Made by a program: the position numbers and the translations under genes. Under the pieces are notes generated by a model. It searched no databases. It had not been told where the DNA came from and saw only the letters and a list, made by a program, of their open reading frames with translations. From Alphaproteobacteria bacterium (GTDB lineage: Bacteria > Pseudomonadota > Alphaproteobacteria > Bin65), in contig JAJEGH010000046.1 of the NCBI GenBank assembly GCA_022819985.1, positions 1-64,000 of the forward strand: a stretch of DNA of 64,000 nt, read 5' to 3'. Shown here piece after piece: positions 1 to 64,000 of the stretch. Position 1 is the first letter of the stretch. Each line of letters opens with the position of its first letter.

Positions 1-59
1 TCCTTCACGACCTCGAAGGCCATCGGTAAACTCTCGATCGTCGCAGCGCGCTGTGGCAT
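1..59 (-). CDS. 5' end of an unidentified protein (partial)
   Basis: Only the first 19 complete codons are inside the window, reading leftwards from an ATG at 57-59: MPQRAATIESLPMAFEVVK, then off the edge. An AGGAG stands 7 bases upstream of this ATG, which supports the start; a second in-frame ATG lies 12 codons further in. It is divergent from the cupin gene, with about 210 bases between them that must hold both promoters. Too little is visible to name a family. Confidence 0.45.
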   Translation of the reverse strand, partial: MPQRAATIESLPMAFEVVK

Positions 60-268
60 GGGGGTGCTCCTCTATGCGGTTGTTGGCTAACCACAGGGAG
101 TACCCCCTCCCGCCACTGACACATAACCTCGTACGTCACCTCCCCCGGCGCGCCGATTGCGCCGGCGCGCCGTTCCGTGGCATGATTTCCCGTCGTGCCG
201 CAGCGCTTCGGGCCGGCACCGGACGGCGGCGCGCGACGGCCTTCGACGGACGGGAAAGGAGAAGGCAG

Positions 269-790
269 ATGACCCAGGCAACAGCGGCGAACGGCAGCCA
301 AAAGGGCACGGCCATCGTGGTCGGCCCCGAGGAGGGCGACAGCTACTGGCAGCCCCTGCCCTCGACCGGGCATATCACCGCCAAGATCACGCCCTACACC
401 GCGCCCTACGACGATTTCGCCTCCGGCATTCAGGTTCTGGAGCCCGGCGCCGCGATCCGCGAGCACGGCCACCAGCGCGCCCACGAACTGATCTTCGTCT
501 ACCAGGGCACCGGCCACGCCATCATCGACGGCGAGCGTTACGAGCTGAAGCCCGAGACGCTGATCGTCGTCGGCCGGCGTGTGCTGCACTATCTGGAGAA
601 TGAGGGCGACGACCAGATGCGCATGCTCTGGGTCATCTTCCCGCCCGGCCTGGAGGACTGGTTCCGCGCCATCGGCCGGCCGCGCGCCCCCGGCGACGGC
701 CCGCCCCCGGTGTTCGAGCGGCCGGACAACGTGCGCGACATCCAGGACCGGCAGAAGTTCCTGCGCCCGGAGGACGCCGCGGCCGGGTGA
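269..790 (+). CDS. Single-domain cupin protein
   Basis: A 173-residue soluble protein with one small beta-barrel cupin domain. Cupin motif 1 is complete (G60, H66, H68, E73, G80) and motif 2 ends in H107 and N111, so the usual metal-binding set of three His and one Glu is present. Cupins of this size act as dioxygenases, isomerases or ligand-binding regulators, and the substrate cannot be read from the sequence. The frame is open from base 53, but the ATG at 269 is preferred because GGAGA lies just upstream and because the residues before it are low-complexity and Arg-rich. It stands alone: the left neighbour is divergent and a 645-base repeat-rich gap follows. Confidence 0.8.
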   Translation: MTQATAANGSQKGTAIVVGPEEGDSYWQPLPSTGHITAKITPYTAPYDDFASGIQVLEPGAAIREHGHQRAHELIFVYQGTGHAIIDGERYELKPETLIVVGRRVLHYLENEGDDQMRMLWVIFPPGLEDWFRAIGRPRAPGDGPPPVFERPDNVRDIQDRQKFLRPEDAAAG

Positions 791-970
791 CGGCCGGGCC
801 GTTCCAGGCGACGCGTTCCGCTGCCGATTGCGTAAGGGGAGGTTTCGACCCCGCTCTTTCCGTCCGCCGGGAGACGGGGCGCCGGCCCCGGCGGTTGACT
901 TCCGGTTTCAGAACATTATATGAACATGAGTGCGTTTCCGGCCACGCCGGGCCGCGCGATGCAACGACCG

Positions 971-1365
971 ATCCTGACGGAACCTGACATTTCCTGACAC
1001 GGGCCAACCCCTCCCTTGTCACCCCGGCTCGGAGGCCGGGTCGACACGGCGGTGCGCTCGGTGCGAGCCCGAAGCGCCATGACAGATCATGACGGATCAT
1101 GACATTTCATGACACATCGCACCGCCTCACCCTCGTCGTCCCTTCGGCTCCGCTCAGGGCAGGCTATTTCGACCGGAGCCCCGCCCCGGGGCCGGGGCGG
1201 CGCAGCCTGCCGCCGGCCGGCCGGTACGGAACCTGACACAACATGACATGTCCTGACACATCGCACCGTCATCCCGACCGACCGGAGGGAGCGGAGGAAT
1301 GACGGAAGAGGGCGAAGACAGCAGCACCATGACGAATCATGACATTTCCCGACACATCGCGACGT
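971..1365. repeat. Array of 10-bp-periodic TGACA repeats
   Basis: Four clusters, roughly at 971-1000, 1079-1126, 1230-1268 and 1329-1363, each hold three or four units spaced 10 bases apart with a consensus near YATGACANNT. The clearest run is at 1079-1118 (TGACAGATCA, TGACGGATCA, TGACATTTCA, TGACACATCG). Clusters two and three end in the same GACACATCGCACCG tail. Between clusters lie REP-like pieces, including one at 1141-1180 related to those near 28.1 and 35.9 kb. This array fills most of the 645-base gap between the cupin gene and the acyl-CoA dehydrogenase, and no gene is seen there. Ten-base phasing places every unit on the same face of the helix. Confidence 0.75.
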
Positions 1366-1435
1366 TTCCCGGGTCATCCCGCTGTGGCATGATTCGGGCC
1401 TGCCGTTTGCGGAACCACAAGCCGGCCCGTACGCC

Positions 1436-3226
1436 ATGAACCTTGCGACGCCTCCGGGCGCATCTCCCGCCCCGCCAATTGCGTCCAACGCCGCTTCGAC
1501 CGCCGCCGTTCCCGCCGCCGGAACGCCGCTGGCGCCGGATTGCCGCGGGCTGAATTTCTTCGATATCGATGGCAGCCTGCAGGCGCTGCTGCCGCTCTAC
1601 CTGCCGGACGATCTGCGCGAACACATGACGCCGCATTTCCGGCGGCTCGGCGAAATCGCCGGCGGACGGCTCGACGAGCTGGCGCGGATCGCCGACCGGC
1701 ATCCGCCCGTCCTGCATCCGCGCGACGCCTACGGCCGCGACGAGGAATGGATCGAGTTCCACCCGGCCTACCGGGAAATGGAACGGATCGGCTTCGGCGA
1801 TTTCGGCATTCACGCCCTGTCGCGCCGGCCGGGCGTGCTCGGCTGGAACGGCACGCCGGTGACGGCGAAATACGTCCTGCAATATCTGTTCGTGCAGTCC
1901 GAATTCGCCCTGATGTGCCCGATCTCGGTCACCGACACCTCGACCGTGCTGATTCAGAAATACGGCGACGCGGCGGTCCGGCAGCGTTTCGTGCCCCGGC
2001 TGACCAGCCAGGACATGGGCGAAATCTTCAAGGCCGCCCAGTTCATGACCGAGAAAGCCGGCGGCTCCGATGTCGGCCGGATCGAACTGGCCGCCCGGTT
2101 CGAGGAGGGGGCGGACGGGCCGGAATGGCGGCTCTACGGCGACAAGTGGTTCTGCTCCTGCGCCGATGCCGATGTCGCCCTGCTGCTCGCCCGGCCCGAG
2201 GGCGCGGCACCCGGCACGGCCGGCCTCGGCCTGTTCGCCCTGCCGAAGCGCCGGGACGACGGCAGCCGCAACCGCTACCGGATCGTGCGCCTGAAGGACA
2301 AGCTGGGCAGCCGGTCCATGGCGTCGGGCGAGATCGTCTTCGACGGGGCGGTCGCCTATCCGCTGGGCCGGGTCGGCCCGGGCCGCAACGACGGCCTCAA
2401 GCAGATGCTGGACCAGGTCAATTTGAGCCGCCTGTCCCACGGCGTGCGCGCCGCCGCGATGATGCGGCGCTGCCTGAACGAGGCGCTGACCGCGGCGCGC
2501 GGGCGCAGCGCCTTCGGCGGCGCGGTGATCGACAAGCCGCTGATGCGCCGGCAGTTGCTGAAACTCATGCTGCCGACCGAACAGGCCCTCTCGATGGCGC
2601 TGTTCACCGCCGACCGGCTGGAGAAGGCCGAAGCGGGCGACGCCGGGGCGGCGGCGCTGGTGCGGCTGCTTACGCCGCTGCTGAAATTCCGCACCTGCCG
2701 GGACAATATCGCGGTCGCGACCGGCGCGATGGAGGCGCGCGGCGGCAACGGCTATATCGAGGATTTCGTCAACGCCCGCCTGGTGCGCGACGCCCATCTG
2801 GGCGTGCTGTGGGAAGGCACCTCCAACATCAACGCCCTGGATGTCGTGACCCGCGCCGTCGGCAAGGCGGGCGCCCAGGAGGCGCTGCGCGAGACGCTGA
2901 CCGGACTGCTCGAAACGGCGCCCGGCCTGCCCGGCCAGCTGAAGGGCGCGCTGGGCCACGCCGCCGGCCGGGCGATCGCGCTCGCCGAGGAGGTTGCCGA
3001 AGCCGGCGACGAGCCGCGCATGCGCCAGGCCGCCGACGCGCTCTACCACGCGGCGAGCGCCGCGATCATGGCCCACGAGGGCGCCCGGATCGCGGCGGCA
3101 GGCGGCGACCGCAAGCGCCTGCTGCTGGCGCAGGCGGTGCTCGACCGCAGGCTGAGCCCGCAGGACCCGCTGGCGCCGCGCGGCGACGATCCGGCGCTCG
3201 CCGCGGCCCTGCTGGAGGCGGCGTGA
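1436..3226 (+). CDS. AidB-like acyl-CoA dehydrogenase family protein
   Basis: A 596-residue flavoprotein of the acyl-CoA dehydrogenase superfamily. Residues from about 38 (NFFDIDGSLQALL) match the AidB-type N-terminal extension. The FAD/substrate signature FMTEKAGGSDVG lies near residue 205, and the C-terminal helical domain carries RGGNGYIEDF and LWEGTSNINALDV. Length fits the AidB/long subgroup (about 540-600) rather than ordinary 380-residue dehydrogenases. AidB in E. coli belongs to the alkylation response; most environmental relatives are presumed acyl-CoA dehydrogenases of unknown substrate. The first 36 residues are Ala/Pro-rich and unconserved, and no clear ribosome site precedes the ATG, so the start is provisional. 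The 10-bp repeat array lies directly upstream. Confidence 0.85.
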   Translation: MNLATPPGASPAPPIASNAASTAAVPAAGTPLAPDCRGLNFFDIDGSLQALLPLYLPDDLREHMTPHFRRLGEIAGGRLDELARIADRHPPVLHPRDAYGRDEEWIEFHPAYREMERIGFGDFGIHALSRRPGVLGWNGTPVTAKYVLQYLFVQSEFALMCPISVTDTSTVLIQKYGDAAVRQRFVPRLTSQDMGEIFKAAQFMTEKAGGSDVGRIELAARFEEGADGPEWRLYGDKWFCSCADADVALLLARPEGAAPGTAGLGLFALPKRRDDGSRNRYRIVRLKDKLGSRSMASGEIVFDGAVAYPLGRVGPGRNDGLKQMLDQVNLSRLSHGVRAAAMMRRCLNEALTAARGRSAFGGAVIDKPLMRRQLLKLMLPTEQALSMALFTADRLEKAEAGDAGAAALVRLLTPLLKFRTCRDNIAVATGAMEARGGNGYIEDFVNARLVRDAHLGVLWEGTSNINALDVVTRAVGKAGAQEALRETLTGLLETAPGLPGQLKGALGHAAGRAIALAEEVAEAGDEPRMRQAADALYHAASAAIMAHEGARIAAAGGDRKRLLLAQAVLDRRLSPQDPLAPRGDDPALAAALLEAA

Positions 3227-3239
3227 GCCGGTCGAAAAG

Positions 3240-4256
3240 TCAGGGTCGGTCCCGGCCGCCGCCCTTCGGATGGGCGGCTTCGTAGACGTCGAGCAGGCGC
3301 GCGGTGTCGACATCGGTATAGCGCTGGGTGGTCGACAGGCTGGCGTGGCCGAGCAGTTCCTGGATCGCGCGCAGGTCGCCGCCGCCGGCGAGCAGATGGG
3401 TCGCGAAGGAATGGCGCAGGGCGTGCGGCGTTGCGGTATCCGGCAGGCCGAGGGCCGGGCGCAGCCGCCGGACCAGCAGTTGCACGATGCGCGGGCTGAG
3501 GCGCCGGCCTTTCGCGCCGACGAACAGCGGACCGTCCGGCGGCAGGATATGGGGGCAAAGGTCCAGATAGCGCGCCACCGCCTCGTCGACGACCGGCAGG
3601 ACCGGCAGGACGCGCTGCTTGTTGCCCTTGCCGGAGACGACCAGGGTCGGGCCGAAGGGCGCCGCGCGGCGGTCGAGGCCGAGCGCCTCGGCGATGCGCA
3701 GGCCGCAGCCGTAGATCAGCGTCAGCACCGCATGGTCGCGCGCTGCGATCCAGGCCTCGGGGCTGTCGGCCCCCGCGCTGTCGAGCAGGTCTCCGGTCTC
3801 GGCCACGGTCAGCGGTTTGGGCACCGCATGGGGCAGTTTCGGCGCGCGCAGGGAGGCGACCGACGGATTGTGCAGGATCTTCTGCCGGTCGAGAAAGGCG
3901 TAGAAGCTGCGCACGGCGGAGACCGCCCGCGCAGTCGAGCGGCGCGCCTTGTCCGAGCGGGAGGCGAGCCACGAGCGGAAATCCGCCGGGCTGAGCCCTT
4001 CGAGCGCGGCCCGGTCGGCCCGCGCCCCCCGATGGCGGCCGAGGAACAGCAGGAAGGCGATCAGGTCGCGCCGGTAGGCCGCCACCGTATGCTCCGAGGC
4101 CCGCTTTTCGTGGCTCAGCCGGGCCAGCCAGTCGAACAGGTCGCGGCTTACGGCGGGGTCGAGAGCGGCGTCGAAATCGGCGTCGAAATCCGGGCCGGCG
4201 CCCGCCGATGACGCGGATGCAGGCGGCGCGGCCGTCAGCCGGGCAGGTTCAGCCAT
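3240..4256 (-). CDS. xerC: Tyrosine recombinase XerC
   Basis: A 338-residue tyrosine recombinase acting at dif with XerD to resolve chromosome dimers. The N-terminal SAM-like core-binding domain spans about residues 34-125. The catalytic residues are all visible: R187 in YGCGLRIAEAL, K213 in SGKGNKQR, H278 and R281 in HALRHSF, H304 in LGHASL and the nucleophile Y313 in TQRYT. It starts inside the end of the DUF484 gene (about 22-base overlap), so the two are translationally linked. The frame is open further upstream, but that is an out-of-frame reading of the DUF484 gene and not a fusion. It is shared by xerC and xerD as a family; its place next to DUF484 and fsa favours XerC. Confidence 0.88.
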   Translation of the reverse strand: MAEPARLTAAPPASASSAGAGPDFDADFDAALDPAVSRDLFDWLARLSHEKRASEHTVAAYRRDLIAFLLFLGRHRGARADRAALEGLSPADFRSWLASRSDKARRSTARAVSAVRSFYAFLDRQKILHNPSVASLRAPKLPHAVPKPLTVAETGDLLDSAGADSPEAWIAARDHAVLTLIYGCGLRIAEALGLDRRAAPFGPTLVVSGKGNKQRVLPVLPVVDEAVARYLDLCPHILPPDGPLFVGAKGRRLSPRIVQLLVRRLRPALGLPDTATPHALRHSFATHLLAGGGDLRAIQELLGHASLSTTQRYTDVDTARLLDVYEAAHPKGGGRDRP

Positions 4257-4972
4257 GCGCGCGCGGTGCTTTCGATGACGCGGGCGAGGAACCGGAATTG
4301 CTGGCGTCCGCCGCGCTCGGCGAAGGCGTCCGGGTCGCGGCTGCCCAGGGCGAGCAGGCCAGCCGGCGCGCCGCGGCCGATGCACAGGCGGATCAGCAGG
4401 TCGGAGCGCACCAGCGAGGCCGCCGCGCCGTAGAGCAGGCGCTCCGCCCGCACGGTGTCGCGGCACCGTTCCGCTGCCTCGGGGCCGCCCAGCAGGGCGT
4501 TCACCGCGCCGCAGGGCAGCAGGTTGACGCCGCTGCGCGTCCGGCCGTTCGGCTGGCCGTCGCCGCCCTCGATGCACAGGCCGACCGCGTCGATCCGCAG
4601 GGTGCGGGCGACATCGTGGGTGATCGCCTCGACGAAATGCTCGAAGCTGCGGGCGTCGATCAGGGCGAGGCAGGCATCGTGAACCTGCGCCTGCTGCCGG
4701 ACCAGCCGGCGCGCGCCGTCGACCGCGGTCCTCTCGCCGCGACGCGCGACCGCCAGGTCGCGCTGCAGGCGCTTGACCAGGAAGCGGCCGAAATCGACCG
4801 GCCCGTCGGCCTCGTCGGCCTCGTCGGCGCCGGCGACCGGCGGCGGGGTCAGAATGGCCGCGAGTTCCGGCCGGCCGGTCAGGAAATCCGGATGGCGGCG
4901 CAGCCAGTCGGCGACCCGGTCGGCCGAGAGGGCGGCCGGCGCCGGCGGTCTGGAGATTTCCGCCTTGCTCAC
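4235..4972 (-). CDS. DUF484 family protein
   Basis: A 245-residue cytoplasmic protein of the DUF484 family, whose fold resembles a GAF domain and which commonly precedes xerC. The family N-terminal motif is clear: VADWLRRHPDFLTGRPELAAIL, followed by a helical stretch (RDLAVARRGERTAVDGARRL) and the GAF-like part to residue 245. Its role is not established; the conserved linkage suggests a part in chromosome segregation or recombinase expression. No ATG is available near the expected N-terminus, so the GTG at 4970-4972 is used, giving MSKAEISRPP. The loop at 4805-4831 is a three-fold 9-base tandem repeat encoding ADEADEADG. It follows fsa by 23 bases. Confidence 0.8.
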   Translation of the reverse strand: MSKAEISRPPAPAALSADRVADWLRRHPDFLTGRPELAAILTPPPVAGADEADEADGPVDFGRFLVKRLQRDLAVARRGERTAVDGARRLVRQQAQVHDACLALIDARSFEHFVEAITHDVARTLRIDAVGLCIEGGDGQPNGRTRSGVNLLPCGAVNALLGGPEAAERCRDTVRAERLLYGAAASLVRSDLLIRLCIGRGAPAGLLALGSRDPDAFAERGGRQQFRFLARVIESTARAWLNLPG

Positions 4973-4995
4973 CGCCCCGGCCCCCGCGTACCGCC

Positions 4996-5682
4996 TTACC
5001 CGGCCTTCTCGGCCGGCGCATCCTCCGACAGGATGGCCTGGCCGGTCTTCTCCCAGTCGGCCAGAAAGGCCGCCAGCCCTTTGTCGGTCAGCGGATGCCG
5101 GAACAGCTGCCGCAAAACCGAAGGCGGCAGGGTCGCGACATGGGCGCCCATGCGCGCCGCCTCGACCAGATGCATCGGGTTGCGGATCGAGGCGACCAGA
5201 ACTTCCGTCTCGATCTCCGGATAGTTGTCGTAGATCCCGACGATATCCGCGATCAGCCGCATCCCGTCGGTCGAGATGTCGTCGAGCCGGCCGACGAAGG
5301 GCGAAACGTAGGTCGCCCCGGCCTTGGCCGCGAGGATCGCCTGGCCGGCCGAGAAACACAGGGTGACGTTGACCTTGATATTCTCGCTGCGGAAGGTCCG
5401 GCAGGCCTTCAGCCCGTCCATCGTCAGCGGCACCTTGATCGTCACATTGTCGGCGACCCGGGCGAGCTTCTGCCCTTCGCGGACCATGGTGTGATAGTCG
5501 GTCGCCGTCACCTCGGCGCTGACATCGCCGGGCACGACCCGGCAGATATCCCGGATCGTTTCGAGGAAATCGCCGCCGCTCTTGGCGATCAACGACGGAT
5601 TGGTCGTCACACCGTCGAGCAGGCCGGTCGCCGCCAGGTCGCGGATCTCGTTGAGATCGGCCGTGTCGATGAAGAATTTCAT
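4996..5682 (-). CDS. fsa: Fructose-6-phosphate aldolase / transaldolase (short type)
   Basis: A 228-residue (beta/alpha)8 class I aldolase. The short transaldolase/FSA group begins [13 protein letters not shown] and has [11 protein letters not shown]; the Schiff-base lysine is K83 in NVTIKVPLT. Family members either cleave fructose 6-phosphate to dihydroxyacetone and glyceraldehyde 3-phosphate or act as transaldolase in the pentose phosphate pathway, and sequence alone does not separate these with certainty. Length matches the FSA/TalC subgroup (about 215-230) and not classical transaldolase (about 315). It is the first gene of a minus-strand fsa-DUF484-xerC operon, divergent from priA across 180 bases. 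Confidence 0.85.
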
Positions 5683-5862
5683 CGCGTCGTCCTGTCTCCC
5701 GGGTCTCTTTCCGGTCCGGTCCGGGCGTACGCCGGACAGGCGCTGGCCGCGGGCCGAAGCCTCTGTTATCCGTCGCCCTTATGTTAGCCCAGCAATTCCG
5801 GCCCGCCAAGCCGCTGACCCGCCTGCAACGGGACCGGCCGGCCGCCTCGCAGGGCGGGGCGG

Positions 5863-8064
5863 ATGGCTAGCGCCGACCGGATCGCCAACCGGGTCGCCGA
5901 CCGGGTCAGGGTGCTGCTGCCGATGCCGGTCGGCAGCGGCTACGACTACCGCATACCCGCCGGCATGGCGGTAGCGCCCGGCGATTTCGTGCGCGTGCCG
6001 CTCGGGCCGCGGCAGACGACGGGCGTGGTCTGGGGACAAGCCGACGGCGCCGTGCCGGACGACCGGCTGAAGGCGATTGCCGCCCGCCACGATGCGCCGC
6101 CGCTCGGCGCCGCGCACCGCCGGTTCGTCGACTGGATCGCCGCCTACACCGTGACCGCGCCGGGATCGGTGCTGCGCATGGTCATGCCGGTGCCCGAAGC
6201 GCTCGATCCGCCAGCCGCGGAGCCCGGCTACCGGCTTGCAGATCCTGTTCCGTCTGCGTCGGGGCCGCGGATCACGCCGCAACGCCGGCGGGTTCTCGAC
6301 GCGCTGGCCGGCGAGGACGCGGTCGCGGCCGGCCGGCTCCGGGCGCAGGCGGGCGTATCCGCCGCCGTACTGGCCGGCATGGCGAAGGCCGGCCTGATCG
6401 CGGCGGCGCCGGTCGCCGTCCGGGCGGACTGGCCGGCCCCGGAGCCCGACCGGCCCGGCATCCGCCTTTCCGCCGACCAGCGCGCCGCGGTGCAGACGCT
6501 CGGCGCGGCGGTCGGCGGCGGCTATGCCGCCTTCCTGCTCGACGGCGTGACCGGATCGGGCAAGACGGAGGTCTATTTCGAAGCGATCGCCGAAGCCTTG
6601 CGCCAGGGCCGGCAATCCCTCGTGCTGCTGCCGGAGATCGCGCTCACCGCACAATGGCTCGCCCGCTTCGAGCAGCGCTTCGGGACCGCGCCGGCGCCCT
6701 GGCATTCGGATCTCACCCGCGCCCAGCGGCGCCGGATCTGGCGCGCGGCCGCGACCGGCGCCGCCCGGGTCGTGGTCGGCGCCCGTTCGGCGCTGATGCT
6801 GCCGATGCCGGCGCTCGGCCTGATCGTCGTGGACGAGGAGCACGACCAGAGCTTCAAACAGGAAGACGGCGTGATCTACCACGCCCGCGACATGGCGGTG
6901 GTCCGCGCCACGCTCGAAAAGGCGGTCGCGGTCCTCGCCTCGGCGACGCCTGCGCTCGAATCGGTCGCGAATGTCGAGCGCGGCCGATACGGCCGCCTGG
7001 TCCTGCCCGAACGCCATAGCGGTGCGCCGCTGCCGGCGGCCGAGTTGCTCGACCTGCGGCAGGAGGGTCCGCCGCGCGGCCGCTGGCTCGCCGACCGACT
7101 GGTCCAGGCTATGGCCGAAACGCTGGCGGCGGGCGAACAGGCTCTGCTCTATCTCAACCGCCGGGGTTATGCGCCGCTCACCCTGTGCCGCAGCTGCGGC
7201 CTGCGGCTGGAGTGCCCGCACTGCGCCGCCTGGCTGGTCGAGCACCGGCTTGCCGGCCGGCTGGAATGCCATCATTGCGGCTACACGAGGCCCCTGCCCC
7301 GGCAGTGTCCGGAATGCGGCGCGGAAGACAGTTTCGTGCCGTGCGGGCCGGGCGTCGAGCGGCTGGCCGAAGAGGTTGCCGGCCTGCTGCCGGACGCCCG
7401 GGTCCTGGTGGCGACCAGCGACACCGTCCGCGGGCCGGCCGCCGCCGCGGCGCTGGTGCGCGACGTCCGGGACGGGGCCGTAGACCTGCTGATCGGCACG
7501 CAGATCCTCGCCAAGGGACATCATTTCCCGAAGCTCACCCTGGTCGGGGTGGTCGATGCCGACCTGGGCCTCGCCGGCGGCGACCTGCGGGCGGCGGAGC
7601 GGACCTGGCAGATGCTCAACCAGGTGGCCGGCCGGGCCGGGCGGGCGGAGCGTCCGGGCCGCGCCATCCTGCAGTCCTGGCGGCCGGACCAACCGGTGCT
7701 GCAGGCGATCGCGGCCGGCGACCGCGACGGCTTCATCGCGGCGGAAAAGGCGGCGCGCGAACGCTACGGCATGCCGCCCTACGGCCGGCTGGCCGCCATC
7801 GTCGTCTCAGGCCGGCAGGCCGGGGCGGTGCGGCAGGCGGCGGCGGCCCTGGGGCGCGACGCGCCGGCGCAGGACGGCCTTCAGGTGCTCGGTCCGACGC
7901 CGGCGCCGCTCGCCCTGCTGCGCGGCCATTTCCGCCACCGCCTGTTGGTGAAGGCGGCGCGGTCGGTCAACCTGCAGGACTATATCCGGCGCTGGCTGTC
8001 GCGGACCCCGCAGCCCGGCGGCATCCGCATCAGGGTGGATATCGATCCCTACAACTTTTCCTGA
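5863..8064 (+). CDS. priA: Primosomal protein N' (replication restart helicase PriA)
   Basis: A 733-residue superfamily 2 helicase that reloads the replisome at stalled forks. The N-terminal DNA-binding domain is residues 1-110 ([16 protein letters not shown]). Walker A is [12 protein letters not shown] near residue 230, and the DEEH box is [11 protein letters not shown]. The zinc region of the helicase core has eight cysteines in four pairs between about residues 443 and 487 (CRSCG, CPHC, CHHCG, CPEC). The 3' domain includes [17 protein letters not shown]. The N-terminus holds three 12-base tandem units (5875-5910). It is monocistronic by appearance, divergent from fsa, and followed after 254 bases by the ATP synthase operon. 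Confidence 0.95.
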
Positions 8065-8149
8065 GGCGTTTCGGGCCGGCGCCGCATCCAGCGGGAGATG
8101 CCCGGAACATCCTGGGCCAAATCGCTGCGGCCACATTACGCAGCGCCGG

Positions 8150-8178
8150 TTTCTTGCCGGTCCCGAAGCCGCTATGAT
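8150..8178 (+). promoter_or_regulatory. Candidate promoter of the atp operon
   Basis: TATGAT at 8173-8178 is a good -10 hexamer, with TTTCTT at 8150-8155 exactly 17 bases upstream as a weak -35; CTTGCC at 8153-8158 is an alternative with short spacing. It lies about 140 bases before the first atp gene in the only sizeable gap between priA and atpH. This is position and match only, not proof of activity. Confidence 0.35.
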
Positions 8179-8318
8179 AGCAAAATCCGGCCTGACGGGC
8201 GGGGATCCGGGCGTGCGTTCGCCCCGGAATTTCGCAGAAAAATCACCAATTTCCATGGCAGATTACCGCGCTCCGGCGCTGAGGGTTCGTCGCATGCCGT
8301 GGAGCGGGACATCGGATA

Positions 8319-8876
8319 TTGGCGTCTGAATCGACCGATACCAGCGGCATCGCCGAGCGGTACGCAACGGCGCTGTACGATATGGCGGACGAGACGAAAC
8401 AGCTCGACGCCGTGGCCGACGACCTGCGCGGACTGAAAGCCCTGCTGGAAGAGAGCGGCGACCTGCGCCGCCTGGTCCGCTCGCCGCTGATCGACCGCCA
8501 GGCCCAGACGGCGGCGATGATGGCGGTTCTCGAAAAGGCCGGCGCCGGCGACCTGACGCGGCGCTTCGCCGGGGTGGTCGGGCACAACCGCCGCCTGTTT
8601 GCGCTGGGCGCCATGATCGACGCCTATCTCGCCATGCTAGCCCGGCGGCGCGGCGAGGAAACCGCCCATGTATCGAGCGCCGCGGCGCTCAGCGAGGACC
8701 AGCAGGCGCGGCTTGCCGAATCCCTGCGCAAGGCCGTGGGGTCGAAGGTGCGGGTCGAGACCGCGGTCGATCCGTCGCTGATCGGCGGGCTGGTCGTCCG
8801 GGTCGGGTCCCGCATGATCGATTCGTCGGTCAGGACCAAACTGCAGCGCATGCAACTTGCGATGAAGGGAGCCTGA
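8319..8876 (+). CDS. atpH: F1 ATP synthase subunit delta
   Basis: A 185-residue subunit linking F1 to the peripheral stalk of the ATP synthase on the inner membrane. The N-terminal helical domain begins [15 protein letters not shown], and the C-terminal part has the family motif [22 protein letters not shown] at about residues 150-172. The start used is TTG at 8319, with GGAGCGG about 11 bases upstream; there is no ATG in a suitable place, and the conserved sequence starts within ten residues. The next gene, atpA, begins four bases after the stop. The atpHAGDC order with the Fo genes elsewhere is the usual alphaproteobacterial arrangement. Confidence 0.92.
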
Positions 8877-8880
8877 GGGC

Positions 8881-10410
8881 ATGGACATCCAGGCCGCAGA
8901 AATCTCCGCAATCCTGAAGCAGCAGATCGCCGACTTCGACACCGAAGCCGATGTCGCCGAAGTCGGCCAGGTGCTGTCGGTCGGCGACGGCATCGCCCGG
9001 GTCTACGGGCTGGACAATGTCCAGGCCGGCGAGATGGTCGAGTTTCCCGGCGGCATCAAGGGCATGGCGCTGAACCTCGAGATCGATAATGTCGGCATCG
9101 TGATTTTCGGCGACGACCGGGACATCCGCGAGGGCGACACCGTCAAGCGCACCGGGGCCATCGTCGACGTGCCGGTCGGCACCGGCCTGCTCGGCCGCGT
9201 GGTCGACGGGCTGGGCAATCCGGTCGACGGCAAGGGACCGATCGAGGCGGCCGAACGCGCGCGGGTCGAGGTCAAGGCGCCGGGCATCATCCCGCGCCGC
9301 TCGGTGCACGAGCCGATGCAGACGGGCTTGAAGGCGCTCGACGCCCTGGTGCCGATCGGCCGCGGCCAGCGCGAACTGGTCATCGGCGACCGCCAGACCG
9401 GCAAGACCGCCGTGGCGATCGACACCTTTATCAACCAGAAGGGCGTCAACGCCGCCGAGGATCCGGCGACCAAGCTGCACTGCATCTATGTCGCCGTCGG
9501 CCAGAAGCGCTCCACCGTCGCGCAGATCGTCAAGACGCTCGAGGAAAACGGCGCGATGGAATACTCCATCGTCGTCGCCGCTACGGCGTCGGACCCGGCG
9601 CCGCTGCAGTTCCTGGCGCCCTATACCGGCTGCACGATGGGCGAGTATTTCCGCGACAACGGCATGCACGCGGTGATCGTCTACGACGACCTGTCGAAGC
9701 AGGCCGTCTCCTATCGCCAGATGTCGCTGCTGCTGCGCCGCCCGCCCGGCCGCGAAGCCTATCCGGGCGACGTGTTCTACCTGCATTCGCGCCTGCTCGA
9801 ACGGGCGGCCAAGATGAACGAGGAGCACGGCGCCGGATCGCTTACCGCCCTGCCGATCATCGAGACCCAGGCGAACGACGTGTCCGCCTATATCCCGACC
9901 AACGTGATCTCGATCACCGACGGCCAGATCTTCCTGGAGACCAACCTGTTCTACAAGGGCATCCGCCCGGCCATCAATGTCGGCCTGTCGGTGTCGCGCG
10001 TCGGCTCGGCCGCCCAGGTCAAGGCGATGCGCCAGGTCGCCGGCTCGATCAAGCTGGAGCTGGCCCAGTACCGCGAGCTGGAAGCCTTCTCCCAGTTCGC
10101 CTCCGATCTCGACGCCGCCACCCAGCGCCAGCTTGCGCGCGGCGCGCGGCTGACCGAGCTTTTGAAGCAGGACCAGTATGCGCCGCTCGCGATGGAAGAG
10201 CAGGTCGTCTCGATCTTCGCCGGCGTGAACGGCTATCTCGACGGAATCGAGACCCGCGACGTGACCCGCTTCGAAGCCCAGTATCTCGACGCGATTCGCC
10301 ACAAGGGCGCCGATATCCTGGCGGCGGTCCGCGAGGAAGGCGTGGTCAGCGACGGGACCGAGGCAAAGCTCAAGGCCTTTCTCGACGAATTCGTCAAGAC
10401 CTTCGCGTAA
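8881..10410 (+). CDS. atpA: F1 ATP synthase subunit alpha
   Basis: The 509-residue non-catalytic nucleotide-binding subunit of F1, present in three copies alternating with beta. The N-terminus [19 protein letters not shown] is typical and binds delta. Walker A is [14 protein letters not shown] (about 170-183). The family signature near residue 370 is [17 protein letters not shown]. Length matches family members (502-513). It lies between atpH (4-base gap) and atpG (81-base gap). A very long minus-strand open frame covers it, but this is a by-product of high GC and has no family resemblance. Confidence 0.97.
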
Positions 10411-10491
10411 GGATTCGGGAGGGACAGCGGACGCGCCCGGCGTTCCGCGCGCTCCGGCCCGGAGAGGGTGCCGAAAGGATAGATTGACGGC

Positions 10492-12841
<2,350 letters not shown>

Positions 12842-12903
12842 CCGGCCGAACGCGCACCGGACACGCACCGGGGGCCGGAAACGGATGAAAGACGGACTGG
12901 ACG

Positions 12904-13305
12904 ATGGCTGACGAAAAGGTCGAATTCGAGCTGGTGTCGCCGGAGCGGCTGCTGTCGTCCGAAGCCGTCGACATGGTCGTCGTGCCCGGCGCCGAGGGCG
13001 ATTTCGGCGTCCTGCCGCGCCATTCGCTGCTGATTTCCGCGGTGCGCACCGGCGTCATCCAGGTCTGGAACGGAAATGCCGTGACCGACCGTATTTTCGT
13101 TGCCGGCGGATTCTGCGAGGTCACCGGCGAGCGCTGCACGGTGCTGGCCGAGGAAGCGGTCCGGGTCGACGATATCGACCGCGGCGCCGTCGAGGCCGAA
13201 CTGAAGAATCTGCGGGAAGACGCCGCGGACGCGAAGTCGCCCGAGGAACGGAGCGCCGTAGAGGCGCGTATCGCGACGCGGGAGGCCATGCTGGCCGCCG
13301 CCTGA
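12904..13305 (+). CDS. atpC: F1 ATP synthase subunit epsilon
   Basis: A 133-residue subunit that regulates ATP hydrolysis and joins gamma to the c-ring. The beta-sandwich domain runs from FELVSPERLL to TVLAEEAVRVDDID, including GAEGDFGVLPRHSLLIS, and the C-terminal helical hairpin is residues 95-133. This hairpin can inhibit hydrolysis in related enzymes. It is the last gene of the atp operon; the gap to the next gene (162 bases) contains no strong hairpin-plus-T terminator that I can see. Confidence 0.94.
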   Translation: MADEKVEFELVSPERLLSSEAVDMVVVPGAEGDFGVLPRHSLLISAVRTGVIQVWNGNAVTDRIFVAGGFCEVTGERCTVLAEEAVRVDDIDRGAVEAELKNLREDAADAKSPEERSAVEARIATREAMLAAA

Positions 13306-13466
13306 GTCGTCTCTCTTCAAAATTCGCTGAACCTGCCGGAGGGGCGGCCGACCGCTGGACGCCCCCCGGTTCGCGGACTATATTATGGACGGTCAATCCG
13401 GGCGGATTGGGGGGCCGCCCCGTCATCGGTGAAGGCAGCGGACTGCCGACGGTTCGAGGCAAAACG

Positions 13467-14291
13467 GTGAAGCACTGGACGCTCGACGATATTGCCTGGG
13501 AGAACTTCGACCCGGGCAAGGTTGATCCCGATCTGGTCAAGGTGATCAAGGCGGCGAGCCTTGTGGAGAAGAACGGCCGCGATTACGGCCGCTATCTCCA
13601 GGAAGTGTTCGAAGACGATCCCGAATTTTCCGAAGCCGCGGCCGAGTGGGGCGAGGAAGAGGTCCAGCACGGCGATGCGCTGGGCCGCTGGGCCGAAATG
13701 GCCGATCCGTCCTTCGACTTCCAGGCCGCCTTCGAAGACTTTGCAGAAAACATCAGACTGCCGTCCGGCGTCGACGCCTCCGTGCGCGGCTCGCGGGTCG
13801 GCGAACTGGTCGCCCGCTGCGTGGTCGAATGCGGCACCTCTTCCATGTACACGGCCCTCGCCAATGCGGCCGAGGAACCGGTGCTCAAACAGATCTGCCA
13901 CAAAATCGCCGCCGACGAATTGCGGCACTACAAGCTCTTCTACAAGCACGAGAAGCGCTATCTGGAGATCGAACGGATCGGCCGGATACGGCGCTTCTGG
14001 GTTGCGCTGAGCCGGGCGCGCGAGACGGAAGACGACGAGCTCGCCTACGCCTATTTCGCGGCGAACAACCGGGGCGGCGACTATGACCGTAAAGCCGCCA
14101 ACCGGGAATATTCAGCGACGGTGTATGGCTTCTACCGTTTCCACCATGTCGAACGCGCCGTCTCCATGGCATTCAAAGCGGCCGGCCTCAAGCCGCACGG
14201 CCGCTTCTGCATCTGTATGTCGAGGGTCATCTATGCGGTTCTGAAATGGCGCACCCGAGCCGGCCGGCCCCCGGTCGCCGCCGAAGCCTGA
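13467..14291 (+). CDS. Ferritin-like di-iron family protein
   Basis: About 274 residues forming a four-helix ferritin-like fold. Candidate di-iron ligands are E34, the ExxH pair E65/H68 in EEEVQH, the glutamate of VVECGTSSMY and the DELRH segment about 35 residues later, as in acyl-ACP-desaturase-like and rubrerythrin-like proteins. The exact reaction is not identifiable; homologues in alphaproteobacteria are annotated only as ferritin-like. The frame is open from a TTG at 13407, but the GTG at 13467 is preferred because AGG sits about eight bases upstream and the protein then begins MKHWTLDDIAWENFDP, where family-like sequence starts. It follows atpC on the same strand but is probably transcribed separately. 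Confidence 0.72.
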   Translation: MKHWTLDDIAWENFDPGKVDPDLVKVIKAASLVEKNGRDYGRYLQEVFEDDPEFSEAAAEWGEEEVQHGDALGRWAEMADPSFDFQAAFEDFAENIRLPSGVDASVRGSRVGELVARCVVECGTSSMYTALANAAEEPVLKQICHKIAADELRHYKLFYKHEKRYLEIERIGRIRRFWVALSRARETEDDELAYAYFAANNRGGDYDRKAANREYSATVYGFYRFHHVERAVSMAFKAAGLKPHGRFCICMSRVIYAVLKWRTRAGRPPVAAEA

Positions 14292-14357
14292 TCGGAATTT
14301 CCAGATCCCGCCCGCTGACAGCGGCAACGAGCGGGCCGGCGCCGCGCTCCGGTCCCG

Positions 14358-14876
14358 CTACCCGCGCGCCAGCGCGGCGATCTCCGTTTCGAATTCCGCC
14401 AGCACGGCTTCATAGAGCGATCGCTTGAAATCGACGATCAGGGCCGGCAGGCGTTCCGGCGCGACCCACCGCCAGGCGCTGAACTCGGCATGCGCGCCGT
14501 CGATGCGGATGTCGGCGTCCGCGCCTTCGAAGCGCATGGCGAACCATTTCTGCGCCTGGCCGACATAGCGGCCCTGCCAGACCCGGCCGCGCAGGTCCGC
14601 CGGCAGGTCGTAGCTCAGCCATCCGGCGCTCTCGGCCAGTATCGTCACGCGGTCGATGCCGGTTTCTTCGGCCAGTTCCCGGCGGGCCGCCGCGATCGGC
14701 GCCTCGCCGGCGTCGATGCCGCCCTGGGGCATCTGCCAGGCGCCCGGCGTATCGATCCGCTCGGCGACGAAGGCGCGGCCTTCGCGGTTCAGCAGCATGA
14801 CGCCGACGCCGCGGCGGTAGTCCGGTCCGGGCCCGGCCCCTTGCGACGCGGGCGCGGCGCCGGTTGCGCCGGTCAC
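14358..14876 (-). CDS. rppH: RNA pyrophosphohydrolase RppH (Nudix)
   Basis: A 172-residue Nudix hydrolase that removes pyrophosphate from the 5' end of primary transcripts to trigger decay. The Nudix box is complete: GGIDAGEAPIAAARRELAEE followed by TGI (about residues 51-73). RppH/Ap4A-hydrolase features are also present: YRRGVGVMLLN, WQMPQGG and the later KWFAMRFEG. It is the last gene of the minus-strand gpmI-envC-ctpA-rppH run, 41 bases beyond ctpA. Confidence 0.88.
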   Translation of the reverse strand: MTGATGAAPASQGAGPGPDYRRGVGVMLLNREGRAFVAERIDTPGAWQMPQGGIDAGEAPIAAARRELAEETGIDRVTILAESAGWLSYDLPADLRGRVWQGRYVGQAQKWFAMRFEGADADIRIDGAHAEFSAWRWVAPERLPALIVDFKRSLYEAVLAEFETEIAALARG

Positions 14877-14917
14877 GGTTCCGGCACCGGTTGCCTGGCC
14901 GCCTGCCGGGGAGGCGC

Positions 14918-16246
14918 CTACTCCCCGTTCTTCATCCTGTCGAAGAGCGCGAGGCCTCTCAGCAGGTCGACGGCGCGGGACAGCTGGTAGTCTTCGGGTT
15001 CCTTGTCGCCGGCCGCTGCGGGCTGCTTATCGTCGGCCCCCTCGGCCGAATCCGCTGCGCCGTCTTCGCGCGTCTCGCCGCTCTCGTTCCTGTCGGCGTC
15101 GAGCGCATTCGGCAGATCGGCTTCCCGGCCGACGGCGCGCGGCGCGAGCGCCGTCAGCTTCGCCTGCTCGACGACGATATCGGGAACGATGCCCTCGGCC
15201 TGGATCGAGCGGCCCGACGGCGTGTAGTAGCGGGCGGTCGTCAGCCGCATTGCGCCCTGGCTGCCCAGCGGCACGACGGTCTGGACCGAACCCTTGCCGA
15301 AGCTCTTGGTGCCCATGAGGATGGCGCGCCGGTGGTCCTGCAGCGCGCCCGCGACGATTTCGGAGGCCGAGGCGGACCCGCTGTTGATCAGCACGACGAT
15401 CGGCAGGCCGCCGGTCATGTCGCCCTTCTTGGCGTTGTAGCGGCTGCTGATCTTCGCTTCGCGGCCGCGCGTCGAGACGATCTCGCCCCGTTCGAGAAAA
15501 CTGTCGGTCACGTCGATCGCCTGGGACAGCAGGCCGCCCGGATTGTTGCGCAGGTCCAGCACGACGCCGCGCCACGTCTTGCCCGGCTTGCGCCTGAACT
15601 CGGCCAGCGCGGCGTGCAGGCCGACGGTCGTCTGCTGGGTGAAAGACGTGATCCGGACATAGCCGACATTGCCGATCGTCCGGTGGCGCACCGATTTGAC
15701 CGTTATGACAGCCCGCACGATGGTCACGTCGAACGGGTCCACGCCCTTGCGCCGGATTCTGATCGTGATTTTCGAATCGACCGGACCGCGCATCTGCTTG
15801 ACCGCATCGCGCAGGGAAATGCCGATGATCGGCTTGCCGTCGAGATGGGTGATCAGGTCGTTGGCGCGGATGCCCGCCTTGGCCGCCGGCGTCCCGTCGA
15901 TCGGCGAGATCACCTTTACGATGCCGCGTTCGGTCGTCACCTGGATGCCAAGACCGCCGAACTTGCCGGCGGTATTGACCTGCATCTCCTTGAAGTCTTC
16001 GGCGCTCAGATAGCTCGAATGCGGGTCCAGCGCCTGCAGCATGCCGTTGATCGCCGCTTCGATCAGCTTCTTGTCGGTGACTTTTTCGACGTAGCCGGAG
16101 CGCACCCGCTCGAACACCGCGCCGAACAGGTCGAGATACCGGTAGGTGTCGGGTTCCTTGCCGTCCGCGGCCCGCGCCGGCGCTGAGACCGGGGCGGCAA
16201 GCGCTGCGGAAACGAGGAAAACGAGGGCAAGCGCAATCCGTTTCAT
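14918..16246 (-). CDS. ctpA: Carboxyl-terminal processing protease (S41 family, CtpA-type)
   Basis: A 442-residue periplasmic S41 protease. Residues 1-28 are a signal peptide (MKRIALALVFLVSAALAAPV then ARAADG). A PDZ domain follows at about 85-165 (GIVKVISPIDGTPAAKAGI). The protease core has the nucleophile Ser in NSGSASASEIVAGAL and the general-base Lys in GTKSFGKGSVQ. The acidic tail after residue 385 is low-complexity. The open frame extends upstream, but the ATG at 16244-16246 gives the signal peptide and overlaps the envC stop as ATGA, so they are translationally coupled. S41 proteases of this type trim cell-wall hydrolases or their partners, which fits the EnvC-like neighbour. Confidence 0.92.
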   Translation of the reverse strand: MKRIALALVFLVSAALAAPVSAPARAADGKEPDTYRYLDLFGAVFERVRSGYVEKVTDKKLIEAAINGMLQALDPHSSYLSAEDFKEMQVNTAGKFGGLGIQVTTERGIVKVISPIDGTPAAKAGIRANDLITHLDGKPIIGISLRDAVKQMRGPVDSKITIRIRRKGVDPFDVTIVRAVITVKSVRHRTIGNVGYVRITSFTQQTTVGLHAALAEFRRKPGKTWRGVVLDLRNNPGGLLSQAIDVTDSFLERGEIVSTRGREAKISSRYNAKKGDMTGGLPIVVLINSGSASASEIVAGALQDHRRAILMGTKSFGKGSVQTVVPLGSQGAMRLTTARYYTPSGRSIQAEGIVPDIVVEQAKLTALAPRAVGREADLPNALDADRNESGETREDGAADSAEGADDKQPAAAGDKEPEDYQLSRAVDLLRGLALFDRMKNGE

Positions 16247-17481
16247 CCGTCTACCTTGCGTTTGTCCGCCGCCAGCCACGGCAGCGGATCGATGGGGCGA
16301 CCGCCCTGCCTCAACTCGAGATACAGCCGGGTGCCCACCGGCTTCGCCATTCCGACAATACCGACCGGCTCGCCGGCCAGCACCCATTGCCGGTTCACGA
16401 CATCGATGCGCGCCAGACCGGCTATCAGGGAGTGATATCCGTCTGTATGCTCGATGATCAAGATCGGTCCGTAACTGCGGAACGATCCTGCGAACACAAT
16501 TTGGCCGTCGTATGGCGCAACCGCCTGTGCGCCGGCCCGTGCGGCGAAGCGCAGCCCGTCGACGGGCAGGCCGAGCCTGTCCCTGTTTCCGAATCGCGCC
16601 ACAAGGCTGCCCGATACCGGCGCGATCACCTTACCGCGGGCCTTGCGGAAGCGGCGGACGCGGTTCGGCCGTGTCAGGAGCGCCGCGCGGATCTTCTTGC
16701 CCGGTCCCGGGCGGGCGGTCTCGCGCTTCAGATTGGCGACCAGGTCCTGCAGCGTTTCCGCCCGGTGCGTCAGGCGCGCGAGTCGGCGCTGCACCAGGGC
16801 CCTTTCCGCCCGCGTCTCCGTCAACAGGCGGGTCTGCCGGCCCAGCAGAGCCGCCAGTTCCAGCCGGGTGCCGCGCAATGCCTCCGATTTGGCGGCGATA
16901 TCCCTGCGCTCCCGGGCGGCCTCCCGGCGCAGCGCATGGTGGGCAACGACCTTGCGGCGCAGTTCGTCGGCCCGGACGCGCAGCCGCGGCACCAGCGAAC
17001 GGAGGACGATCGTGCTGCGGATCGCATCCTGCGCGTCGGCGAAATGCATGGCCAGCACGCCCGGCGGATTGCTGCGGATCCGCCGGAGGGCGCCGACGAT
17101 CCGCAGGAACTGCCGCTCGTTGCGCCGGAATCCGGCGCTGTCGGTCCGGATCGCGTGCTCCAGCCGGGCCAGGCGCCGCTCGACGCGCATCGTGGCGGCT
17201 TCCTGCAATTGCAGCCGCCGGGCCACGGTAACGACCCGTTTGCGGATCGAGCGGACTTCCTCCGCCAGCCGGCCGGCCTGGCGCGACAGGGCGGCGTCGC
17301 GCCCGCGGCCCTTGTCGATTCGGCGCTCGACGTCCTTCAGCCGGTCCCGTTCGTTCTGCGCAGAGGCCTCTCCCGCTCCGGCGGCAAGCGAAGCCAAGGC
17401 CGCGGCGGCGGCAAGCGAAGCCAAGGCCGCGGCGGCGATCGCGGCCGCGGCGAACGGAGACCGGACGGCGCTACGCAGCAA
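16243..17481 (-). CDS. EnvC-like murein hydrolase activator (LytM/M23 fold)
   Basis: A 412-residue exported protein: an Ala-rich signal segment (1-42), a long coiled coil (about 45-255) rich in Arg/Leu, and a C-terminal LytM domain (about 285-400). The LytM domain looks inactive: the site where active peptidases have HxH reads YHSLIAGL, and the first HxxxD-type ligand is also replaced (RFGNRDRLGLPVDG). Inactive LytM domains of the EnvC type activate amidases during septum splitting. The signal region contains a 27-base tandem duplication (17381-17437), giving two copies of ALASLAA. A TTG start at 17481 overlaps the end of gpmI by 11 bases; ctpA overlaps its stop. Confidence 0.82.
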   Translation of the reverse strand: MLRSAVRSPFAAAAIAAAALASLAAAAALASLAAGAGEASAQNERDRLKDVERRIDKGRGRDAALSRQAGRLAEEVRSIRKRVVTVARRLQLQEAATMRVERRLARLEHAIRTDSAGFRRNERQFLRIVGALRRIRSNPPGVLAMHFADAQDAIRSTIVLRSLVPRLRVRADELRRKVVAHHALRREAARERRDIAAKSEALRGTRLELAALLGRQTRLLTETRAERALVQRRLARLTHRAETLQDLVANLKRETARPGPGKKIRAALLTRPNRVRRFRKARGKVIAPVSGSLVARFGNRDRLGLPVDGLRFAARAGAQAVAPYDGQIVFAGSFRSYGPILIIEHTDGYHSLIAGLARIDVVNRQWVLAGEPVGIVGMAKPVGTRLYLELRQGGRPIDPLPWLAADKRKVDG

Positions 17482-19045
17482 TGGTCTTCGAGCCTGCGGC
17501 GCCGTCGCCGAGCAGCGATGCGCCGGTCATCCCGGCAGGCCGGGCAAGCCCCATCAGGTCCAGGACCGTCGGCGCGATATCGGCCAGCGTACCGTTGCGC
17601 AAGGTGCGTCCGGCACCGCCGGCGGCAAGCAGGATCGGCACCGGATTGCGCGTGTGGGCGGTGTGGCTCTGCCGGGTTTCGGGATCGGCCATCTGCTCGG
17701 CATTGCCGTGGTCCGAGGTGACGAGCAGCGCGCCGCCTGCGGCCGTCACCGCCGCTTCGAGCCGGCCGAGGCAGGCATCGACCGTTTCGACGGCCCGGAT
17801 CGCCGCCGTCAGATCGCCGGTGTGGCCGACCATGTCCGTATTGGCGTAGTTGACGACGATCAGGTCGAACGCGCCGTTGTCGACCGCGCCGACCAGCCGG
17901 TCCGTCAGTTCCGGCGCCGACATCTCGGGTTGCAGATCGTAGGTCGCCACCTTCGGGGAGGGGACCAGAATCCGCTCCTCGCCGGCAAACGGCGCCTCCC
18001 GGCCGCCGTTCAGGAAGAAGGTGACGTGGGCGTATTTCTCGGTCTCGGCGATGCGCAGCTGTTTGAGGCCGGCCGCGGCGACCGCCTCGCCCAGCACGTT
18101 GGCCGGCGCCTCCGGCGGAAACAGCGTATCCATCCATGCGTTGTGCCGCCCGAAAACTTCGCTCATGCCCAGTGCAGCGGCGAATTTCGCCGGTTGCGGC
18201 CGATCGAATCCGCCGAAATCGGGATCGAGGAGCGCGCTCAAAATCTGGCGCACCCGGTCGGCGCGGAAGTTGGCCATGAACACGCCGTCGCCGTCGGCCA
18301 TGCCCCTGTAGCCGCCGATTGCCGCCGGTTTGACGAATTCGTCCGTCTCGCCGGCCAGTCCGGCGATATCGATGGCTTCGCCGGCAGAAGCGGCGCCGGC
18401 GCCCGGCCTGCCGTTCCCTCCCGTCAGTGCGGCATAGGCATCGGCCGTCCGTTCCCAGCGTCCGTCCCTGTCCATCGCGTAGTAGCGCCCGCTCACCGTT
18501 GCGATCCGGATCCGGCTGTTGCCGGCGAGGGCGGCCTCGAAACTTTCGACGAAGGCGCCGGCGCTTTGCGGCGGCGTATCCCGGCCGTCGAGAAAGGCGT
18601 GCACGGCGACCGGAATGGCGCGCGCGGCAAGCTCCCTGGCTACTGCAACGATGTGATCCTGGTGGGAATGCACGCCGCCCGGCGACATGAGCCCCATGAC
18701 ATGGGCGGTGCCGCCGGAGCGTTTCAGCGCGTCGACAAACCTGCCGAACGCCGGCCGCCGGGCCAGCGAACCGTCGGCGACCGCAGCATCGATCTTCGGC
18801 AGGTCCTGCAGCACGACCCGGCCGGCGCCGATCGTCATGTGCCCGACTTCGGAGTTGCCCATCTGGCCGCCCGGTAGGCCAACGAATTGCTCCGAGGCCT
18901 CGCCGAGCGCGTAGGGGCAGGTTGCCGTCAGCCGGTCCCACACCGGCGTTTGCGCGCGGGCGATCGCGTTATTCGCGCTTTCGGCACGATGGCCCCAGCC
19001 GTCCAGAATGCACAGCACGACAGGGCGGGGCGGAGCGGCGGTCAT
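17471..19045 (-). CDS. gpmI: 2,3-bisphosphoglycerate-independent phosphoglycerate mutase
   Basis: A 524-residue manganese-dependent enzyme converting 3-phosphoglycerate to 2-phosphoglycerate in glycolysis and gluconeogenesis. D15 (LCILDGWG) and the phosphoserine nucleophile S65 (GGQMGNSEVGHMTIGAG) are present, as are HSHQDH near residue 127 and the alkaline-phosphatase-like metal sites NYANTDMVGHTG and TSDHGNAEQM. Length fits the family (about 510). First gene of the gpmI-envC-ctpA-rppH series; the 254 bases upstream, up to the tRNA on the other strand, contain nothing else recognisable. Confidence 0.95.
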   Translation of the reverse strand: MTAAPPRPVVLCILDGWGHRAESANNAIARAQTPVWDRLTATCPYALGEASEQFVGLPGGQMGNSEVGHMTIGAGRVVLQDLPKIDAAVADGSLARRPAFGRFVDALKRSGGTAHVMGLMSPGGVHSHQDHIVAVARELAARAIPVAVHAFLDGRDTPPQSAGAFVESFEAALAGNSRIRIATVSGRYYAMDRDGRWERTADAYAALTGGNGRPGAGAASAGEAIDIAGLAGETDEFVKPAAIGGYRGMADGDGVFMANFRADRVRQILSALLDPDFGGFDRPQPAKFAAALGMSEVFGRHNAWMDTLFPPEAPANVLGEAVAAAGLKQLRIAETEKYAHVTFFLNGGREAPFAGEERILVPSPKVATYDLQPEMSAPELTDRLVGAVDNGAFDLIVVNYANTDMVGHTGDLTAAIRAVETVDACLGRLEAAVTAAGGALLVTSDHGNAEQMADPETRQSHTAHTRNPVPILLAAGGAGRTLRNGTLADIAPTVLDLMGLARPAGMTGASLLGDGAAGSKTIAA

Positions 19046-19299
19046 CGTTCGGCGGGCCGGAGGCGCTGGGGTTCGATTGCTGGGGTTCGGCTTGCGGGGC
19101 TCGATGTGCGGAATGTCGGATCGACAAAGCCGGCTGGCAACCGGACGCCGGGCCGCAACCGGCCCGGTCGGCGGTGGGTGCAGCGCAGGGTCCGCGCAAG
19201 CGGCAATTGCAGCTATTCTCCGTTCGGCCTATGTAGTTCCCTCCGCGCTGCGGCCGGTATCGCAGCAACGCCACAGGCGGCAGGTCCGCGGCTGCATCG

Positions 19300-19376
19300 G
19301 GGCCCGTAGCTCAATCGGTTAGAGCCGGCCGCTCATAACGGTCTGGTTGCAGGTTCGAGTCCTGCCGGGCCCACCA
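19300..19376 (+). tRNA. tRNA with CAU anticodon (probably Ile2, possibly elongator Met)
   Basis: A complete 77-base cloverleaf including an encoded CCA: acceptor stem GGGCCCG/CGGGCCC, D stem GCTC/GAGC, anticodon stem GGCCG/CGGTC with loop CTCATAA, five-base variable loop and T arm GCAGG TTCGAGT CCTGC. It lacks the initiator features (three G-C pairs in the anticodon stem, C1 mismatch). The C4-G69 and C5-G68 pairs agree with what TilS, the lysidine synthetase, is known to read in tRNA-Ile2, so Ile2 is favoured, but elongator Met cannot be excluded. The minus strand across it gives a spurious open frame. Confidence 0.93.
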
Positions 19377-19422
19377 CCACGGATATCGGCGCCGATCGTC
19401 CGAGGCCCGGCGGGGGTTCGGG

Positions 19423-19626
19423 TCAGCTCTTGAAAAACGCCTCTGCGCCGGAGCGGTGGCCCTGCTTGGCGGCGATGGCGGCGCGGGCGCGATCGATCTC
19501 CGCTTGGAGCCCGGCGATATAGTCGTTCAGCTCGTCGATGGACATCAGGTCCATGTCCGGCTTGCCGGCCGGCTGAGCGGCAGGTTCGAGGTCGTCGGTA
19601 TCCAAGGCGCTGCCCTCCCTCCGCAT
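19423..19626 (-). CDS. DUF1192 family small protein
   Basis: A 67-residue cytoplasmic protein. Residues 27-58 (LMSIDELNDYIAGLQAEIDR and onwards to AAK) carry the DUF1192 pattern, a short amphipathic coiled coil common in alphaproteobacteria and of unknown function. The N-terminal 25 residues are acidic and unstructured. It is convergent with the tRNA and divergent from the trcR-like gene, with a 219-base gap for both promoters. Confidence 0.72.
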   Translation of the reverse strand: MRREGSALDTDDLEPAAQPAGKPDMDLMSIDELNDYIAGLQAEIDRARAAIAAKQGHRSGAEAFFKS

Positions 19627-19845
19627 GGCGCAGCCTGCGCCGGAACGGCCCGGCCGCTTCGGCCCCGAACGCCGTCCGGGTCTGCGCCCGTATCTGGACG
19701 CCGGCGCGCCGGGTGCCTATATCACGCCTTCGCCGGGCCGCCAAAAACACGCTGCAGTCCTTTCGTCCGCGCGGCCCTCGCACCGCGGTATTTCCCGGCG
19801 CGGCGTCTCCCGGCGCCGGAACCGCCCTTCCGCAGGAGGATCCCC

Positions 19846-20466
19846 ATGAACCGGCCGATGATGCCGAAAGCGACTGCCGTGTGGCTGGTCGAGAACACGG
19901 CGCTGACCTTCCGGCAGATTGCCGACTTCTGCGACCTGCACGAACTGGAGGTGCAGGCCATCGCCGACGAGGATGTCATCGTCGGCATGGCGGGGATCGA
20001 CCCGATCCAGGCCGGCCAGCTGACCCAGGAGGAGATCGACCGCTGCCAGGCCGATTCCGAAGCCCGCCTGGTCCTCAAAGAGACCGACATTCCGATGCCG
20101 GTGCAGCGCTCCAGGGGCGCGCGCTATACCCCCATCGCCAAGCGCCAGGACAAGCCCGACGGGATCGCCTGGCTACTCAAGCATCATCCCGAGCTCACCG
20201 ACGCGCAGATTTCCAAGCTACTCGGGACGACCAAGAACACCATCAACGCCGTCCGCGACCGGACCCACTGGAACAGTTCGAACATCCGGGGGCGCGATCC
20301 GATGGACCTCGGCCTGTGCAGCTACAGCGACTACAACGCCGCCGTCGAGATCGCGCGCGCCAGGCAGAAGAAGGACAGCGGAACCCCGGAGCCGGCGCCG
20401 AAACAGTCCATCGATTTCGGCATCGCCTCGCTGGTCGGCGACCTGCCGGGCGGCGAACGGGCGTAG
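19846..20466 (+). CDS. Cell-cycle transcriptional regulator, DUF1013 (TrcR) family
   Basis: A 206-residue protein of the DUF1013 family, known in Caulobacter as TrcR and restricted largely to alphaproteobacteria. The conserved N-terminus reads MMPKATAVWLVENTALTFRQ and continues IADFCDLHELEVQAIADE. A second helix-turn-helix-like part is LLKHHPELTDAQISKLLGTT followed by KNTINAVRDRTHWN, and the conserved DPMDLGLCSYSDYNAAV follows. Its C-terminal 30 residues are variable. A strong AGGAGGA stands 6 bases before the ATG at 19846, deciding the start over the longer open frame. Family knowledge indicates association with RNA polymerase; the sequence here supports only the family assignment. Confidence 0.85.
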   Translation: MNRPMMPKATAVWLVENTALTFRQIADFCDLHELEVQAIADEDVIVGMAGIDPIQAGQLTQEEIDRCQADSEARLVLKETDIPMPVQRSRGARYTPIAKRQDKPDGIAWLLKHHPELTDAQISKLLGTTKNTINAVRDRTHWNSSNIRGRDPMDLGLCSYSDYNAAVEIARARQKKDSGTPEPAPKQSIDFGIASLVGDLPGGERA

Positions 20467-20484
20467 CGCGTAGCGTCCCGGGGG

Positions 20485-22386
20485 CTACGCCCCCTTCGCG
20501 TATCCCGCCGATTGCAGCGCCTCGGTGATCTCGTCGAGGATGGCCGGGTCGTCGATCGTCGCCGGCATTTTCCAGGACTCGTCGTCGGCGATCTTCTGCA
20601 TCGTGCCGCGCAGGATCTTGCCCGAGCGCGTCTTGGGCAGGCGCGGGACCACGACGGCGGATTTGAACGCCGCCACCGGGCCGATGCGCTGGCGCACCAT
20701 GCCGACCACCTCGCCGACGATCTCGCCGTTGTCGCGGGCCACGCCGGCGTTCAGGACGAGGAACCCGAACGGAATCTGGCCCTTCATGGCGTCGGCCACG
20801 CCGATCACCGCGCATTCGGCGACGTCCGGGTGGTCGGCCAGGACCTCCTCCATCCCGCCGGTCGAAAGCCGGTGGCCGGCGACGTTGATCACGTCGTCGG
20901 TCCGGGTCATCACGAAGACATAGCCGTCCTCGTCGATGAAGCCGGCGTCGCCGGTCTTGTAGTGGCCGGGATATTCTTCCAGGTAGGATTCCAGGAACCG
21001 CGCCTCGGCGTTCCACAGGTTGGGCAGGCAGCTCGGCGGCAGCGGCAGTTTCGCGACCAATGCGCCGACCTCGCCGGGTGCGACCTGCTGCTGGTTCTCG
21101 TCCAGTACCCGCATGTCCCAGCCCGGCATCGGCAGGGTCGGCGAGCCGAGCTTGACCGGCAGCAGCTCGATGCCGGCCGGGTTGGCGCAGATCGACCAGC
21201 CGGTCTCGGTCTGCCACCAGTGGTCGATCACCGGGACGTTGAGTTGCCGCGCCGCCCACTGGATCGTGTCCGGGTCGGCGCGCTCGCCGGCCAGGAACAG
21301 GTAGCGCATGCCGCTCAGATCGTAGTTCCCGATCAGGTCGCCGTTCGGATCCTGCTGCTTGATCGCCCGGAACGCGGTCGGCGCCGTGAACAGGACCTTC
21401 ACGTTGTGCTCGGAAATGACCCGCCAGAACACGCCGGCGTCGGGCGTGCCGACCGGCTTGCCCTCGAACAGTATCGTCGTGTTGCCGTGCAGCAGCGGGG
21501 CGTAGACGATGTAGGAGTGGCCGACCACCCAGCCGACGTCCGAAGCCGCCCAGAAAGCCTCGCCGGGCTCGACGCCGTAGATGTTCTTCATCGACCAGTG
21601 CAGCGCGACCATGTGGCCGCCATTGTCGCGGATGACGCCCTTGGGCTGCCCGGTCGTGCCCGAGGTGTAGAGGATGTAGAGCGGGTCGGTCGCCGCCACC
21701 GGCACGCAATCGGCCGGCGCGGCGCCGGCGACCGCCTCTTCCCAGTCCTCGTCGCGGCCGGGGACCAAGTCGGCGGTGACCTGCTCGCGCTGGTAGACGA
21801 TGCAGAAGTCCGGCTTGTGGCTCGACAGTTCGATCGCCTCGTCGAGCAGCGGCTTGTAGGGGATGATCCGCCCCGGCTCGATGCCGCAGGAGGCCGAGAC
21901 GATCGCCTTCGGCCCCGCATCTTCGATGCGCACGGCCAGTTCGTTGGCCGCGAATCCGCCGAACACGACGGAGTGGATGGCGCCCAGCCGGGCGATGGCG
22001 AGCATGGCGATCGCCGCTTCCGGGATCATCGGCATGTAGACGATCACCCGGTCGCCCTTGCCGATGCCGCGCGCCTTGAGCACGCCGGCGAAGGCCGCCA
22101 CGGCATCGCGCAGTTCGCGGTAGGTGAATGTCCGCTGCGCCCCCGTGATCGGGCTGTCGTAGATCAGGGCGGGCTGATCGGCCCGGCCGCCTTCGACATG
22201 GCGGTCGATCGCGTTGTAGCAGGTATTGCATTCCGCCCCGGCGAACCAGCGGTAGAAGGGCGGGTTGCTGCTGTCGAGCACCCTGTCCCACGGCTTGTGC
22301 CAGTGCAGGCCGGCGGCGGCCTCGCCCCAGTATCCTTCGGGGTCCTCCAGAGAGCGCTTGTAAATTTCGGCGTAGGACTGGGTCAT
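20485..22386 (-). CDS. prpE: Propionyl-CoA synthetase (PrpE-type AMP-forming ligase)
   Basis: A 633-residue acyl-CoA synthetase activating propionate (and probably acetate) through an acyl-AMP. The acetyl-CoA-synthetase family frame is intact: YILYTSGTTGQPKGVIRDN (A3), WWQTETGWSICAN (A5), YKTGDAGFIDEDGYVFV (A7/A8) and the catalytic lysine in KTRSGKILRGTMQKIAD near residue 600. The stretch DDVINVAGHRLSTG is the PrpE variant of the hinge; acetyl-CoA synthetases usually have NVSGHRLGT. Divergent from the acyl-CoA ligase at 22554 across 167 bases. Confidence 0.88.
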   Translation of the reverse strand: MTQSYAEIYKRSLEDPEGYWGEAAAGLHWHKPWDRVLDSSNPPFYRWFAGAECNTCYNAIDRHVEGGRADQPALIYDSPITGAQRTFTYRELRDAVAAFAGVLKARGIGKGDRVIVYMPMIPEAAIAMLAIARLGAIHSVVFGGFAANELAVRIEDAGPKAIVSASCGIEPGRIIPYKPLLDEAIELSSHKPDFCIVYQREQVTADLVPGRDEDWEEAVAGAAPADCVPVAATDPLYILYTSGTTGQPKGVIRDNGGHMVALHWSMKNIYGVEPGEAFWAASDVGWVVGHSYIVYAPLLHGNTTILFEGKPVGTPDAGVFWRVISEHNVKVLFTAPTAFRAIKQQDPNGDLIGNYDLSGMRYLFLAGERADPDTIQWAARQLNVPVIDHWWQTETGWSICANPAGIELLPVKLGSPTLPMPGWDMRVLDENQQQVAPGEVGALVAKLPLPPSCLPNLWNAEARFLESYLEEYPGHYKTGDAGFIDEDGYVFVMTRTDDVINVAGHRLSTGGMEEVLADHPDVAECAVIGVADAMKGQIPFGFLVLNAGVARDNGEIVGEVVGMVRQRIGPVAAFKSAVVVPRLPKTRSGKILRGTMQKIADDESWKMPATIDDPAILDEITEALQSAGYAKGA

Positions 22387-22553
22387 GTCGGTCTCGCACG
22401 ATGTCCCGGAGCGGTTTTATGCTGCCGAGCCTATCTTCCTCGCCCGTCGGCGCAATCGCGCCCGATGCCGCGCGGCTGAATTTACCGCGCGTTTGAAATT
22501 GCCGCACCGGGCGCTAAAACAGTTACCGATTTCTGGCCAGCGGACCTCGAACC

Positions 22554-24179
22554 ATGCCGAATATCTACGAACAGCATCTGGACCGTAACCCGGCCAATTT
22601 CGCCCCGCTCTCGCCGATCCCGTTGATCGAAAGGGCGGCGTCGGTCTTTCCCGACCATCCCTCGGCGGTGCACGGCGCGCGGCGCTACACCTGGTCGGAG
22701 ACCTGGGCCCGGGTGCGCCGGCTCGGCTCGGCGCTCGCGCAGCGCGGCATCGGCAGGGGCGATACCGTGGCGGTCATGCTGCCCAACGTCCCGGAGATGT
22801 TCGAATGCCATTTCGGCATTCCCATGACCGGCGGCGTTATCAATGCGCTGAACACCAGGCTGGACGCCGCGACCATCGCCTTCATCCTGAACCACGGCGA
22901 AGCGAAGATCCTGATAACCGACCGCGAATACGCCCCGACCGTCCAAGCGGCCCTGAAGGAGATCGGGCGCGATATTACGGTGATCGACGTCGACGATCCC
23001 GAATATGACGGCGATGGCGACCTGCTGGGCGAGACGACCTACGAGGATTTCATCGCCGGCGGTGATCCCGCCTACGAAGGCCGGGAGCCGGACGACGAGT
23101 GGGACGCCATCGCGCTCAACTACACCAGCGGCACGACCGGCAATCCCAAGGGCGTCGTCTATTCCCATCGCGGCGCCTATATCGGCGCGATCGGCAACCC
23201 GATGACCTGGTCGATGCCGCAGCACCCGGTCTATCTGTGGACCCTGCCGATGTTCCACTGCAACGGCTGGACCTTCCCCTGGGCCCTGGCGGCAGTGGCG
23301 GGCACCAGCGTCTGCCTGCGCAACTTCAATGCCGCCGGCATCTTCGCTGCCATCGCCGACAAGGGGGTCACGCATTTCTGCGGCGCGCCGGTGGTGCTCA
23401 ACATGGTCGTCAACGCGCCGGAGGCAGAGCGCCGGCCGCTCGGACGCACGGTCGAGATCATGACGGCTGCGGCCCCGCCGCCGCCGGCCGTGCTGGAGCG
23501 GATCGAGGCGATGGGTTTCCGCGTCACCCACGTCTACGGGCTGACCGAGGTCTACGGACCGGCCACGATCTGCGCCTGGCATCCGGAATGGGATGCGCTG
23601 GAGCCGGTCGAGCGCGCCCGGATCAAGTCGCGCCAGGGCGTGCGCTATCCGGTCGAGGAGGGGCTGATGGTCGCCGACCCGGAGACCCTGGAGCCGGTGC
23701 CGATGGACGGCGCGACCATGGGCGAGGTGTTCTTCCGCGGCAACCTGGTGATGAAGGGCTATCTGAAGAACGCTGCCGCCACCGACGAGGCCTTCCGCGG
23801 CGGCTGGTTCCATTCCGGCGACCTCGGCGTCTGGCATCCCGGCGGTTATGTCGAGCTGCGCGACCGGTCGAAGGACATCATCATCTCCGGCGGCGAGAAT
23901 ATCTCGACCATCGAGGTCGAAGGCGCGATCTTCGGCCATCCCAAGGTGCTGGAAGCCGCCGTGGTCGCCCGGCCGGACGAGAAATGGGGCGAGACGCCCT
24001 GCGCCTTCGTCACGCTGAAACCGGGCGAAACGGCGACGGAGGCCGAGATCATCGCGTATTGCCGGGACCATCTCGCCCGTTTCAAGGCCCCGAAAACCGT
24101 CATCTTCACCGACCTGCCCAAGACCTCGACCGGCAAGGTGCAGAAGTTCAAGCTGCGCGACCGGGCGGCGGATCTGTAA
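22554..24179 (+). CDS. Acyl-CoA synthetase (medium-chain / AlkK-DmdB-like)
   Basis: A 541-residue AMP-forming ligase. The P-loop-like motif LNYTSGTTGNPKGVVYSHRG lies near residue 185, HVYGLTEVYGP near 330, WFHSGDLGVWHPGGYVELRD near 425, and the catalytic C-terminal lysine in LPKTSTGKVQKFKLRD near 525. This subgroup (ALNTRLDA, WTLPMFHCNGWTFPW) includes AlkK, medium-chain fatty acyl-CoA ligases and 3-methylmercaptopropionyl-CoA ligases, so the substrate is open. A second ligase follows after 33 bases on the same strand and probably shares its transcript. Confidence 0.83.
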   Translation: MPNIYEQHLDRNPANFAPLSPIPLIERAASVFPDHPSAVHGARRYTWSETWARVRRLGSALAQRGIGRGDTVAVMLPNVPEMFECHFGIPMTGGVINALNTRLDAATIAFILNHGEAKILITDREYAPTVQAALKEIGRDITVIDVDDPEYDGDGDLLGETTYEDFIAGGDPAYEGREPDDEWDAIALNYTSGTTGNPKGVVYSHRGAYIGAIGNPMTWSMPQHPVYLWTLPMFHCNGWTFPWALAAVAGTSVCLRNFNAAGIFAAIADKGVTHFCGAPVVLNMVVNAPEAERRPLGRTVEIMTAAAPPPPAVLERIEAMGFRVTHVYGLTEVYGPATICAWHPEWDALEPVERARIKSRQGVRYPVEEGLMVADPETLEPVPMDGATMGEVFFRGNLVMKGYLKNAAATDEAFRGGWFHSGDLGVWHPGGYVELRDRSKDIIISGGENISTIEVEGAIFGHPKVLEAAVVARPDEKWGETPCAFVTLKPGETATEAEIIAYCRDHLARFKAPKTVIFTDLPKTSTGKVQKFKLRDRAADL

Positions 24180-24212
24180 GCGGGGCCGGCCGGGAAGGCG
24201 GCGCGCCTGCCG

Positions 24213-25802
24213 ATGACTGCGCCCGGCCCGTCGATCCCCGATTTCTGCGCCGCGTCGGCGACGCAGGTTACGTTCCGCGGCCGGCCGGTCGCCATCGCCG
24301 AACTGGCCCGGCAGGCCGATGACGCCGCCCGCGCCCTGATCCGGCTCGGCGTCGGTCCGGGCGACCGGATCGCGCTCTGGCTGCCGAACTGCCCGGAATG
24401 GTTCGTCCTGTTTATCGCCGCGGCCCGGATCGGCGCCATCGCCGTCATGGTCAACACGCGCTACCGCAGCGCCGAGGTCGCCGACATCGTCGGCCGGTCC
24501 GGGGCGAAGGCGCTGTTCGTGTCGCCGGACTTCCGCGGCATCGACTTCCCGGCGATCCTCGCCGATGTCGATCCCGCCGATATGGCGTCGCTCGCTGCTA
24601 CGGTGTCGGTGTTTCCGGCGGGGGAGGAAGGCGCCGCCGCGCGGCTCGGCGACATTCCGGCGCTGGGATTCGGCGAGTTCCTGGCGGCCGGCGCCGGGGC
24701 GGACACCTGCTTGCCGGACGGGGCGGACCTGCCGGAGGCCGGCGTCGCCATCTTCACGACGTCCGGCACGACCGACAAACCGAAATTCGTGCTGCACAGC
24801 CAGCAGAACGCCACCCGCCACGCGCAGGACGTCATTCGCGCGTTCGGCATGGCTGACGATGCGTCGCCGCTGGTCCAGACGCTGCCGCTGTGCGGGGTCT
24901 TCGGGTTCTGCTGGGCGATGGCGGCGATCGCCGCCGGCCGGCCGATCCTGCTGGAAGAGCGGTTTTCGGCCGAGCGTTGCGTCGCAGCGGTGCGGGAGCA
25001 CCGGATTCCGCACCTGGTCGCGACCGACGACATGCTCCACGCCGTGCTCGACCTCGACGCGGACCGGACGGCGCTGCGCAGCCTCCGGATGGCCGGTTTC
25101 GCCGCCTTCACCGGCGATCCCGGCGTGCTGATGGACCGCTGCGAGGCCCACGGCGTGCCCCTGGTCGGGCTGTACGGCATGAGCGAGGTGATGGCCCTGT
25201 TCGCCGCCCAGCCGCCCGACGCGCCGCGCGAGCAGCGGATCAAGGCGGCGGGACGGCCGGTCTGCCCGGAAACCGTCGTCCGGGTGCGCGATCCCGAATC
25301 CGGCGCGCTTCTGGGCAAGGGCCGGACCGGCGCGCTGGAAATCCGGACGCCGAACCGGATGCTCGGCTATTTCGGCAACCCGGAGGCGACAGCCGAAGCG
25401 ATCGACGGCGACGGCTTCCTGCGCACCGGCGACGCCGGTTATCTGGACGGCACCGGCTTCGTATACCTGGCGCGAATGGGCGATGCGCTGCGGCTGGGCG
25501 GGTTCCTGGTCGCGCCGGAGGAGATCATGGCCCGGATCGAGGAAGTGCCGGGCATTGCCGCGTCGCAGGTCGTCGGCGTGATGGCCGGCGGCAGGCCCCG
25601 CTGCGCCGCCTTCGTCATTCCGGCGGCCGGTTCGACGATTTCCGGGGCTGCGGTGATCGATCATTGCCGGGCCGGGCTCGCGCCTTACAAGACGCCGGTC
25701 GCGGTGTGGCAGATCGCGGAATTTCCGACGACGCCGAGCGCGAACGGCACCAAGGTACAGCGCCGTAAGCTGCAGGCCCTGGCCCAGCGGCGCCTGAATT
25801 AG
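24213..25802 (+). CDS. AMP-binding acyl-CoA ligase of unknown substrate
   Basis: A 529-residue member of the ANL superfamily. The A3 motif is IFTTSGTTDKPKFVLHSQQN (about residue 186), with K-F-V in place of the usual K-G-V. Later motifs are LYGMSEVMALFAA, FLRTGDAGYLDGTGFVYLAR and a C-terminal lysine in the segment NGTKVQRRKLQ. The A5 motif GMSE replaces the common G-x-T-E. Together these mark a diverged ligase, possibly for an aromatic or amino-acid-derived acid. It lies 33 bases behind the preceding ligase, suggesting co-transcription. Confidence 0.75.
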   Translation: MTAPGPSIPDFCAASATQVTFRGRPVAIAELARQADDAARALIRLGVGPGDRIALWLPNCPEWFVLFIAAARIGAIAVMVNTRYRSAEVADIVGRSGAKALFVSPDFRGIDFPAILADVDPADMASLAATVSVFPAGEEGAAARLGDIPALGFGEFLAAGAGADTCLPDGADLPEAGVAIFTTSGTTDKPKFVLHSQQNATRHAQDVIRAFGMADDASPLVQTLPLCGVFGFCWAMAAIAAGRPILLEERFSAERCVAAVREHRIPHLVATDDMLHAVLDLDADRTALRSLRMAGFAAFTGDPGVLMDRCEAHGVPLVGLYGMSEVMALFAAQPPDAPREQRIKAAGRPVCPETVVRVRDPESGALLGKGRTGALEIRTPNRMLGYFGNPEATAEAIDGDGFLRTGDAGYLDGTGFVYLARMGDALRLGGFLVAPEEIMARIEEVPGIAASQVVGVMAGGRPRCAAFVIPAAGSTISGAAVIDHCRAGLAPYKTPVAVWQIAEFPTTPSANGTKVQRRKLQALAQRRLN

Positions 25803-25868
25803 CGGCGCTTGGCCGAGCGCCTGGCCTGAGCGCCCGGCACCGCACGGCCGGGCGGCAAAACAGCGCCG

Positions 25869-26036
25869 TCAGGCGCTGCTCAATTTTGCGATTTCGTCCT
25901 TGATCCGGAGCTTCTGCTTCTTCAGGTCCGCGAGATGCAGATCGTCCGGCAGGGGACGGGATTCTTCGTCCGCTATGGATTGCTCAAGGGAATGATGACG
26001 GGCTTTCAATTCTTCGATCCGCGGATCGACGGTCAT
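25869..26036 (-). CDS. YdcH/DUF465 family small protein
   Basis: A 55-residue cytoplasmic protein of the DUF465 (YdcH) family: MTVDPRIEELKARHHSLEQS, then HLADLKKQKLRIKDEIAKL near the C-terminus, a two-helix coiled coil of unknown role. The frame stays open upstream, but GGAGG sits 6 bases before the ATG at 26034-26036 and family sequence begins there. A second DUF465 gene lies 720 bases away on the other strand. Confidence 0.8.
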   Translation of the reverse strand: MTVDPRIEELKARHHSLEQSIADEESRPLPDDLHLADLKKQKLRIKDEIAKLSSA

Positions 26037-26126
26037 GGGCGCCTCCATGCGATGGCCGTGCAACACCGGTAACCGATTCCTACCAGACGCCGCCGGCATA
26101 ATCCAGCGGTTCGGGCGGTCGCGCCG

Positions 26127-26657
26127 TTATCCGGCGGCCCGGAAGCGGCGCGCGGCGGCCGCGATCGTGTCCAGTGCGGTATCGGCTTCCGCACCGCCTC
26201 CCGATCCGAGGACCGAGAGGTAGTTTTGCATATTGCTGCGCACCGCCGCATCGTCCGGCGGCGCCGTGCCGGGTTCGCCCAGATCGAAGGTTTCGGCGAG
26301 GGCGGCGAGGCGCAACTGTTCGATATGCTCGGCATCGATCTCGATCTTCTGGATCCGGGCGCGCAGGGCGGATTGCAGATCGTCCGGCGGGTCCTCGTCG
26401 ACGGCCGTCTTGAGGCGCCGGCGCACCGATCGCAGCGGCCGGACGATCTCCTCGTGCCAGGCCTCGACTGCCGCGCACGCCGCCTCGATCTGCGGCCGGT
26501 CGAGGCGCACGCCGTTGCAGCCGGCCCAGGCGCAGAACAGCAGGATATTCACGTCCGCGCCGTGCGCTTCCTGAAGCGCGATGCAGGCGTCGGCAACCCC
26601 GTCCCGGCCATAGGTGGCGAGGGAAAAATCCCAGAACGGATGATCGGGAAACTCCAT
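26127..26657 (-). CDS. TIGR02444 (DUF2390)-like protein
   Basis: A 176-residue soluble, mostly helical protein. The N-terminus FPDHPFWDFSLATYGRDGVA followed by LQEAHGADVNILLFCAWAG matches my recollection of the TIGR02444 family, whose function is unknown. The next part contains conserved tryptophan and arginine residues (AWHEEIVRPLRSVRRRLK) and a long acidic helix. The ATG at 26655-26657 has AGGAG 11 bases upstream; the open frame starts 7 codons earlier at a TTG. It sits between two DUF465 genes, divergent from the right-hand one. Confidence 0.65.
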   Translation of the reverse strand: MEFPDHPFWDFSLATYGRDGVADACIALQEAHGADVNILLFCAWAGCNGVRLDRPQIEAACAAVEAWHEEIVRPLRSVRRRLKTAVDEDPPDDLQSALRARIQKIEIDAEHIEQLRLAALAETFDLGEPGTAPPDDAAVRSNMQNYLSVLGSGGGAEADTALDTIAAAARRFRAAG

Positions 26658-26758
26658 GCGTCCGTCTTGCTCCTGCAACCGTTGCGGCCCGGCCGCACCG
26701 CCGCCCTTCGCTTCACAATCGGAGCGTAAAAGAGTAGTCTGTCGGCCGGAGACAAGCC

Positions 26759-26992
26759 ATGGCCGATGACACGAACGCCGATGACGCGAAGGCGGAGGCC
26801 CAGGCGGCGATCCGGCGCAAGCTGGAGGAATTGCGCGTCGAGCACCGCGATCTGGATGACCTGATCGCCAGGGTGAATGAGGAAGCGCCGTTCGACCAGC
26901 TCCGCATGCAGCGCCTCAAGAAGCGGAAACTGGCCCTGCGCGACCAGATCAACCGGCTGGAAAGCGAACTGCTGCCCGATATTATCGCCTGA
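26759..26992 (+). CDS. YdcH/DUF465 family small protein (second copy)
   Basis: A 77-residue charged coiled-coil protein with the DUF465 pattern: a first helix AIRRKLEELRVEHRDLDDLI, a turn EEAPFDQLRMQRLKK, and a second helix RKLALRDQINRLESELLPDI. It differs from the left copy by a longer acidic N-terminus (MADDTNADDAKAEAQ). Function unknown. It ends 34 bases before the convergent vapC stop. Confidence 0.75.
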   Translation: MADDTNADDAKAEAQAAIRRKLEELRVEHRDLDDLIARVNEEAPFDQLRMQRLKKRKLALRDQINRLESELLPDIIA

Positions 26993-27026
26993 GGGCGGGT
27001 CGCCCGTATCGCCCCGGCCGGCGCAG

Positions 27027-27437
27027 TCAGGAGTCCGCGCCGGGGCGCGACCAGTCCTCGCATTCGAGGCCGTCCACTCGTTCGAACTCCCGGCTGTTTG
27101 CAGTCACCAGCACCAGCGCGCGGGCTCGGGCCTGTCCGGCGATCATCAGGTCGTACGGCCCGATCGGCTGTCCGGCCGCTTCGAGTTCGGCGCGGATCGC
27201 GCCCGCCACCCGCGCGTCGCCGGCGTCGAACGGCACGATCTCGAACGCCATCCGGTCGAGCAGTTCGAGATTGCGTTGCAAGTGGCGACTCTTGCAGGCG
27301 CCGTAGTAGAGCTCGTAAGCCACCTGCGCCGGCAGGCCGATATCCGCCGGGGCGTGCCGGCGCAGGCGGGTGGCGAGCGGTGGCGAGGTGTCGTTGAGCA
27401 GCGCAATGCAGGCGTTGGTATCCAGGAGGTAGCGCAT
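27027..27437 (-). CDS. vapC: Type II toxin VapC (PIN-domain ribonuclease)
   Basis: A 136-residue PIN-domain nuclease. The acidic metal-binding residues are D6 in MRYLLDTNACIALL, the Glu of AYELYYGA near residue 43 and Asp in GPYDLMIAGQA near 99, with a further NSREFERVDGL segment at the end. VapC toxins cleave tRNA or rRNA and are held inactive by VapB. The start codon overlaps the vapB stop (TGATG), so toxin translation depends on that of the antitoxin, the usual arrangement. Confidence 0.88.
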   Translation of the reverse strand: MRYLLDTNACIALLNDTSPPLATRLRRHAPADIGLPAQVAYELYYGACKSRHLQRNLELLDRMAFEIVPFDAGDARVAGAIRAELEAAGQPIGPYDLMIAGQARARALVLVTANSREFERVDGLECEDWSRPGADS

Positions 27438-27685
27438 CACTCGAACGCGCCGTCGAGGTCGGGACGGTGCGGAAGTTCGGGCTGGCCGCGTCCGTCGGCG
27501 AAGAAGTCGGAGGAGAATTCGCCGGCAATGGCGTCCAGCCAGGCCCAGTCCGATTCGACGGGCTCCAGGATAACCGCAGCGCCCTGCCTGCGGATGCGCA
27601 CTTCCGCGCCCGGCATCCGGAACCGTTTCGGCAGCCGCACCGCCTGCGACCGGCCCGACCAGAAGAGTTTCGCGGTTTCGGACAC
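27437..27685 (-). CDS. vapB: Type II antitoxin VapB (VagC/AbrB-like)
   Basis: An 82-residue antitoxin. The N-terminal swapped-hairpin DNA-binding domain is AKLFWSGRSQAVRLPKRFRM, a VapB/VagC hallmark, followed by AEVRIRRQGAAVILEPVE and an acidic C-terminal tail that would wrap VapC. The GTG at 27683-27685 is the start: GGGAGA stands 7 bases upstream and conserved sequence begins at residue 3. It likely represses its own promoter through the palindrome at 27711-27728. Confidence 0.85.
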   Translation of the reverse strand: MSETAKLFWSGRSQAVRLPKRFRMPGAEVRIRRQGAAVILEPVESDWAWLDAIAGEFSSDFFADGRGQPELPHRPDLDGAFE

Positions 27686-27710
27686 CGGAATATCTCCCAA
27701 TAGAATATAC

Positions 27711-27728
27711 CAATGATATATAGCATTG
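27711..27728. promoter_or_regulatory. Candidate vapBC operator
   Basis: CAATGATATATAGCATTG is an 18-base near-perfect palindrome (16 of 18 positions symmetric) 26 bases upstream of the vapB start, in an AT-rich patch that contrasts with the surrounding GC-rich DNA. VapB antitoxins bind such palindromes to autorepress. Position and symmetry support the call; binding is inferred. Confidence 0.6.
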
Positions 27729-27868
27729 CTGCCCGGGGCAGTCCAGCACGGAGCCGGACGGTAGCTTGGCCCACGGCCCTCTTTTTTGATCGTTCGCTCC
27801 AGTATTTTTCTCCGTTGTAGCGTCGTTTTTCGCAGTTTTCCGCCGTTTCCTGCGCTCGGTATCGAATT

Positions 27869-27886
27869 AGACAGACCGGTCTGTCT
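27869..27886. promoter_or_regulatory. Perfect 18-bp palindrome of TetR-operator type, no regulator nearby
   Basis: AGACAGACCGGTCTGTCT reads identically on both strands over 18 bases. The AGAC...GTCT outline with a central CCGG is typical of operators bound by TetR-family repressors. No tetR gene lies in the window, and the nearest genes are vapB (184 bases away, reading away from it) and purE (631 bases). AT-rich promoter-like sequence flanks it on both sides. Confidence 0.55.
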
Positions 27887-28102
27887 TTGATATTTTTTTG
27901 CACTTTGCAGGCCCTCGAATCGCCCGAACCCCGCGGAAACGCTGGAAAATCGCGATTCGGGCATGGCGCAAAAACAATTCACCAAGGAAATGTTTCAGCA
28001 TCCTGCCCGAGCGGAAACGCCGGACAGGATGGCGGGCAACTGCACGCCTTTCTCAACCTCCCCGTCCGGTCGTCATTCCGGCTGGGTGCACTCCCTCTCC
28101 GT

Positions 28103-28253
28103 CATTTCGACCGGAGCGGCGTCAGCCGCGTAGTGGAGAAATCCGGCTGGCGACGGAGACCGGCCGAATGTCGGAGCCTGCGGTGTCGATGGAGCGCCCG
28201 CCAGATTTCTCCACTACGCCCCGGCCGGGGGCCGGGGCTCCGGTCGAAATGAC
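28103..28253. repeat. REP-like inverted pair
   Basis: A left unit starting CATTTCGACCGGAGC and ending GTAGTGGAGAAATC (28103-28143) faces a right unit starting GATTTCTCCACTAC and ending GCTCCGGTCGAAATG (28204-28251). Each has a GC-rich internal hairpin (right: CCCCGGCC/GGCCGGGG). The outline is that of bacterial paired REP/BIME elements. The ATTTCGACCGGAGC end recurs at 1166-1179. Confidence 0.7.
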
Positions 28254-28517
28254 GGAATGGGCGGGGCGAAGAGGTGTGCGAAATGGGGCGTCGGCCGGCC
28301 GCGGCGGGCGCATTTCGGGCGTTGACAGGGCCGATATAGGGCACGGGATCTGCCGTGTCAAGGAAAAATATCGAAAAAGAGGAAATATTTTTGAAGGCCG
28401 TCCCGGCGGCCCCCGACGGACCCCGCCGCATGGACGCTGTGGGGCGGCGGCCGGTTGCGCGAGGCCCCGGCCGGCCTATAATCCGCCGCTTCCTGCAAGA
28501 CGGATCGCGACAGGATC

Positions 28518-29006
28518 ATGGAAAGCACGTCGCCGCCGGTGGCCATCGTCATGGGCAGCCAGTCCGACTGGGAGACCATGAAGGAAGCGCGGGACGTTCT
28601 GACCGAACTCGGCGTCGATACCGAAGTCCGCATCGTCTCCGCCCACCGGACGCCCGACCGCCTCTACGCCTTCGCGAAAGGCGCCAAAGCAGCCGGCCTG
28701 AAGGTGATTATCGCCGGCGCCGGCGGGGCGGCGCATCTGCCGGGCATGATCGCGTCGCTGACCGCGCTGCCCGTCCTCGGCGTGCCCGTTTCCTCGGCGG
28801 CCCTGTCCGGCGTCGATTCGCTCCATTCGATCGTGCAGATGCCCGGCGGCGTGCCGGTCGGAACGCTGGCCATCGGCAAGGCCGGGGCGAAGAATGCCGG
28901 CCTGCTGGCGGCGGCCATCCTCGCGCTCGGCGACGCGCGGATCGATGCGGCGCTCGCGGCGTGGCGGCAGGCCCAGACCGACGCCGTTGCCGAAACACCG
29001 GTTTGA
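28518..29006 (+). CDS. purE: 5-(carboxyamino)imidazole ribonucleotide mutase PurE (class I)
   Basis: A 162-residue enzyme of purine synthesis moving the carboxylate of N5-CAIR to carbon 4 to give CAIR. The N-terminal [10 protein letters not shown] and the active-site [11 protein letters not shown] are present, as are [11 protein letters not shown] and [15 protein letters not shown]. The pairing with purK right behind it shows the class I (N5-CAIR) route. Its stop overlaps the proposed TTG start of purK (TTGA). Confidence 0.95.
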
Positions 29007-30127
29007 CGGACGCGATCCAGCCCGGAAAGCCCGTGCCGCCGGGCAGCGTTATCGGCATCCTCGGCGGCGGCCAGCTCGGCCGGATGATCGCGCTGGCGGC
29101 GGCGCCAATGGGCTACCGCTGCGCCGTCCTGACGCCGGAAGAAGGCAGCCCGGCGTCGCAGGTGGCCTGGCGGACCGTCGTCGCCCCCTACGACGATACG
29201 GCGGCCCTCTCCCGCCTTGCCGATCTGTCCGATGTCGTCACGCTCGAGTTCGAGAACGTGCCCGCGGCGGCCGTGTCGGCCCTGGCCGAAAAGGTGCCGA
29301 CCGCACCGGGAGCCGATGTTCTCGCCGTGACCCAGGACCGGCTGAAGGAAAAGACGCTGGCGCGCGAGGCGGGGCTTGCGACCGTCGCCTTCGCCGCCGT
29401 CGAGCGCGGCGACCTTTCCCCCATGATCGATACCGTCGGCTTTCCGGCCATCCTGAAGACCCGGCGCATGGGATACGACGGCAAGGGCCAGCGCCGGGTG
29501 GCGAACCTCGATGAGGCCGAACGGGCGTGCCGGGACCTCGGCGACGCGCTGATCGCCGAAGCCGTGTGTCCTTTCGACAAGGAGCTGTCCGTAATCGTTG
29601 CACGGTCCGCGGACGGCGAATTCCGGCCGTTCGACGCCGTTGAGAACGAGCATGAGAACCACATTCTGCGCACGACCCGGGCGCCGGCAAGGGTCGCTGA
29701 GGCTGTCCGCGCGGAGGCGCAGGCCGCGGCCTGCCGGCTTGCCGAGCGCCTGTCGCTCGTCGGCCTGCTGGCCGTCGAATTCTTCCGGTCGCCGGAAGGC
29801 GACCTGCTCGTCAACGAAATGGCGCCGCGGCCGCACAATTCCGGCCACTGGACGATCGATGCCTGCCGGACGAGCCAGTTCGAACAGCTGGTCCGGGCGA
29901 TCTGCGGCCTGCCGCTCGGCGATCCCGGGCGCCGGCACGATGCCGCGATGACGAACCTGCTGGGCGACGATGTCGATCGCTGGGCCGATAGCTGGGCCGG
30001 TCCGGTGGCCGACCCGGAAGTGCATCTGCACCTGTACGGCAAGGCCGAGGCCCGGCCGGGGCGCAAGATGGGGCATGTCACCCGGCTGCTGCCGCTCGGC
30101 GCGCTCGAGGAAACCGGCAACGGTTAG
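29003..30127 (+). CDS. purK: 5-(carboxyamino)imidazole ribonucleotide synthase PurK
   Basis: An ATP-grasp enzyme of 374 residues that carboxylates AIR to N5-CAIR with ATP and bicarbonate. The N-terminal [20 protein letters not shown] is diagnostic; ATP-grasp elements are [15 protein letters not shown] and [20 protein letters not shown] followed by HNSGHWTID. The start is uncertain: TTG at 29003 overlaps the purE stop, and a GTG ten codons further in is possible; the conserved sequence begins at residue 15. The open frame running back to 28355 belongs to purE territory and is not part of the gene. Confidence 0.93.
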
Positions 30128-30312
30128 CGCGCTTGCACCGGTTCGATGCGACCTAAAATCCCTCCGGATCTGCGGGTTTCGCTTGCCGCCGGAAAAGGTC
30201 GCGGCTACAGGAAAGCGCTTGCATACGGGGCACCGGAAATGTCCGTCCTGCGTTTCGACGCGGGCGATCCAACGAAAGCCGGGCCCCGTATTTCAGTAAA
30301 CCGGAGGATTCC

Positions 30313-31269
30313 ATGAAGTTCAAAGCAACTCTGCTCGCTGCGGCCATTCTGGCTGTTGCGGCGCCGGCGAACGCCGAATCGGTCAATATCGGCGTACCGA
30401 ACTGGGTCGGCGCCAAAGCGATCGCGAACCTGATCAAGGTCGTCGTCGAGACCAAGATGGGCGGCACGACCGACATGGTGCCCGGCACCAACGCCAGCAT
30501 TTTCGCCGGCATGGACCGCGGCAAGGGCGAAATCGACGTCCATCCCGATGTCTGGCTGCCGAACCAGGAAACGTTCACCAACGAGTATGTCAAGAAGAAG
30601 AAGACGGTCGTTCTGAGCAAGAACCCCTATGTCGGCCGCCAGGGCTTCTGCGTTTCCAAGGACTTCTCGAAGAAGCACAAGGTAACCTCGATCTTCGACC
30701 TGACCCGTCCGGAAGTCGCCAAGGCGATGGACAGCGACGGTAACGGCAAGGGCGAGATCTGGATCGGCGCGCCGGGCTGGGCCTCGGCCAACGTCAACGA
30801 AATCAAGGTCCGGGACTACGGCCTGATGGCGTTCATGGAGCCGGTCCGCGCCGAGCAGAGCGTGATGACGGCGCGCGTCGGCGACAGCATCAAGAAGAAG
30901 CAGGGCTACGCCTTCTACTGCTATTCGCCCCACGCCATCTGGAACATGTTCGATATCGTGCGGCTGGAAGAGCCGAAATACGATCCCAAGAAGTACATCA
31001 TGGTCCAGCCGAAGCAGAGCGCGGACTGGAAGAAAAAGTCCAAGGTAATGACCGAAGACGCGCTGAAGGCGGTCCAGGTCGCCTGGTCGAAGTCGCTCGA
31101 AAAGCGCTCTCCGACCATCGCCGCCTTCCTGCGCAACATGAAGCTCGATTCCGATACGGTGAGCAATCTGGTTTTCGAGATCGCCGCCAAGCGGAGGGAT
31201 CCGGCAGAAGTGGCCAAGGAATGGGTCGCGAAGAACGGCAAGCGGGTCGACGGCTGGCTCGGCCTGTAG
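30313..31269 (+). CDS. Glycine betaine/quaternary-amine ABC transporter substrate-binding protein
   Basis: A 318-residue periplasmic protein of the OpuAC/ProX type. Residues 1-21 are a signal peptide ([20 protein letters not shown] then A), with cleavage predicted before ES. The mature part has the two-lobed OpuAC pattern: VNIGVPNWVGAKAIANLIKV, GEIDVHPDVWLPNQ, GWASANVN and FYCYSPHAIWNMFD, with the tryptophans and tyrosines expected of an aromatic cage for a trimethylammonium group. A GGAGG site lies 6 bases before the ATG. It is followed by an apparent terminator and then by the ATPase and permease genes, consistent with higher expression of the binding protein. Ligand within the betaine/choline/proline-betaine group is not determinable. 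Confidence 0.85.
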   Translation: MKFKATLLAAAILAVAAPANAESVNIGVPNWVGAKAIANLIKVVVETKMGGTTDMVPGTNASIFAGMDRGKGEIDVHPDVWLPNQETFTNEYVKKKKTVVLSKNPYVGRQGFCVSKDFSKKHKVTSIFDLTRPEVAKAMDSDGNGKGEIWIGAPGWASANVNEIKVRDYGLMAFMEPVRAEQSVMTARVGDSIKKKQGYAFYCYSPHAIWNMFDIVRLEEPKYDPKKYIMVQPKQSADWKKKSKVMTEDALKAVQVAWSKSLEKRSPTIAAFLRNMKLDSDTVSNLVFEIAAKRRDPAEVAKEWVAKNGKRVDGWLGL

Positions 31270-31304
31270 ACCCGCGGGCAATCTCCGCATAGCAAAGTCA
31301 GAAC

Positions 31305-31346
31305 CGCCATCGGGGCTCCGGCCCCGGTGGCGCTCTTCTTTCGTTT
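31305..31346 (+). terminator. Intrinsic terminator/attenuator inside the betaine-type transporter operon
   Basis: CGCCATCGGGGC (31305-31316) pairs with GCCCCGGTGGCG (31321-31332), 12 pairs with a single G-T wobble and a four-base loop, followed by the T-rich CTCTTCTTTCGTTT. It sits between the binding-protein gene and the ATPase gene, where partial termination would keep binding-protein mRNA in excess. Confidence 0.6.
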
Positions 31347-31358
31347 GACCGCCAACGC

Positions 31359-32453
31359 ATGAGCGCCGTTGCAACCGAGGTCATGTCCGGAACCGGCCGG
31401 GCGGATACCGCCATCGAGATCGAAGGCGTCTGGAAGATTTTCGGCGCCCGGGCCCGGGGGGCGCTGGACGCCGTGCGGGCCGACGACATCTCCAAGGCCG
31501 AGGTTCTGGAGCGGTTCGACTGCGTGGTCGGCGTGGCGGATGTAAGCCTTTCGGTCCGGCGCGGCGAAATCTATTGCGTCATGGGCCTGTCGGGCAGCGG
31601 CAAGTCCACACTGGTCCGGCATATCAACCGGCTGCTCGAACCGACCGCCGGCCGCGTCCTGGTCAACGGCGAAGATATCCTGTCGTTGCAGGACGACGCC
31701 TTGCGGCGCTACCGCAACGAACATATCGGAATGGTGTTCCAGAATTTTGCGCTGATGCCCCACCGGTCGGTGCTGGACAATATCTCCCTGCCGCTGGAAA
31801 TCCGTGGCGTGAGCAAGAACGAGCGCACCGAAGTGGCCCAGCGCGCGATCCGGATGGTCGAGCTCGGCGGCTGGGGCCACAAATTCGCGCACGAGCTTTC
31901 CGGCGGTATGCAGCAGCGGGTCGGCCTCGCACGGGCGCTGGCCGCCGACCCTGAAATCCTGCTGATGGACGAGCCGTTCAGCGCGCTCGACCCGCTGATC
32001 CGGCGGCAGCTCCAGGACGAGTTCATCAAGCTTGCCGGCGTCATGAACAAGACGACCGTCTTCATCACCCACGACCTCGACGAGGCCGTCCGCATCGGCG
32101 ACCGGATCGCGATCATGCGCGACGGCCGGGTCGTCCAGACCGGCCGGCCGGAAGAAATCGTGCTGCATCCGGAAGACGACTATGTCGCCGATTTCGTCGC
32201 CGGCATTTCGCGCCTGAAAGTGGTGCGCGCCTACGCCGTGATGAAAGGGCTCGACGAGCACGAAGCCGAACACGGGCCGGTCCCGGCCGATGCGCGGCGC
32301 TTCCGGCACGACGAGAATCTGAGCGTCCTGATCGAGGCGGCGATCGAGGACGATGCGCCGGTCGTCGTGGTCGACGGGGACGGGCGGGACATCGGCGCGA
32401 TCACGCGCGCCGACCTGCTGCGCGCCGTGGTGGAAGGAACGGAAACGTCATGA
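31359..32453 (+). CDS. Betaine-type ABC transporter ATP-binding protein (ProV/OpuAA family)
   Basis: A 364-residue ATPase. Walker A is GLSGSGKSTLVRHINRL (about residue 75), the Q-loop is MVFQNFALMPHRSV, the signature is HELSGGMQQRVGLARALAAD, and Walker B is EILLMDEPFSALDP. After residue 270 comes a regulatory part with a partial CBS-like pattern (SVLIEAAIEDDAPVVVVDGD then RADLLRAVVEG), as in ProV/OpuAA where it senses ionic strength. A non-conserved insertion (residues 25-50, ARARGALDAVRADDISKAEV) sits between the first strand and the core, also typical of ProV. The stop overlaps the permease start (ATGA). Confidence 0.9.
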   Translation: MSAVATEVMSGTGRADTAIEIEGVWKIFGARARGALDAVRADDISKAEVLERFDCVVGVADVSLSVRRGEIYCVMGLSGSGKSTLVRHINRLLEPTAGRVLVNGEDILSLQDDALRRYRNEHIGMVFQNFALMPHRSVLDNISLPLEIRGVSKNERTEVAQRAIRMVELGGWGHKFAHELSGGMQQRVGLARALAADPEILLMDEPFSALDPLIRRQLQDEFIKLAGVMNKTTVFITHDLDEAVRIGDRIAIMRDGRVVQTGRPEEIVLHPEDDYVADFVAGISRLKVVRAYAVMKGLDEHEAEHGPVPADARRFRHDENLSVLIEAAIEDDAPVVVVDGDGRDIGAITRADLLRAVVEGTETS

Positions 32454-33973
32454 CCGGCGCGGCCGAAACCGCCCCTCCGGCCGGCAGCCAGTCGGACCAG
32501 ACCGGCCCGCTCGTCGCGGAGTTCACGCAAACCGACGGCGCCTACTACCGCCGGACGTTCGAGCGCATCGGCGGATCGTCCAAATTCGTCTGGATCTTTC
32601 ATCCCTGGGCTGCGCTGCTCGGCCCGGTCTGGTACGGCGCGCGCGGCCTGTGGAGCGCGGCCCTGCCGTTCCTGCTGGTCGAGACCTTCGCCTTCATCCA
32701 GATGGCCCGCGGCCTGTTCGGCAACCTGGCGACCGACGCCTACGCCCGGGTCGCCCAGATCGAGGCCACGCTGGCCTTCCGCAAGAAGCAGCTCGAGGCG
32801 GCGCGCGCCGCCAACGCCGACAATGTGGAGGTGTTCGAACGCACGGTGCGATCGCTCGAAGCGGCCATCGACGGCATCCGGCAGGAGGCGCTGGAAATCG
32901 AACAGGGCGCGATCTGGGTGGTCCTGTCCGGTATCGCGATGCTGCTGGTCTTCAAGGCGGCCGAAGGCTTCTGGGCGAACCGGGCGCTGGAGAAGCGCTT
33001 TTCGGAATGGCTCTCCGACCGGAAGGTCGCCAGCGGCGTCTCGGTGCGGCGTACGATGCTCAGCATCGTCTTCTGCCTCGTCATCGTGGCGGCGTCGATC
33101 CTGCACTATGCCTTCCCCGGCGAGTTCGACATCCTCGCCGGCTTTCCGACCGACGACATCTTCCGCAGCGAATCGAGCGAGGCGGTCAAGGCCTTTTTCG
33201 AGGCCGTCACGACCGGCGGCAGCGCCTTCTTCGGCTCCATCGCCTACGGCATCCGCGTGATCCTGGATTTCCTCGAGATCGTCTTCGTCGAAACGCCGTG
33301 GCTCGTCGTCGCCAGCTTCATCATCCTGCTGACCGGCCTTTCCGCCGGCCCGCGCCCGGCGATCTGGGCCGGCGCCTTCCTCGGCTACATGGGCATCCTG
33401 GGCTTCTGGGACAAAGCGATGACGACACTGGCCCTGCTCGGCACCGCGGCGTGCATCTCCATCGCCATCGGCATTCCGCTCGGCGTCTATTGCGCCCGGC
33501 GGCCCAGGGTCTACGCCGCAATCCGGCCGATCATGGATTTCATGCAGACCATGCCGGCCTTCGTGTTCATGATCCCGGTGATCGCCTTTTTCGGCACCGG
33601 CAAGCCGGCCGCCGTCGTCACGACGATGATCTTCGGCGGCACGCCGGTGGTGCGGTTGACGGTGCTCGGCCTGCGCGGCGTGCCCGAATCCGTGCGCGAG
33701 GCCGCGATCGCCTACGGCGCCTCGAAATTCTACCTGCTGACCAAGGTCGATCTGCCGCTCGCCAAGCCGTCCATCATCGCCGGCATCAACCAGACCATCA
33801 TGCTGAGCCTGGCCATGGTGGTCGTCGCCTCCCTGATCGGCGCCAAGGGCCTCGGCGAGGACGTGCTGGAGGCGCTGCAATACGCCTCCGTGGGGCAGGG
33901 CATCCTCGCCGGCTTCGCCATCCTGTTCTGCGCCCTGATCCTCGACCGCATCGTGGCGGGGGCGAAGACCTGA
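32450..33973 (+). CDS. Betaine-type ABC transporter permease with an extra N-terminal membrane domain
   Basis: A 507-residue inner-membrane protein. The C-terminal half (about 275-500) is a ProW-type permease: multiple membrane helices and the EAA loop near residue 400 (GVPESVREAAIAYGASKFY followed by LLTKVDLPLAKPSI). The first 200 residues are additional: a DUF2628-like segment (KFVWIFHPWAALLGPVWYGA), a coiled-coil stretch (about 100-150, IEATLAFRKKQLEAARAANA) and two more predicted membrane spans. ProW proteins do have a variable N-terminal extension, but this fusion with a DUF2628-like module is unusual. Starts ATGA-coupled to the ATPase gene. Confidence 0.85.
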   Translation: MTGAAETAPPAGSQSDQTGPLVAEFTQTDGAYYRRTFERIGGSSKFVWIFHPWAALLGPVWYGARGLWSAALPFLLVETFAFIQMARGLFGNLATDAYARVAQIEATLAFRKKQLEAARAANADNVEVFERTVRSLEAAIDGIRQEALEIEQGAIWVVLSGIAMLLVFKAAEGFWANRALEKRFSEWLSDRKVASGVSVRRTMLSIVFCLVIVAASILHYAFPGEFDILAGFPTDDIFRSESSEAVKAFFEAVTTGGSAFFGSIAYGIRVILDFLEIVFVETPWLVVASFIILLTGLSAGPRPAIWAGAFLGYMGILGFWDKAMTTLALLGTAACISIAIGIPLGVYCARRPRVYAAIRPIMDFMQTMPAFVFMIPVIAFFGTGKPAAVVTTMIFGGTPVVRLTVLGLRGVPESVREAAIAYGASKFYLLTKVDLPLAKPSIIAGINQTIMLSLAMVVVASLIGAKGLGEDVLEALQYASVGQGILAGFAILFCALILDRIVAGAKT

Positions 33974-34067
33974 GTTCGCCCCGCGGGCGCGCGCACGGCA
34001 CTGGAAACCGGACGGCGGCCCGGCGATAATCGGCCCGCTCCGACACCATGACGCGAGGGGAACAGCC

Positions 34068-35789
34068 ATGACTGCGGCCGAAGAGTTCGAAGCCCTCTGG
34101 CCCGGCGGCGTCAGCGCGGTGCCGGCCGTGCCCCCGGCGCCGCGGCCGTCGGATCTCAACGGCAAGCGCATCGGGTTCCTGTGGGACTATGTCTTCAGGG
34201 GCGATGAAATCTTCCCGGTGCTGGAGAGCGCCCTCGCCGAGACCTACGACGATGTCGAGATCGTTGGCTACGACGCCTTCGGCTCGACCTTCGCCGGCGA
34301 CGAGCACGAGACGCTGGCCGCGTTGCCGCAGCGGCTGAAGGAACTCGGGATCGACGCGGTGGTGTCCGGCGTCGGCGGTTGAGGCGCCTGCACGCCCGCC
34401 GTGATGCGGGCCAGCGCCATCGTCGAGAAAACCGGAATACCCACCGCCTCCCTGGTCTGCGACGGCTTCATCGGGCAAGCCGCCGGCATCGCGCCGGGGC
34501 TCGGCATCGCCGGCCTGCCGGTCGCCCGTATCGTCGGCCATGTCGACGGGCAGGACCTCGACGAGCTGCGGCAGAACCTGAAGGCGGTCACGTCGAAGGC
34601 CGTGATCGACTGTCTCACCAAACCGGTGGAGGCGGCGACGGCGGCATCCGGACTCACCAGCGATACCGTCGTTGCGCAGGGCTCGTTCGATGACGTGAAC
34701 CGGGTGTTCTACGAGCGCCGGTGGAGCGACGGCCTGCCGATCGTGCCGCCGACGGCCGACCGCGTGGCCGCATTCCTGTCTTGCACCGACGGCGATCCCG
34801 ATCGCGTGATCGGCGTGCTCAAGCCCTCCGGCTCGGCGGCGACCGTCCGGAACGTGGCGATCAACGGTGTGATGGCGAATTGCCTGCCGGAACATATGCC
34901 GGTGCTGATCGCCATTGCCGAAGCGCTCGCCGATCCCGGCTATGGCGTCGAACACAGCGGCGATACCACCGGCGGGGATGCGCTCATAATCCTGAGCGGC
35001 CCGGTCGTCGAGCGGTTGCAGTTCAATTGCGCGGAGGCGGCGCTGCGCGACGGCTACCGGGCGAACACCAGCGTCGGCCGGTTCCTGCGCCTTTACCTGC
35101 GCAACGTCGCCCGCTGCCTGCCGGGCGCCACGGACAAGAGCACATTCGGCCATACCTGGCGCGTCGTCCTAGCCGAGAACGGTGCGGCGGCGCAGGAGCT
35201 TGGCTGGCCGTCGTTCAGCGCCGATGCCGGCTTCGAGGCGGATGCGAACGTCGTCACCGTCGGCCGCTTTACCGGCAGCAGCGTGATCGGCTCGATCTAC
35301 GGCAACGACCCGCACACCATCGCCCGCTACCTGGCGGACGGCCTGGTCCGCCAATCGGGCTGGGAGCTCGTCTTCACCCTTGGCTTTTCCCGCGGCCTCT
35401 ATCGCCCGCTGCTCGTCCTGAGCCCGATGGTGGCGAAGACGCTGGCGCGCAGCGGCACGACGAAAGAGCGGCTGCGCGGCCTGCTGTTCCGGTATGCGCG
35501 GCTGCCCGCAAGCAAGCTGGAATCCTATATCGGCGCCTGGTCCAACATGGTGCCCGGGAACCGGAGCCTGAACGAGCTGGTGGAAGCCGGCAAGGCGGCG
35601 CCCCACTACGGCGAAAGCGACGATCCCGAACGGTCGGTGCCGATCGTCGAAAAGCCGGAGGATATCCTTCTGGTGCTGAGCGGCGACCCGCTCCGCTCCA
35701 ATGCCTGCGCGTTCGCCAGCAACGGCATGCACGGCTTTCCGACCGGCAAACGCATCCGAATGCCGGCGGAAAAGTGCAGGGATTCGTAG
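34068..35789 (+). CDS. Predicted selenoprotein: UGSC/GrdB-like Sec domain fused to an uncharacterised domain
   Basis: Read as a single 573-residue protein, with the in-frame TGA at 34380-34382 (codon 105) decoded as selenocysteine. Both sides are in the same frame and the join reads VVSGVGG-U-GACTPAVMRAS, i.e. Sec-Gly-Ala-Cys-Thr. This resembles the UGSC-family motif and, as I recall, the Sec-Gly-x-Cys-Thr site of GrdB-type reductase subunits, including the following EKTGIP segment. Residues 1-190 form that domain. Residues about 200-573 (RRWSDGLPIVPPTADRV, VRNVAINGVMANCLPEHMP, DTTGGDALIILSGPVVERLQ) belong to an uncharacterised family. A GAGGGG site precedes the ATG. A hairpin suited to a bacterial SECIS follows the TGA. 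It starts 94 bases after the betaine-type permease. Without selenium decoding it would look like two truncated ORFs, 104 and 462 residues. A thiol/selenol redox role is inferred, not shown. Confidence 0.8.
34383..34411 (+). promoter_or_regulatory. Candidate bacterial SECIS element
   Basis: Immediately after the in-frame TGA, GCCCGC (34394-34399) pairs perfectly with GCGGGC (34406-34411), enclosing the six-base loop CGTGAT. Seventeen bases separate the TGA from the loop, and a G occupies the second loop position followed by T, matching what is known of bacterial SECIS hairpins read by SelB (loop about 16-37 bases downstream, G in the first two loop positions). It lies inside the coding sequence, as all bacterial SECIS elements do. 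Confidence 0.65.
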
Positions 35790-35824
35790 AGGCCGCTATC
35801 GCGGAACGGGCTGAGCGAACCGCG

Positions 35825-35862
35825 CCCTTCGATACGCTGCTTCGCGGCTACTCAGGGTGAGG
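35825..35862. repeat. REP-like unit, family GATACGC...GCTACTC (copy 1)
   Basis: CCCTTCGATACGC, a small hairpin (TGCTTCGCGG region), then GCTACTCAGGGTGAGG. The ends match, in opposite orientation, the unit at 35889-35933. Located in the 209-base gap between the selenoprotein gene and the convergent COQ9 gene. Confidence 0.6.
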
Positions 35863-35888
35863 GGTGAGGAGTATCCCGAACACTCTTC

Positions 35889-35962
35889 TCCTCATCCCGA
35901 GTAGCCCCGGACTTGTCCGGGGCGTATCGAGGGAGCCTGCCCTGAGCGAAACCGAAGAAGCG
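35889..35962. repeat. REP-like unit, same family (copy 2), with a second repeat type attached
   Basis: CCTCATCCCGAGTAGCC, hairpin CCCCGGAC TTG TCCGGGG, then GCGTATCGAGGG (to 35933): the reverse complement of copy 1 with a different central hairpin. It is followed by GAGCCTGCCCTGAGCGAAAC to 35962, whose complement is close to 1141-1165. Together with copy 1 it forms a convergent pair in the gap between two convergent genes, where such elements often act as bidirectional mRNA stabilisers or terminators. Confidence 0.65.
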
Positions 35963-35998
35963 CCTCGCTGCCGTGGTTCCATCCAAGGCGGATACGCA

Positions 35999-36679
35999 TT
36001 AGTCCCGGAAGCTGCCCGGCTGCGCCTGTTTCAGGAAATTGCGCAGGCCGAGCGGATCGGGCAGGCGCTCGAGCGTTTCCTTGAGGCGCTGCGTGGCCTT
36101 CGGAATCTGCATCGTCTCGTCGATGCGCCGTTCCAGGAAGCGCCACGTCCGCTCCGAGCCTTCGGAACCGTCGTTCAGCCAGAAGACGACGGTCGCGCCG
36201 TAGACGCCGGCGAGCAGGCCGCGCTTGGTGTAAAAGTTGAAATCCGTCGCCGTATCGCCGGCGGCGCGCCAGATCGCATCGACCGTCCGGTAGAGAATGC
36301 GCATGCCGGCCGGTCCGTTGGGCGGGAAGGACAGCACGGTGAGCCCCCGGCGCACGGCGTCGCGATGGCCGGCATTCCGCTCCAGCCGCACCCGGACAGC
36401 GCGGGCGATCCGGTCGCGCACCCGCATGGCTTCGAGATCCTCTTCCGCCAGCGCGGCGGCCATCTCCTCGTCGGCGACCCGGTTGAAATATTCGATCGCG
36501 TCGATGGCGCCGCGCGGGAAGGCGCGATGCGGGAAGTCGGCGTCGAGCCCGGCCTGTTCCGCCGCCGCGGCCATCGCCGTGCCGGTCCAGCCGTCGAAGG
36601 GGACATGGTCGAGCAATGCAACGAGCAGCGCCCGGCGCTCCGCCTCGAACCGCTCCGTTTCCGGTGTCTCGTCGTTCAT
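35999..36679 (-). CDS. COQ9 family ubiquinone biosynthesis protein
   Basis: A 226-residue soluble protein of the COQ9 family, a TetR-fold lipid-binding protein that presents ubiquinone intermediates to hydroxylases. The family N-terminus ([20 protein letters not shown]) and the central conserved segment ([20 protein letters not shown] followed by [12 protein letters not shown]) are intact, ending in an amphipathic C-terminal helix. It is largely restricted to alphaproteobacteria and mitochondria. Divergent from rpsU, with 187 bases between. Confidence 0.88.
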
Positions 36680-36833
36680 GCGGCTGCGTTCCCTGTCCCG
36701 ACAATCTAGGAACCGGCTGCCAAATTGTCACCGTGTTTTGCTTTTCCGGCGGCGTGTGATAGATAGCACCCGATTGCACGGGCGTCCCGGCCGGCAGGCG
36801 GGCGCCCTTTTCGCATACGCGAAGGCGAAGACA

Positions 36834-36878
36834 GGATTGCCGGCAGCCGGATTGCCGGTAACGGGATTGAAGGAGACC
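36834..36878 (+). repeat. Three 15-bp tandem units in the rpsU leader
   Basis: GGATTGCCGGCAGCC (36834-36848), GGATTGCCGGTAACG (36849-36863) and GGATTGAAGGAGACC (36864-36878) follow one another without gap. The third unit contains the ribosome-binding AAGGAG of rpsU, so the tandem array runs directly into the translation start region. Confidence 0.7.
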
Positions 36879-37091
36879 CTGACCATCGTTCAGGTCGTAG
36901 TCCGAGACAACAATGTCGATCAGGCCCTGAAGGCGCTGAAGAAGAAGATGCAGCGCGAGGGCGTGTTCCGCGAAATGAAGCTGCGCCGCAGCTACGAGAA
37001 GCCGTCGGAACGCAAGGCGCGCGAAAAGGCCGAGGCGGTGCGCCGCGCCCGCAAGCTGGCGCGCAAGCGCATGGAGCGCGAAGGCTTCTAG
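36867..37091 (+). CDS. rpsU: 30S ribosomal protein S21
   Basis: S21 of the small ribosomal subunit, recognisable throughout: [20 protein letters not shown] followed by [20 protein letters not shown] and the basic tail [14 protein letters not shown]. The start is odd. Conserved sequence begins at an ATC codon (36885) with AGGAG exactly 9 bases upstream, giving (M)VQVVVRDNN, but ATC is not a standard start. The coordinates use the nearest standard codon, TTG at 36867, giving 74 residues, yet that codon lies before the ribosome site; an in-frame CTG at 36879 is another choice. I consider ATC initiation the most likely. It is preceded by a 15-bp tandem triplication. Confidence 0.9.
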
Positions 37092-37157
37092 CTTCTCCGG
37101 GCTGCAGCGGCCCGGTGCTCCGATCGCAAAGATGAACGGCGCGGCCGTGTAGCGGCG

Positions 37158-38498
37158 CTATGCGGCGGCCGGAACTCCTGCCGCTTTCAAGGCCTCTGTC
37201 TGCCGCGCCGCCAGCGCATCGACGTCGAAATCGTCGATCATGCCGTGGAACAGGCGGTGCCAGTTCACCTCGGCGCGCAGCCGCATGAAGACCGAGCCGA
37301 GGCCGATGGCGGCCCGGTCCATCAGCACGAATTCCCGCGGCGGTTTCACGCCGCCGACCCGTTTCAGCTCCTCGTGCACCTTGCCGACGGTCCGCGCGCC
37401 GTATTGCACGCTGTTGTCCTCCTGGATCGACTGGACCCGGTCCTCCATCAGCGGCTCGTAGAGGAAGCGCGCCCAGATATTCAGGATGTCGATGATTTCC
37501 CGGTCCAGCCCAATGAAGCCCCAGGTCTCGTACGCGTGGACCGCCAGGTCCTCGTCGTCGTCCTTCAGCGCGTTGTAGAGGTCGATCACACCTTTCACAA
37601 AGGGCGGCGAGAAGACCCGGATACAGCCGAAATCCAGCAGGTTGACCGAGTTGTCCTCCCGCGCCGCATAGTTGCCGAGATGCGGGTCGCCGTGGATGAC
37701 GCCGAAATCGTAGAACGGCACATACCAGGCGCGGAACATGGTGCGGGCGAGCGCGTTGCGGGTCTCGACCGGCGCGTCCTCGAACGCCGTCAGCTTGCGC
37801 CCGTCGAGCCAGCCCATGGTCAGCAGGCGGCGGGTCGACAGCTCCGGGACGACCGGCGGGACGTGGATATCCGCCTCGTCCCGCAGCATGTGCCGGTAGA
37901 GCGCCATGTGCGCCGCCTCGCGCTCGTAATCGAGTTCCTCGAGCAGGCGGGCGGAGAGTTCCTTGTGGATGTTGGCGGTGTCGATCGCGCTGTCGTAGCG
38001 GGCATACAGGCCGAAGATCACCCGCAGCTGCCGCAGGTCCGCGGCGACGACGGAGGCCATGTCCGGATATTGCAGCTTGCAGGCGACCGCCGTGCCGTCG
38101 TCCAGCGTCGCCCGGTGGACCTGGCCGAGGGACGCGGCGGCCGCGGCCTTGCGCTCGAAACTGCCGAAGCGGCTCTTCCAGTCCGGGCCCAGCTCGGTCG
38201 CCATGCGGCGGCGCACGAAGGGCCAGCCCATCGCCGGCGCGTCGCTCTGCAGCTGGGCCAGTTCGCGCGCGTATTCGCGCGGCAGCGCGTCCGGCACCGT
38301 CGACAGGAGCTGCGCCACTTTCATCAGCGGCCCCTTGAGGCCGCCCAGCGCAGCGCGCAGTTCGGCGGCGTGCCGCTCCCGGTCCACCGTGACGCCGAGA
38401 TAGCGCTCGCCGGCGACCCGCGCGGCCAGCCCGCCGACGGCGCGGCCCGCCTTGACATAGCGGCGGACCCGCCCGCCCAGATTGCCGGTTTCGCTCAT
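37158..38498 (-). CDS. ABC1/AarF/UbiB-like atypical kinase family protein
   Basis: A 446-residue protein of the ABC1/UbiB family, which supports ubiquinone synthesis in bacteria and mitochondria. Visible elements: the KxGQ-type motif, here GPLMKVAQLLS with Ala in place of Gly; the Ala-rich loop AAAAASLGQVHRA; the nucleotide lysine in AVACKLQYPD; the ExD segment LLEELDYEREA; the catalytic-loop VIHGDPHLGNYA; and NLLDFGCIR. The start at 38496-38498 (MSETGNLGGRVRRYVKAG) is taken over the longer open frame, which would run over a region without family sequence. No membrane anchor is seen at the C-terminus, unlike UbiB proper. Convergent with rpsU. Confidence 0.85.
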   Translation of the reverse strand: MSETGNLGGRVRRYVKAGRAVGGLAARVAGERYLGVTVDRERHAAELRAALGGLKGPLMKVAQLLSTVPDALPREYARELAQLQSDAPAMGWPFVRRRMATELGPDWKSRFGSFERKAAAAASLGQVHRATLDDGTAVACKLQYPDMASVVAADLRQLRVIFGLYARYDSAIDTANIHKELSARLLEELDYEREAAHMALYRHMLRDEADIHVPPVVPELSTRRLLTMGWLDGRKLTAFEDAPVETRNALARTMFRAWYVPFYDFGVIHGDPHLGNYAAREDNSVNLLDFGCIRVFSPPFVKGVIDLYNALKDDDEDLAVHAYETWGFIGLDREIIDILNIWARFLYEPLMEDRVQSIQEDNSVQYGARTVGKVHEELKRVGGVKPPREFVLMDRAAIGLGSVFMRLRAEVNWHRLFHGMIDDFDVDALAARQTEALKAAGVPAAA

Positions 38499-38556
38499 GG
38501 CGGAAAAATGGGGGATGGCGCCGATGCGGCAACCCCCGGCCGTTATCCGGGCCGGT

Positions 38557-38841
38557 TCACCTGTCCACCGGCGCCAGGCCAACCGTCAGCCGCGTGCCGG
38601 TCGCTTCGGCATAGCGGCGCAGGGTGGCGAAGGACGGCGACACCCGGCCGCCCTCCAGCCGCGCGATGGCGGACTGGGTCGTGCCGAGACGCCGGGCGAG
38701 CTCCGCCTGTGTCAGCTTTGCCGCTGCGCGGGCGCGAACCAGCGCCTCGATCAGCGCGAATTCGTCATCGGCCCGTGCATATTCTTCCCGGAACTCGGGG
38801 TCCTCCATGAGGCGTTTCTTCAGGTCTCTCAGTTTCGTCAT
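38557..38841 (-). CDS. HigA-type antitoxin (XRE helix-turn-helix)
   Basis: A 94-residue antitoxin. An N-terminal helical part (MTKLRDLKKRLMEDPEFREE) contacts the toxin, and the C-terminal XRE domain reads LTQAELARRLGTTQSAIARL followed by EGGRVSPSFATLRRYAEATG. The start ATG at 38839-38841 overlaps the toxin stop (ATGA), giving toxin-first order as in higBA systems. The frame is open further left over the toxin gene, but this is not a fusion. Confidence 0.83.
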   Translation of the reverse strand: MTKLRDLKKRLMEDPEFREEYARADDEFALIEALVRARAAAKLTQAELARRLGTTQSAIARLEGGRVSPSFATLRRYAEATGTRLTVGLAPVDR

Positions 38842-39161
38842 GGCGTCATCCGCTTCATCCGTTCTCTGGCGGTCGCGAGCGCGCGCCGCGGGGTTTTGCG
38901 CGATTTCTTGACGAATACATGCAGGACCACCACCCGCCGTCCCGCCGCCGTCACATATATCCCCCTGGCGATCCCTCCTTCGGCCCTGACCCGCAGTTCC
39001 CAGAGCTTGCCGTCGAGATGTTTGACATGCGGCTCGCGAAGCGCCTCCAGACCGACATTCTCCACCGTCTCCAGAAGCCGGATCAGCCGGGCGCGCAACT
39101 TCGCCGGCAGGGCCTCGATTTCGGCATCGACAGCCGAAACGGTTTCGACCGTCCATCCCAT
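38838..39161 (-). CDS. RelE/HigB-type toxin (phage Gp49-like family)
   Basis: A 107-residue basic protein of the RelE/ParE superfamily, phage Gp49-like branch (PF05973 as I recall). Key positions: KLRARLIRLLETVENVG, then VKHLDGKLWELRVRAEGGIA with conserved Trp-Glu-Leu-Arg, and VVVLHVFVKKSRKTPRRALA with the Lys/Arg cluster near the C-terminus typical of ribosome-dependent mRNA nucleases. It precedes the antitoxin gene, and the operator-like palindrome begins 8 bases upstream of its start. Confidence 0.83.
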   Translation of the reverse strand: MGWTVETVSAVDAEIEALPAKLRARLIRLLETVENVGLEALREPHVKHLDGKLWELRVRAEGGIARGIYVTAAGRRVVVLHVFVKKSRKTPRRALATARERMKRMTP

Positions 39162-39168
39162 GCCGGCT

Positions 39169-39188
39169 ATATAGCGTATTCGCTATAT
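39169..39188. promoter_or_regulatory. Operator-like inverted repeat of the higBA-type pair
   Basis: ATATAGCG (39169-39176) and CGCTATAT (39181-39188) form perfect 8-base arms around TATT, beginning 8 bases upstream of the toxin start. The sequence doubles as an AT-rich promoter region in GC-rich surroundings, which fits autorepression by the XRE antitoxin. Confidence 0.6.
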
Positions 39189-39259
39189 TCGTTCAAGCGA
39201 TCGGGGACGAACTCTCCGGCCCGCCATCTCTTGCGCGAAGCGGCTGCCCGCGCTGGCAC

Positions 39260-40267
39260 TCAGAGGCCGTGATAATCCCGGAACCAGGCGACGAAGCGGG
39301 GCACGCCCTCGGCGATGGTCGTCTTCGGGCCGAACCCGAGGTCGCGCGCGCTGGCTTCGATGTCCGCGCAGGTTTCCCTCACGTCGCCGGGCTGCATCGG
39401 TTGCATGTCCAGCACGGCCTTGCGCCCGCACGCCTTCTCGATCTCGCCGATGAAATCCATCAACCGTTCCGGCCGGTTGTTGCCGAGATTGTAAAGCCGG
39501 TGCGGCGGCTCGCCATTGTCCGCCGAACCGGCTTCCGTTCCCCCATCCGATCCGGGGGTGCGGTCGAGCGCGGCCAGCGTGCCGGCGACGATATCGTCGA
39601 TGAAGGTGAAGTCCCGCCGCATGTCGCCATGGTTGAACACCGGGATGGGCGCGCCGCTCAGGATCGCCCGGGTGAAGATGTAGGCCGACATGTCCGGCCG
39701 GCCCCAGGGCCCGTAGACGGTGAAATAGCGCAGGCCGGTCTGGGGCAGGCCGTAGAGATGGGCGTAGCACCAGCTCATCGCCTCGGCCGACCGCTTGGTC
39801 GCGGCGTAGAGCGAGATCGGCCGGTCGACCCGGTCCTCGACCGCAAAGGGCATCTTCGTATTGCCCCCGTAGATCGACGACGAACTGGCATAAGCCAGGT
39901 GCCGGATGCCGCCGTGGTGGCGGACCGCCTCAAGGACCGCGAGCTGGCCGCGGACGTTGGTTTCGACATAGGCGCCGGGATTCTCCAGCGAATAACGCAC
40001 CCCGGCCTGCGCCGCGAGATGAAGCACGGCGGCGCCGTCCGGCAGGCCGCCGACGATCCGCGCCACGGCCTCTGCGTCCGCGACGTCGATTTTCTCGAAC
40101 CGGAACCGCTCGTTTGCCGCCAGCCGGTCCAGCCGGGCCTTCTTCAGCGCGGGATCGTAGTAGGCGTTCAGATTGTCGATGCCGACGACGTCGTCCCCGC
40201 GCGCCAGCAGGGCGGCGGCGCAACTCATGCCGATAAAGCCGGCGACGCCGGTGATCAGGACGGTCAT
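39260..40267 (-). CDS. NAD-dependent nucleotide-sugar epimerase (UDP-glucuronate 4-epimerase-like)
   Basis: A 335-residue short-chain dehydrogenase/epimerase. The NAD-binding Rossmann motif is TGVAGFIGMS at residues 6-15, and the catalytic Ser-Tyr-Lys set is SSSSIYG and YAATKRSAE. DNLNAYYDPALKKARLDRL and the segment FTVYGPWGRPDMS are characteristic of UDP-glucuronate 4-epimerases supplying galacturonate for capsule or lipopolysaccharide. Residues 230-250 (TPGSDGGTEAGSADNGEP) are an unconserved loop insertion. It stands alone, divided from the higBA-type operator by 71 bases. Confidence 0.88.
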   Translation of the reverse strand: MTVLITGVAGFIGMSCAAALLARGDDVVGIDNLNAYYDPALKKARLDRLAANERFRFEKIDVADAEAVARIVGGLPDGAAVLHLAAQAGVRYSLENPGAYVETNVRGQLAVLEAVRHHGGIRHLAYASSSSIYGGNTKMPFAVEDRVDRPISLYAATKRSAEAMSWCYAHLYGLPQTGLRYFTVYGPWGRPDMSAYIFTRAILSGAPIPVFNHGDMRRDFTFIDDIVAGTLAALDRTPGSDGGTEAGSADNGEPPHRLYNLGNNRPERLMDFIGEIEKACGRKAVLDMQPMQPGDVRETCADIEASARDLGFGPKTTIAEGVPRFVAWFRDYHGL

Positions 40268-40442
40268 GGCGGGATGGAGGCTGGAAACCGGATGAAGGCA
40301 GAATAGTCCGCCGCCCTATGCCCGCCAGCGCCAAATGCGCCGCACGGCACGTCCGCGATCTCGATACGCAGCTTTCAGCCGTTACTCGGAATAAGAGGCA
40401 AGGGATGGTGATGCCATGCCCGGATCGGACCCGCACCGAAAT

Positions 40443-40479
40443 CCTCATCCCGGGTAGCCCCCGCAGGGGGCGTATCGAG
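40443..40479. repeat. REP-like unit, family GATACGC...GCTACTC (copy 3)
   Basis: CCTCATCCCGGGTAGCC, hairpin CCCCC GCA GGGGG, then CGTATCGAG. Ends match the copies at 35825 and 35889, with an unrelated central hairpin. It lies just beyond the stop of the small membrane-protein gene (40498-40677), downstream of that gene. Confidence 0.65.
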
Positions 40480-40497
40480 TTGCGGTCCGGGACAGGG

Positions 40498-40677
40498 CTA
40501 TTCGGCCGGCTTTCGGTGTATGCCGTCCGACAAGCCAGCGCACAGGGTCTCAACCGTCCCTTCAAGCCGGGCCAATCTCTCACGCACAGCGGCCATGTCG
40601 CGATGCAAATTCCGCAGGAACAGCAGAATTCCGGCAATCCCCGCGACGGTCACATAATCGAGAATCTGCCCGGTCAT
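40498..40677 (-). CDS. Small predicted membrane protein (59 residues)
   Basis: Reads MTGQILDYVTVAGIAGILLF, then LRNLHRDMAAVRERLARLEG and TVETLCAGLSDGIHRKPAE to a TAG. One membrane helix (residues 9-21) followed by a basic junction and a coiled coil (RDMAAVRERLARLEGTVETL), an organisation seen in many tiny bacterial membrane proteins without known role. Too short for a usual length cut-off and with only a weak ribosome site (GAGG abutting the ATG), so it is a good candidate and not certain. It starts 188 bases after the end of the large membrane protein on the same strand. Confidence 0.55.
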   Translation of the reverse strand: MTGQILDYVTVAGIAGILLFLRNLHRDMAAVRERLARLEGTVETLCAGLSDGIHRKPAE

Positions 40678-40865
40678 CCTCTGGTCTTCAGCAAATGTTC
40701 CGTGAATATTCAGTGTTACATGTCACCGGCGGTTTATCGATTGTCAAGGCTGTCGCCAAAGGCAGTTTCCATGCCCCGACCTGCCCCGATTCGAGTCGTT
40801 TTGCCGGTCCGGCCGATCCGCTCCTGCACCGCGCTCCCCATCGCCGGGACCGGATTTCCGCCCGG

Positions 40866-42944
40866 TTACTGCCCCTCGCGCCGCCAGCCGATCAGCATGG
40901 GCAGCAGGGCGAGCAGGAGCGCCACGAAGCCGGCCATCAGGGGGATGTCGCGGATGCCGGTAACGATGTAGTCGCCGTTCCGCCGCAGGCCGATCCAGTG
41001 CCCGGAAACGCCGCCTGCGCCGGCGACGCGCCGGTCCGGGTCGACGCGGCGGATCTCCGGCACACCGGTCTCGCCCAGCCACACGACGCTGCCGCCCCAT
41101 GCCCGGACGGCGGGCTGCGCATGGCGGTCGGTCGTGCGCACGTCGGCCATCTCGCGCGGGTTCAGCGAGCCGATCGCCGCCATCGCGTTCAGCGGGCCGT
41201 CGGTCACCCGGTACAGGCCGGGCCGTTGGACCGGGCGGGAGCCGGCCGCCGTGCCGTCGCCCCGGTCCTTCAGCGGCACCTCGATCGCCCCGCCGCCGGG
41301 AGTCTCGATGCGCACCGGCCGGTTGACGGGCTTCAGGCTGCGGCGCAGCACTTCGAGCCGGCGGTTGCGGATCCGGGCGACGAGATATTCCTCCTCCAGC
41401 TCCGGTTCCTTCATCAGCCAGTGGGAGACCCGGCGTAGCATCTCGGCCTGCGGCCCGCCGCCTTCGAAGCCGCGGTCCCACAGCCAGGCCTGGTCCGACA
41501 GCAGCTGGGCCACGCGCCCCTTGCCGACCCGGTCGAGGATCAGCAGCGGCCGTCCGTCCAGGCCGCCCAGCAGGGTATTGCCCCGCTCCGCCGCGGCGTC
41601 GATCTGGCGGAACCAGCGGCCCCAGGGCCGGGGCCCGGCGCCGGCGCCGGACAGGCGGGCGGTTACGGGATGGCGTTTGCCGTCGTCCGTCCGCTTGGCG
41701 CGGAAGCCGCGCCGGTAGACCTCCCCGGTCGGCCGGCCCGGCAGCAGCGGCCCGATCGCGGTGTGCGCCAGGCTGAGCGGCCCGGCATAGGCCGGCCCGG
41801 CAGCCACCATCAGCGCGCCCCCGCGCCGCACGAAACCGGCGATATTCTGCAGATACTGCGAGCGGATGACGCCGCGCCGGCGGTAGCGGTCGAAGATAAT
41901 CAGGTGAAACTGGTCGAGCTTTTCCTGGAACAGTTCGCGCACCGGAAAGGAAATCAGCGCGAGTTCGTTCACCGGCGTCATGTCCCGCTTCTCCGGTGGG
42001 CGCAGGATCGTGAAATGGACCAGGTCGACGCCCGGATCGGATTTCAGGATGTTGCGCCAGGAGCGCTGGCCCGGATGCGGTTCGCCCGATACCAGCAGGA
42101 CGCGCAGCCGGTCGCGGATGGCGTTGATGGTGACGACCCTCCGGTTGTTTTCCAGCGTCAGTTCGTTGCGTCCGGGGCCGACTTCCAGCTCGAAAAAAGT
42201 CTGGCCGCGGCGGTCGAGTACGATTTCGACCGGCACGCTCGCATTCGGCCGGACGCTGAACCGGCGCCAGGGTTTGCCGTCGCGCGCCATCTCCACGACG
42301 GCGCTGTCGCCGGGCCGGGCCGCGCCGTCGTCCAGCCGGATCGTCACGGTCAGTGGTTTGCCGAGCAGGCCGTAGGCCGGCGCCGATTCGACGACCAGCC
42401 GCCGGTCGCTCTCCGACTTGCCTCCGGTCAGCAGGACGTGGAGCGGACCGCCGGCGGCCGTGCCGGCTGCCCCGGATGTATCGTGCAACTGGCCGTCGGT
42501 GATCGCGATAATTCCAGCGAGGCGCTTGCGCGGCACTTCGGCCAGGGCGCGCTCGAGCGGCCCGAACAGGAGGGTGCCGTCTTCCGCGCGGTCGAGGCCG
42601 ATCCGGACGGTCCTGACCTCCAGGTCGGTCATCCGGCGCAGTTTCTCCCGCACCGCGGCCAGGGCTTCGGCGTTCAACTGCCGGCGCCCGTCGAGCTGCT
42701 GGCTGGGCGATTCGTCGATAACCAGCACCGCGATGTCGCGCAGGGGCTCGCGCAATTCGTCGACCAGCGAAGGATTCGCCAGAATCCCCCACATAAGGGC
42801 TGCCGCCAGCGCCCGGAACACGATGCCGCGCGCGCGTAGGTAAAGCCCGGCCAGAACCAGGGCGCCGGCGACGCCGGCAAGCGCGAACAGCACCCACCAG
42901 GGCACGAGAGGCGCAAGGGCGATGCTCGTCCCGCCGCCGATCAT
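40866..42944 (-). CDS. Large membrane-anchored protein with glutamine-amidotransferase-like fold
   Basis: A 692-residue protein with two N-terminal membrane helices (about 12-60) and one near the C-terminus (about 665-685). Between them, residues about 70-180 have a von-Willebrand-like pattern (IAVLVIDESPSQQLDGRRQL, GIIAITDGQ), and residues about 265-430 resemble a class I glutamine-amidotransferase-like (ThuA/DUF4350-type) fold: RVLLVSGEPHPGQR, LIIFDRYRRRGV, FVRRGGALMVAAGPAY. It is the last of four minus-strand genes moxR-DUF58-DUF4159-this, 13 bases behind the DUF4159 gene. Such four-gene sets are common in proteobacteria; their function is unclear, possibly membrane-associated folding or stress. 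Confidence 0.75.
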   Translation of the reverse strand: MIGGGTSIALAPLVPWWVLFALAGVAGALVLAGLYLRARGIVFRALAAALMWGILANPSLVDELREPLRDIAVLVIDESPSQQLDGRRQLNAEALAAVREKLRRMTDLEVRTVRIGLDRAEDGTLLFGPLERALAEVPRKRLAGIIAITDGQLHDTSGAAGTAAGGPLHVLLTGGKSESDRRLVVESAPAYGLLGKPLTVTIRLDDGAARPGDSAVVEMARDGKPWRRFSVRPNASVPVEIVLDRRGQTFFELEVGPGRNELTLENNRRVVTINAIRDRLRVLLVSGEPHPGQRSWRNILKSDPGVDLVHFTILRPPEKRDMTPVNELALISFPVRELFQEKLDQFHLIIFDRYRRRGVIRSQYLQNIAGFVRRGGALMVAAGPAYAGPLSLAHTAIGPLLPGRPTGEVYRRGFRAKRTDDGKRHPVTARLSGAGAGPRPWGRWFRQIDAAAERGNTLLGGLDGRPLLILDRVGKGRVAQLLSDQAWLWDRGFEGGGPQAEMLRRVSHWLMKEPELEEEYLVARIRNRRLEVLRRSLKPVNRPVRIETPGGGAIEVPLKDRGDGTAAGSRPVQRPGLYRVTDGPLNAMAAIGSLNPREMADVRTTDRHAQPAVRAWGGSVVWLGETGVPEIRRVDPDRRVAGAGGVSGHWIGLRRNGDYIVTGIRDIPLMAGFVALLLALLPMLIGWRREGQ

Positions 42945-42957
42945 CGCCGCGTTCCGG

Positions 42958-45702
42958 TCATTGGCCGAGCCTGCGGATGATGGTCGGGATGTGCACCTGG
43001 TCGGCCTTGTAATTGCCGGTCAGGGCATGCATCACGATGTTGACGCCGACCCGGTAGGCCAGTTCGCGCTGGTATTCGCCGCCGGGCTGCACCGGAAACA
43101 TCGGCCGGCCGGCGCTGTCGGTCGCCCAGGCGGCGGCCCAGTCGTTGGCGCCGATAATGACCGGCGAAACGCCGTCCTTGGCCGTCTGGTCCCGCTGCGC
43201 CACCCAGACGGGCGCGCCCGTCCGGCGTCCCGGAAAGCGCTGCAGCAGATAGTAGGACCGGGTCAGAACGTGGTCGTCCGGAGCGCGCTGCAGCGTCGGC
43301 ATCTTCAGGCCGGCGACGAGGTTTGCCAGCGCGTCGCTCTCGAACCCCTGCCGCAGGCGGACATCGAAAACGATCATCCCGCCGTTGCGAAGAAAGGTGT
43401 GGACGCGGGCGTTACCCTCCTTGCGCGGCGGCGCCTGCCCCGCGGTCACCGGCCAGTAGAGCATCGGATAGAAGGCGAGGGTGTCGACATTGACATCGAC
43501 GCCGTGCGGCGGTCCGGGCTCCACGGACGTGCGGGACGCCAGAATGTTGCCCAATCCGATCAGGCCGTGGCGGCTGATGCGGTCGGCCTGCGGATCGCCG
43601 GTCCTGACATAGGCGAAGACGATTTCCCGGGTCGCGCGGACGGCCTCTTCCTCCCCGACCGCAGTGCCGTCCGCCGTCTGGGCCAGCGCCGGCGACGGCG
43701 CCAGCGCCCCGCCCGGTATTGGGCCGCCCGGCAGGGCGAGCAGGAGGAGCGCGGTCGCCGTTGCCGCGGCGCGGCCGGGTACGAGCCCGCGCATCAGGAA
43801 GCCGATCGCCAGATCGAGCAGAAACAGGGCGAAGGCCGCCGCCAGGAGCCAGGGACGGAGATCGATTTCCCGCGCCTTTTCGTAGGCCAGGCGTGCGATG
43901 CCGGCCGGCAGGGCGGTCAGGGGCTCCAGCGAGCGCACCGTGGCCGAAAGGTTCAGGCTCCTCCGGTTGGCCGGAGCGCCGTAAAGGCCCGGCGGGTTGG
44001 CCGGCCCCACGACCGTCCGGTCGAGCTGCGTCGTCTCGATCGGCCGGGTCCACTCCGGCGCTTCGGCAAGGCGGCCGAAGCCGTCCAGAACCCGGAAGGG
44101 CGCCAGGGTCGCCCGGCGTGCGCCGGCATCGGCGACGCCGCGGCTCAGGGCCACCGTCCGCGCCAGCATTTCGACGAACAGGCCGGAAAGCGGCAGGCTC
44201 GACCAGCCGGGATTGGCCATGGTGTGGAACAGGACCAGCAGCCCCTTGCCGCGCGGGTCCGCGGTGACCAGGGGCGTGCCGTCCCGGAGCCGCGCCCAGG
44301 TCTTGCGCTCGAGCTCGAGTTCCGGTTCGACCAGCACCTGCCGTTTGACGGTGGCGTCGGCGGGGATCGCCAAGCCCGCATACGGGCTCCCGGACCCGAA
44401 CGGTGCGAGGCCGAGCGGCTGCGCCCAGGTCATGGCGCCGCCGAACGACCGGTTGCCGCTGCGCAGGCGCACCGGAACCAGCGAGTCGGGATTGAGCGCC
44501 AGGGCCGGCCCAGCGAAGCGGATCAACAGGCCGCCGGCCTCGACCCACCCGGCGAGCCGGCTGCGTTCCTGCGCGCTCAGCGTCGCCCGGTCGTTCAGGA
44601 CGATCGTCGACAGCGGACGCTGGAGCAGCTGGGCGACCGGCCCCTTGCGGATCTCGCTGAACGGCGTCAGCGCCCGTTCGATGTAGTACAGGTCCGACAT
44701 CAGGGGCTGGCTGTCGTTCAGCCGGGCCGGCGAGACCAGGCCGACCGGGCGCCGGCGCAGGCGCTCGTCCAGCAACAGGGTTGCACCCGCGCTGCGGTGC
44801 CGCTCGACCGACACCCGCGCCAGCCGGTTGCGCAGTTCGGACGGCAGCGACAGCGCGACATCGACCTTCTTCTCGTGCGCCTCGAACGTCACCGTCCGCC
44901 GGCCGATGCCGCGCCCCTTTTCGTCGGTCAGCGTCAGGTCGTAGCCGGCCGGCCGGCCGGCGGCGGCGCGCTCCATGGCGAAGACGATCCGGGCGCCCGC
45001 GAGGCGCGCCGGATGCAGCAGGACCGGCAGGTCGCCGGCGTCGTCGCTCAACGCCTCGACGCGGCCGACCTTCTTCAGCGCGGCGGCGAATGCGTCCGTA
45101 TCCGGCTGCATCAATCCGTCGGTCAGCCAGACCACGTTGCCGTTGCGCACCCGCCGGGAAAGTTCTTCCAGCGCCTGCGCCGCGCCGCCGCGGTCCGCCG
45201 GCCAGGGCTGCGGGTTCATGGCCTGGAACACCGTCCGGGCATCGTCCGGCCGCATCAGCCCGGAGGCGCTCATTTTCTCGCCGGGCGTCCGCCTGGCTGT
45301 TGCCACGAGAATGACCTTCCGGTCTTCGCGCGCCGCGGTATCGAGCAGTTCGGCAACCCGGTTCCGGCGCGTCTGCCAGTTCGGCGCCGCGCTCCAGCCA
45401 TTGTCGACCGCGATGACCAGCGGGCCGTCCCGTTCGAACCCCTTTTCCGGGTTCATCAGCGGATGGGCGAGGCCGACGATGAGCAGCAGCACGATGAGAA
45501 GGCGCAACAGCAGGAGCCACCAGGGCGTCCGCGCCGGCGTATCTTCCTTCTCCTGCAGGCGCAGCAGCAGGCGGATCGCCGGGAAGCGCACCAGTTTCGG
45601 CGCCGGCGGCGTCACGCGCAGCAGCCACCACAGGATCGGCAGTCCGGCCGCCGCCGCCAGCACCCAGGGCGCCGCGAAGGCGAAGGCGCCCAGCGTCAGC
45701 AT
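42958..45702 (-). CDS. DUF4159 domain membrane protein with BatA-like N-terminus
   Basis: A 914-residue protein. The N-terminus is a BatA-type region with two membrane helices (AFAAPWVLAAAAGLPILWWL and LLLRLLIVLLLIVGLAHPLM), followed by a von-Willebrand-like domain (PLVIAVDNGWSAAPNWQTRR, VWLTDGLMQPD) and a central beta-rich part. Two more helices lie at about 625-665. The C-terminal 210 residues are DUF4159 (REIVFAYVRTGDPQADRISR, LAFYPMLYWPV, GGMIVFDVRLRQGF). It follows the DUF58 gene by 19 bases and precedes the amidotransferase-like gene by 13, so the four are one operon. Confidence 0.82.
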   Translation of the reverse strand: MLTLGAFAFAAPWVLAAAAGLPILWWLLRVTPPAPKLVRFPAIRLLLRLQEKEDTPARTPWWLLLLRLLIVLLLIVGLAHPLMNPEKGFERDGPLVIAVDNGWSAAPNWQTRRNRVAELLDTAAREDRKVILVATARRTPGEKMSASGLMRPDDARTVFQAMNPQPWPADRGGAAQALEELSRRVRNGNVVWLTDGLMQPDTDAFAAALKKVGRVEALSDDAGDLPVLLHPARLAGARIVFAMERAAAGRPAGYDLTLTDEKGRGIGRRTVTFEAHEKKVDVALSLPSELRNRLARVSVERHRSAGATLLLDERLRRRPVGLVSPARLNDSQPLMSDLYYIERALTPFSEIRKGPVAQLLQRPLSTIVLNDRATLSAQERSRLAGWVEAGGLLIRFAGPALALNPDSLVPVRLRSGNRSFGGAMTWAQPLGLAPFGSGSPYAGLAIPADATVKRQVLVEPELELERKTWARLRDGTPLVTADPRGKGLLVLFHTMANPGWSSLPLSGLFVEMLARTVALSRGVADAGARRATLAPFRVLDGFGRLAEAPEWTRPIETTQLDRTVVGPANPPGLYGAPANRRSLNLSATVRSLEPLTALPAGIARLAYEKAREIDLRPWLLAAAFALFLLDLAIGFLMRGLVPGRAAATATALLLLALPGGPIPGGALAPSPALAQTADGTAVGEEEAVRATREIVFAYVRTGDPQADRISRHGLIGLGNILASRTSVEPGPPHGVDVNVDTLAFYPMLYWPVTAGQAPPRKEGNARVHTFLRNGGMIVFDVRLRQGFESDALANLVAGLKMPTLQRAPDDHVLTRSYYLLQRFPGRRTGAPVWVAQRDQTAKDGVSPVIIGANDWAAAWATDSAGRPMFPVQPGGEYQRELAYRVGVNIVMHALTGNYKADQVHIPTIIRRLGQ

Positions 45703-45721
45703 GCCCGGGTCTCCGGCCCGG

Positions 45722-46609
45722 TCATTCCGCGGCCGCCATGCGGACGTAGAGCGCGAGGAGCGCGCTCTCCGGGGCCTGGTCGGTCATGTGGACGATATAG
45801 GACCAGCCGATGCTGCGGGCGATGTCGCGCAGGCCGGCCTGGTGTTCGGCCATGCGGTCGATATATTCGCTGCGGACATTCTCGACCCGCTTGATCAGGA
45901 TGCGGCCCTCGTCTTCCAGCCCCTCGAAGCGCGTCCGGCCGCCGAAGGGCAGATCGGCTTCCGCCGGGTCCAGCACCTGCACGATATGCCCGCCGATCCG
46001 GTTGCCGGCGAACTGGCGCAGCCGCCGGTCGATCTCTTCCAGCGGACTCAGGAAATCGCCGAACAGCGCGATCCGGCTGTAGCGCGGCAAATTCTCGAAT
46101 CGCGGCAGTTCCAGCGATTGCCGTTCCAGCGCGTCGCCGAGCAGGTTGAAGGCCAGCCGTTCCAGCGCGACGCTGCTGGCCGACGGGCGCTCGTCGATGC
46201 CGAGCAGGCCGATCCGCTCGCCGGCGCGCGTCAGCAGCGACGCCAGCGCCAGCAGCAGCAGGTCCGCCCGGTCGCGCTTCTCCGGGAGCTTGCGGCCGGA
46301 GGACCAGCGCATCGAGGCCGAGGCGTCGCGCCACAGCCAGACGCTCTGGGCCGCCGCCCACTCGGTCTCGCGGATATAGAGACGGTCCGACTTGGCCGAC
46401 TGGCGCCAGTCGATACTGCGCACGGAATCGCCGGCCTCGTAGCGCCGGAACTGCCAGAAGGTTTCGCCCAGGCCGACCCGCCTGCGGCCGTGGACCCCCT
46501 GGTCGACGGTGGCGGCGACGCGCTGCGCAGCGACCAGCAGGGGCGGCAGCCGGCTGGCGCTGGCCTCGGCCTGGCGCCGGACGGCAAATCGGGGGGCGGG
46601 CGCAGGCAT
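45722..46609 (-). CDS. DUF58 domain protein
   Basis: A 295-residue DUF58 protein, a von-Willebrand-like fold that partners MoxR ATPases. The conserved central part reads FRRYEAGDSVRSIDWRQSAK, then LYIRETEWAAAQSVWLWRDA with ASMRW matching the degenerate MIDAS aspartate-serine pattern. Residues about 180-230 carry SLELPRFENLPRYSRIALFG and the C-terminal part is mixed alpha/beta. It follows moxR by 15 bases. Confidence 0.88.
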   Translation of the reverse strand: MPAPAPRFAVRRQAEASASRLPPLLVAAQRVAATVDQGVHGRRRVGLGETFWQFRRYEAGDSVRSIDWRQSAKSDRLYIRETEWAAAQSVWLWRDASASMRWSSGRKLPEKRDRADLLLLALASLLTRAGERIGLLGIDERPSASSVALERLAFNLLGDALERQSLELPRFENLPRYSRIALFGDFLSPLEEIDRRLRQFAGNRIGGHIVQVLDPAEADLPFGGRTRFEGLEDEGRILIKRVENVRSEYIDRMAEHQAGLRDIARSIGWSYIVHMTDQAPESALLALYVRMAAAE

Positions 46610-46624
46610 CGCTCCGGTCCGCGC

Positions 46625-47689
46625 CTAACGCAGGGGATCGCACATCTGCCCGATGACGTGTTCCACCGCAATACCGTCGGCGCGCGCCGCGAAATTGAGC
46701 GCCATGCGGTGCCGCAGGACCGGCGCCGCCAGCGCCACGACATCGTCGACCGACGGCGCCAGCCGGCCGTGCAGCACCGCGCGGGCGCGGCAGGCCAGCA
46801 TCAGCGCCTGGCTGGCGCGCGGGCCGGGCGCCCAGGCCACATGGTCCCTGACCGCATCGAGATCGGTCGATTCCGGCCGGCCGCGCCGGGTCAGGCCGAG
46901 GATCGCTTCGAGCACGCTCTCGCCGACCGGGAGCTGGCGAATCAGGCGCTGCGCCCGGCGCAGGGCTTCGGGCGCAATCACCTGCGCGGGCCGCTCCTCG
47001 CTCGCGCCGGTGGTCGCCAGCAGCATCTGGCGCTCGGACGCCAGTTCCGGATAGCGGACATCGACCTGGAGCAGGAAGCGGTCGAGCTGCGCTTCGGGCA
47101 GCGGATAGGTGCCTTCCTGCTCCAGCGGATTCTGGGTGGCGAGGACGTGGAACGGCTCCGGCAGGGCATGGTATTGCCCGGCGATCGAGACCCGGTGCTC
47201 CTGCATCGCCTGCAACAGCGCCGACTGGGTCCGCGGGCTCGCCCGGTTGATTTCGTCGGCCATCAGCAGCTGGCAGAAAACCGGCCCCTGGATGAAGCGG
47301 AAGGCGCGCCGGCCGCTGTCCTGCTCTTCCAGCACTTCGGAACCCAGGATGTCGGCGGGCATGAGGTCCGGCGTGCACTGGATGCGGTTGGTCTCGAGGC
47401 CCAGCACGATCGAAAGCGTCTCGACCAGCTTGGTCTTGGCCAGGCCCGGCACGCCGATCAGCAGAACATGGCCGCCGGACAGCAGCGTCACCAGCGTCTG
47501 CTCGATCACCTCCCGCTGACCGAAGATGATGCGTTCGACCCCGTCGAGAACCCGGGTCAGCGTCTCGCCGAGCCGCTCCAGTTCGGCAACGGCCTTGTCA
47601 GCCGGATCGCCGGCTACAAGATTTCCGGTTACAAGATTTTCGGTGTCGCCGGTCGGCGAAGGGGCGGCGGGATCGATGGACAACGGCAA
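46625..47689 (-). CDS. MoxR family AAA+ ATPase
   Basis: A 354-residue AAA+ ATPase. Walker A is GVPGLAKTKLVE, Walker B is LLMADEINRASPRTQSALLQ, sensor 1 is FHVLATQNPLEQEGTYPLPE and the following AQLDRFLLQVDV is the MoxR signature. MoxR proteins act as chaperones for partner complexes containing von-Willebrand domains, as found in the three genes behind. The open frame begins at TTG 47689; the TTG two codons later has AGGAG 7 bases upstream and is more likely. The N-terminus holds two 15-base tandem units (47612-47641) encoding NLVTGNLVAG. Confidence 0.9.
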   Translation of the reverse strand: MPLSIDPAAPSPTGDTENLVTGNLVAGDPADKAVAELERLGETLTRVLDGVERIIFGQREVIEQTLVTLLSGGHVLLIGVPGLAKTKLVETLSIVLGLETNRIQCTPDLMPADILGSEVLEEQDSGRRAFRFIQGPVFCQLLMADEINRASPRTQSALLQAMQEHRVSIAGQYHALPEPFHVLATQNPLEQEGTYPLPEAQLDRFLLQVDVRYPELASERQMLLATTGASEERPAQVIAPEALRRAQRLIRQLPVGESVLEAILGLTRRGRPESTDLDAVRDHVAWAPGPRASQALMLACRARAVLHGRLAPSVDDVVALAAPVLRHRMALNFAARADGIAVEHVIGQMCDPLR

Positions 47690-47773
47690 TCTCCTGGCTT
47701 GGCCTGATTTGGCGGGCGGCAGGCGGAAGGGCGCCGCGGTTCACAGCGCGACGGGAGCGGCAGGGACAACCGA

Positions 47774-48352
47774 ATGGCCGGGAAAGAACCGGAACCGCCG
47801 ACCGGCGCCGATCGCCGGAAGTTTCAGGCCATGGTGCGCGATTTGCACATGCGGATCGGGTTCGACGGAACGTGGTACTATCATAACTCCCCGATCCGCA
47901 GGTTGCCGCTGGTAAAGTTGTTTGCAAGCGTACTGCATCGCGACGATGCCGGGGAATATTGGCTCATAACGCCGGTCGAAAAGGGCCGCATCGAGGTCGA
48001 GGACGTTCCATTCGTGGCGGTCGAGATGAGGGTTCAGGGCGAAGGACGCAACAGGAGCGTGACGCTGCGCACCAATATTGACGACAATGTGACTGTCGGT
48101 CCGGCGCATCCCCTGCGGGTCGTGTGCGATCCGCAGACCGGCGAGCCGCGCCCCTATGTCCGCTTGCATCGCGGCCTGGAGGCCCGGCTGTCCCGGCCGG
48201 TCTTCTACGAGCTGGTCGAGCTGGGCGAGGAAACGCCGGCGGGCGCCGCCGATGCGGATTCCGCAGGCGCGGATTTCGGCGGCGCGAATTTCGGGATTTG
48301 GGCCGGCGGCCGGTTCTGGCCGCTCGGCAGCCTCGACGGAGAGGCGTTATGA
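47774..48352 (+). CDS. DUF1285 family protein
   Basis: A 192-residue cytoplasmic protein of the DUF1285 family, function unknown. The family core reads IGFDGTWYYHNSPIRRLPLV then KLFASVLHRDDAGEYWLITP, VPFVAVEMRV and the C-terminal VRLHRGLEARLSRPVFYELV. Residues about 160-178 contain a 15-base duplication (48266-48295) giving GADFGGANFG. Its stop overlaps the Nudix gene start (TTATGA), and it is divergent from moxR. Confidence 0.82.
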   Translation: MAGKEPEPPTGADRRKFQAMVRDLHMRIGFDGTWYYHNSPIRRLPLVKLFASVLHRDDAGEYWLITPVEKGRIEVEDVPFVAVEMRVQGEGRNRSVTLRTNIDDNVTVGPAHPLRVVCDPQTGEPRPYVRLHRGLEARLSRPVFYELVELGEETPAGAADADSAGADFGGANFGIWAGGRFWPLGSLDGEAL

Positions 48353-48999
48353 ACCGGCGGCTCGTCGCCGAACTGCTCGCCGGGTCGCTGCCCCGGCTGC
48401 GCGACCCGCTCGACCCGGACGCGGCGGTTGCGCGCCGCCGGTCGCCCCTGCGCGGCGACCATATCGTCGACGCCCGGGTGCGCATTCCGGAGACCCTGCG
48501 CAACGCAGCGGTCCTCGTGCCGCTGGTCGATCACCCCGGCGGTATGAATGTCCTGCTCACCCGGAGAACCGACGATCTGCAACATCACGCCGGGCAGGTC
48601 GCCTTCCCCGGCGGCCGGCTGGACGAGACGGACCGCGATCCGGTCCACACCGCGCTGCGCGAAGCGGAAGAGGAAATCGGCTTGCCGCCGGGCGCGGTCG
48701 ACATCGTCGGCCGGCTGGACGACTACATCACCGGAACCGGCTATGTCGTGGCGCCGATCGTCGGCTTTGTCGCGCCGGACCGGGAGTATGTTCCCGATCC
48801 TGCGGAAGTGGACGAGGTGTTCGAGGTTCCGCTGGACTTTTTCATGGACCCGGCGAACCACACGCAGGAAACCAAACGGTGGAAGGGCATCGAGCGGACG
48901 TTTTACGCCATGCCCTGGAACGGCCGGTATATCTGGGGCGCGACGGCGGCGATGCTCGTCAACCTCTACGAAGTCCTCACCCGGAAAGCGGCGGCCTAG
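48349..48999 (+). CDS. Nudix hydrolase, CoA pyrophosphatase type
   Basis: A 216-residue Nudix hydrolase. The Nudix box GGRLDETDRDPVHTALREAE then EEIGL is complete, and the preceding LLTRRTDDLQHHAGQVAFPG is the UPF0035 motif that marks CoA and peroxisomal-type CoA diphosphatases, which split CoA into 3',5'-ADP and phosphopantetheine. The start ATG at 48349 overlaps the DUF1285 stop; the open frame upstream is a shadow of that gene. Next gene DUF6111 follows after 13 bases. Confidence 0.87.
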   Translation: MNRRLVAELLAGSLPRLRDPLDPDAAVARRRSPLRGDHIVDARVRIPETLRNAAVLVPLVDHPGGMNVLLTRRTDDLQHHAGQVAFPGGRLDETDRDPVHTALREAEEEIGLPPGAVDIVGRLDDYITGTGYVVAPIVGFVAPDREYVPDPAEVDEVFEVPLDFFMDPANHTQETKRWKGIERTFYAMPWNGRYIWGATAAMLVNLYEVLTRKAAA

Positions 49000-49012
49000 G
49001 ACGCCTGGAGCC

Positions 49013-49264
49013 ATGGTGCGCACGATCATCCAGCAACTGGCGATCTTCCTCGTCCCGCTGCTGCTCTATTTTATCTATTTCCAGATCGAGCGCCGACGCG
49101 CCCGCAAGAAGGGCCTGCCGGCCCCGCGCTGGGAGGACAGCCCCTGGTTCTGGATCGTCCTGTCCGGGCTGGTCCTGACCGTGGCGGCCTTCATCCTGTT
49201 CGCCGTGCTGAAGGACGCCAATCCGCTCAACCCGGTCATTCCGCCCACCGGGCCGCAGACCTGA
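49013..49264 (+). CDS. DUF6111 family small membrane protein
   Basis: An 83-residue inner-membrane protein with two helices: residues 7-22 (QQLAIFLVPLLLYFIYFQIE) and 45-66 (WFWIVLSGLVLTVAAFILFA). A basic cytoplasmic loop (RRRARKKGLPAPRWEDSP) lies between. This matches the DUF6111 family, found in alphaproteobacteria between a Nudix gene and cca; function unknown. It begins 13 bases after the Nudix stop and ends 15 before cca. Confidence 0.78.
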   Translation: MVRTIIQQLAIFLVPLLLYFIYFQIERRRARKKGLPAPRWEDSPWFWIVLSGLVLTVAAFILFAVLKDANPLNPVIPPTGPQT

Positions 49265-49279
49265 AGCCTGCGCACGGCC

Positions 49280-50644
49280 ATGCCGGCATCGGCCAGCAGC
49301 GAAACGGGCGCGACGGACGTCCGGATCTCCGAAGCCTGGATGGCCGGGCCGGCGGTCGCGCCCGTAATGGCGGCGCTCGGCGAGGGCGGCGTGGACGTCC
49401 GCTTCGTCGGCGGCTGCGTGCGCGATGCGCTGCTCGGAAGCCCGGCGATCGGAAGTCCGGTGGTCGGAAGTCCGGTAGCCGATATCGATATCGGCGTTCC
49501 GCTGCCGCCGGACGAAGCGGTCCGCCGGCTCGAAGCCGCCGGGCTGCGGGCCGTGCCGACCGGCATCGCCCACGGCACGGTCACAGCCGTTTCGGCCGGC
49601 TCGGGCTTCGAGGTCACGTCGCTGCGCCGGGATGTCGAGACCGACGGGCGGCGGGCGGTCGTCGCCTTCACGGACGAATGGCGCGAGGACGCGCTGCGCC
49701 GAGATTTCACGATCAACGCGCTGTCGCTGCGCCCGGACGGGTCGGTGTTCGACTATTTCGGCGGCCTGGCCGATCTCGCGGCGCCGCGCATCCGCTTCGT
49801 CGGCGATCCGGAGGAGCGGATCCGGGAGGACTATCTGCGCATCCTGCGCTTCTACCGCTTCGCGGCGCGCTTCGGAATTGCCGCCGGCGACCCGGCAAGC
49901 CGGGCGGCCTGCACGGCCCATGCCGGGCGGATCGGGAAGCTGTCGCGCGAGCGGGTCGGCCAGGAATTCCTCAAGACGCTCACCGCGCCGCTGGCCGGCG
50001 AGGCCGTGGAGGCCATGGCGGCGGACGGCATTCTGGCGGCCGTCGCCGATACGGCCTGGGAGCCGGCGCGCTTCCGGCGCATGGCGGCGCTGGAGGCCGA
50101 ACTGGCGCTGCTGCCCGATCCGGTCCGGCGGCTCGCGGCCCTGGTCGGCGACGCCGGGCGGGCGGACGCTGTCGGCCGCTCCCTGCGCCTGTCCCGCAAG
50201 CAGGCCGACCGGCTGCTTGCGATTCTGCAACTGGCGCCGGAAGCCGTGCCGGACCCGGGCGTTGCGGCTGAAGGCTCAGCGCAGCGTCGGGCTCAAAGCA
50301 GGGCCATGCGCGCCGCCTTCTACCGGCATGGCGCGGGACCATGGCGGGATGCGTCGCTGCTCGCCGCCGCGTCGCGGGACGCCGGCGATGCCGGGCCGCT
50401 GCGCGATCTGGTACAGGCGGCGGCGGGCTGGCAACGGCCCGTCCTGCCCGTGCGCGGCGCCGATCTGGCCGCCCGCGGCATCGCCGGGCCGGCGGTCGGC
50501 ACGGGGCTGAAATTCGTCGAGCGCTGGTGGATCGCGCAGGATTTCCAGCCGGGCCGCGAGGCGGCGCTCGAAAAGCTCGAAGAGGCGATCGCGCTGGTGC
50601 GCGGGATGCGGGACGGAATGGAAGACGGCCCGGGCGAACCGTAG
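49280..50644 (+). CDS. cca: CCA tRNA nucleotidyltransferase
   Basis: A 454-residue class II nucleotidyltransferase that builds or repairs the tRNA 3' CCA end. The head domain has FVGGCVRDALLG and the DxD motif DIDIG, then RRDVETDGRRAVVAFTDEWR and DALRRDFTINALS. The template residues (E/D-x-x-R) fall in EERIREDYLRILRFYRFAAR near residue 190. Between GGCVRDALLG and DIDIG three 15-base tandem units (49436-49480) insert GSPAIGSPVVGSP, lengthening a loop next to the active site, which is unusual. Follows DUF6111 by 15 bases. Confidence 0.93.
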   Translation: MPASASSETGATDVRISEAWMAGPAVAPVMAALGEGGVDVRFVGGCVRDALLGSPAIGSPVVGSPVADIDIGVPLPPDEAVRRLEAAGLRAVPTGIAHGTVTAVSAGSGFEVTSLRRDVETDGRRAVVAFTDEWREDALRRDFTINALSLRPDGSVFDYFGGLADLAAPRIRFVGDPEERIREDYLRILRFYRFAARFGIAAGDPASRAACTAHAGRIGKLSRERVGQEFLKTLTAPLAGEAVEAMAADGILAAVADTAWEPARFRRMAALEAELALLPDPVRRLAALVGDAGRADAVGRSLRLSRKQADRLLAILQLAPEAVPDPGVAAEGSAQRRAQSRAMRAAFYRHGAGPWRDASLLAAASRDAGDAGPLRDLVQAAAGWQRPVLPVRGADLAARGIAGPAVGTGLKFVERWWIAQDFQPGREAALEKLEEAIALVRGMRDGMEDGPGEP

Positions 50645-50676
50645 CCGCGCACACCGACCGGAAGGGAGTACCGACC

Positions 50677-50991
50677 ATGAACGAAACTGCAAGCGAGCGC
50701 GTCGGCCCGATGCCGAATCCGCCGCACCTGGGCGAACTGGTCCGCGAGAGCATGGACGATGCAGGCTGGAACGTGACCGGGACGGCAGCGCGCCTCGGTT
50801 GCGCGCGCGGAACGCTGTCGCGCCTGCTGAACGGCAACTCGGGCTTGTCCGCGAACATGGCGCTGGCGCTGGAGGATATCGGCTGGGGCACGGCCGATCA
50901 CTGGATGCGGATGCAGGCGAGCTACGAACTTGCGCAGGCGCGGCGGGAGAGGGCTGTCGGCGAAGGGCGGGTGGGGGCGCTACATATGTGA
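50677..50991 (+). CDS. HigA-family antidote-like XRE regulator without a partner toxin
   Basis: A 104-residue helix-turn-helix protein of the HigA addiction-module family: PNPPHLGELVRESMDDAGWN then VTGTAARLGCARGTLSRLLN and GNSGLSANMALALEDIGWGT, ending ADHWMRMQASYELAQARRER. The GGAAGGGAG site lies upstream of the ATG at 50677. A HigB toxin gene would be expected directly upstream, but only 32 bases separate it from cca, and none lies downstream. It is an orphan regulator or the remnant of a pair. Confidence 0.8.
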   Translation: MNETASERVGPMPNPPHLGELVRESMDDAGWNVTGTAARLGCARGTLSRLLNGNSGLSANMALALEDIGWGTADHWMRMQASYELAQARRERAVGEGRVGALHM

Positions 50992-51027
50992 CCCAGTCTC
51001 AACTCTGCGCTACGGAATTGGAAATCT

Positions 51028-51771
51028 TCACTGATGTTGGCGTTCGTCAACTGTCGTCGCTTGCGACTCTGAACTTGGATCTGCCCCTTGTCTCATATAC
51101 GGCTTCAAATCACCGGCCTTGAGTTTGTCCAGCGCAGTCAGGCGCTTTCCAAGTTCTTCAAGACTCAACACTCCATCCCGATGCAGTCGAAATAAAAACT
51201 TGTCGGCATCCATTGCTCCTTTCCTGTTGTTCGCCTCCCGCGAACACGCCACTACATTTCTGTATCCGTTGTTGCCATCCGGTCGTGAGACTACGTGGTC
51301 AATTACGAAGTTGGATTCGTTGAGTTCTTCCAGCGTGTAGAAGCAGCGTCTGCCTTCGCGTTCAAAAATCAACTGCCGATTCTCTTGAGTTTCGAAGAAA
51401 TCCATATCTTCTAGGGACACCACCGACTCCACGCCTTGGTCTAGGTTTAGCGTTAGTCCCGGGATTTCGCCAAGCGGAACCACTCGAATCCGCGTACCAC
51501 TGTGTTCTGTCCGCACTTTCAAAATAACTCCCTTCTCTTCCAAAGAATCCAGCTTTTTTCTACAGGTATTTTCAGACATAGGGCTGCCTTGCTGTCCAGC
51601 TCCTAGACTCATTTTAGTGCGGGCTGATTTGAAGCCAATTACGGCTTCTTCAGCACCGATCAACGTGGTGTGACGGAGAATGTACGCATAAATTGCATGT
51701 TCATACGCGTCAAGCATGGGTGCCAGGTAATCAATGAACTGGCAATAAGTGTCTTGGAAGGGAGTGGTCAT
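51028..51771 (-). CDS. HNH-type nuclease-like protein with N-terminal winged-helix region
   Basis: A 247-residue protein of clearly lower GC than its neighbours. The N-terminal 110 residues resemble a winged-helix regulator: YEHAIYAYILRHTTLIGAEE, then MSENTCRKKLDSLEEKGVIL. The C-terminal part (about 155-205) has an HNH-endonuclease outline: RRCFYTLEELNESNFVIDHV then SRPDGNNGYRNVVACSREAN and NRKGAM, with the D-H, N and N-x-x-K positions of the HNH fold but without the CxxC zinc knuckles. This fusion is typical of mobile or defence-type genes. It sits alone between the orphan HigA gene and a decayed NYN gene. Confidence 0.65.
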   Translation of the reverse strand: MTTPFQDTYCQFIDYLAPMLDAYEHAIYAYILRHTTLIGAEEAVIGFKSARTKMSLGAGQQGSPMSENTCRKKLDSLEEKGVILKVRTEHSGTRIRVVPLGEIPGLTLNLDQGVESVVSLEDMDFFETQENRQLIFEREGRRCFYTLEELNESNFVIDHVVSRPDGNNGYRNVVACSREANNRKGAMDADKFLFRLHRDGVLSLEELGKRLTALDKLKAGDLKPYMRQGADPSSESQATTVDERQHQ

Positions 51772-51979
51772 TCACAAATTCTCCAGCATCTGATTTCGGC
51801 AACACATACAAAATACATCATTATTTGTCCAACTTCCATTGCCCCGATGATCAATCGTCTAATGTGTTCTGTAACTTCGACCGGACGCGCATCGGCGGAG
51901 TGTGCGCACCGGACTGCGCAGCGGCTTGGCGTTCTCACCGCGGTCGTAAACTTCGTTCGGCACGCTGCGCCGGGCAGGG

Positions 51980-52557
51980 TCAATCGGGCCAATCGGCGTC
52001 CCGCACGAAATCGGCGTGCCACGTCAGTTCCGCCGCGAGCCTCTGTCCGGGAAAGCGGATGAGCACGACGTGAAGGCCGGAAACCCGGGCCAGTTTCATC
52101 GCGGGAAGGCAATCGGTGTCCCCGGTTATGAGGATGATGCGGTCGACCGTTTTTCTGGTGGCATGGGCGGCGATATCCAGGCCGAGCCTCATATCGACGC
52201 CCCTTTTTCTCGAAGCGCGGCTTGAAATCGTCGTCCGAGAGCGGCTGCGAGGCGCCGGGCCGTTTCAGGACGAAGCCCCGGAATTTCAGCGTGCCGCGCC
52301 GCACGGCAAACTACGGCTTGGCGGCGAGTTCCTTCAACCAGGTGTCCGATCCCCTGAAGTCGGCCGGTCTGCCGGAAACCGGCAAAAGCGGGCTGCCCCG
52401 GTAGGGCGCGCAATCGTAGTAGAGATTGCGCAACAGGCTCTCGTCGGGCGCGATGCAGGCACGGGCGATTTTCTCAATATAGTCGGGAACGTAGGATCGG
52501 CCGGCCTGCCGGGCCAGAACCGGGAGATGTCCGCTGTCGATGAATATTGCTGCTTTC
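51980..52557 (-). pseudogene. Decayed NYN-domain (LabA/DUF88-like) gene
   Basis: Translation on the minus strand gives a continuous NYN-domain pattern once three lesions are bridged. From 52557: AAIFIDSGHLPVLARQAGRS then ESLLRNLYYDCAPYRGSPLL and WLKELAAKP, an in-frame TAG at 52311-52313, then FAVRRGTLKFRGFVLKRPGA and DDDFKPRFEKKG. One extra G in the run at 52203-52206 then shifts the frame, after which VDMRLGLDIAAHATRKTVDR and ILITGDTDCLPAMKLARVSG follow to a stop at 51980. No start codon is seen before the first recognisable residue. NYN proteins are PIN-like nucleases; this one would not be made. A single homopolymer sequencing error could explain the frameshift, but not the stop. Confidence 0.75.
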
Positions 52558-52559
52558 GA

Positions 52560-52596
52560 CGAAAAGAACCCTCCGCGGTCTGTGCCGCGGAGGGTC
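52560..52596 (-). terminator. Intrinsic terminator downstream of hemF
   Basis: On the minus strand ACCCTCCGCGG and CCGCGGAGGGT form a perfect 11-bp stem around a six-base loop (52568-52595 on the plus strand), directly followed by the T-rich TCTTTT. It lies about 140 bases beyond the hemF stop on the same strand, and directly ahead of the decayed NYN gene. Confidence 0.8.
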
Positions 52597-52736
52597 CTGC
52601 AACATGCCCGCCTACGGGCGTAGCGGATACTGGACGCTGCGTATGGGCGCAGCCGGTGGTTATGTCAACCGGCTCGCGGCCAGGCGGGAGATGGGCCGCG
52701 CAACCGGCTCCGCGACCGCGGGGAGAAACCCGCCGC

Positions 52737-53642
52737 TCACGGCCAGCGGACTTCCGGCGGCAGGGACATCAGGATGGCCTCGACGTTGCCGCCGGTCATC
52801 AGGCCGAATTTGGTGCCGCGGTCGTAGAGCAGGTTGAACTCGACATAGCGGCCCCGGCGGACGAGCTGGGTTTCGCGGTCGGCTGCGGTCCAGGTTTCGC
52901 CGAGATGCCGGCGCACGATCGCCGGATAGGCTTCGAGCAGGGCTTCGCCGACCGCCCGGGTGAAGGCGAAGGTCTCGTCCCAGCCGTCGTTCAGCCGGTC
53001 GTAGAAGATGCCGCCGACGCCGCGCGCCTCGTTGCGGTGCGGCAGGAAGAAATAGCGGTCGCACCAGTCCTTGAAGCGCGTGTAATAGCCGGGGTCGTGG
53101 GCGTCGCAGGCCGCTTTCAGCGCGCTATGGAAGGCCGCCGTATCGGCGTCGTCCGGGACCGTCGGCGTCAGGTCGGCGCCGCCGCCGAACCAGCTTTCCG
53201 TCGTCGCGATATGGCGCGTGTTCATGTGCACGGCCGGGATTTTCGGCGAGCGCATATGCGCCACGAGGCTGATCCCGCTGGCCCAGAAGCGCGGATCCTC
53301 CGACGCGCCGGGGATCTGCTTGCGGAACTCTTCGGAGAACTCGCCGTAGACGGTCGAGACGTTGACGCCGACCTTTTCGAACACCCGGCCGCGCATCAGG
53401 GACATCACGCCGCCGCCGCCGGAATCGGAGTCGCCGGAACCGGAATTGGCGCCACCGTCGCCGGCCCGGCTCCAGGCCGTGCGCTCGAAGCGGCCGGCCG
53501 GCCCGCCGCCGGCCAGCTCCAGCGGTTCGCCCGCCAGTTCGTCCTCCAGGGCTTCGAAAGCCGTGCAGAGCCGGTCGCGCAGGGCCTCGAACCACTGGCG
53601 CGCTTCGGTCTTCTGCGTATCGGTGCCGGCTGCGGTGTCCAT
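52737..53642 (-). CDS. hemF: Oxygen-dependent coproporphyrinogen III oxidase
   Basis: A 301-residue enzyme that decarboxylates coproporphyrinogen III to protoporphyrinogen IX with oxygen, in haem synthesis. Conserved parts: [40 protein letters not shown] then [20 protein letters not shown] and [20 protein letters not shown]. Residues about 60-78 ([17 protein letters not shown]) form a Gly/Ser-rich insertion ahead of the usual GGGVMS motif; the underlying DNA is repetitive (GCCGGAATCGGAGTCGCCGG). Divergent from petABC across 351 bases, and served by the strong terminator at 52560. Confidence 0.93.
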
Positions 53643-53993
53643 GATTATGCCCGTTCGTCCGGCGCAATTTCACCCCCGGCCGGGCCGCGGGCCAGCCTCC
53701 GGTTTGCCGCAACGCCGCCGCGGCCGTTCCGCGCCGGCGGTCCGGCGTTCGATTACCGGGCGATCGCGGGACAGTCGTGGGGCGCTCGGGGAGAGTATTC
53801 CGGGGCGCTCAGGCGGTGATTTTCCCCTGCGTGCGGGCCGGATTCCGGCTGCCCGGATGTCTCTGCGTCGCGGTGTCACATTTCGCCTGCGAAAGGCCGG
53901 ACAATACCTTGGAACGCGCTGCGAAGCACCGCTAAGCGTGGTGTAACCTTCGGTTTTTATTGATTTTTCTCGAACGCCAAGGATTGGGAGCAG
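53643..53993. other. Divergent intergenic region hemF / petABC
   Basis: A 351-base gap with no gene that I can support. It must hold both the hemF and petA promoters; I see GTGTAACC and a T-rich stretch TTTTTATTGATTTTT at about 53941-53968 just before petA, and a possible short hairpin near 53925-53945, but no clear -35/-10 pair. Open frames here are shadows of GC-rich sequence. Confidence 0.5.
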
Positions 53994-54599
53994 ATGGCGG
54001 ACACCGCCAGTACCGATGCTGCCGGCCCGCATGACGATGGGGCCGGCCGGCGGGACTTTCTGATCCTCGCGGGCGGCGCGTTCGGCGCGTTCGCCGCGGG
54101 CGCTTCGGCGTGGCCGCTGCTCGACAGCCTGAACCCGGCGAAGGATACGCTGGCCGCTTCGACGACCGAAGTGGATCTGTCGCCGATCGAGGAAGGCCAG
54201 GCGATCACGGTCAAGTGGCGCGGCTCGCCGGTGTTCATCCGGCGCCGGACGGAGAAGGAAATCGCCGACGCCAGGGCGGTGAACCCGGACGACCTGCCCG
54301 ACCCGCAGACCGACGAACAGCGCTTCGGCACCGGCGCCCGCGAGCAATGGCTGGTCGTCGTCGGCGTGTGCACCCATCTCGGCTGCATTCCGCTGGGCCA
54401 GAAGGGAACCGACAACAAGGGCGAATACGGCGGCTGGTTCTGCCCCTGCCACGGCTCGCACTACGACATTTCCGGCCGCATCCGCAAAGGGCCCGCGCCG
54501 CGCAACCTGCCGGTGCCGCCCTACGCCATCACGGCGGAAAGCAAGCTGATCATCGGCGTGGAGCAGCCGAAAGGCGGGCATGGCGGCGACACAGCCTGA
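53994..54599 (+). CDS. petA: Ubiquinol-cytochrome c reductase iron-sulfur (Rieske) subunit
   Basis: A 201-residue Rieske protein of the bc1 complex. A twin-arginine-type N-terminus ([20 protein letters not shown]) forms the membrane anchor. The 2Fe-2S cluster is bound by CTHLGC and CPCHGSHYD (residues about 124-152), with the disulfide cysteines within the same motifs. The start at 53994 has GGGAG upstream. First of petABC; 153 bases precede petB, longer than usual. Confidence 0.95.
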
Positions 54600-54752
54600 C
54601 GCCGCCGCGCCGCATCGAGGTCCCGGGTTCCGGTTCGGGGGTTCCGGTCCAGCGAACGGGAAACGTCATCGAGCGGGCGGCGGGGCGCTGCCGTCGTCCT
54701 TGATCGCAAGGGCCCCGGCGGCCCTGTTCGCCTTCAGGAGCGAGGTTAGGGG

Positions 54753-56057
54753 ATGAGCACTGAAGCGCAGGGCGCGCCGCGCAACCGGACGCTGAAATGG
54801 ATCGACGACCGCATGCCGATCGTCTCCATGACGGAGCATGCGCTCTACTACCCGGTGCCGCGCAACCTGAACTACCTGTGGAATTTCGGCTCGCTGGCCG
54901 GCCTGTCGCTCATCATCATGATCGTGACCGGCATCGTGCTCTCGATGCACTACACGCCGCATACCGACTACGCCTTCGATTCGGTCGAGCGCATCATGCG
55001 CGACGTCAACTATGGCTGGCTGATCCGCTACGTTCACATGAACGGCGGGTCGATGTTCTTCATCGTCGTCTACCTGCACATCTTCCGCGGTCTCTACTAC
55101 GGCTCCTTCAAGACGCCGCGGGAACTGCTGTGGTGGCTCGGCGTCGTCATCCTGTTCCTGATGATGGCGACGGCGTTCATGGGCTATGTGCTGCCCTGGG
55201 GCCAGATGAGCTTCTGGGCCGCCAAGGTGATCACGAGCATGGTCGGCGCCGTGCCGCTGATCGGCGAATCCCTGACCGAACTGCTGTGGGGCGGCTTCAC
55301 GGTCGACAACCCGACCCTCAACCGCTTCTACAGCCTGCATTATCTGCTGCCCTTCGTCATTCTGGGGGTCGTCGTCCTGCACATCTGGGCGCTGCACACG
55401 GTCAAGGCGAACAACCCGCTGGGCATCGACATGAAGGGCCCGCAGGACTCGATCGATTTCCATCCCTACTACACAACGAAGGATCTGTTCGGCACCGGCG
55501 TGTTCCTGCTGGTCTTCGCCGCCTTCGTCTTCTACGCGCCGAACTATCTCGGCCATCCCGACAACTACATCCAGGCCGACCCGCTGAAGACGCCGCCGCA
55601 CATCGTGCCGGAATGGTATTTCCTGCCCTACTACACGATTCTGCGCTCCTTCACCGACGACTGGTGGCTGTTCCAGATCCTGCTCGGCTGGTGGGGCATG
55701 GAAGCCAAGCTGGCCGGCGTGCTCGCCATGGCCGGCGCGGTCGCCGTGCTGTTCGTTCTGCCCTGGCTCGACACGTCGCGGGTGCGCAGCGCGAAGTTCC
55801 GGCCGGTCTACCGGGTGTTTTTCTGGCTTTTCGTGATCGACTGCCTGATCCTCGGCTGGATCGGCGCGCAGCCGGCCGAACCGCCCTGGACCTCGATCGG
55901 CCAGTGGGCGACGCTGTGGTATTTCGCCCATTTCCTCGTCATCCTGCCGCTGGTCTCGCGGGTCGAGCGGCCGAGGCCGCTGCCCCATAGTATCAGCCAG
56001 CCCGTGCTGGGCGGCGGTGCGGCGGCAGCCGCTGCGCCGATGGAGGCCTCCCGATGA
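54753..56057 (+). CDS. petB: Cytochrome b of the bc1 complex
   Basis: A 434-residue polytopic membrane protein carrying haems bL and bH. The bis-histidine pairs are found in [20 protein letters not shown] and [20 protein letters not shown]. The Qo-site motif is [10 protein letters not shown], and [12 protein letters not shown] is intact. About eight membrane helices can be counted, including the C-terminal region ([12 protein letters not shown]). Length fits alphaproteobacterial cytochrome b (about 420-440). It overlaps petC by 4 bases (ATGA). Confidence 0.96.
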
Positions 56058-56899
56058 TCCGCTCCCCGTTGCGCGCGCTCCATCGTCTGCTGGCGCCGGC
56101 CGCCATCGCCGCGGTCCTGGCGGGCGGAGCGGTTCCGGCGCCTGCGTTCGCCGCCGGCGACGCCGTTGCGCCGAAGGCGGTTGCCTGGACCTTCAACGGC
56201 GTCTTCGGCCGCTACGACTATCCCCAGTTGCGCCGCGGCCTCCAAGTCTACAACGAGGTCTGCGCGGCCTGCCACGGGCTGCGCCTGGTGGCCTACCGCG
56301 ATCTGGCGGCGATCGGCCTCAGCGAGGCGCAAATCCGCACCATCGCCGGCGACAAGGAGGTTGCCGGCGAGCCGGACGAAGAGGGCGAACCGACCGTCCG
56401 CCCGGCCGAGCCCAAGGACCGCTTCGTCGATCCGTTCCCCAACGTCCAGGCGGCGATGGCGTCGAACAACGGCGCGGCCCCGCCGGACCTGTCGTTGATC
56501 GTCAAGGCGCGCGGCGGCGCGGCGGACTATGTCTATTCGCTGCTCACCGGCTATGTCTCCGAAGCGGCCTGCAAGAAACAGTTCAAGGACAGCCAGGGCA
56601 ATCCGCTCGTGCCGGCGGAGGGCCAGTACTGTAACACCTACATGTCCGGCCATATCATCGCGATGGCGCCGCCGCTGACCGAGGACGGCCAGGTCGAATA
56701 CGAAGAGGCGGGCGCGCCGCCGGCGAGCGTCGACCAGATGTCCAAGGACGTGACCGCCTTCCTCGCCTGGGCGGCCGAGCCCTACATGGTCGAGCGCAAG
56801 CGCATGGGCATCAAGGTGATGCTGTTCCTGCTCCTGTTCACCGGCTTCATGTATGCCATCTACCGCCAGGTGAAGAAGGACGTGAAGGGGAGCGCGTAG
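56054..56899 (+). CDS. petC: Cytochrome c1 of the bc1 complex
   Basis: A 281-residue exported cytochrome. Residues 1-33 are a signal peptide ([18 protein letters not shown]). The haem site is CAACHG near residue 73, and the axial Met lies in [11 protein letters not shown]-terminal anchor helix ([20 protein letters not shown]) holds it in the membrane, with a basic tail. It passes electrons from the Rieske centre to cytochrome c. Coupled to petB and last of the operon. Confidence 0.95.
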
Positions 56900-56976
56900 G
56901 GGCGGCTTCCGGCGCGACGCACCCGTCGAATCACGGGGCGGCGTTCCGGTCGAAAGGATGGACCGGAAGCGACAGC

Positions 56977-59900
56977 CTACTCCGCGGCTTCCCGTATCGC
57001 CCTCTTGCTCCGCTCCGCCGGGTCGCGGAACGGGCGCATGAGTTCGGCCTGGCGCTCAGCGGCGCAGGCCATGCTGGCTTCCTTGATGTGGCCGTAGCCG
57101 CGGATATCCTCCGGGATGCCGGCGATCTCGACCGCGAGGGCGTGGGAGTCGGCGCTCAGCCCGCCGATCAGTTCCGTGACCGTCGCTTCATAGTCGGCGA
57201 CAAGCTTGCGCTCGGCCTTGCGCTCCGCCGTCCGGCCGAACGGGTCGAACGGCCCGCCCCGCAGCCCCTTCAGCTTCGCCAGCAGGGCGAAGGCCGTGAA
57301 GATCCACGGGCCGTATTCCCGTTTCTCGAGCTGGCCGGTCTCCGGATCGCGCCGGGCCAGCAGCGGCGGGGCGAGATGGACCGTCATGCGGTGGTCGCCG
57401 TCCTCGAACGTCTGGGCGACCTGGCGGCGGAACGCGCCGTCCGAATAGAGCCGGGCGACCTCGTATTCGTCCTTGTAGGCCATCAGCTTGTAGAAGTTCC
57501 GCGCCACGGCGAGCGCGAAGCCCTCAAGGCCCTTCGCCTTGTCCCGCTCGGCCGCCTCGGCCACCCGTACCAGGCTTTCGTACCGGTCGGCGTAGGCCGC
57601 GTTCTGATAGGCCGTCAGCTCCTTGTGCCGGATCGCCACGATCTCGTCGAGCGCCTCCGCCCGTTTCGGCTTGAACTCCAACGGTTGGGCCGGGAAGGCG
57701 ATCCTGCGCACCGAATCGAGGTCGACGGCGGCGCGCCGGCCCCAGTCGAAGGCCCGCTTGTTCGCCGTTACGGCGACGCCGTTCAACTCGATCGCCTCGA
57801 AGATGGACTCCTGCTGCAACGGCACCATGCTCTTCTGCAGCGCATAGCCCAGCATGAACATGTTGGTCGCGATCGAATCGCCCATCAGGCGGGTCGCGAT
57901 GGCGGTCGCCTCGAGCGCCTCGAACCGCCCCTCGCCGACGGTCTGCCCGACGATGTCCAGCAGGGCCTGGCCGGGGAATTGCAGGTCCTTGTCCCGGATG
58001 AAGCCGGCGGTCATCGTCTCTTGGGTGTTGACGATGGCGCGGGTCTTGTCCCGGCCCATCTTGGCGAGCGCCTCGTTGCTCGATGTCACCACCAGGTCGC
58101 AACCGATCACCGCATCCGCCTCGCCGGCCGCGATGCGCACCGCGTGGATATCCTCCGGCCGCTCGGCGATGCGGATATGGCTCATCACCGCGCCATTCTT
58201 CTGGGCGACGCCGGTATGGTCGAGCGTGGTGACGCCCTTGCCCTCGATATGGGCGGCCATGGAAATCAGCGCGCCGACCGTGATGACTCCGGTGCCGCCG
58301 ATTCCGGTCACGAGGATGCCGTAGGGCTCGGTACAGGCCGGAATGACCGGATCGGGGATCGCCTCGTCCGGCAGATCGGCCGGGCGCACGGTCGCCGCTG
58401 CCCGGCGCGGCGCGGCGCCGTGCACGGTCACGAAGCTCGGGCAGAAGCCCTTCACGCAGGAGAAGTCCTTGTTGCAGTTCGACTGGTCGATCCTGCGCTT
58501 GCGCCCGAACTCGGTCTCGACCGGCGTGACCGACATGCAGTTCGACTGGACCGAACAGTCGCCGCAGCCCTCGCATACCCGTTCGTTGATGAAGACGCGC
58601 TTCGGCGGATCGTAGAATTCGCCGCGCTTGCGGCGGCGGCGCTTCTCGGCGGCGCAGGTCTGGTCGTAGATCAGCACCGACACGCCCTTCCACTCGCGCA
58701 GGTCGCGCTGGACCCGGTCGAGGTCGTTCCGGTGGTGGAAGGTGGCGCCGGGCGCAAAGTTCATCGAGGTCGGGTACTTGTCCGGCTCGTCGGAGACGAT
58801 AACGACCTTCTTGACGCCCTCGGCATAGACCTGGAGCGAGATGTCGGCGACCGTCGGCTGGCCTTCGACCGGCTGGCCGCCGGTCATCGCCACGGCGTCG
58901 TTGTAGAGAATCTTGTAGGTGATGTTGACGCCGGCCGCGACGCACGCCCGGATCGCCAGCAGGCCGCTGTGATAGTAGGTGCCGTCGCCCAGGTTGGCGA
59001 AGATGTGCTCCGCATTCGAGAACGCCGCCTGGCCGATCCACGGCGTGCCCTCGCCGCCCATCTGGGTGAAGGTCGCAGTATTGCGGTCCATCCATTGCGA
59101 CATGAAATGACAGCCGATGCCGGAGACCGCCCGGCTGCCTTCCGGCACCCGGGTCGAGCTGTTGTGGGGGCAGCCGGAGCAGAAATAGGGCGTCCGGTCG
59201 AAATTGACCGGTTTCGTCGCCAGCGCCCTTTCCTTGCGGTCGAGGAATTCGAGCCGCTTGCGGACGGCCTCGTCGTCGTGGAATTTCAGGATGCGCTCGC
59301 CGATCGCCCGGGAGATTTTGCCGGGCGACAGGTCGTTGGACGCCGGCAGCAGCCAGTTGCCGTCCTCGTCGAACTTGCCGACGACTCGCGGCCGGCTCGC
59401 CGCGTCCCAGTTGTAGAGCTGCTCCTTCAGCTGGTTCTCGATCAGGGCGCGCTTTTCCTCGACGACGACGATCTCCTCGAGGCCGTGGGCGAATTCCCGC
59501 ACGCCGTCCTTCTCCAGCGGCCAGACCATGCCGACCTTGTAGAGGCGGATGCCGATGGCGGCGGCCTTGTCGTCGTCGATTCCCAGATCTTCCAGCGCCT
59601 GACGGACGTCCAGATAGGACTTGCCGCAGGTGACGATGCCGAGGCGTGGCCGGGGGCTGTCGATGACCACCCGGTCGATCCGGTTGGTCCGGGCGAAGGC
59701 CAGCGCCGCATAGGCCTTGTGCCGGAGCAGCCGGTCTTCCTGTTCGTGGATGCCGTCCGGCCAGCGGATGTTCAGGCCGCCTTCCGGCGGGGTGTAGGCG
59801 TTCGGAGTGTCGATCCGGACGCGATCCGGGGAAACCGAAACGGAGGCGGCGCTTTCGACAACCTCGGCGACCGTCTTGAAGCCGACCCACGCGCCCGTGT

Positions 59901-60483
59901 AACGCGACATGGCCCAGCCCATCAGGCCGTAGTCCAGCATCTCCTGGACGTTGGCCGGGTACAGGACCGGCACCATCGCCGCCATGAACATGTGGTCGGA
60001 CTGGTGCGGCAGGGTGGAGGAACTGGCGCCGTGGTCGTCGCCGGCGCAGATCAGCACGCCGCCATGCTTCGACGAGCCGGCCGCGTTGCCGTGTTTCATC
60101 ACGTCGCCGCAGCGGTCGACGCCGGGGCCCTTGCCGTACCACATGGCGAACACGCCGTCCTTGGCGGCGTCGGGGAACAGCGGCAGTTGCTGGCTGCCCC
60201 AGACGGCCGTCATCGCCAGGTCTTCGTTGACCCCCGGCTCGAACTTGATGTGGTGGCGTTCGAGATATTTCTGCGCGCGCCACAGGTTCATGTCCAGGAC
60301 GCCCAGCGGCGAGCCGCGATAGCCGCTGATGAAGCCGCCGGTGTCCAGGCCGGCCGCCAGGTCGCGCTGGCGCTGCATCATGGGCAGCCGGACCAGCGCC
60401 TGGATGCCGGTCAGGAATACCCGGCCTTCCTCCAGTTCGTATTTGTCCTCGAGGGTTACTTTTCGCTGCGGCGTGGCGGCCAT
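56977..60483 (-). CDS. Indolepyruvate ferredoxin oxidoreductase family protein (IorAB-type fusion)
   Basis: An 1168-residue thiamin-diphosphate enzyme uniting alpha (IorA) and beta (IorB) parts. Residues 1-400 match the alpha/pyrimidine domain (GGFISGYRGSPLGVLDMNLW), 440-610 the ThDP-binding domain (CSGCPHNSST, GGEGTPWIGQAAF). An iron-sulfur segment lies near 640-700 (NERVCEGCGDCSVQSNC, CNKDFSCVKGFCPS), then the gamma domain (ILVTGIGGTGVITVGALISM) to about 900. The last 200 residues are IorB-like. Family members decarboxylate aryl- or branched-chain 2-oxoacids; large aerobic versions are poorly characterised. It is monocistronic. Confidence 0.88.
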   Translation of the reverse strand: MAATPQRKVTLEDKYELEEGRVFLTGIQALVRLPMMQRQRDLAAGLDTGGFISGYRGSPLGVLDMNLWRAQKYLERHHIKFEPGVNEDLAMTAVWGSQQLPLFPDAAKDGVFAMWYGKGPGVDRCGDVMKHGNAAGSSKHGGVLICAGDDHGASSSTLPHQSDHMFMAAMVPVLYPANVQEMLDYGLMGWAMSRYTGAWVGFKTVAEVVESAASVSVSPDRVRIDTPNAYTPPEGGLNIRWPDGIHEQEDRLLRHKAYAALAFARTNRIDRVVIDSPRPRLGIVTCGKSYLDVRQALEDLGIDDDKAAAIGIRLYKVGMVWPLEKDGVREFAHGLEEIVVVEEKRALIENQLKEQLYNWDAASRPRVVGKFDEDGNWLLPASNDLSPGKISRAIGERILKFHDDEAVRKRLEFLDRKERALATKPVNFDRTPYFCSGCPHNSSTRVPEGSRAVSGIGCHFMSQWMDRNTATFTQMGGEGTPWIGQAAFSNAEHIFANLGDGTYYHSGLLAIRACVAAGVNITYKILYNDAVAMTGGQPVEGQPTVADISLQVYAEGVKKVVIVSDEPDKYPTSMNFAPGATFHHRNDLDRVQRDLREWKGVSVLIYDQTCAAEKRRRRKRGEFYDPPKRVFINERVCEGCGDCSVQSNCMSVTPVETEFGRKRRIDQSNCNKDFSCVKGFCPSFVTVHGAAPRRAAATVRPADLPDEAIPDPVIPACTEPYGILVTGIGGTGVITVGALISMAAHIEGKGVTTLDHTGVAQKNGAVMSHIRIAERPEDIHAVRIAAGEADAVIGCDLVVTSSNEALAKMGRDKTRAIVNTQETMTAGFIRDKDLQFPGQALLDIVGQTVGEGRFEALEATAIATRLMGDSIATNMFMLGYALQKSMVPLQQESIFEAIELNGVAVTANKRAFDWGRRAAVDLDSVRRIAFPAQPLEFKPKRAEALDEIVAIRHKELTAYQNAAYADRYESLVRVAEAAERDKAKGLEGFALAVARNFYKLMAYKDEYEVARLYSDGAFRRQVAQTFEDGDHRMTVHLAPPLLARRDPETGQLEKREYGPWIFTAFALLAKLKGLRGGPFDPFGRTAERKAERKLVADYEATVTELIGGLSADSHALAVEIAGIPEDIRGYGHIKEASMACAAERQAELMRPFRDPAERSKRAIREAAE

Positions 60484-60569
60484 GGGCTCGAGAGTTCCGT
60501 TTCAGGCAGATCCGGTGCGTGCGCGTAACCTAAGTGTATCGGCGCGGGACGCCAAGCGCGGGTAGTGGG

Positions 60570-60944
60570 TCAGTTTGAATTTCCGGCAAGGCATATCATC
60601 AGAAGCCTGTAGCCGTCGTCAGAAATGACAATATCGACGGGGTTGCCGTCCTTAGAGAGCCGGTGCTTTCCCAAGTCCACGGCCACGAAGGCGCGAAGAC
60701 TGTTTCCGAATCGGAAGGCCCTCACAGACAGGATGGAGCGCCGCCGAACGGTCCAGAAGTTGAGTTCGTCCAGCAACTCCCCCTTGTCGACGGCATTGCT
60801 GGAGGGAAGCCATCTGCGACCGACAAAACTAACGAAGTCGGGTCCGCATAACTGCATCCACTTGGGCAGCGGCAGCGTGCCTTTCTGCGCAACGGCAGGG
60901 CATATGGCCAAAGCGGCGAATAACAGAGCGAGTGCGATTCTCAT
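60570..60944 (-). CDS. Small secreted protein, cassette gene 1
   Basis: A 124-residue protein with signal peptide MRIALALLFAALAICPAVAQ. The mature part starts KGTLPLPKWMQLCGPDFVSF and continues ELLDELNFWTVRRRSILSVR, then YRLLMICLAGNSN at the end. Two cysteines near the ends of the mature part could pair. The ATG at 60942-60944 has AGGAAG upstream, and the longer frame would run into the other gene. It resembles the second cassette gene (see there). No family is recognised; a periplasmic role is inferred only from the signal peptide. Confidence 0.65.
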   Translation of the reverse strand: MRIALALLFAALAICPAVAQKGTLPLPKWMQLCGPDFVSFVGRRWLPSSNAVDKGELLDELNFWTVRRRSILSVRAFRFGNSLRAFVAVDLGKHRLSKDGNPVDIVISDDGYRLLMICLAGNSN

Positions 60945-60955
60945 TCGATAGCTTC

Positions 60956-61261
60956 CTATTTCAGCAGGCAGGCTCGGATCGCCAGGAAGGTGGCCTTGGG
61001 CACCTTGAACTCGTTTTCCGCCGGCCCCCATCCAAGCCCCTTGCGCACGCGAAGAAAGCCCACATCCACACTCGAACGAAGAACGAAGCTGCCCTTTCTG
61101 ATGTCGGATTTACGGAGAAGGATTGCGACGCCAGCCAGATTGAGCGCGGTGGCGCTGTAAGGGACAAAGGAGACCCAATCCTTGCCGCAGATCACTTCCC
61201 CGGCCCTGGTCGGCCCGGCAAGCGCTGCCAGCAGCACAATTGCAATGAGAGTCGCACGCAT
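60956..61261 (-). CDS. Small secreted protein, cassette gene 2
   Basis: A 101-residue protein with signal peptide MRATLIAIVLLAALAGPTRA. The mature sequence GEVICGKDWVSFVPYSATAL, then ILLRKSDIRKGSFVLRSSVD and FLAIRACLLK at the end, parallels cassette gene 1 in order: C-G-x-D-[FW]-V-S-F-V at the start, a hydrophobic and basic middle, and a Cys near the C-terminus. The two look like diverged duplicates. GGGAGGGG lies 6 bases before the ATG at 61259-61261. The first gene starts 11 bases after its stop, so both are on one transcript. No family is recognised. Confidence 0.65.
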   Translation of the reverse strand: MRATLIAIVLLAALAGPTRAGEVICGKDWVSFVPYSATALNLAGVAILLRKSDIRKGSFVLRSSVDVGFLRVRKGLGWGPAENEFKVPKATFLAIRACLLK

Positions 61262-61422
61262 TGGCCCCTCCCTGTCCATTTGGCACAGATTGATCCTAGC
61301 CGGTCAGGTTGAAACATGCCATTTGCGTCGGGACGCGCATGCGCCGCGTCGAGGAGAACCCCGATCCGGCCCACGCGGTCCCTACAAGAAATCAAATTCA
61401 AACTGACCCACTACCCAAGCGC

Positions 61423-61616
61423 GGGTTCGGCATGGGTCTCATTCGGCGCGAACCGCCGCCGCCCGATGCCGGGCCGCGCCGCTGCCCTTCGCGTTTACAG
61501 CTTTATGACGGCTTGTTAGAACCGCCCCATCGCGTGCGGGTTGCCCGGTCAGCCGGCCGGTCAACCGGCTCGGGCGAAGGGCAGGGACGGCCCGTTTGGG
61601 GCGTGACGGGGATTTC
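61423..61616. other. Region between the cassette and prs
   Basis: No gene supported. It begins with the sequence continuing the ancestral IOR/prs gap after the cassette, and must hold the prs promoter. A GCCGGCCGGTCAACCGGC stretch at about 61553-61570 forms a small repeat of the GGTCA/CCGGC type. Nothing else is recognised. Confidence 0.45.
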
Positions 61617-62561
61617 ATGAAACTGATCGCCGGCAACAGCAACCGGCCGCTCGCCGAAGCGGTCTCCGCCTATCTCAACGCGCCGCTGACGCAGGCCAAT
61701 GTGCGCCGGTTCTCCGACATGGAGGTGTTTGTCGAGATCGAGGAGAACATCCGCGGAGAGGATGTTTTCGTCATCCAGTCGACCTCGTTCCCGGCCAACG
61801 ACAACCTGATGGAACTGCTGGTGATGCTGGACGCGCTGCGCCGCGCGTCGGCGCGTCGGGTCACGGCCGCGGTGCCCTATTACGGCTATGCCCGGCAGGA
61901 CCGCAAGACCGGCCCGCGCACGCCGATTTCCGCCAAGCTGGTCTCGAACCTCATCACCACGGCCGGCGCCAACCGGCTCCTCACCATCGACCTCCACGCC
62001 GGCCAGATCCAGGGCTTCTTCGATATTCCGGTGGACAATCTGTTCGCCGCGCCGGTCTTCACCGTCGACATCGAGCGCGAATACGGCGAGAAGAACGGTG
62101 CCGGCGAGGTGATGATCGTCTCGCCGGACGTGGGCGGCGTGCTGCGCGCCCGGGGCATCGCCCGCCGCATCGGCGCCGACCTCGCCATCATCGACAAGCG
62201 GCGCGAACGGGCCGGGGTCTCGGCGGTCATGAACATCATCGGCGACGTGAAGGGCCGGGCCTGCATCCTGGTCGACGATATCGTCGATTCCGCCGGCACC
62301 CTGTGCAACGCGTCCGACGCGCTGATGAATGCCGGCGCCGAATCGGTGGCGGCCTACGTCACCCACGGCGTGCTCTCGGGTGGCGCGGTCGGGCGGATCG
62401 CCGGTTCGCCGATCCGGGAGATGGTGATCACCGATTCGATCCAGGCGACCGAGGCCGTGCGCGTGTCCGACAAGCTCCGGCCGCTCAGCATCGCGCCGCT
62501 GATCGGCGAAGCCATCCGGCGGATCAGCGAAGAGACCAGCGTCAGCAGCCTGTTCAACTGA
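61617..62561 (+). CDS. prs: Ribose-phosphate pyrophosphokinase
   Basis: A 314-residue enzyme making PRPP from ribose 5-phosphate and ATP for nucleotide, His and Trp synthesis. Start at 61617 with GGGGA 6 bases upstream; the open frame begins seven codons earlier. Conserved parts: [20 protein letters not shown], the signature [18 protein letters not shown], and the PRPP loop [12 protein letters not shown] near residue 220. Length and sequence are standard for the family. Confidence 0.96.
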
Positions 62562-62725
62562 GCCGGTTTCGGCCGCCCGACGCGTCGCCGGCCTGCGCCG
62601 CGGCCACCTGTCGCTTGATTGCGGCGTCCGCCCGGACCCATATCGCGGCGTCCGCGCGCGGCACCCCCATTGGCACCGAAGGGGAGGCCGGTTAGGCGGG
62701 CTCTGACAAAGATCGGAGACGAACG

Positions 62726-63403
62726 ATGAGCGACTACGCTGTGCTCGAAGCAGCGGCGCGCGACCGGGCCGGTAAGGGGGCCGCCCGGGCGATCCGCCGC
62801 GAAGGCGGTGTGCCGGGGGTCATCTACGGCGGCGGCCAGGATGCCCTGATGCTGACGATGGATCCTAGAGTTCTGCACGCCCGGATGCGCAAGACGGGCT
62901 TCTTTGCTACCCAGTTCCATGTCGAGGTGTCCGGCAAGAAGCACCGCGTATTGCCGAAGGAAGTGCAGTTCCACCCGGTCACGGACGATCCGATCCATGT
63001 CGATTTCCTGCGCGTGACCGACCGGACGCGGGTGACCGTCGAAATACCGGTCCGCTTCGTCAACGAGGAGGCGGCGCCGGGCCTTGAGGTCGGCGGCGTG
63101 CTGAGCGTCGTGCGCCACACGGTCGAGGTGGCGACCGCCGCCGGCAACATTCCCGAAGAGATCGTCGTCGATCTCACCGGCATGGAAATCGGCGATTCCG
63201 TCCGGATCGGCAGCATTTCGCTGCCGGAGGGCGTGCGGCCGACCATCGCCGACCGCGACTTCATGATCGCCTCTATCGCTGCGCCGATGCAGATCGTCGA
63301 GGACGAAGAAGAAGAAGAGGACGACGACGAAATGGACGTCCCGACCGTCGCAGAGGACGAGGCGGCGCAGCAGGACGACGAGGACGGCCCGGCCGAATCC
63401 TGA
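62726..63403 (+). CDS. rplY: 50S ribosomal protein L25/general stress protein Ctc
   Basis: A 225-residue two-domain L25 (TL5/CTC type) that binds 5S rRNA. The L25 domain is residues 1-95 (RDRAGKGAARAIRREGGVPG then KEVQFHPVTDDPIHVDFLRV), followed by a C-terminal beta domain to about 190 (EVGGVLSVVRHTVEVATAAG, GDSVRIGSISLPEGVRPTIA). The last 35 residues are an acidic tail (EDEEEEEDDDEMDV). CGGAGA lies 8 bases before the ATG. Followed by pth, a common pairing. Confidence 0.95.
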   Translation: MSDYAVLEAAARDRAGKGAARAIRREGGVPGVIYGGGQDALMLTMDPRVLHARMRKTGFFATQFHVEVSGKKHRVLPKEVQFHPVTDDPIHVDFLRVTDRTRVTVEIPVRFVNEEAAPGLEVGGVLSVVRHTVEVATAAGNIPEEIVVDLTGMEIGDSVRIGSISLPEGVRPTIADRDFMIASIAAPMQIVEDEEEEEDDDEMDVPTVAEDEAAQQDDEDGPAES

Positions 63404-63469
63404 TCCCGCACCGCTGCGGATCTCCGGTGCGAAACTCCGGCGCGGCGGGCCATACCATAGGGCGCAGCC

Positions 63470-64000
63470 ATGTTGCTCCTGGTCGGACTGGGCAATCCGG
63501 GGCCGAAATTCGCCGGCCATCGCCACAATTTCGGCTTCATGGCGCTGGACGAGATCGCGCGGCGCTACGGCTTCGGGCCGTGGCGCGGCCGCTTCGCCGG
63601 CGCCGCCGCGGACGGCGAAGTCGCCGGCATGCGCATCCTGGCGCTCAAGCCGATGACACGGATGAACCTGTCGGGCCGCTCGGTCGGCGACGCGGTGCGC
63701 TTCCACAAGCTCGCACCGGCCGATGTCACCGTGCTCTACGACGAACTCGACCTTGTGCCCGGCAAGATGCGGGTCAAGATCGGCGGCGGCCACGGCGGGC
63801 ATAACGGCATAAGGGATATCGCGGCGCGGATCGGCCCGGACTTCCGCCGGGTCCGGCTCGGCATCGGCCATCCGGGCGACAGGGACCGGGTGACCGGCTA
63901 TGTCCTGCACGATTTCACCAAGGCTGAGCGCAGGACCGCCGGCGCGCTGATCGATGCGGTTGCCGAGGCCCTGCCCCTGCTGGTCGGCGGCGACGACAAC
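63470..64000 (+). CDS. pth: Peptidyl-tRNA hydrolase (5' part, runs off the window)
   Basis: The first 177 residues of an enzyme releasing peptides from stalled peptidyl-tRNA. The N-terminal MLLLVGLGNPGPKFAGHRHN then FGFMALDEIA is diagnostic; N9 and the catalytic H19 are present. KPMTRMNLSGRSV, the catalytic Asp in VLYDELDLVPGKMRVK and GGGHGGHNGIRDI follow in order. The start ATG at 63470 is 66 bases after rplY. The C-terminal residues lie beyond base 64000. Confidence 0.93.
   Translation, partial: MLLLVGLGNPGPKFAGHRHNFGFMALDEIARRYGFGPWRGRFAGAAADGEVAGMRILALKPMTRMNLSGRSVGDAVRFHKLAPADVTVLYDELDLVPGKMRVKIGGGHGGHNGIRDIAARIGPDFRRVRLGIGHPGDRDRVTGYVLHDFTKAERRTAGALIDAVAEALPLLVGGDDN

Follow-up and report, generated by a model that had tools for sequence, protein, structure and literature searches.

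The window analyzed here is a stretch of 64,000 nucleotides. On its plus strand, an ATG at 34068 opens a frame of 104 codons that is closed by a TGA at 34380–34382 and then remains open as far as a TAG at 35787–35789; 468 codons follow the TGA, or 462 if they are counted from a GTG at 34401. A sequence-only reading had described this split frame, and both its sequence and its coordinates were borne out when the frame was read again. Translated through the TGA, the product contains the motif GVGG-U105-GAC108 followed by TPAVMRASAIVEKTGIP. The features of the locus, together with a related gene elsewhere in the same genome, are as follows.

30313..33973, plus strand: glycine-betaine-type ABC transporter (OpuAC, ABC_tran and BPD_transp_1), given as context only
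30313-31269, plus strand: binding protein of the transporter
31359-32453, plus strand: ATPase of the transporter
32450-33973, plus strand: permease of the transporter
34055..34062, plus strand: likely Shine-Dalgarno sequence GAGGGGAA, preceding the ATG at 34068 (inferred from sequence)
34068..35789, plus strand: whole gene, almost certainly for a selenoprotein of 573 amino acids with Sec at 105 (translation with TGA read as U, co-linear homologues, dN/dS)
34095..34604, plus strand: UGSC domain (PF24696), residues 10–179, 91.8 bits
34380..34382, plus strand: TGA codon for the predicted Sec105, with which the UxxC motif begins (TGA in 24 of 25 homologues, a Cys codon in one)
34380..34419, plus strand: candidate SECIS hairpin of the bacterial type, immediately 3' of the UGA (fold, homologues, near-frozen codons)
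34389..34391, plus strand: Cys108, putative resolving partner of Sec in UGAC, invariant in homologue alignment A2
34653..35786, plus strand: COOH-terminal domain, approximately residues 196–573, with the near-invariant Cys272 and the signature WSDGLPxxPPT
C20:27902-29458 (L025:7900-9504), minus strand: further UGSC selenoprotein gene of the genome, small and unfused, with its own TGA and the motif GVGDUGSCSSC

The transporter genes end 94 bases upstream of the selenoprotein gene on the same strand. Just 3' of the gene, at 35826–35933, lies an imperfect palindrome whose arms, CCTTCGATACGC and GCGTATCGAGGG, are 84 bases apart with CTTCGCGGCTACTCAGGGTGAGG between them; its sequence occurs as a single copy within the window, and it could be a repeat element or a terminator.

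The sequence-only reading had also held that a chance nonsense mutation at this point would be improbable. We found this argument to be weak, given that the 64-kb window contains 26 single stop codons flanked by open frames, one with a minimum of 100 codons and the other with a minimum of 400. The window is GC-rich, and with 26 similar split frames in it the pattern alone is not rare, so that other evidence was needed.

Assignment to the UGSC family, as already proposed from the motif, was supported by the Pfam model PF24696, whose match to residues 10–179 spans the TGA with 91.8 bits (gathering threshold, 25). Each half alone also exceeded the threshold, with 29.6 bits before the TGA and 40.8 bits after it, and all 25 aligned homologues matched the model. 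The NCBIfam equivalog model NF041046 (UGSC_fam) yielded 51.4 bits, below its cut-off of 125, and it is therefore plausible that automatic gene calling would miss the read-through gene.

Homologues were co-linear with the window protein over residues 1–568 at 49–91% identity. Of 25 full-length homologues (28–91% identity), nearly all of them from Alphaproteobacteria, 24 have Sec (TGA) at position 105 and one (G369) has Cys, with the UGxC or CGxC motif beginning with U or C in every case. Full-length genes with the same TGA were present in five of the six other genomes of the same genus (86–91% identity), and the gene was also found in another genus of the same family (61%) and in 10 further alphaproteobacterial genomes (50–54%). 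The named records were mostly Rhodospirillaceae MAGs, some of them from sponges, and one was labeled Gammaproteobacteria. Cys or Sec at position 105 in unbroken homologues was the support that the sequence-only reading had looked for, and this is what we found; no homologue ended at the TGA or carried any other residue at position 105. When 385 alphaproteobacterial genomes were scanned with the Pfam UGSC model, 38 of them yielded a total of 98 matches. Exactly one in-frame TGA was present in 93 of these matches; of the remaining five, four have Cys at the site and one ends before it.

The Cys-type UGSC genes at loci L144, L145 and L146 have the motifs HCGSSS (in genome G313) and NCGSCT (in G254 and G333), and G313 holds both Sec-type and Cys-type genes. 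Further Cys-type fusions were sought in the order to which G369 belongs, and none was found. Individual alphaproteobacterial genomes (G195, G372, G365, G288, G203 and others) contain as many as eight different UGSC genes, of which nearly all have a single TGA; expansion of one selenoprotein family to this extent is unusual. At residue 104 (34377–34379), most homologues have Cys directly before Sec (GVGCUGAC, GMGCUGSC), which gives a Gly-Cys-Sec-Gly arrangement like that with which animal thioredoxin reductases end. In the window protein and its closest relatives, residue 104 is Gly.

A sequencing or assembly error might be suspected in a draft genome of 51 contigs, but it is refuted by independent assemblies, the same TGA being present in independent MAGs from different samples, and we regard it as the least credible explanation of all. 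Slightly less remote, although still extremely improbable, is the production of two proteins, the first ending at the TGA and the second restarting at GTG 34401, which lies 18 bases after the TGA. The UGSC domain nevertheless continues across the stop, a restart would discard the motif Cys108 together with the conserved residues 105–111, and Cys-type homologues are unbroken. The locus might instead be a pseudogene, in which a nonsense mutation struck a Cys-type gene whose remainder is now decaying; a Cys homologue does exist (G369, locus L091), and the change from TGC to TGA is a single step. The same TGA is, however, kept at 49–91% identity over many families, the frame contains no other stop or frameshift, and Sec machinery co-occurs with it. 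Comparison with nine relatives yielded dN/dS values of 0.11–0.34 upstream of the TGA and 0.15–0.33 downstream, with the downstream part thus being as constrained as the upstream part and purifying selection acting on both. The conservation of the TGA and the downstream dN/dS values well below 1 refute decay, leaving the pseudogene with a probability as slight as that of the two-protein arrangement.

The genome encodes selA (543 bits), selB (398 bits), selD (272 bits) and a tRNA-Sec with the anticodon UCA, all over their cut-offs. The selA, selB, selC and selD genes that had been named for checking are thus all present, and they form a cluster (selA-selB-tRNASec-selD) that takes up less than 5.7 kb of contig C22, all on one strand (approximately 28.2–33.8 kb). 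In a comparison of 42 genomes, SelB was detected in all 23 with a TGA-type UGSC gene and in only one of 18 without such a gene (Fisher p = 1.2e-10, uncorrected for relatedness of the genomes and hence too extreme); SelB was missing from the genome that carries the Cys-type fusion, and G320 was left out given that its fusion gene is cut before the Sec site. One frame selected on both sides of the stop, exchange of TGA with a Cys codon, and Sec machinery in the genome together indicate that 34068–35789 is almost certainly one selenoprotein gene, in which the UGA at codon 105 would be read as Sec. The initial proposal that the split frame represents one selenoprotein is therefore upheld by homology across the stop, by the conserved TGA, and by the Sec machinery.

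Directly after the UGA, the RNA may form a SECIS hairpin. The 40 bases from the UGA fold at -22.4 kcal/mol, with a modest z of -2.06, and the predicted apical stem (34394–34399/34406–34411) carries the loop CGUGAU. The apical loop lies approximately 20 bases beyond the UGA, as is usual in bacterial SECIS elements. The apical stem CCCGC/GCGGG and the loop CGUGNU recur in most homologues and in nearly all close ones. Codons at the hairpin were near-frozen: Pro110 was CCC in 20 of 21 sequences (vs 29% of Pro codons overall), the Ala codon in the hairpin (codons 110–112) was GCC in 20 of 21 (49% overall), Val112 was GTG in 21 of 21 (41%), and Arg114 was CGG in 20 of 21 (37%). Only two of 127 comparable columns, Val112 among them, were fully frozen, with synonymous choice being free elsewhere. 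Base-pair counts revealed few compensatory changes, and an Rfam search at the SECIS position gave no match. An RNA element, and with it a candidate SECIS, is thus supported by codon constraint and not by covariation.

The COOH-terminal domain comprises roughly 375 residues and has the signature W-x-D-G-L-P-x-x-P-P-T; its Cys272 (34881–34883) is Cys in 33 of 35 sequences. The domain was not matched by any Pfam or NCBIfam model, and profile searches detected no solved relatives either of the whole protein or of this domain. Two AlphaFold models of high confidence (pLDDT of 88.7 and 86.1) were submitted to fold comparison, which gave no match with E <0.001; the best hits, a MetH/FtsZ-like fold for the whole protein and a class I fumarase fold for the COOH-terminal domain, were both rejected on the basis of query TM-scores of approximately 0.15–0.29 and a large rmsd. 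The domain also occurs alone, and in many other genomes a second copy lies directly behind the fusion gene. In the genome of the window, the unfused UGSC gene on contig C20 adjoins a stand-alone copy of the domain. That the same two domains occur both fused and as separate proteins speaks for their acting jointly. The unfused UGSC gene also has a Crp-like regulator, a MetE-like protein and a catabolic cluster of LigB, aldehyde dehydrogenase and FAA hydrolase as neighbors.

With regard to gene neighborhood, the order of transporter and selenoprotein gene is common to loci L071 and L074 and is absent at L072 and L073; we rejected a constant association with the betaine transporter, given that two congeners at 86–87% identity have other neighbors. 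TRAP or peptide ABC transporters are close to the fusion at several loci, and several copies are near genes for a TauD dioxygenase, beta-eliminating lyase, M81 peptidase or decarboxylase/racemase-like protein. At eight related loci, the gene for a thioredoxin reductase (TrxR)–like FAD oxidoreductase bearing a CAxC motif lies near the fusion. This gene comes directly after the fusion gene and a second copy of the COOH-terminal domain at L079, L083, L084, L085, L087 and L088, is adjacent and divergent at L086, and lies a few genes upstream at L082. In the genus of the window, neither the TrxR-like gene nor a second copy of the domain is adjacent to the selenoprotein gene. A search by sequence of the window's genome for a dedicated TrxR-like partner did not find one, the sole close match being 31% identical and on another contig. 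The link between a TrxR-like operon and the UGSC fusion was not found in the open-access literature searched.

The sequence-only reading had likened the protein to GrdB-type selenoproteins. What stands of this likeness is a sub-threshold match to the PrdB profile around the motif, with residues 74–158 aligning to model positions 118–200 of 238 (E = 2.3e-4), and nothing stronger. The match was present in seven of 25 members, and it places Sec105 within a few residues of the PrdB Sec, which occupies position 152 (PMC3091704). The NCBIfam scores were 20.7 bits for PrdB (cut-off of 300) and 10.5 bits for GrdF (cut-off of 800), the Pfam GRDB and PrdA/GrdE models gave no match, and the COOH-terminal domain showed no family match of the PrdA/GrdE partner type. 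In the mechanism put forward for PrdB, Sec attacks the substrate, a Cys resolves the selenoether, and NADH-linked PrdC provides the reduction; glycine reductase is reduced by NADPH via thioredoxin reductase (PMC3091704).

Translation of the window gene would require SelB-bound Sec-tRNA to read the UGA at codon 105, steered by the hairpin immediately downstream. The product would be a protein of 573 residues with an NH2-terminal UGSC domain, containing the Sec-x-x-Cys center, and the COOH-terminal domain. The latter may hold a small organic substrate, which the selenolate of Sec105 would attack; Cys108 would then release Sec105 as a selenenylsulfide, and a thioredoxin reductase–type flavoprotein would restore the reduced form. 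The TrxR-like neighbor in related operons is a candidate for this recharging enzyme. On the basis of the weak PrdB similarity and of gene neighbors, the most likely function is that of a reductase component working like PrdB/GrdB, the chances of which we put at about even. The nearby transporter and catabolic genes suggest that its substrate is an imported metabolite.

A less probable but still substantial alternative is that the selenoprotein is a thiol-disulfide redox, peroxidase or repair enzyme and not a substrate-cleaving reductase of the PrdB/GrdB type. The Global Ocean Sampling (GOS) study inferred a Trx-like fold and a redox function for UGSC proteins (PMC2398784), most homologues contain the Gly-Cys-Sec-Gly motif, and TrxR-like neighbors would suit any thiol redox enzyme. 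Such a function fits less well with the catabolic-looking neighbors (the transporters, TauD dioxygenase, beta-eliminating lyase, M81 peptidase and decarboxylase/racemase-like genes) and with a large, conserved COOH-terminal domain with an invariant signature. To return to the PrdB/GrdB-like reductase, a more specific version would join the fusion with a TrxR-like partner in a selenium-dependent enzyme of this type that cleaves bonds reductively and acts on imported betaine-like or amino acid–derived osmolytes in marine sponge–associated Alphaproteobacteria. We consider this version unlikely; if true, it would provide a counterpart of glycine, betaine and proline reductases outside anaerobic fermenters, with a new substrate-binding domain.

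The present analysis corrects a gene that ordinary annotation would plausibly split, and it shows the UGSC fusion to be widespread and nearly always of the Sec type in Alphaproteobacteria. The new elements are this breadth and near-exclusive use of Sec, the presence of a split pair alongside the fusion in one genome, and the link to a TrxR-like operon. The TrxR-like partner, the second copy of the COOH-terminal domain, and the transporters offer a lead on the function of a marine selenoprotein family that ranks among the most abundant, with UGSC proteins being listed in a 2026 review among those that are functionally largely uncharacterized (PMC13188914).

UGSC is an established selenoprotein family and, according to Zhang and Gladyshev (2008), a major one in GOS data (PMC2398784). 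The window protein is a further member, sharing with PF24696, NF041046 and the GOS proteins the same domain and a UxxC motif with Sec first. The strong preference for Sec over Cys is also shared, with 255 Sec and 21 Cys members in GOS (PMC2398784) and 93 and 4, respectively, in the Alphaproteobacteria examined here. The window protein differs in being fused to a COOH-terminal domain of approximately 375 residues and in scoring far below the equivalog cut-off of NF041046. This type of fusion has probably been reported already: the 2008 publication describes a UGSC/Unknown_1 fusion selenoprotein (PMC2398784, Figure S1A), in which, as here, a UGSC selenoprotein is joined to a conserved domain that also occurs alone, and the fused GOS domains hold a conserved Cys. 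The COOH-terminal domain of the window protein is likely Unknown_1. Similarity to PrdB (D-proline reductase) and GrdB (glycine/sarcosine/betaine reductase), which depend for their regeneration on electron donors linked to NAD(P)H (PMC3091704, PMC13188914), is weak and centered on the Sec motif, with Sec and a nearby Cys in common. PrdB and GrdB are known from anaerobic amino acid fermenters, however, and the window protein differs from them in its COOH-terminal partner domain.
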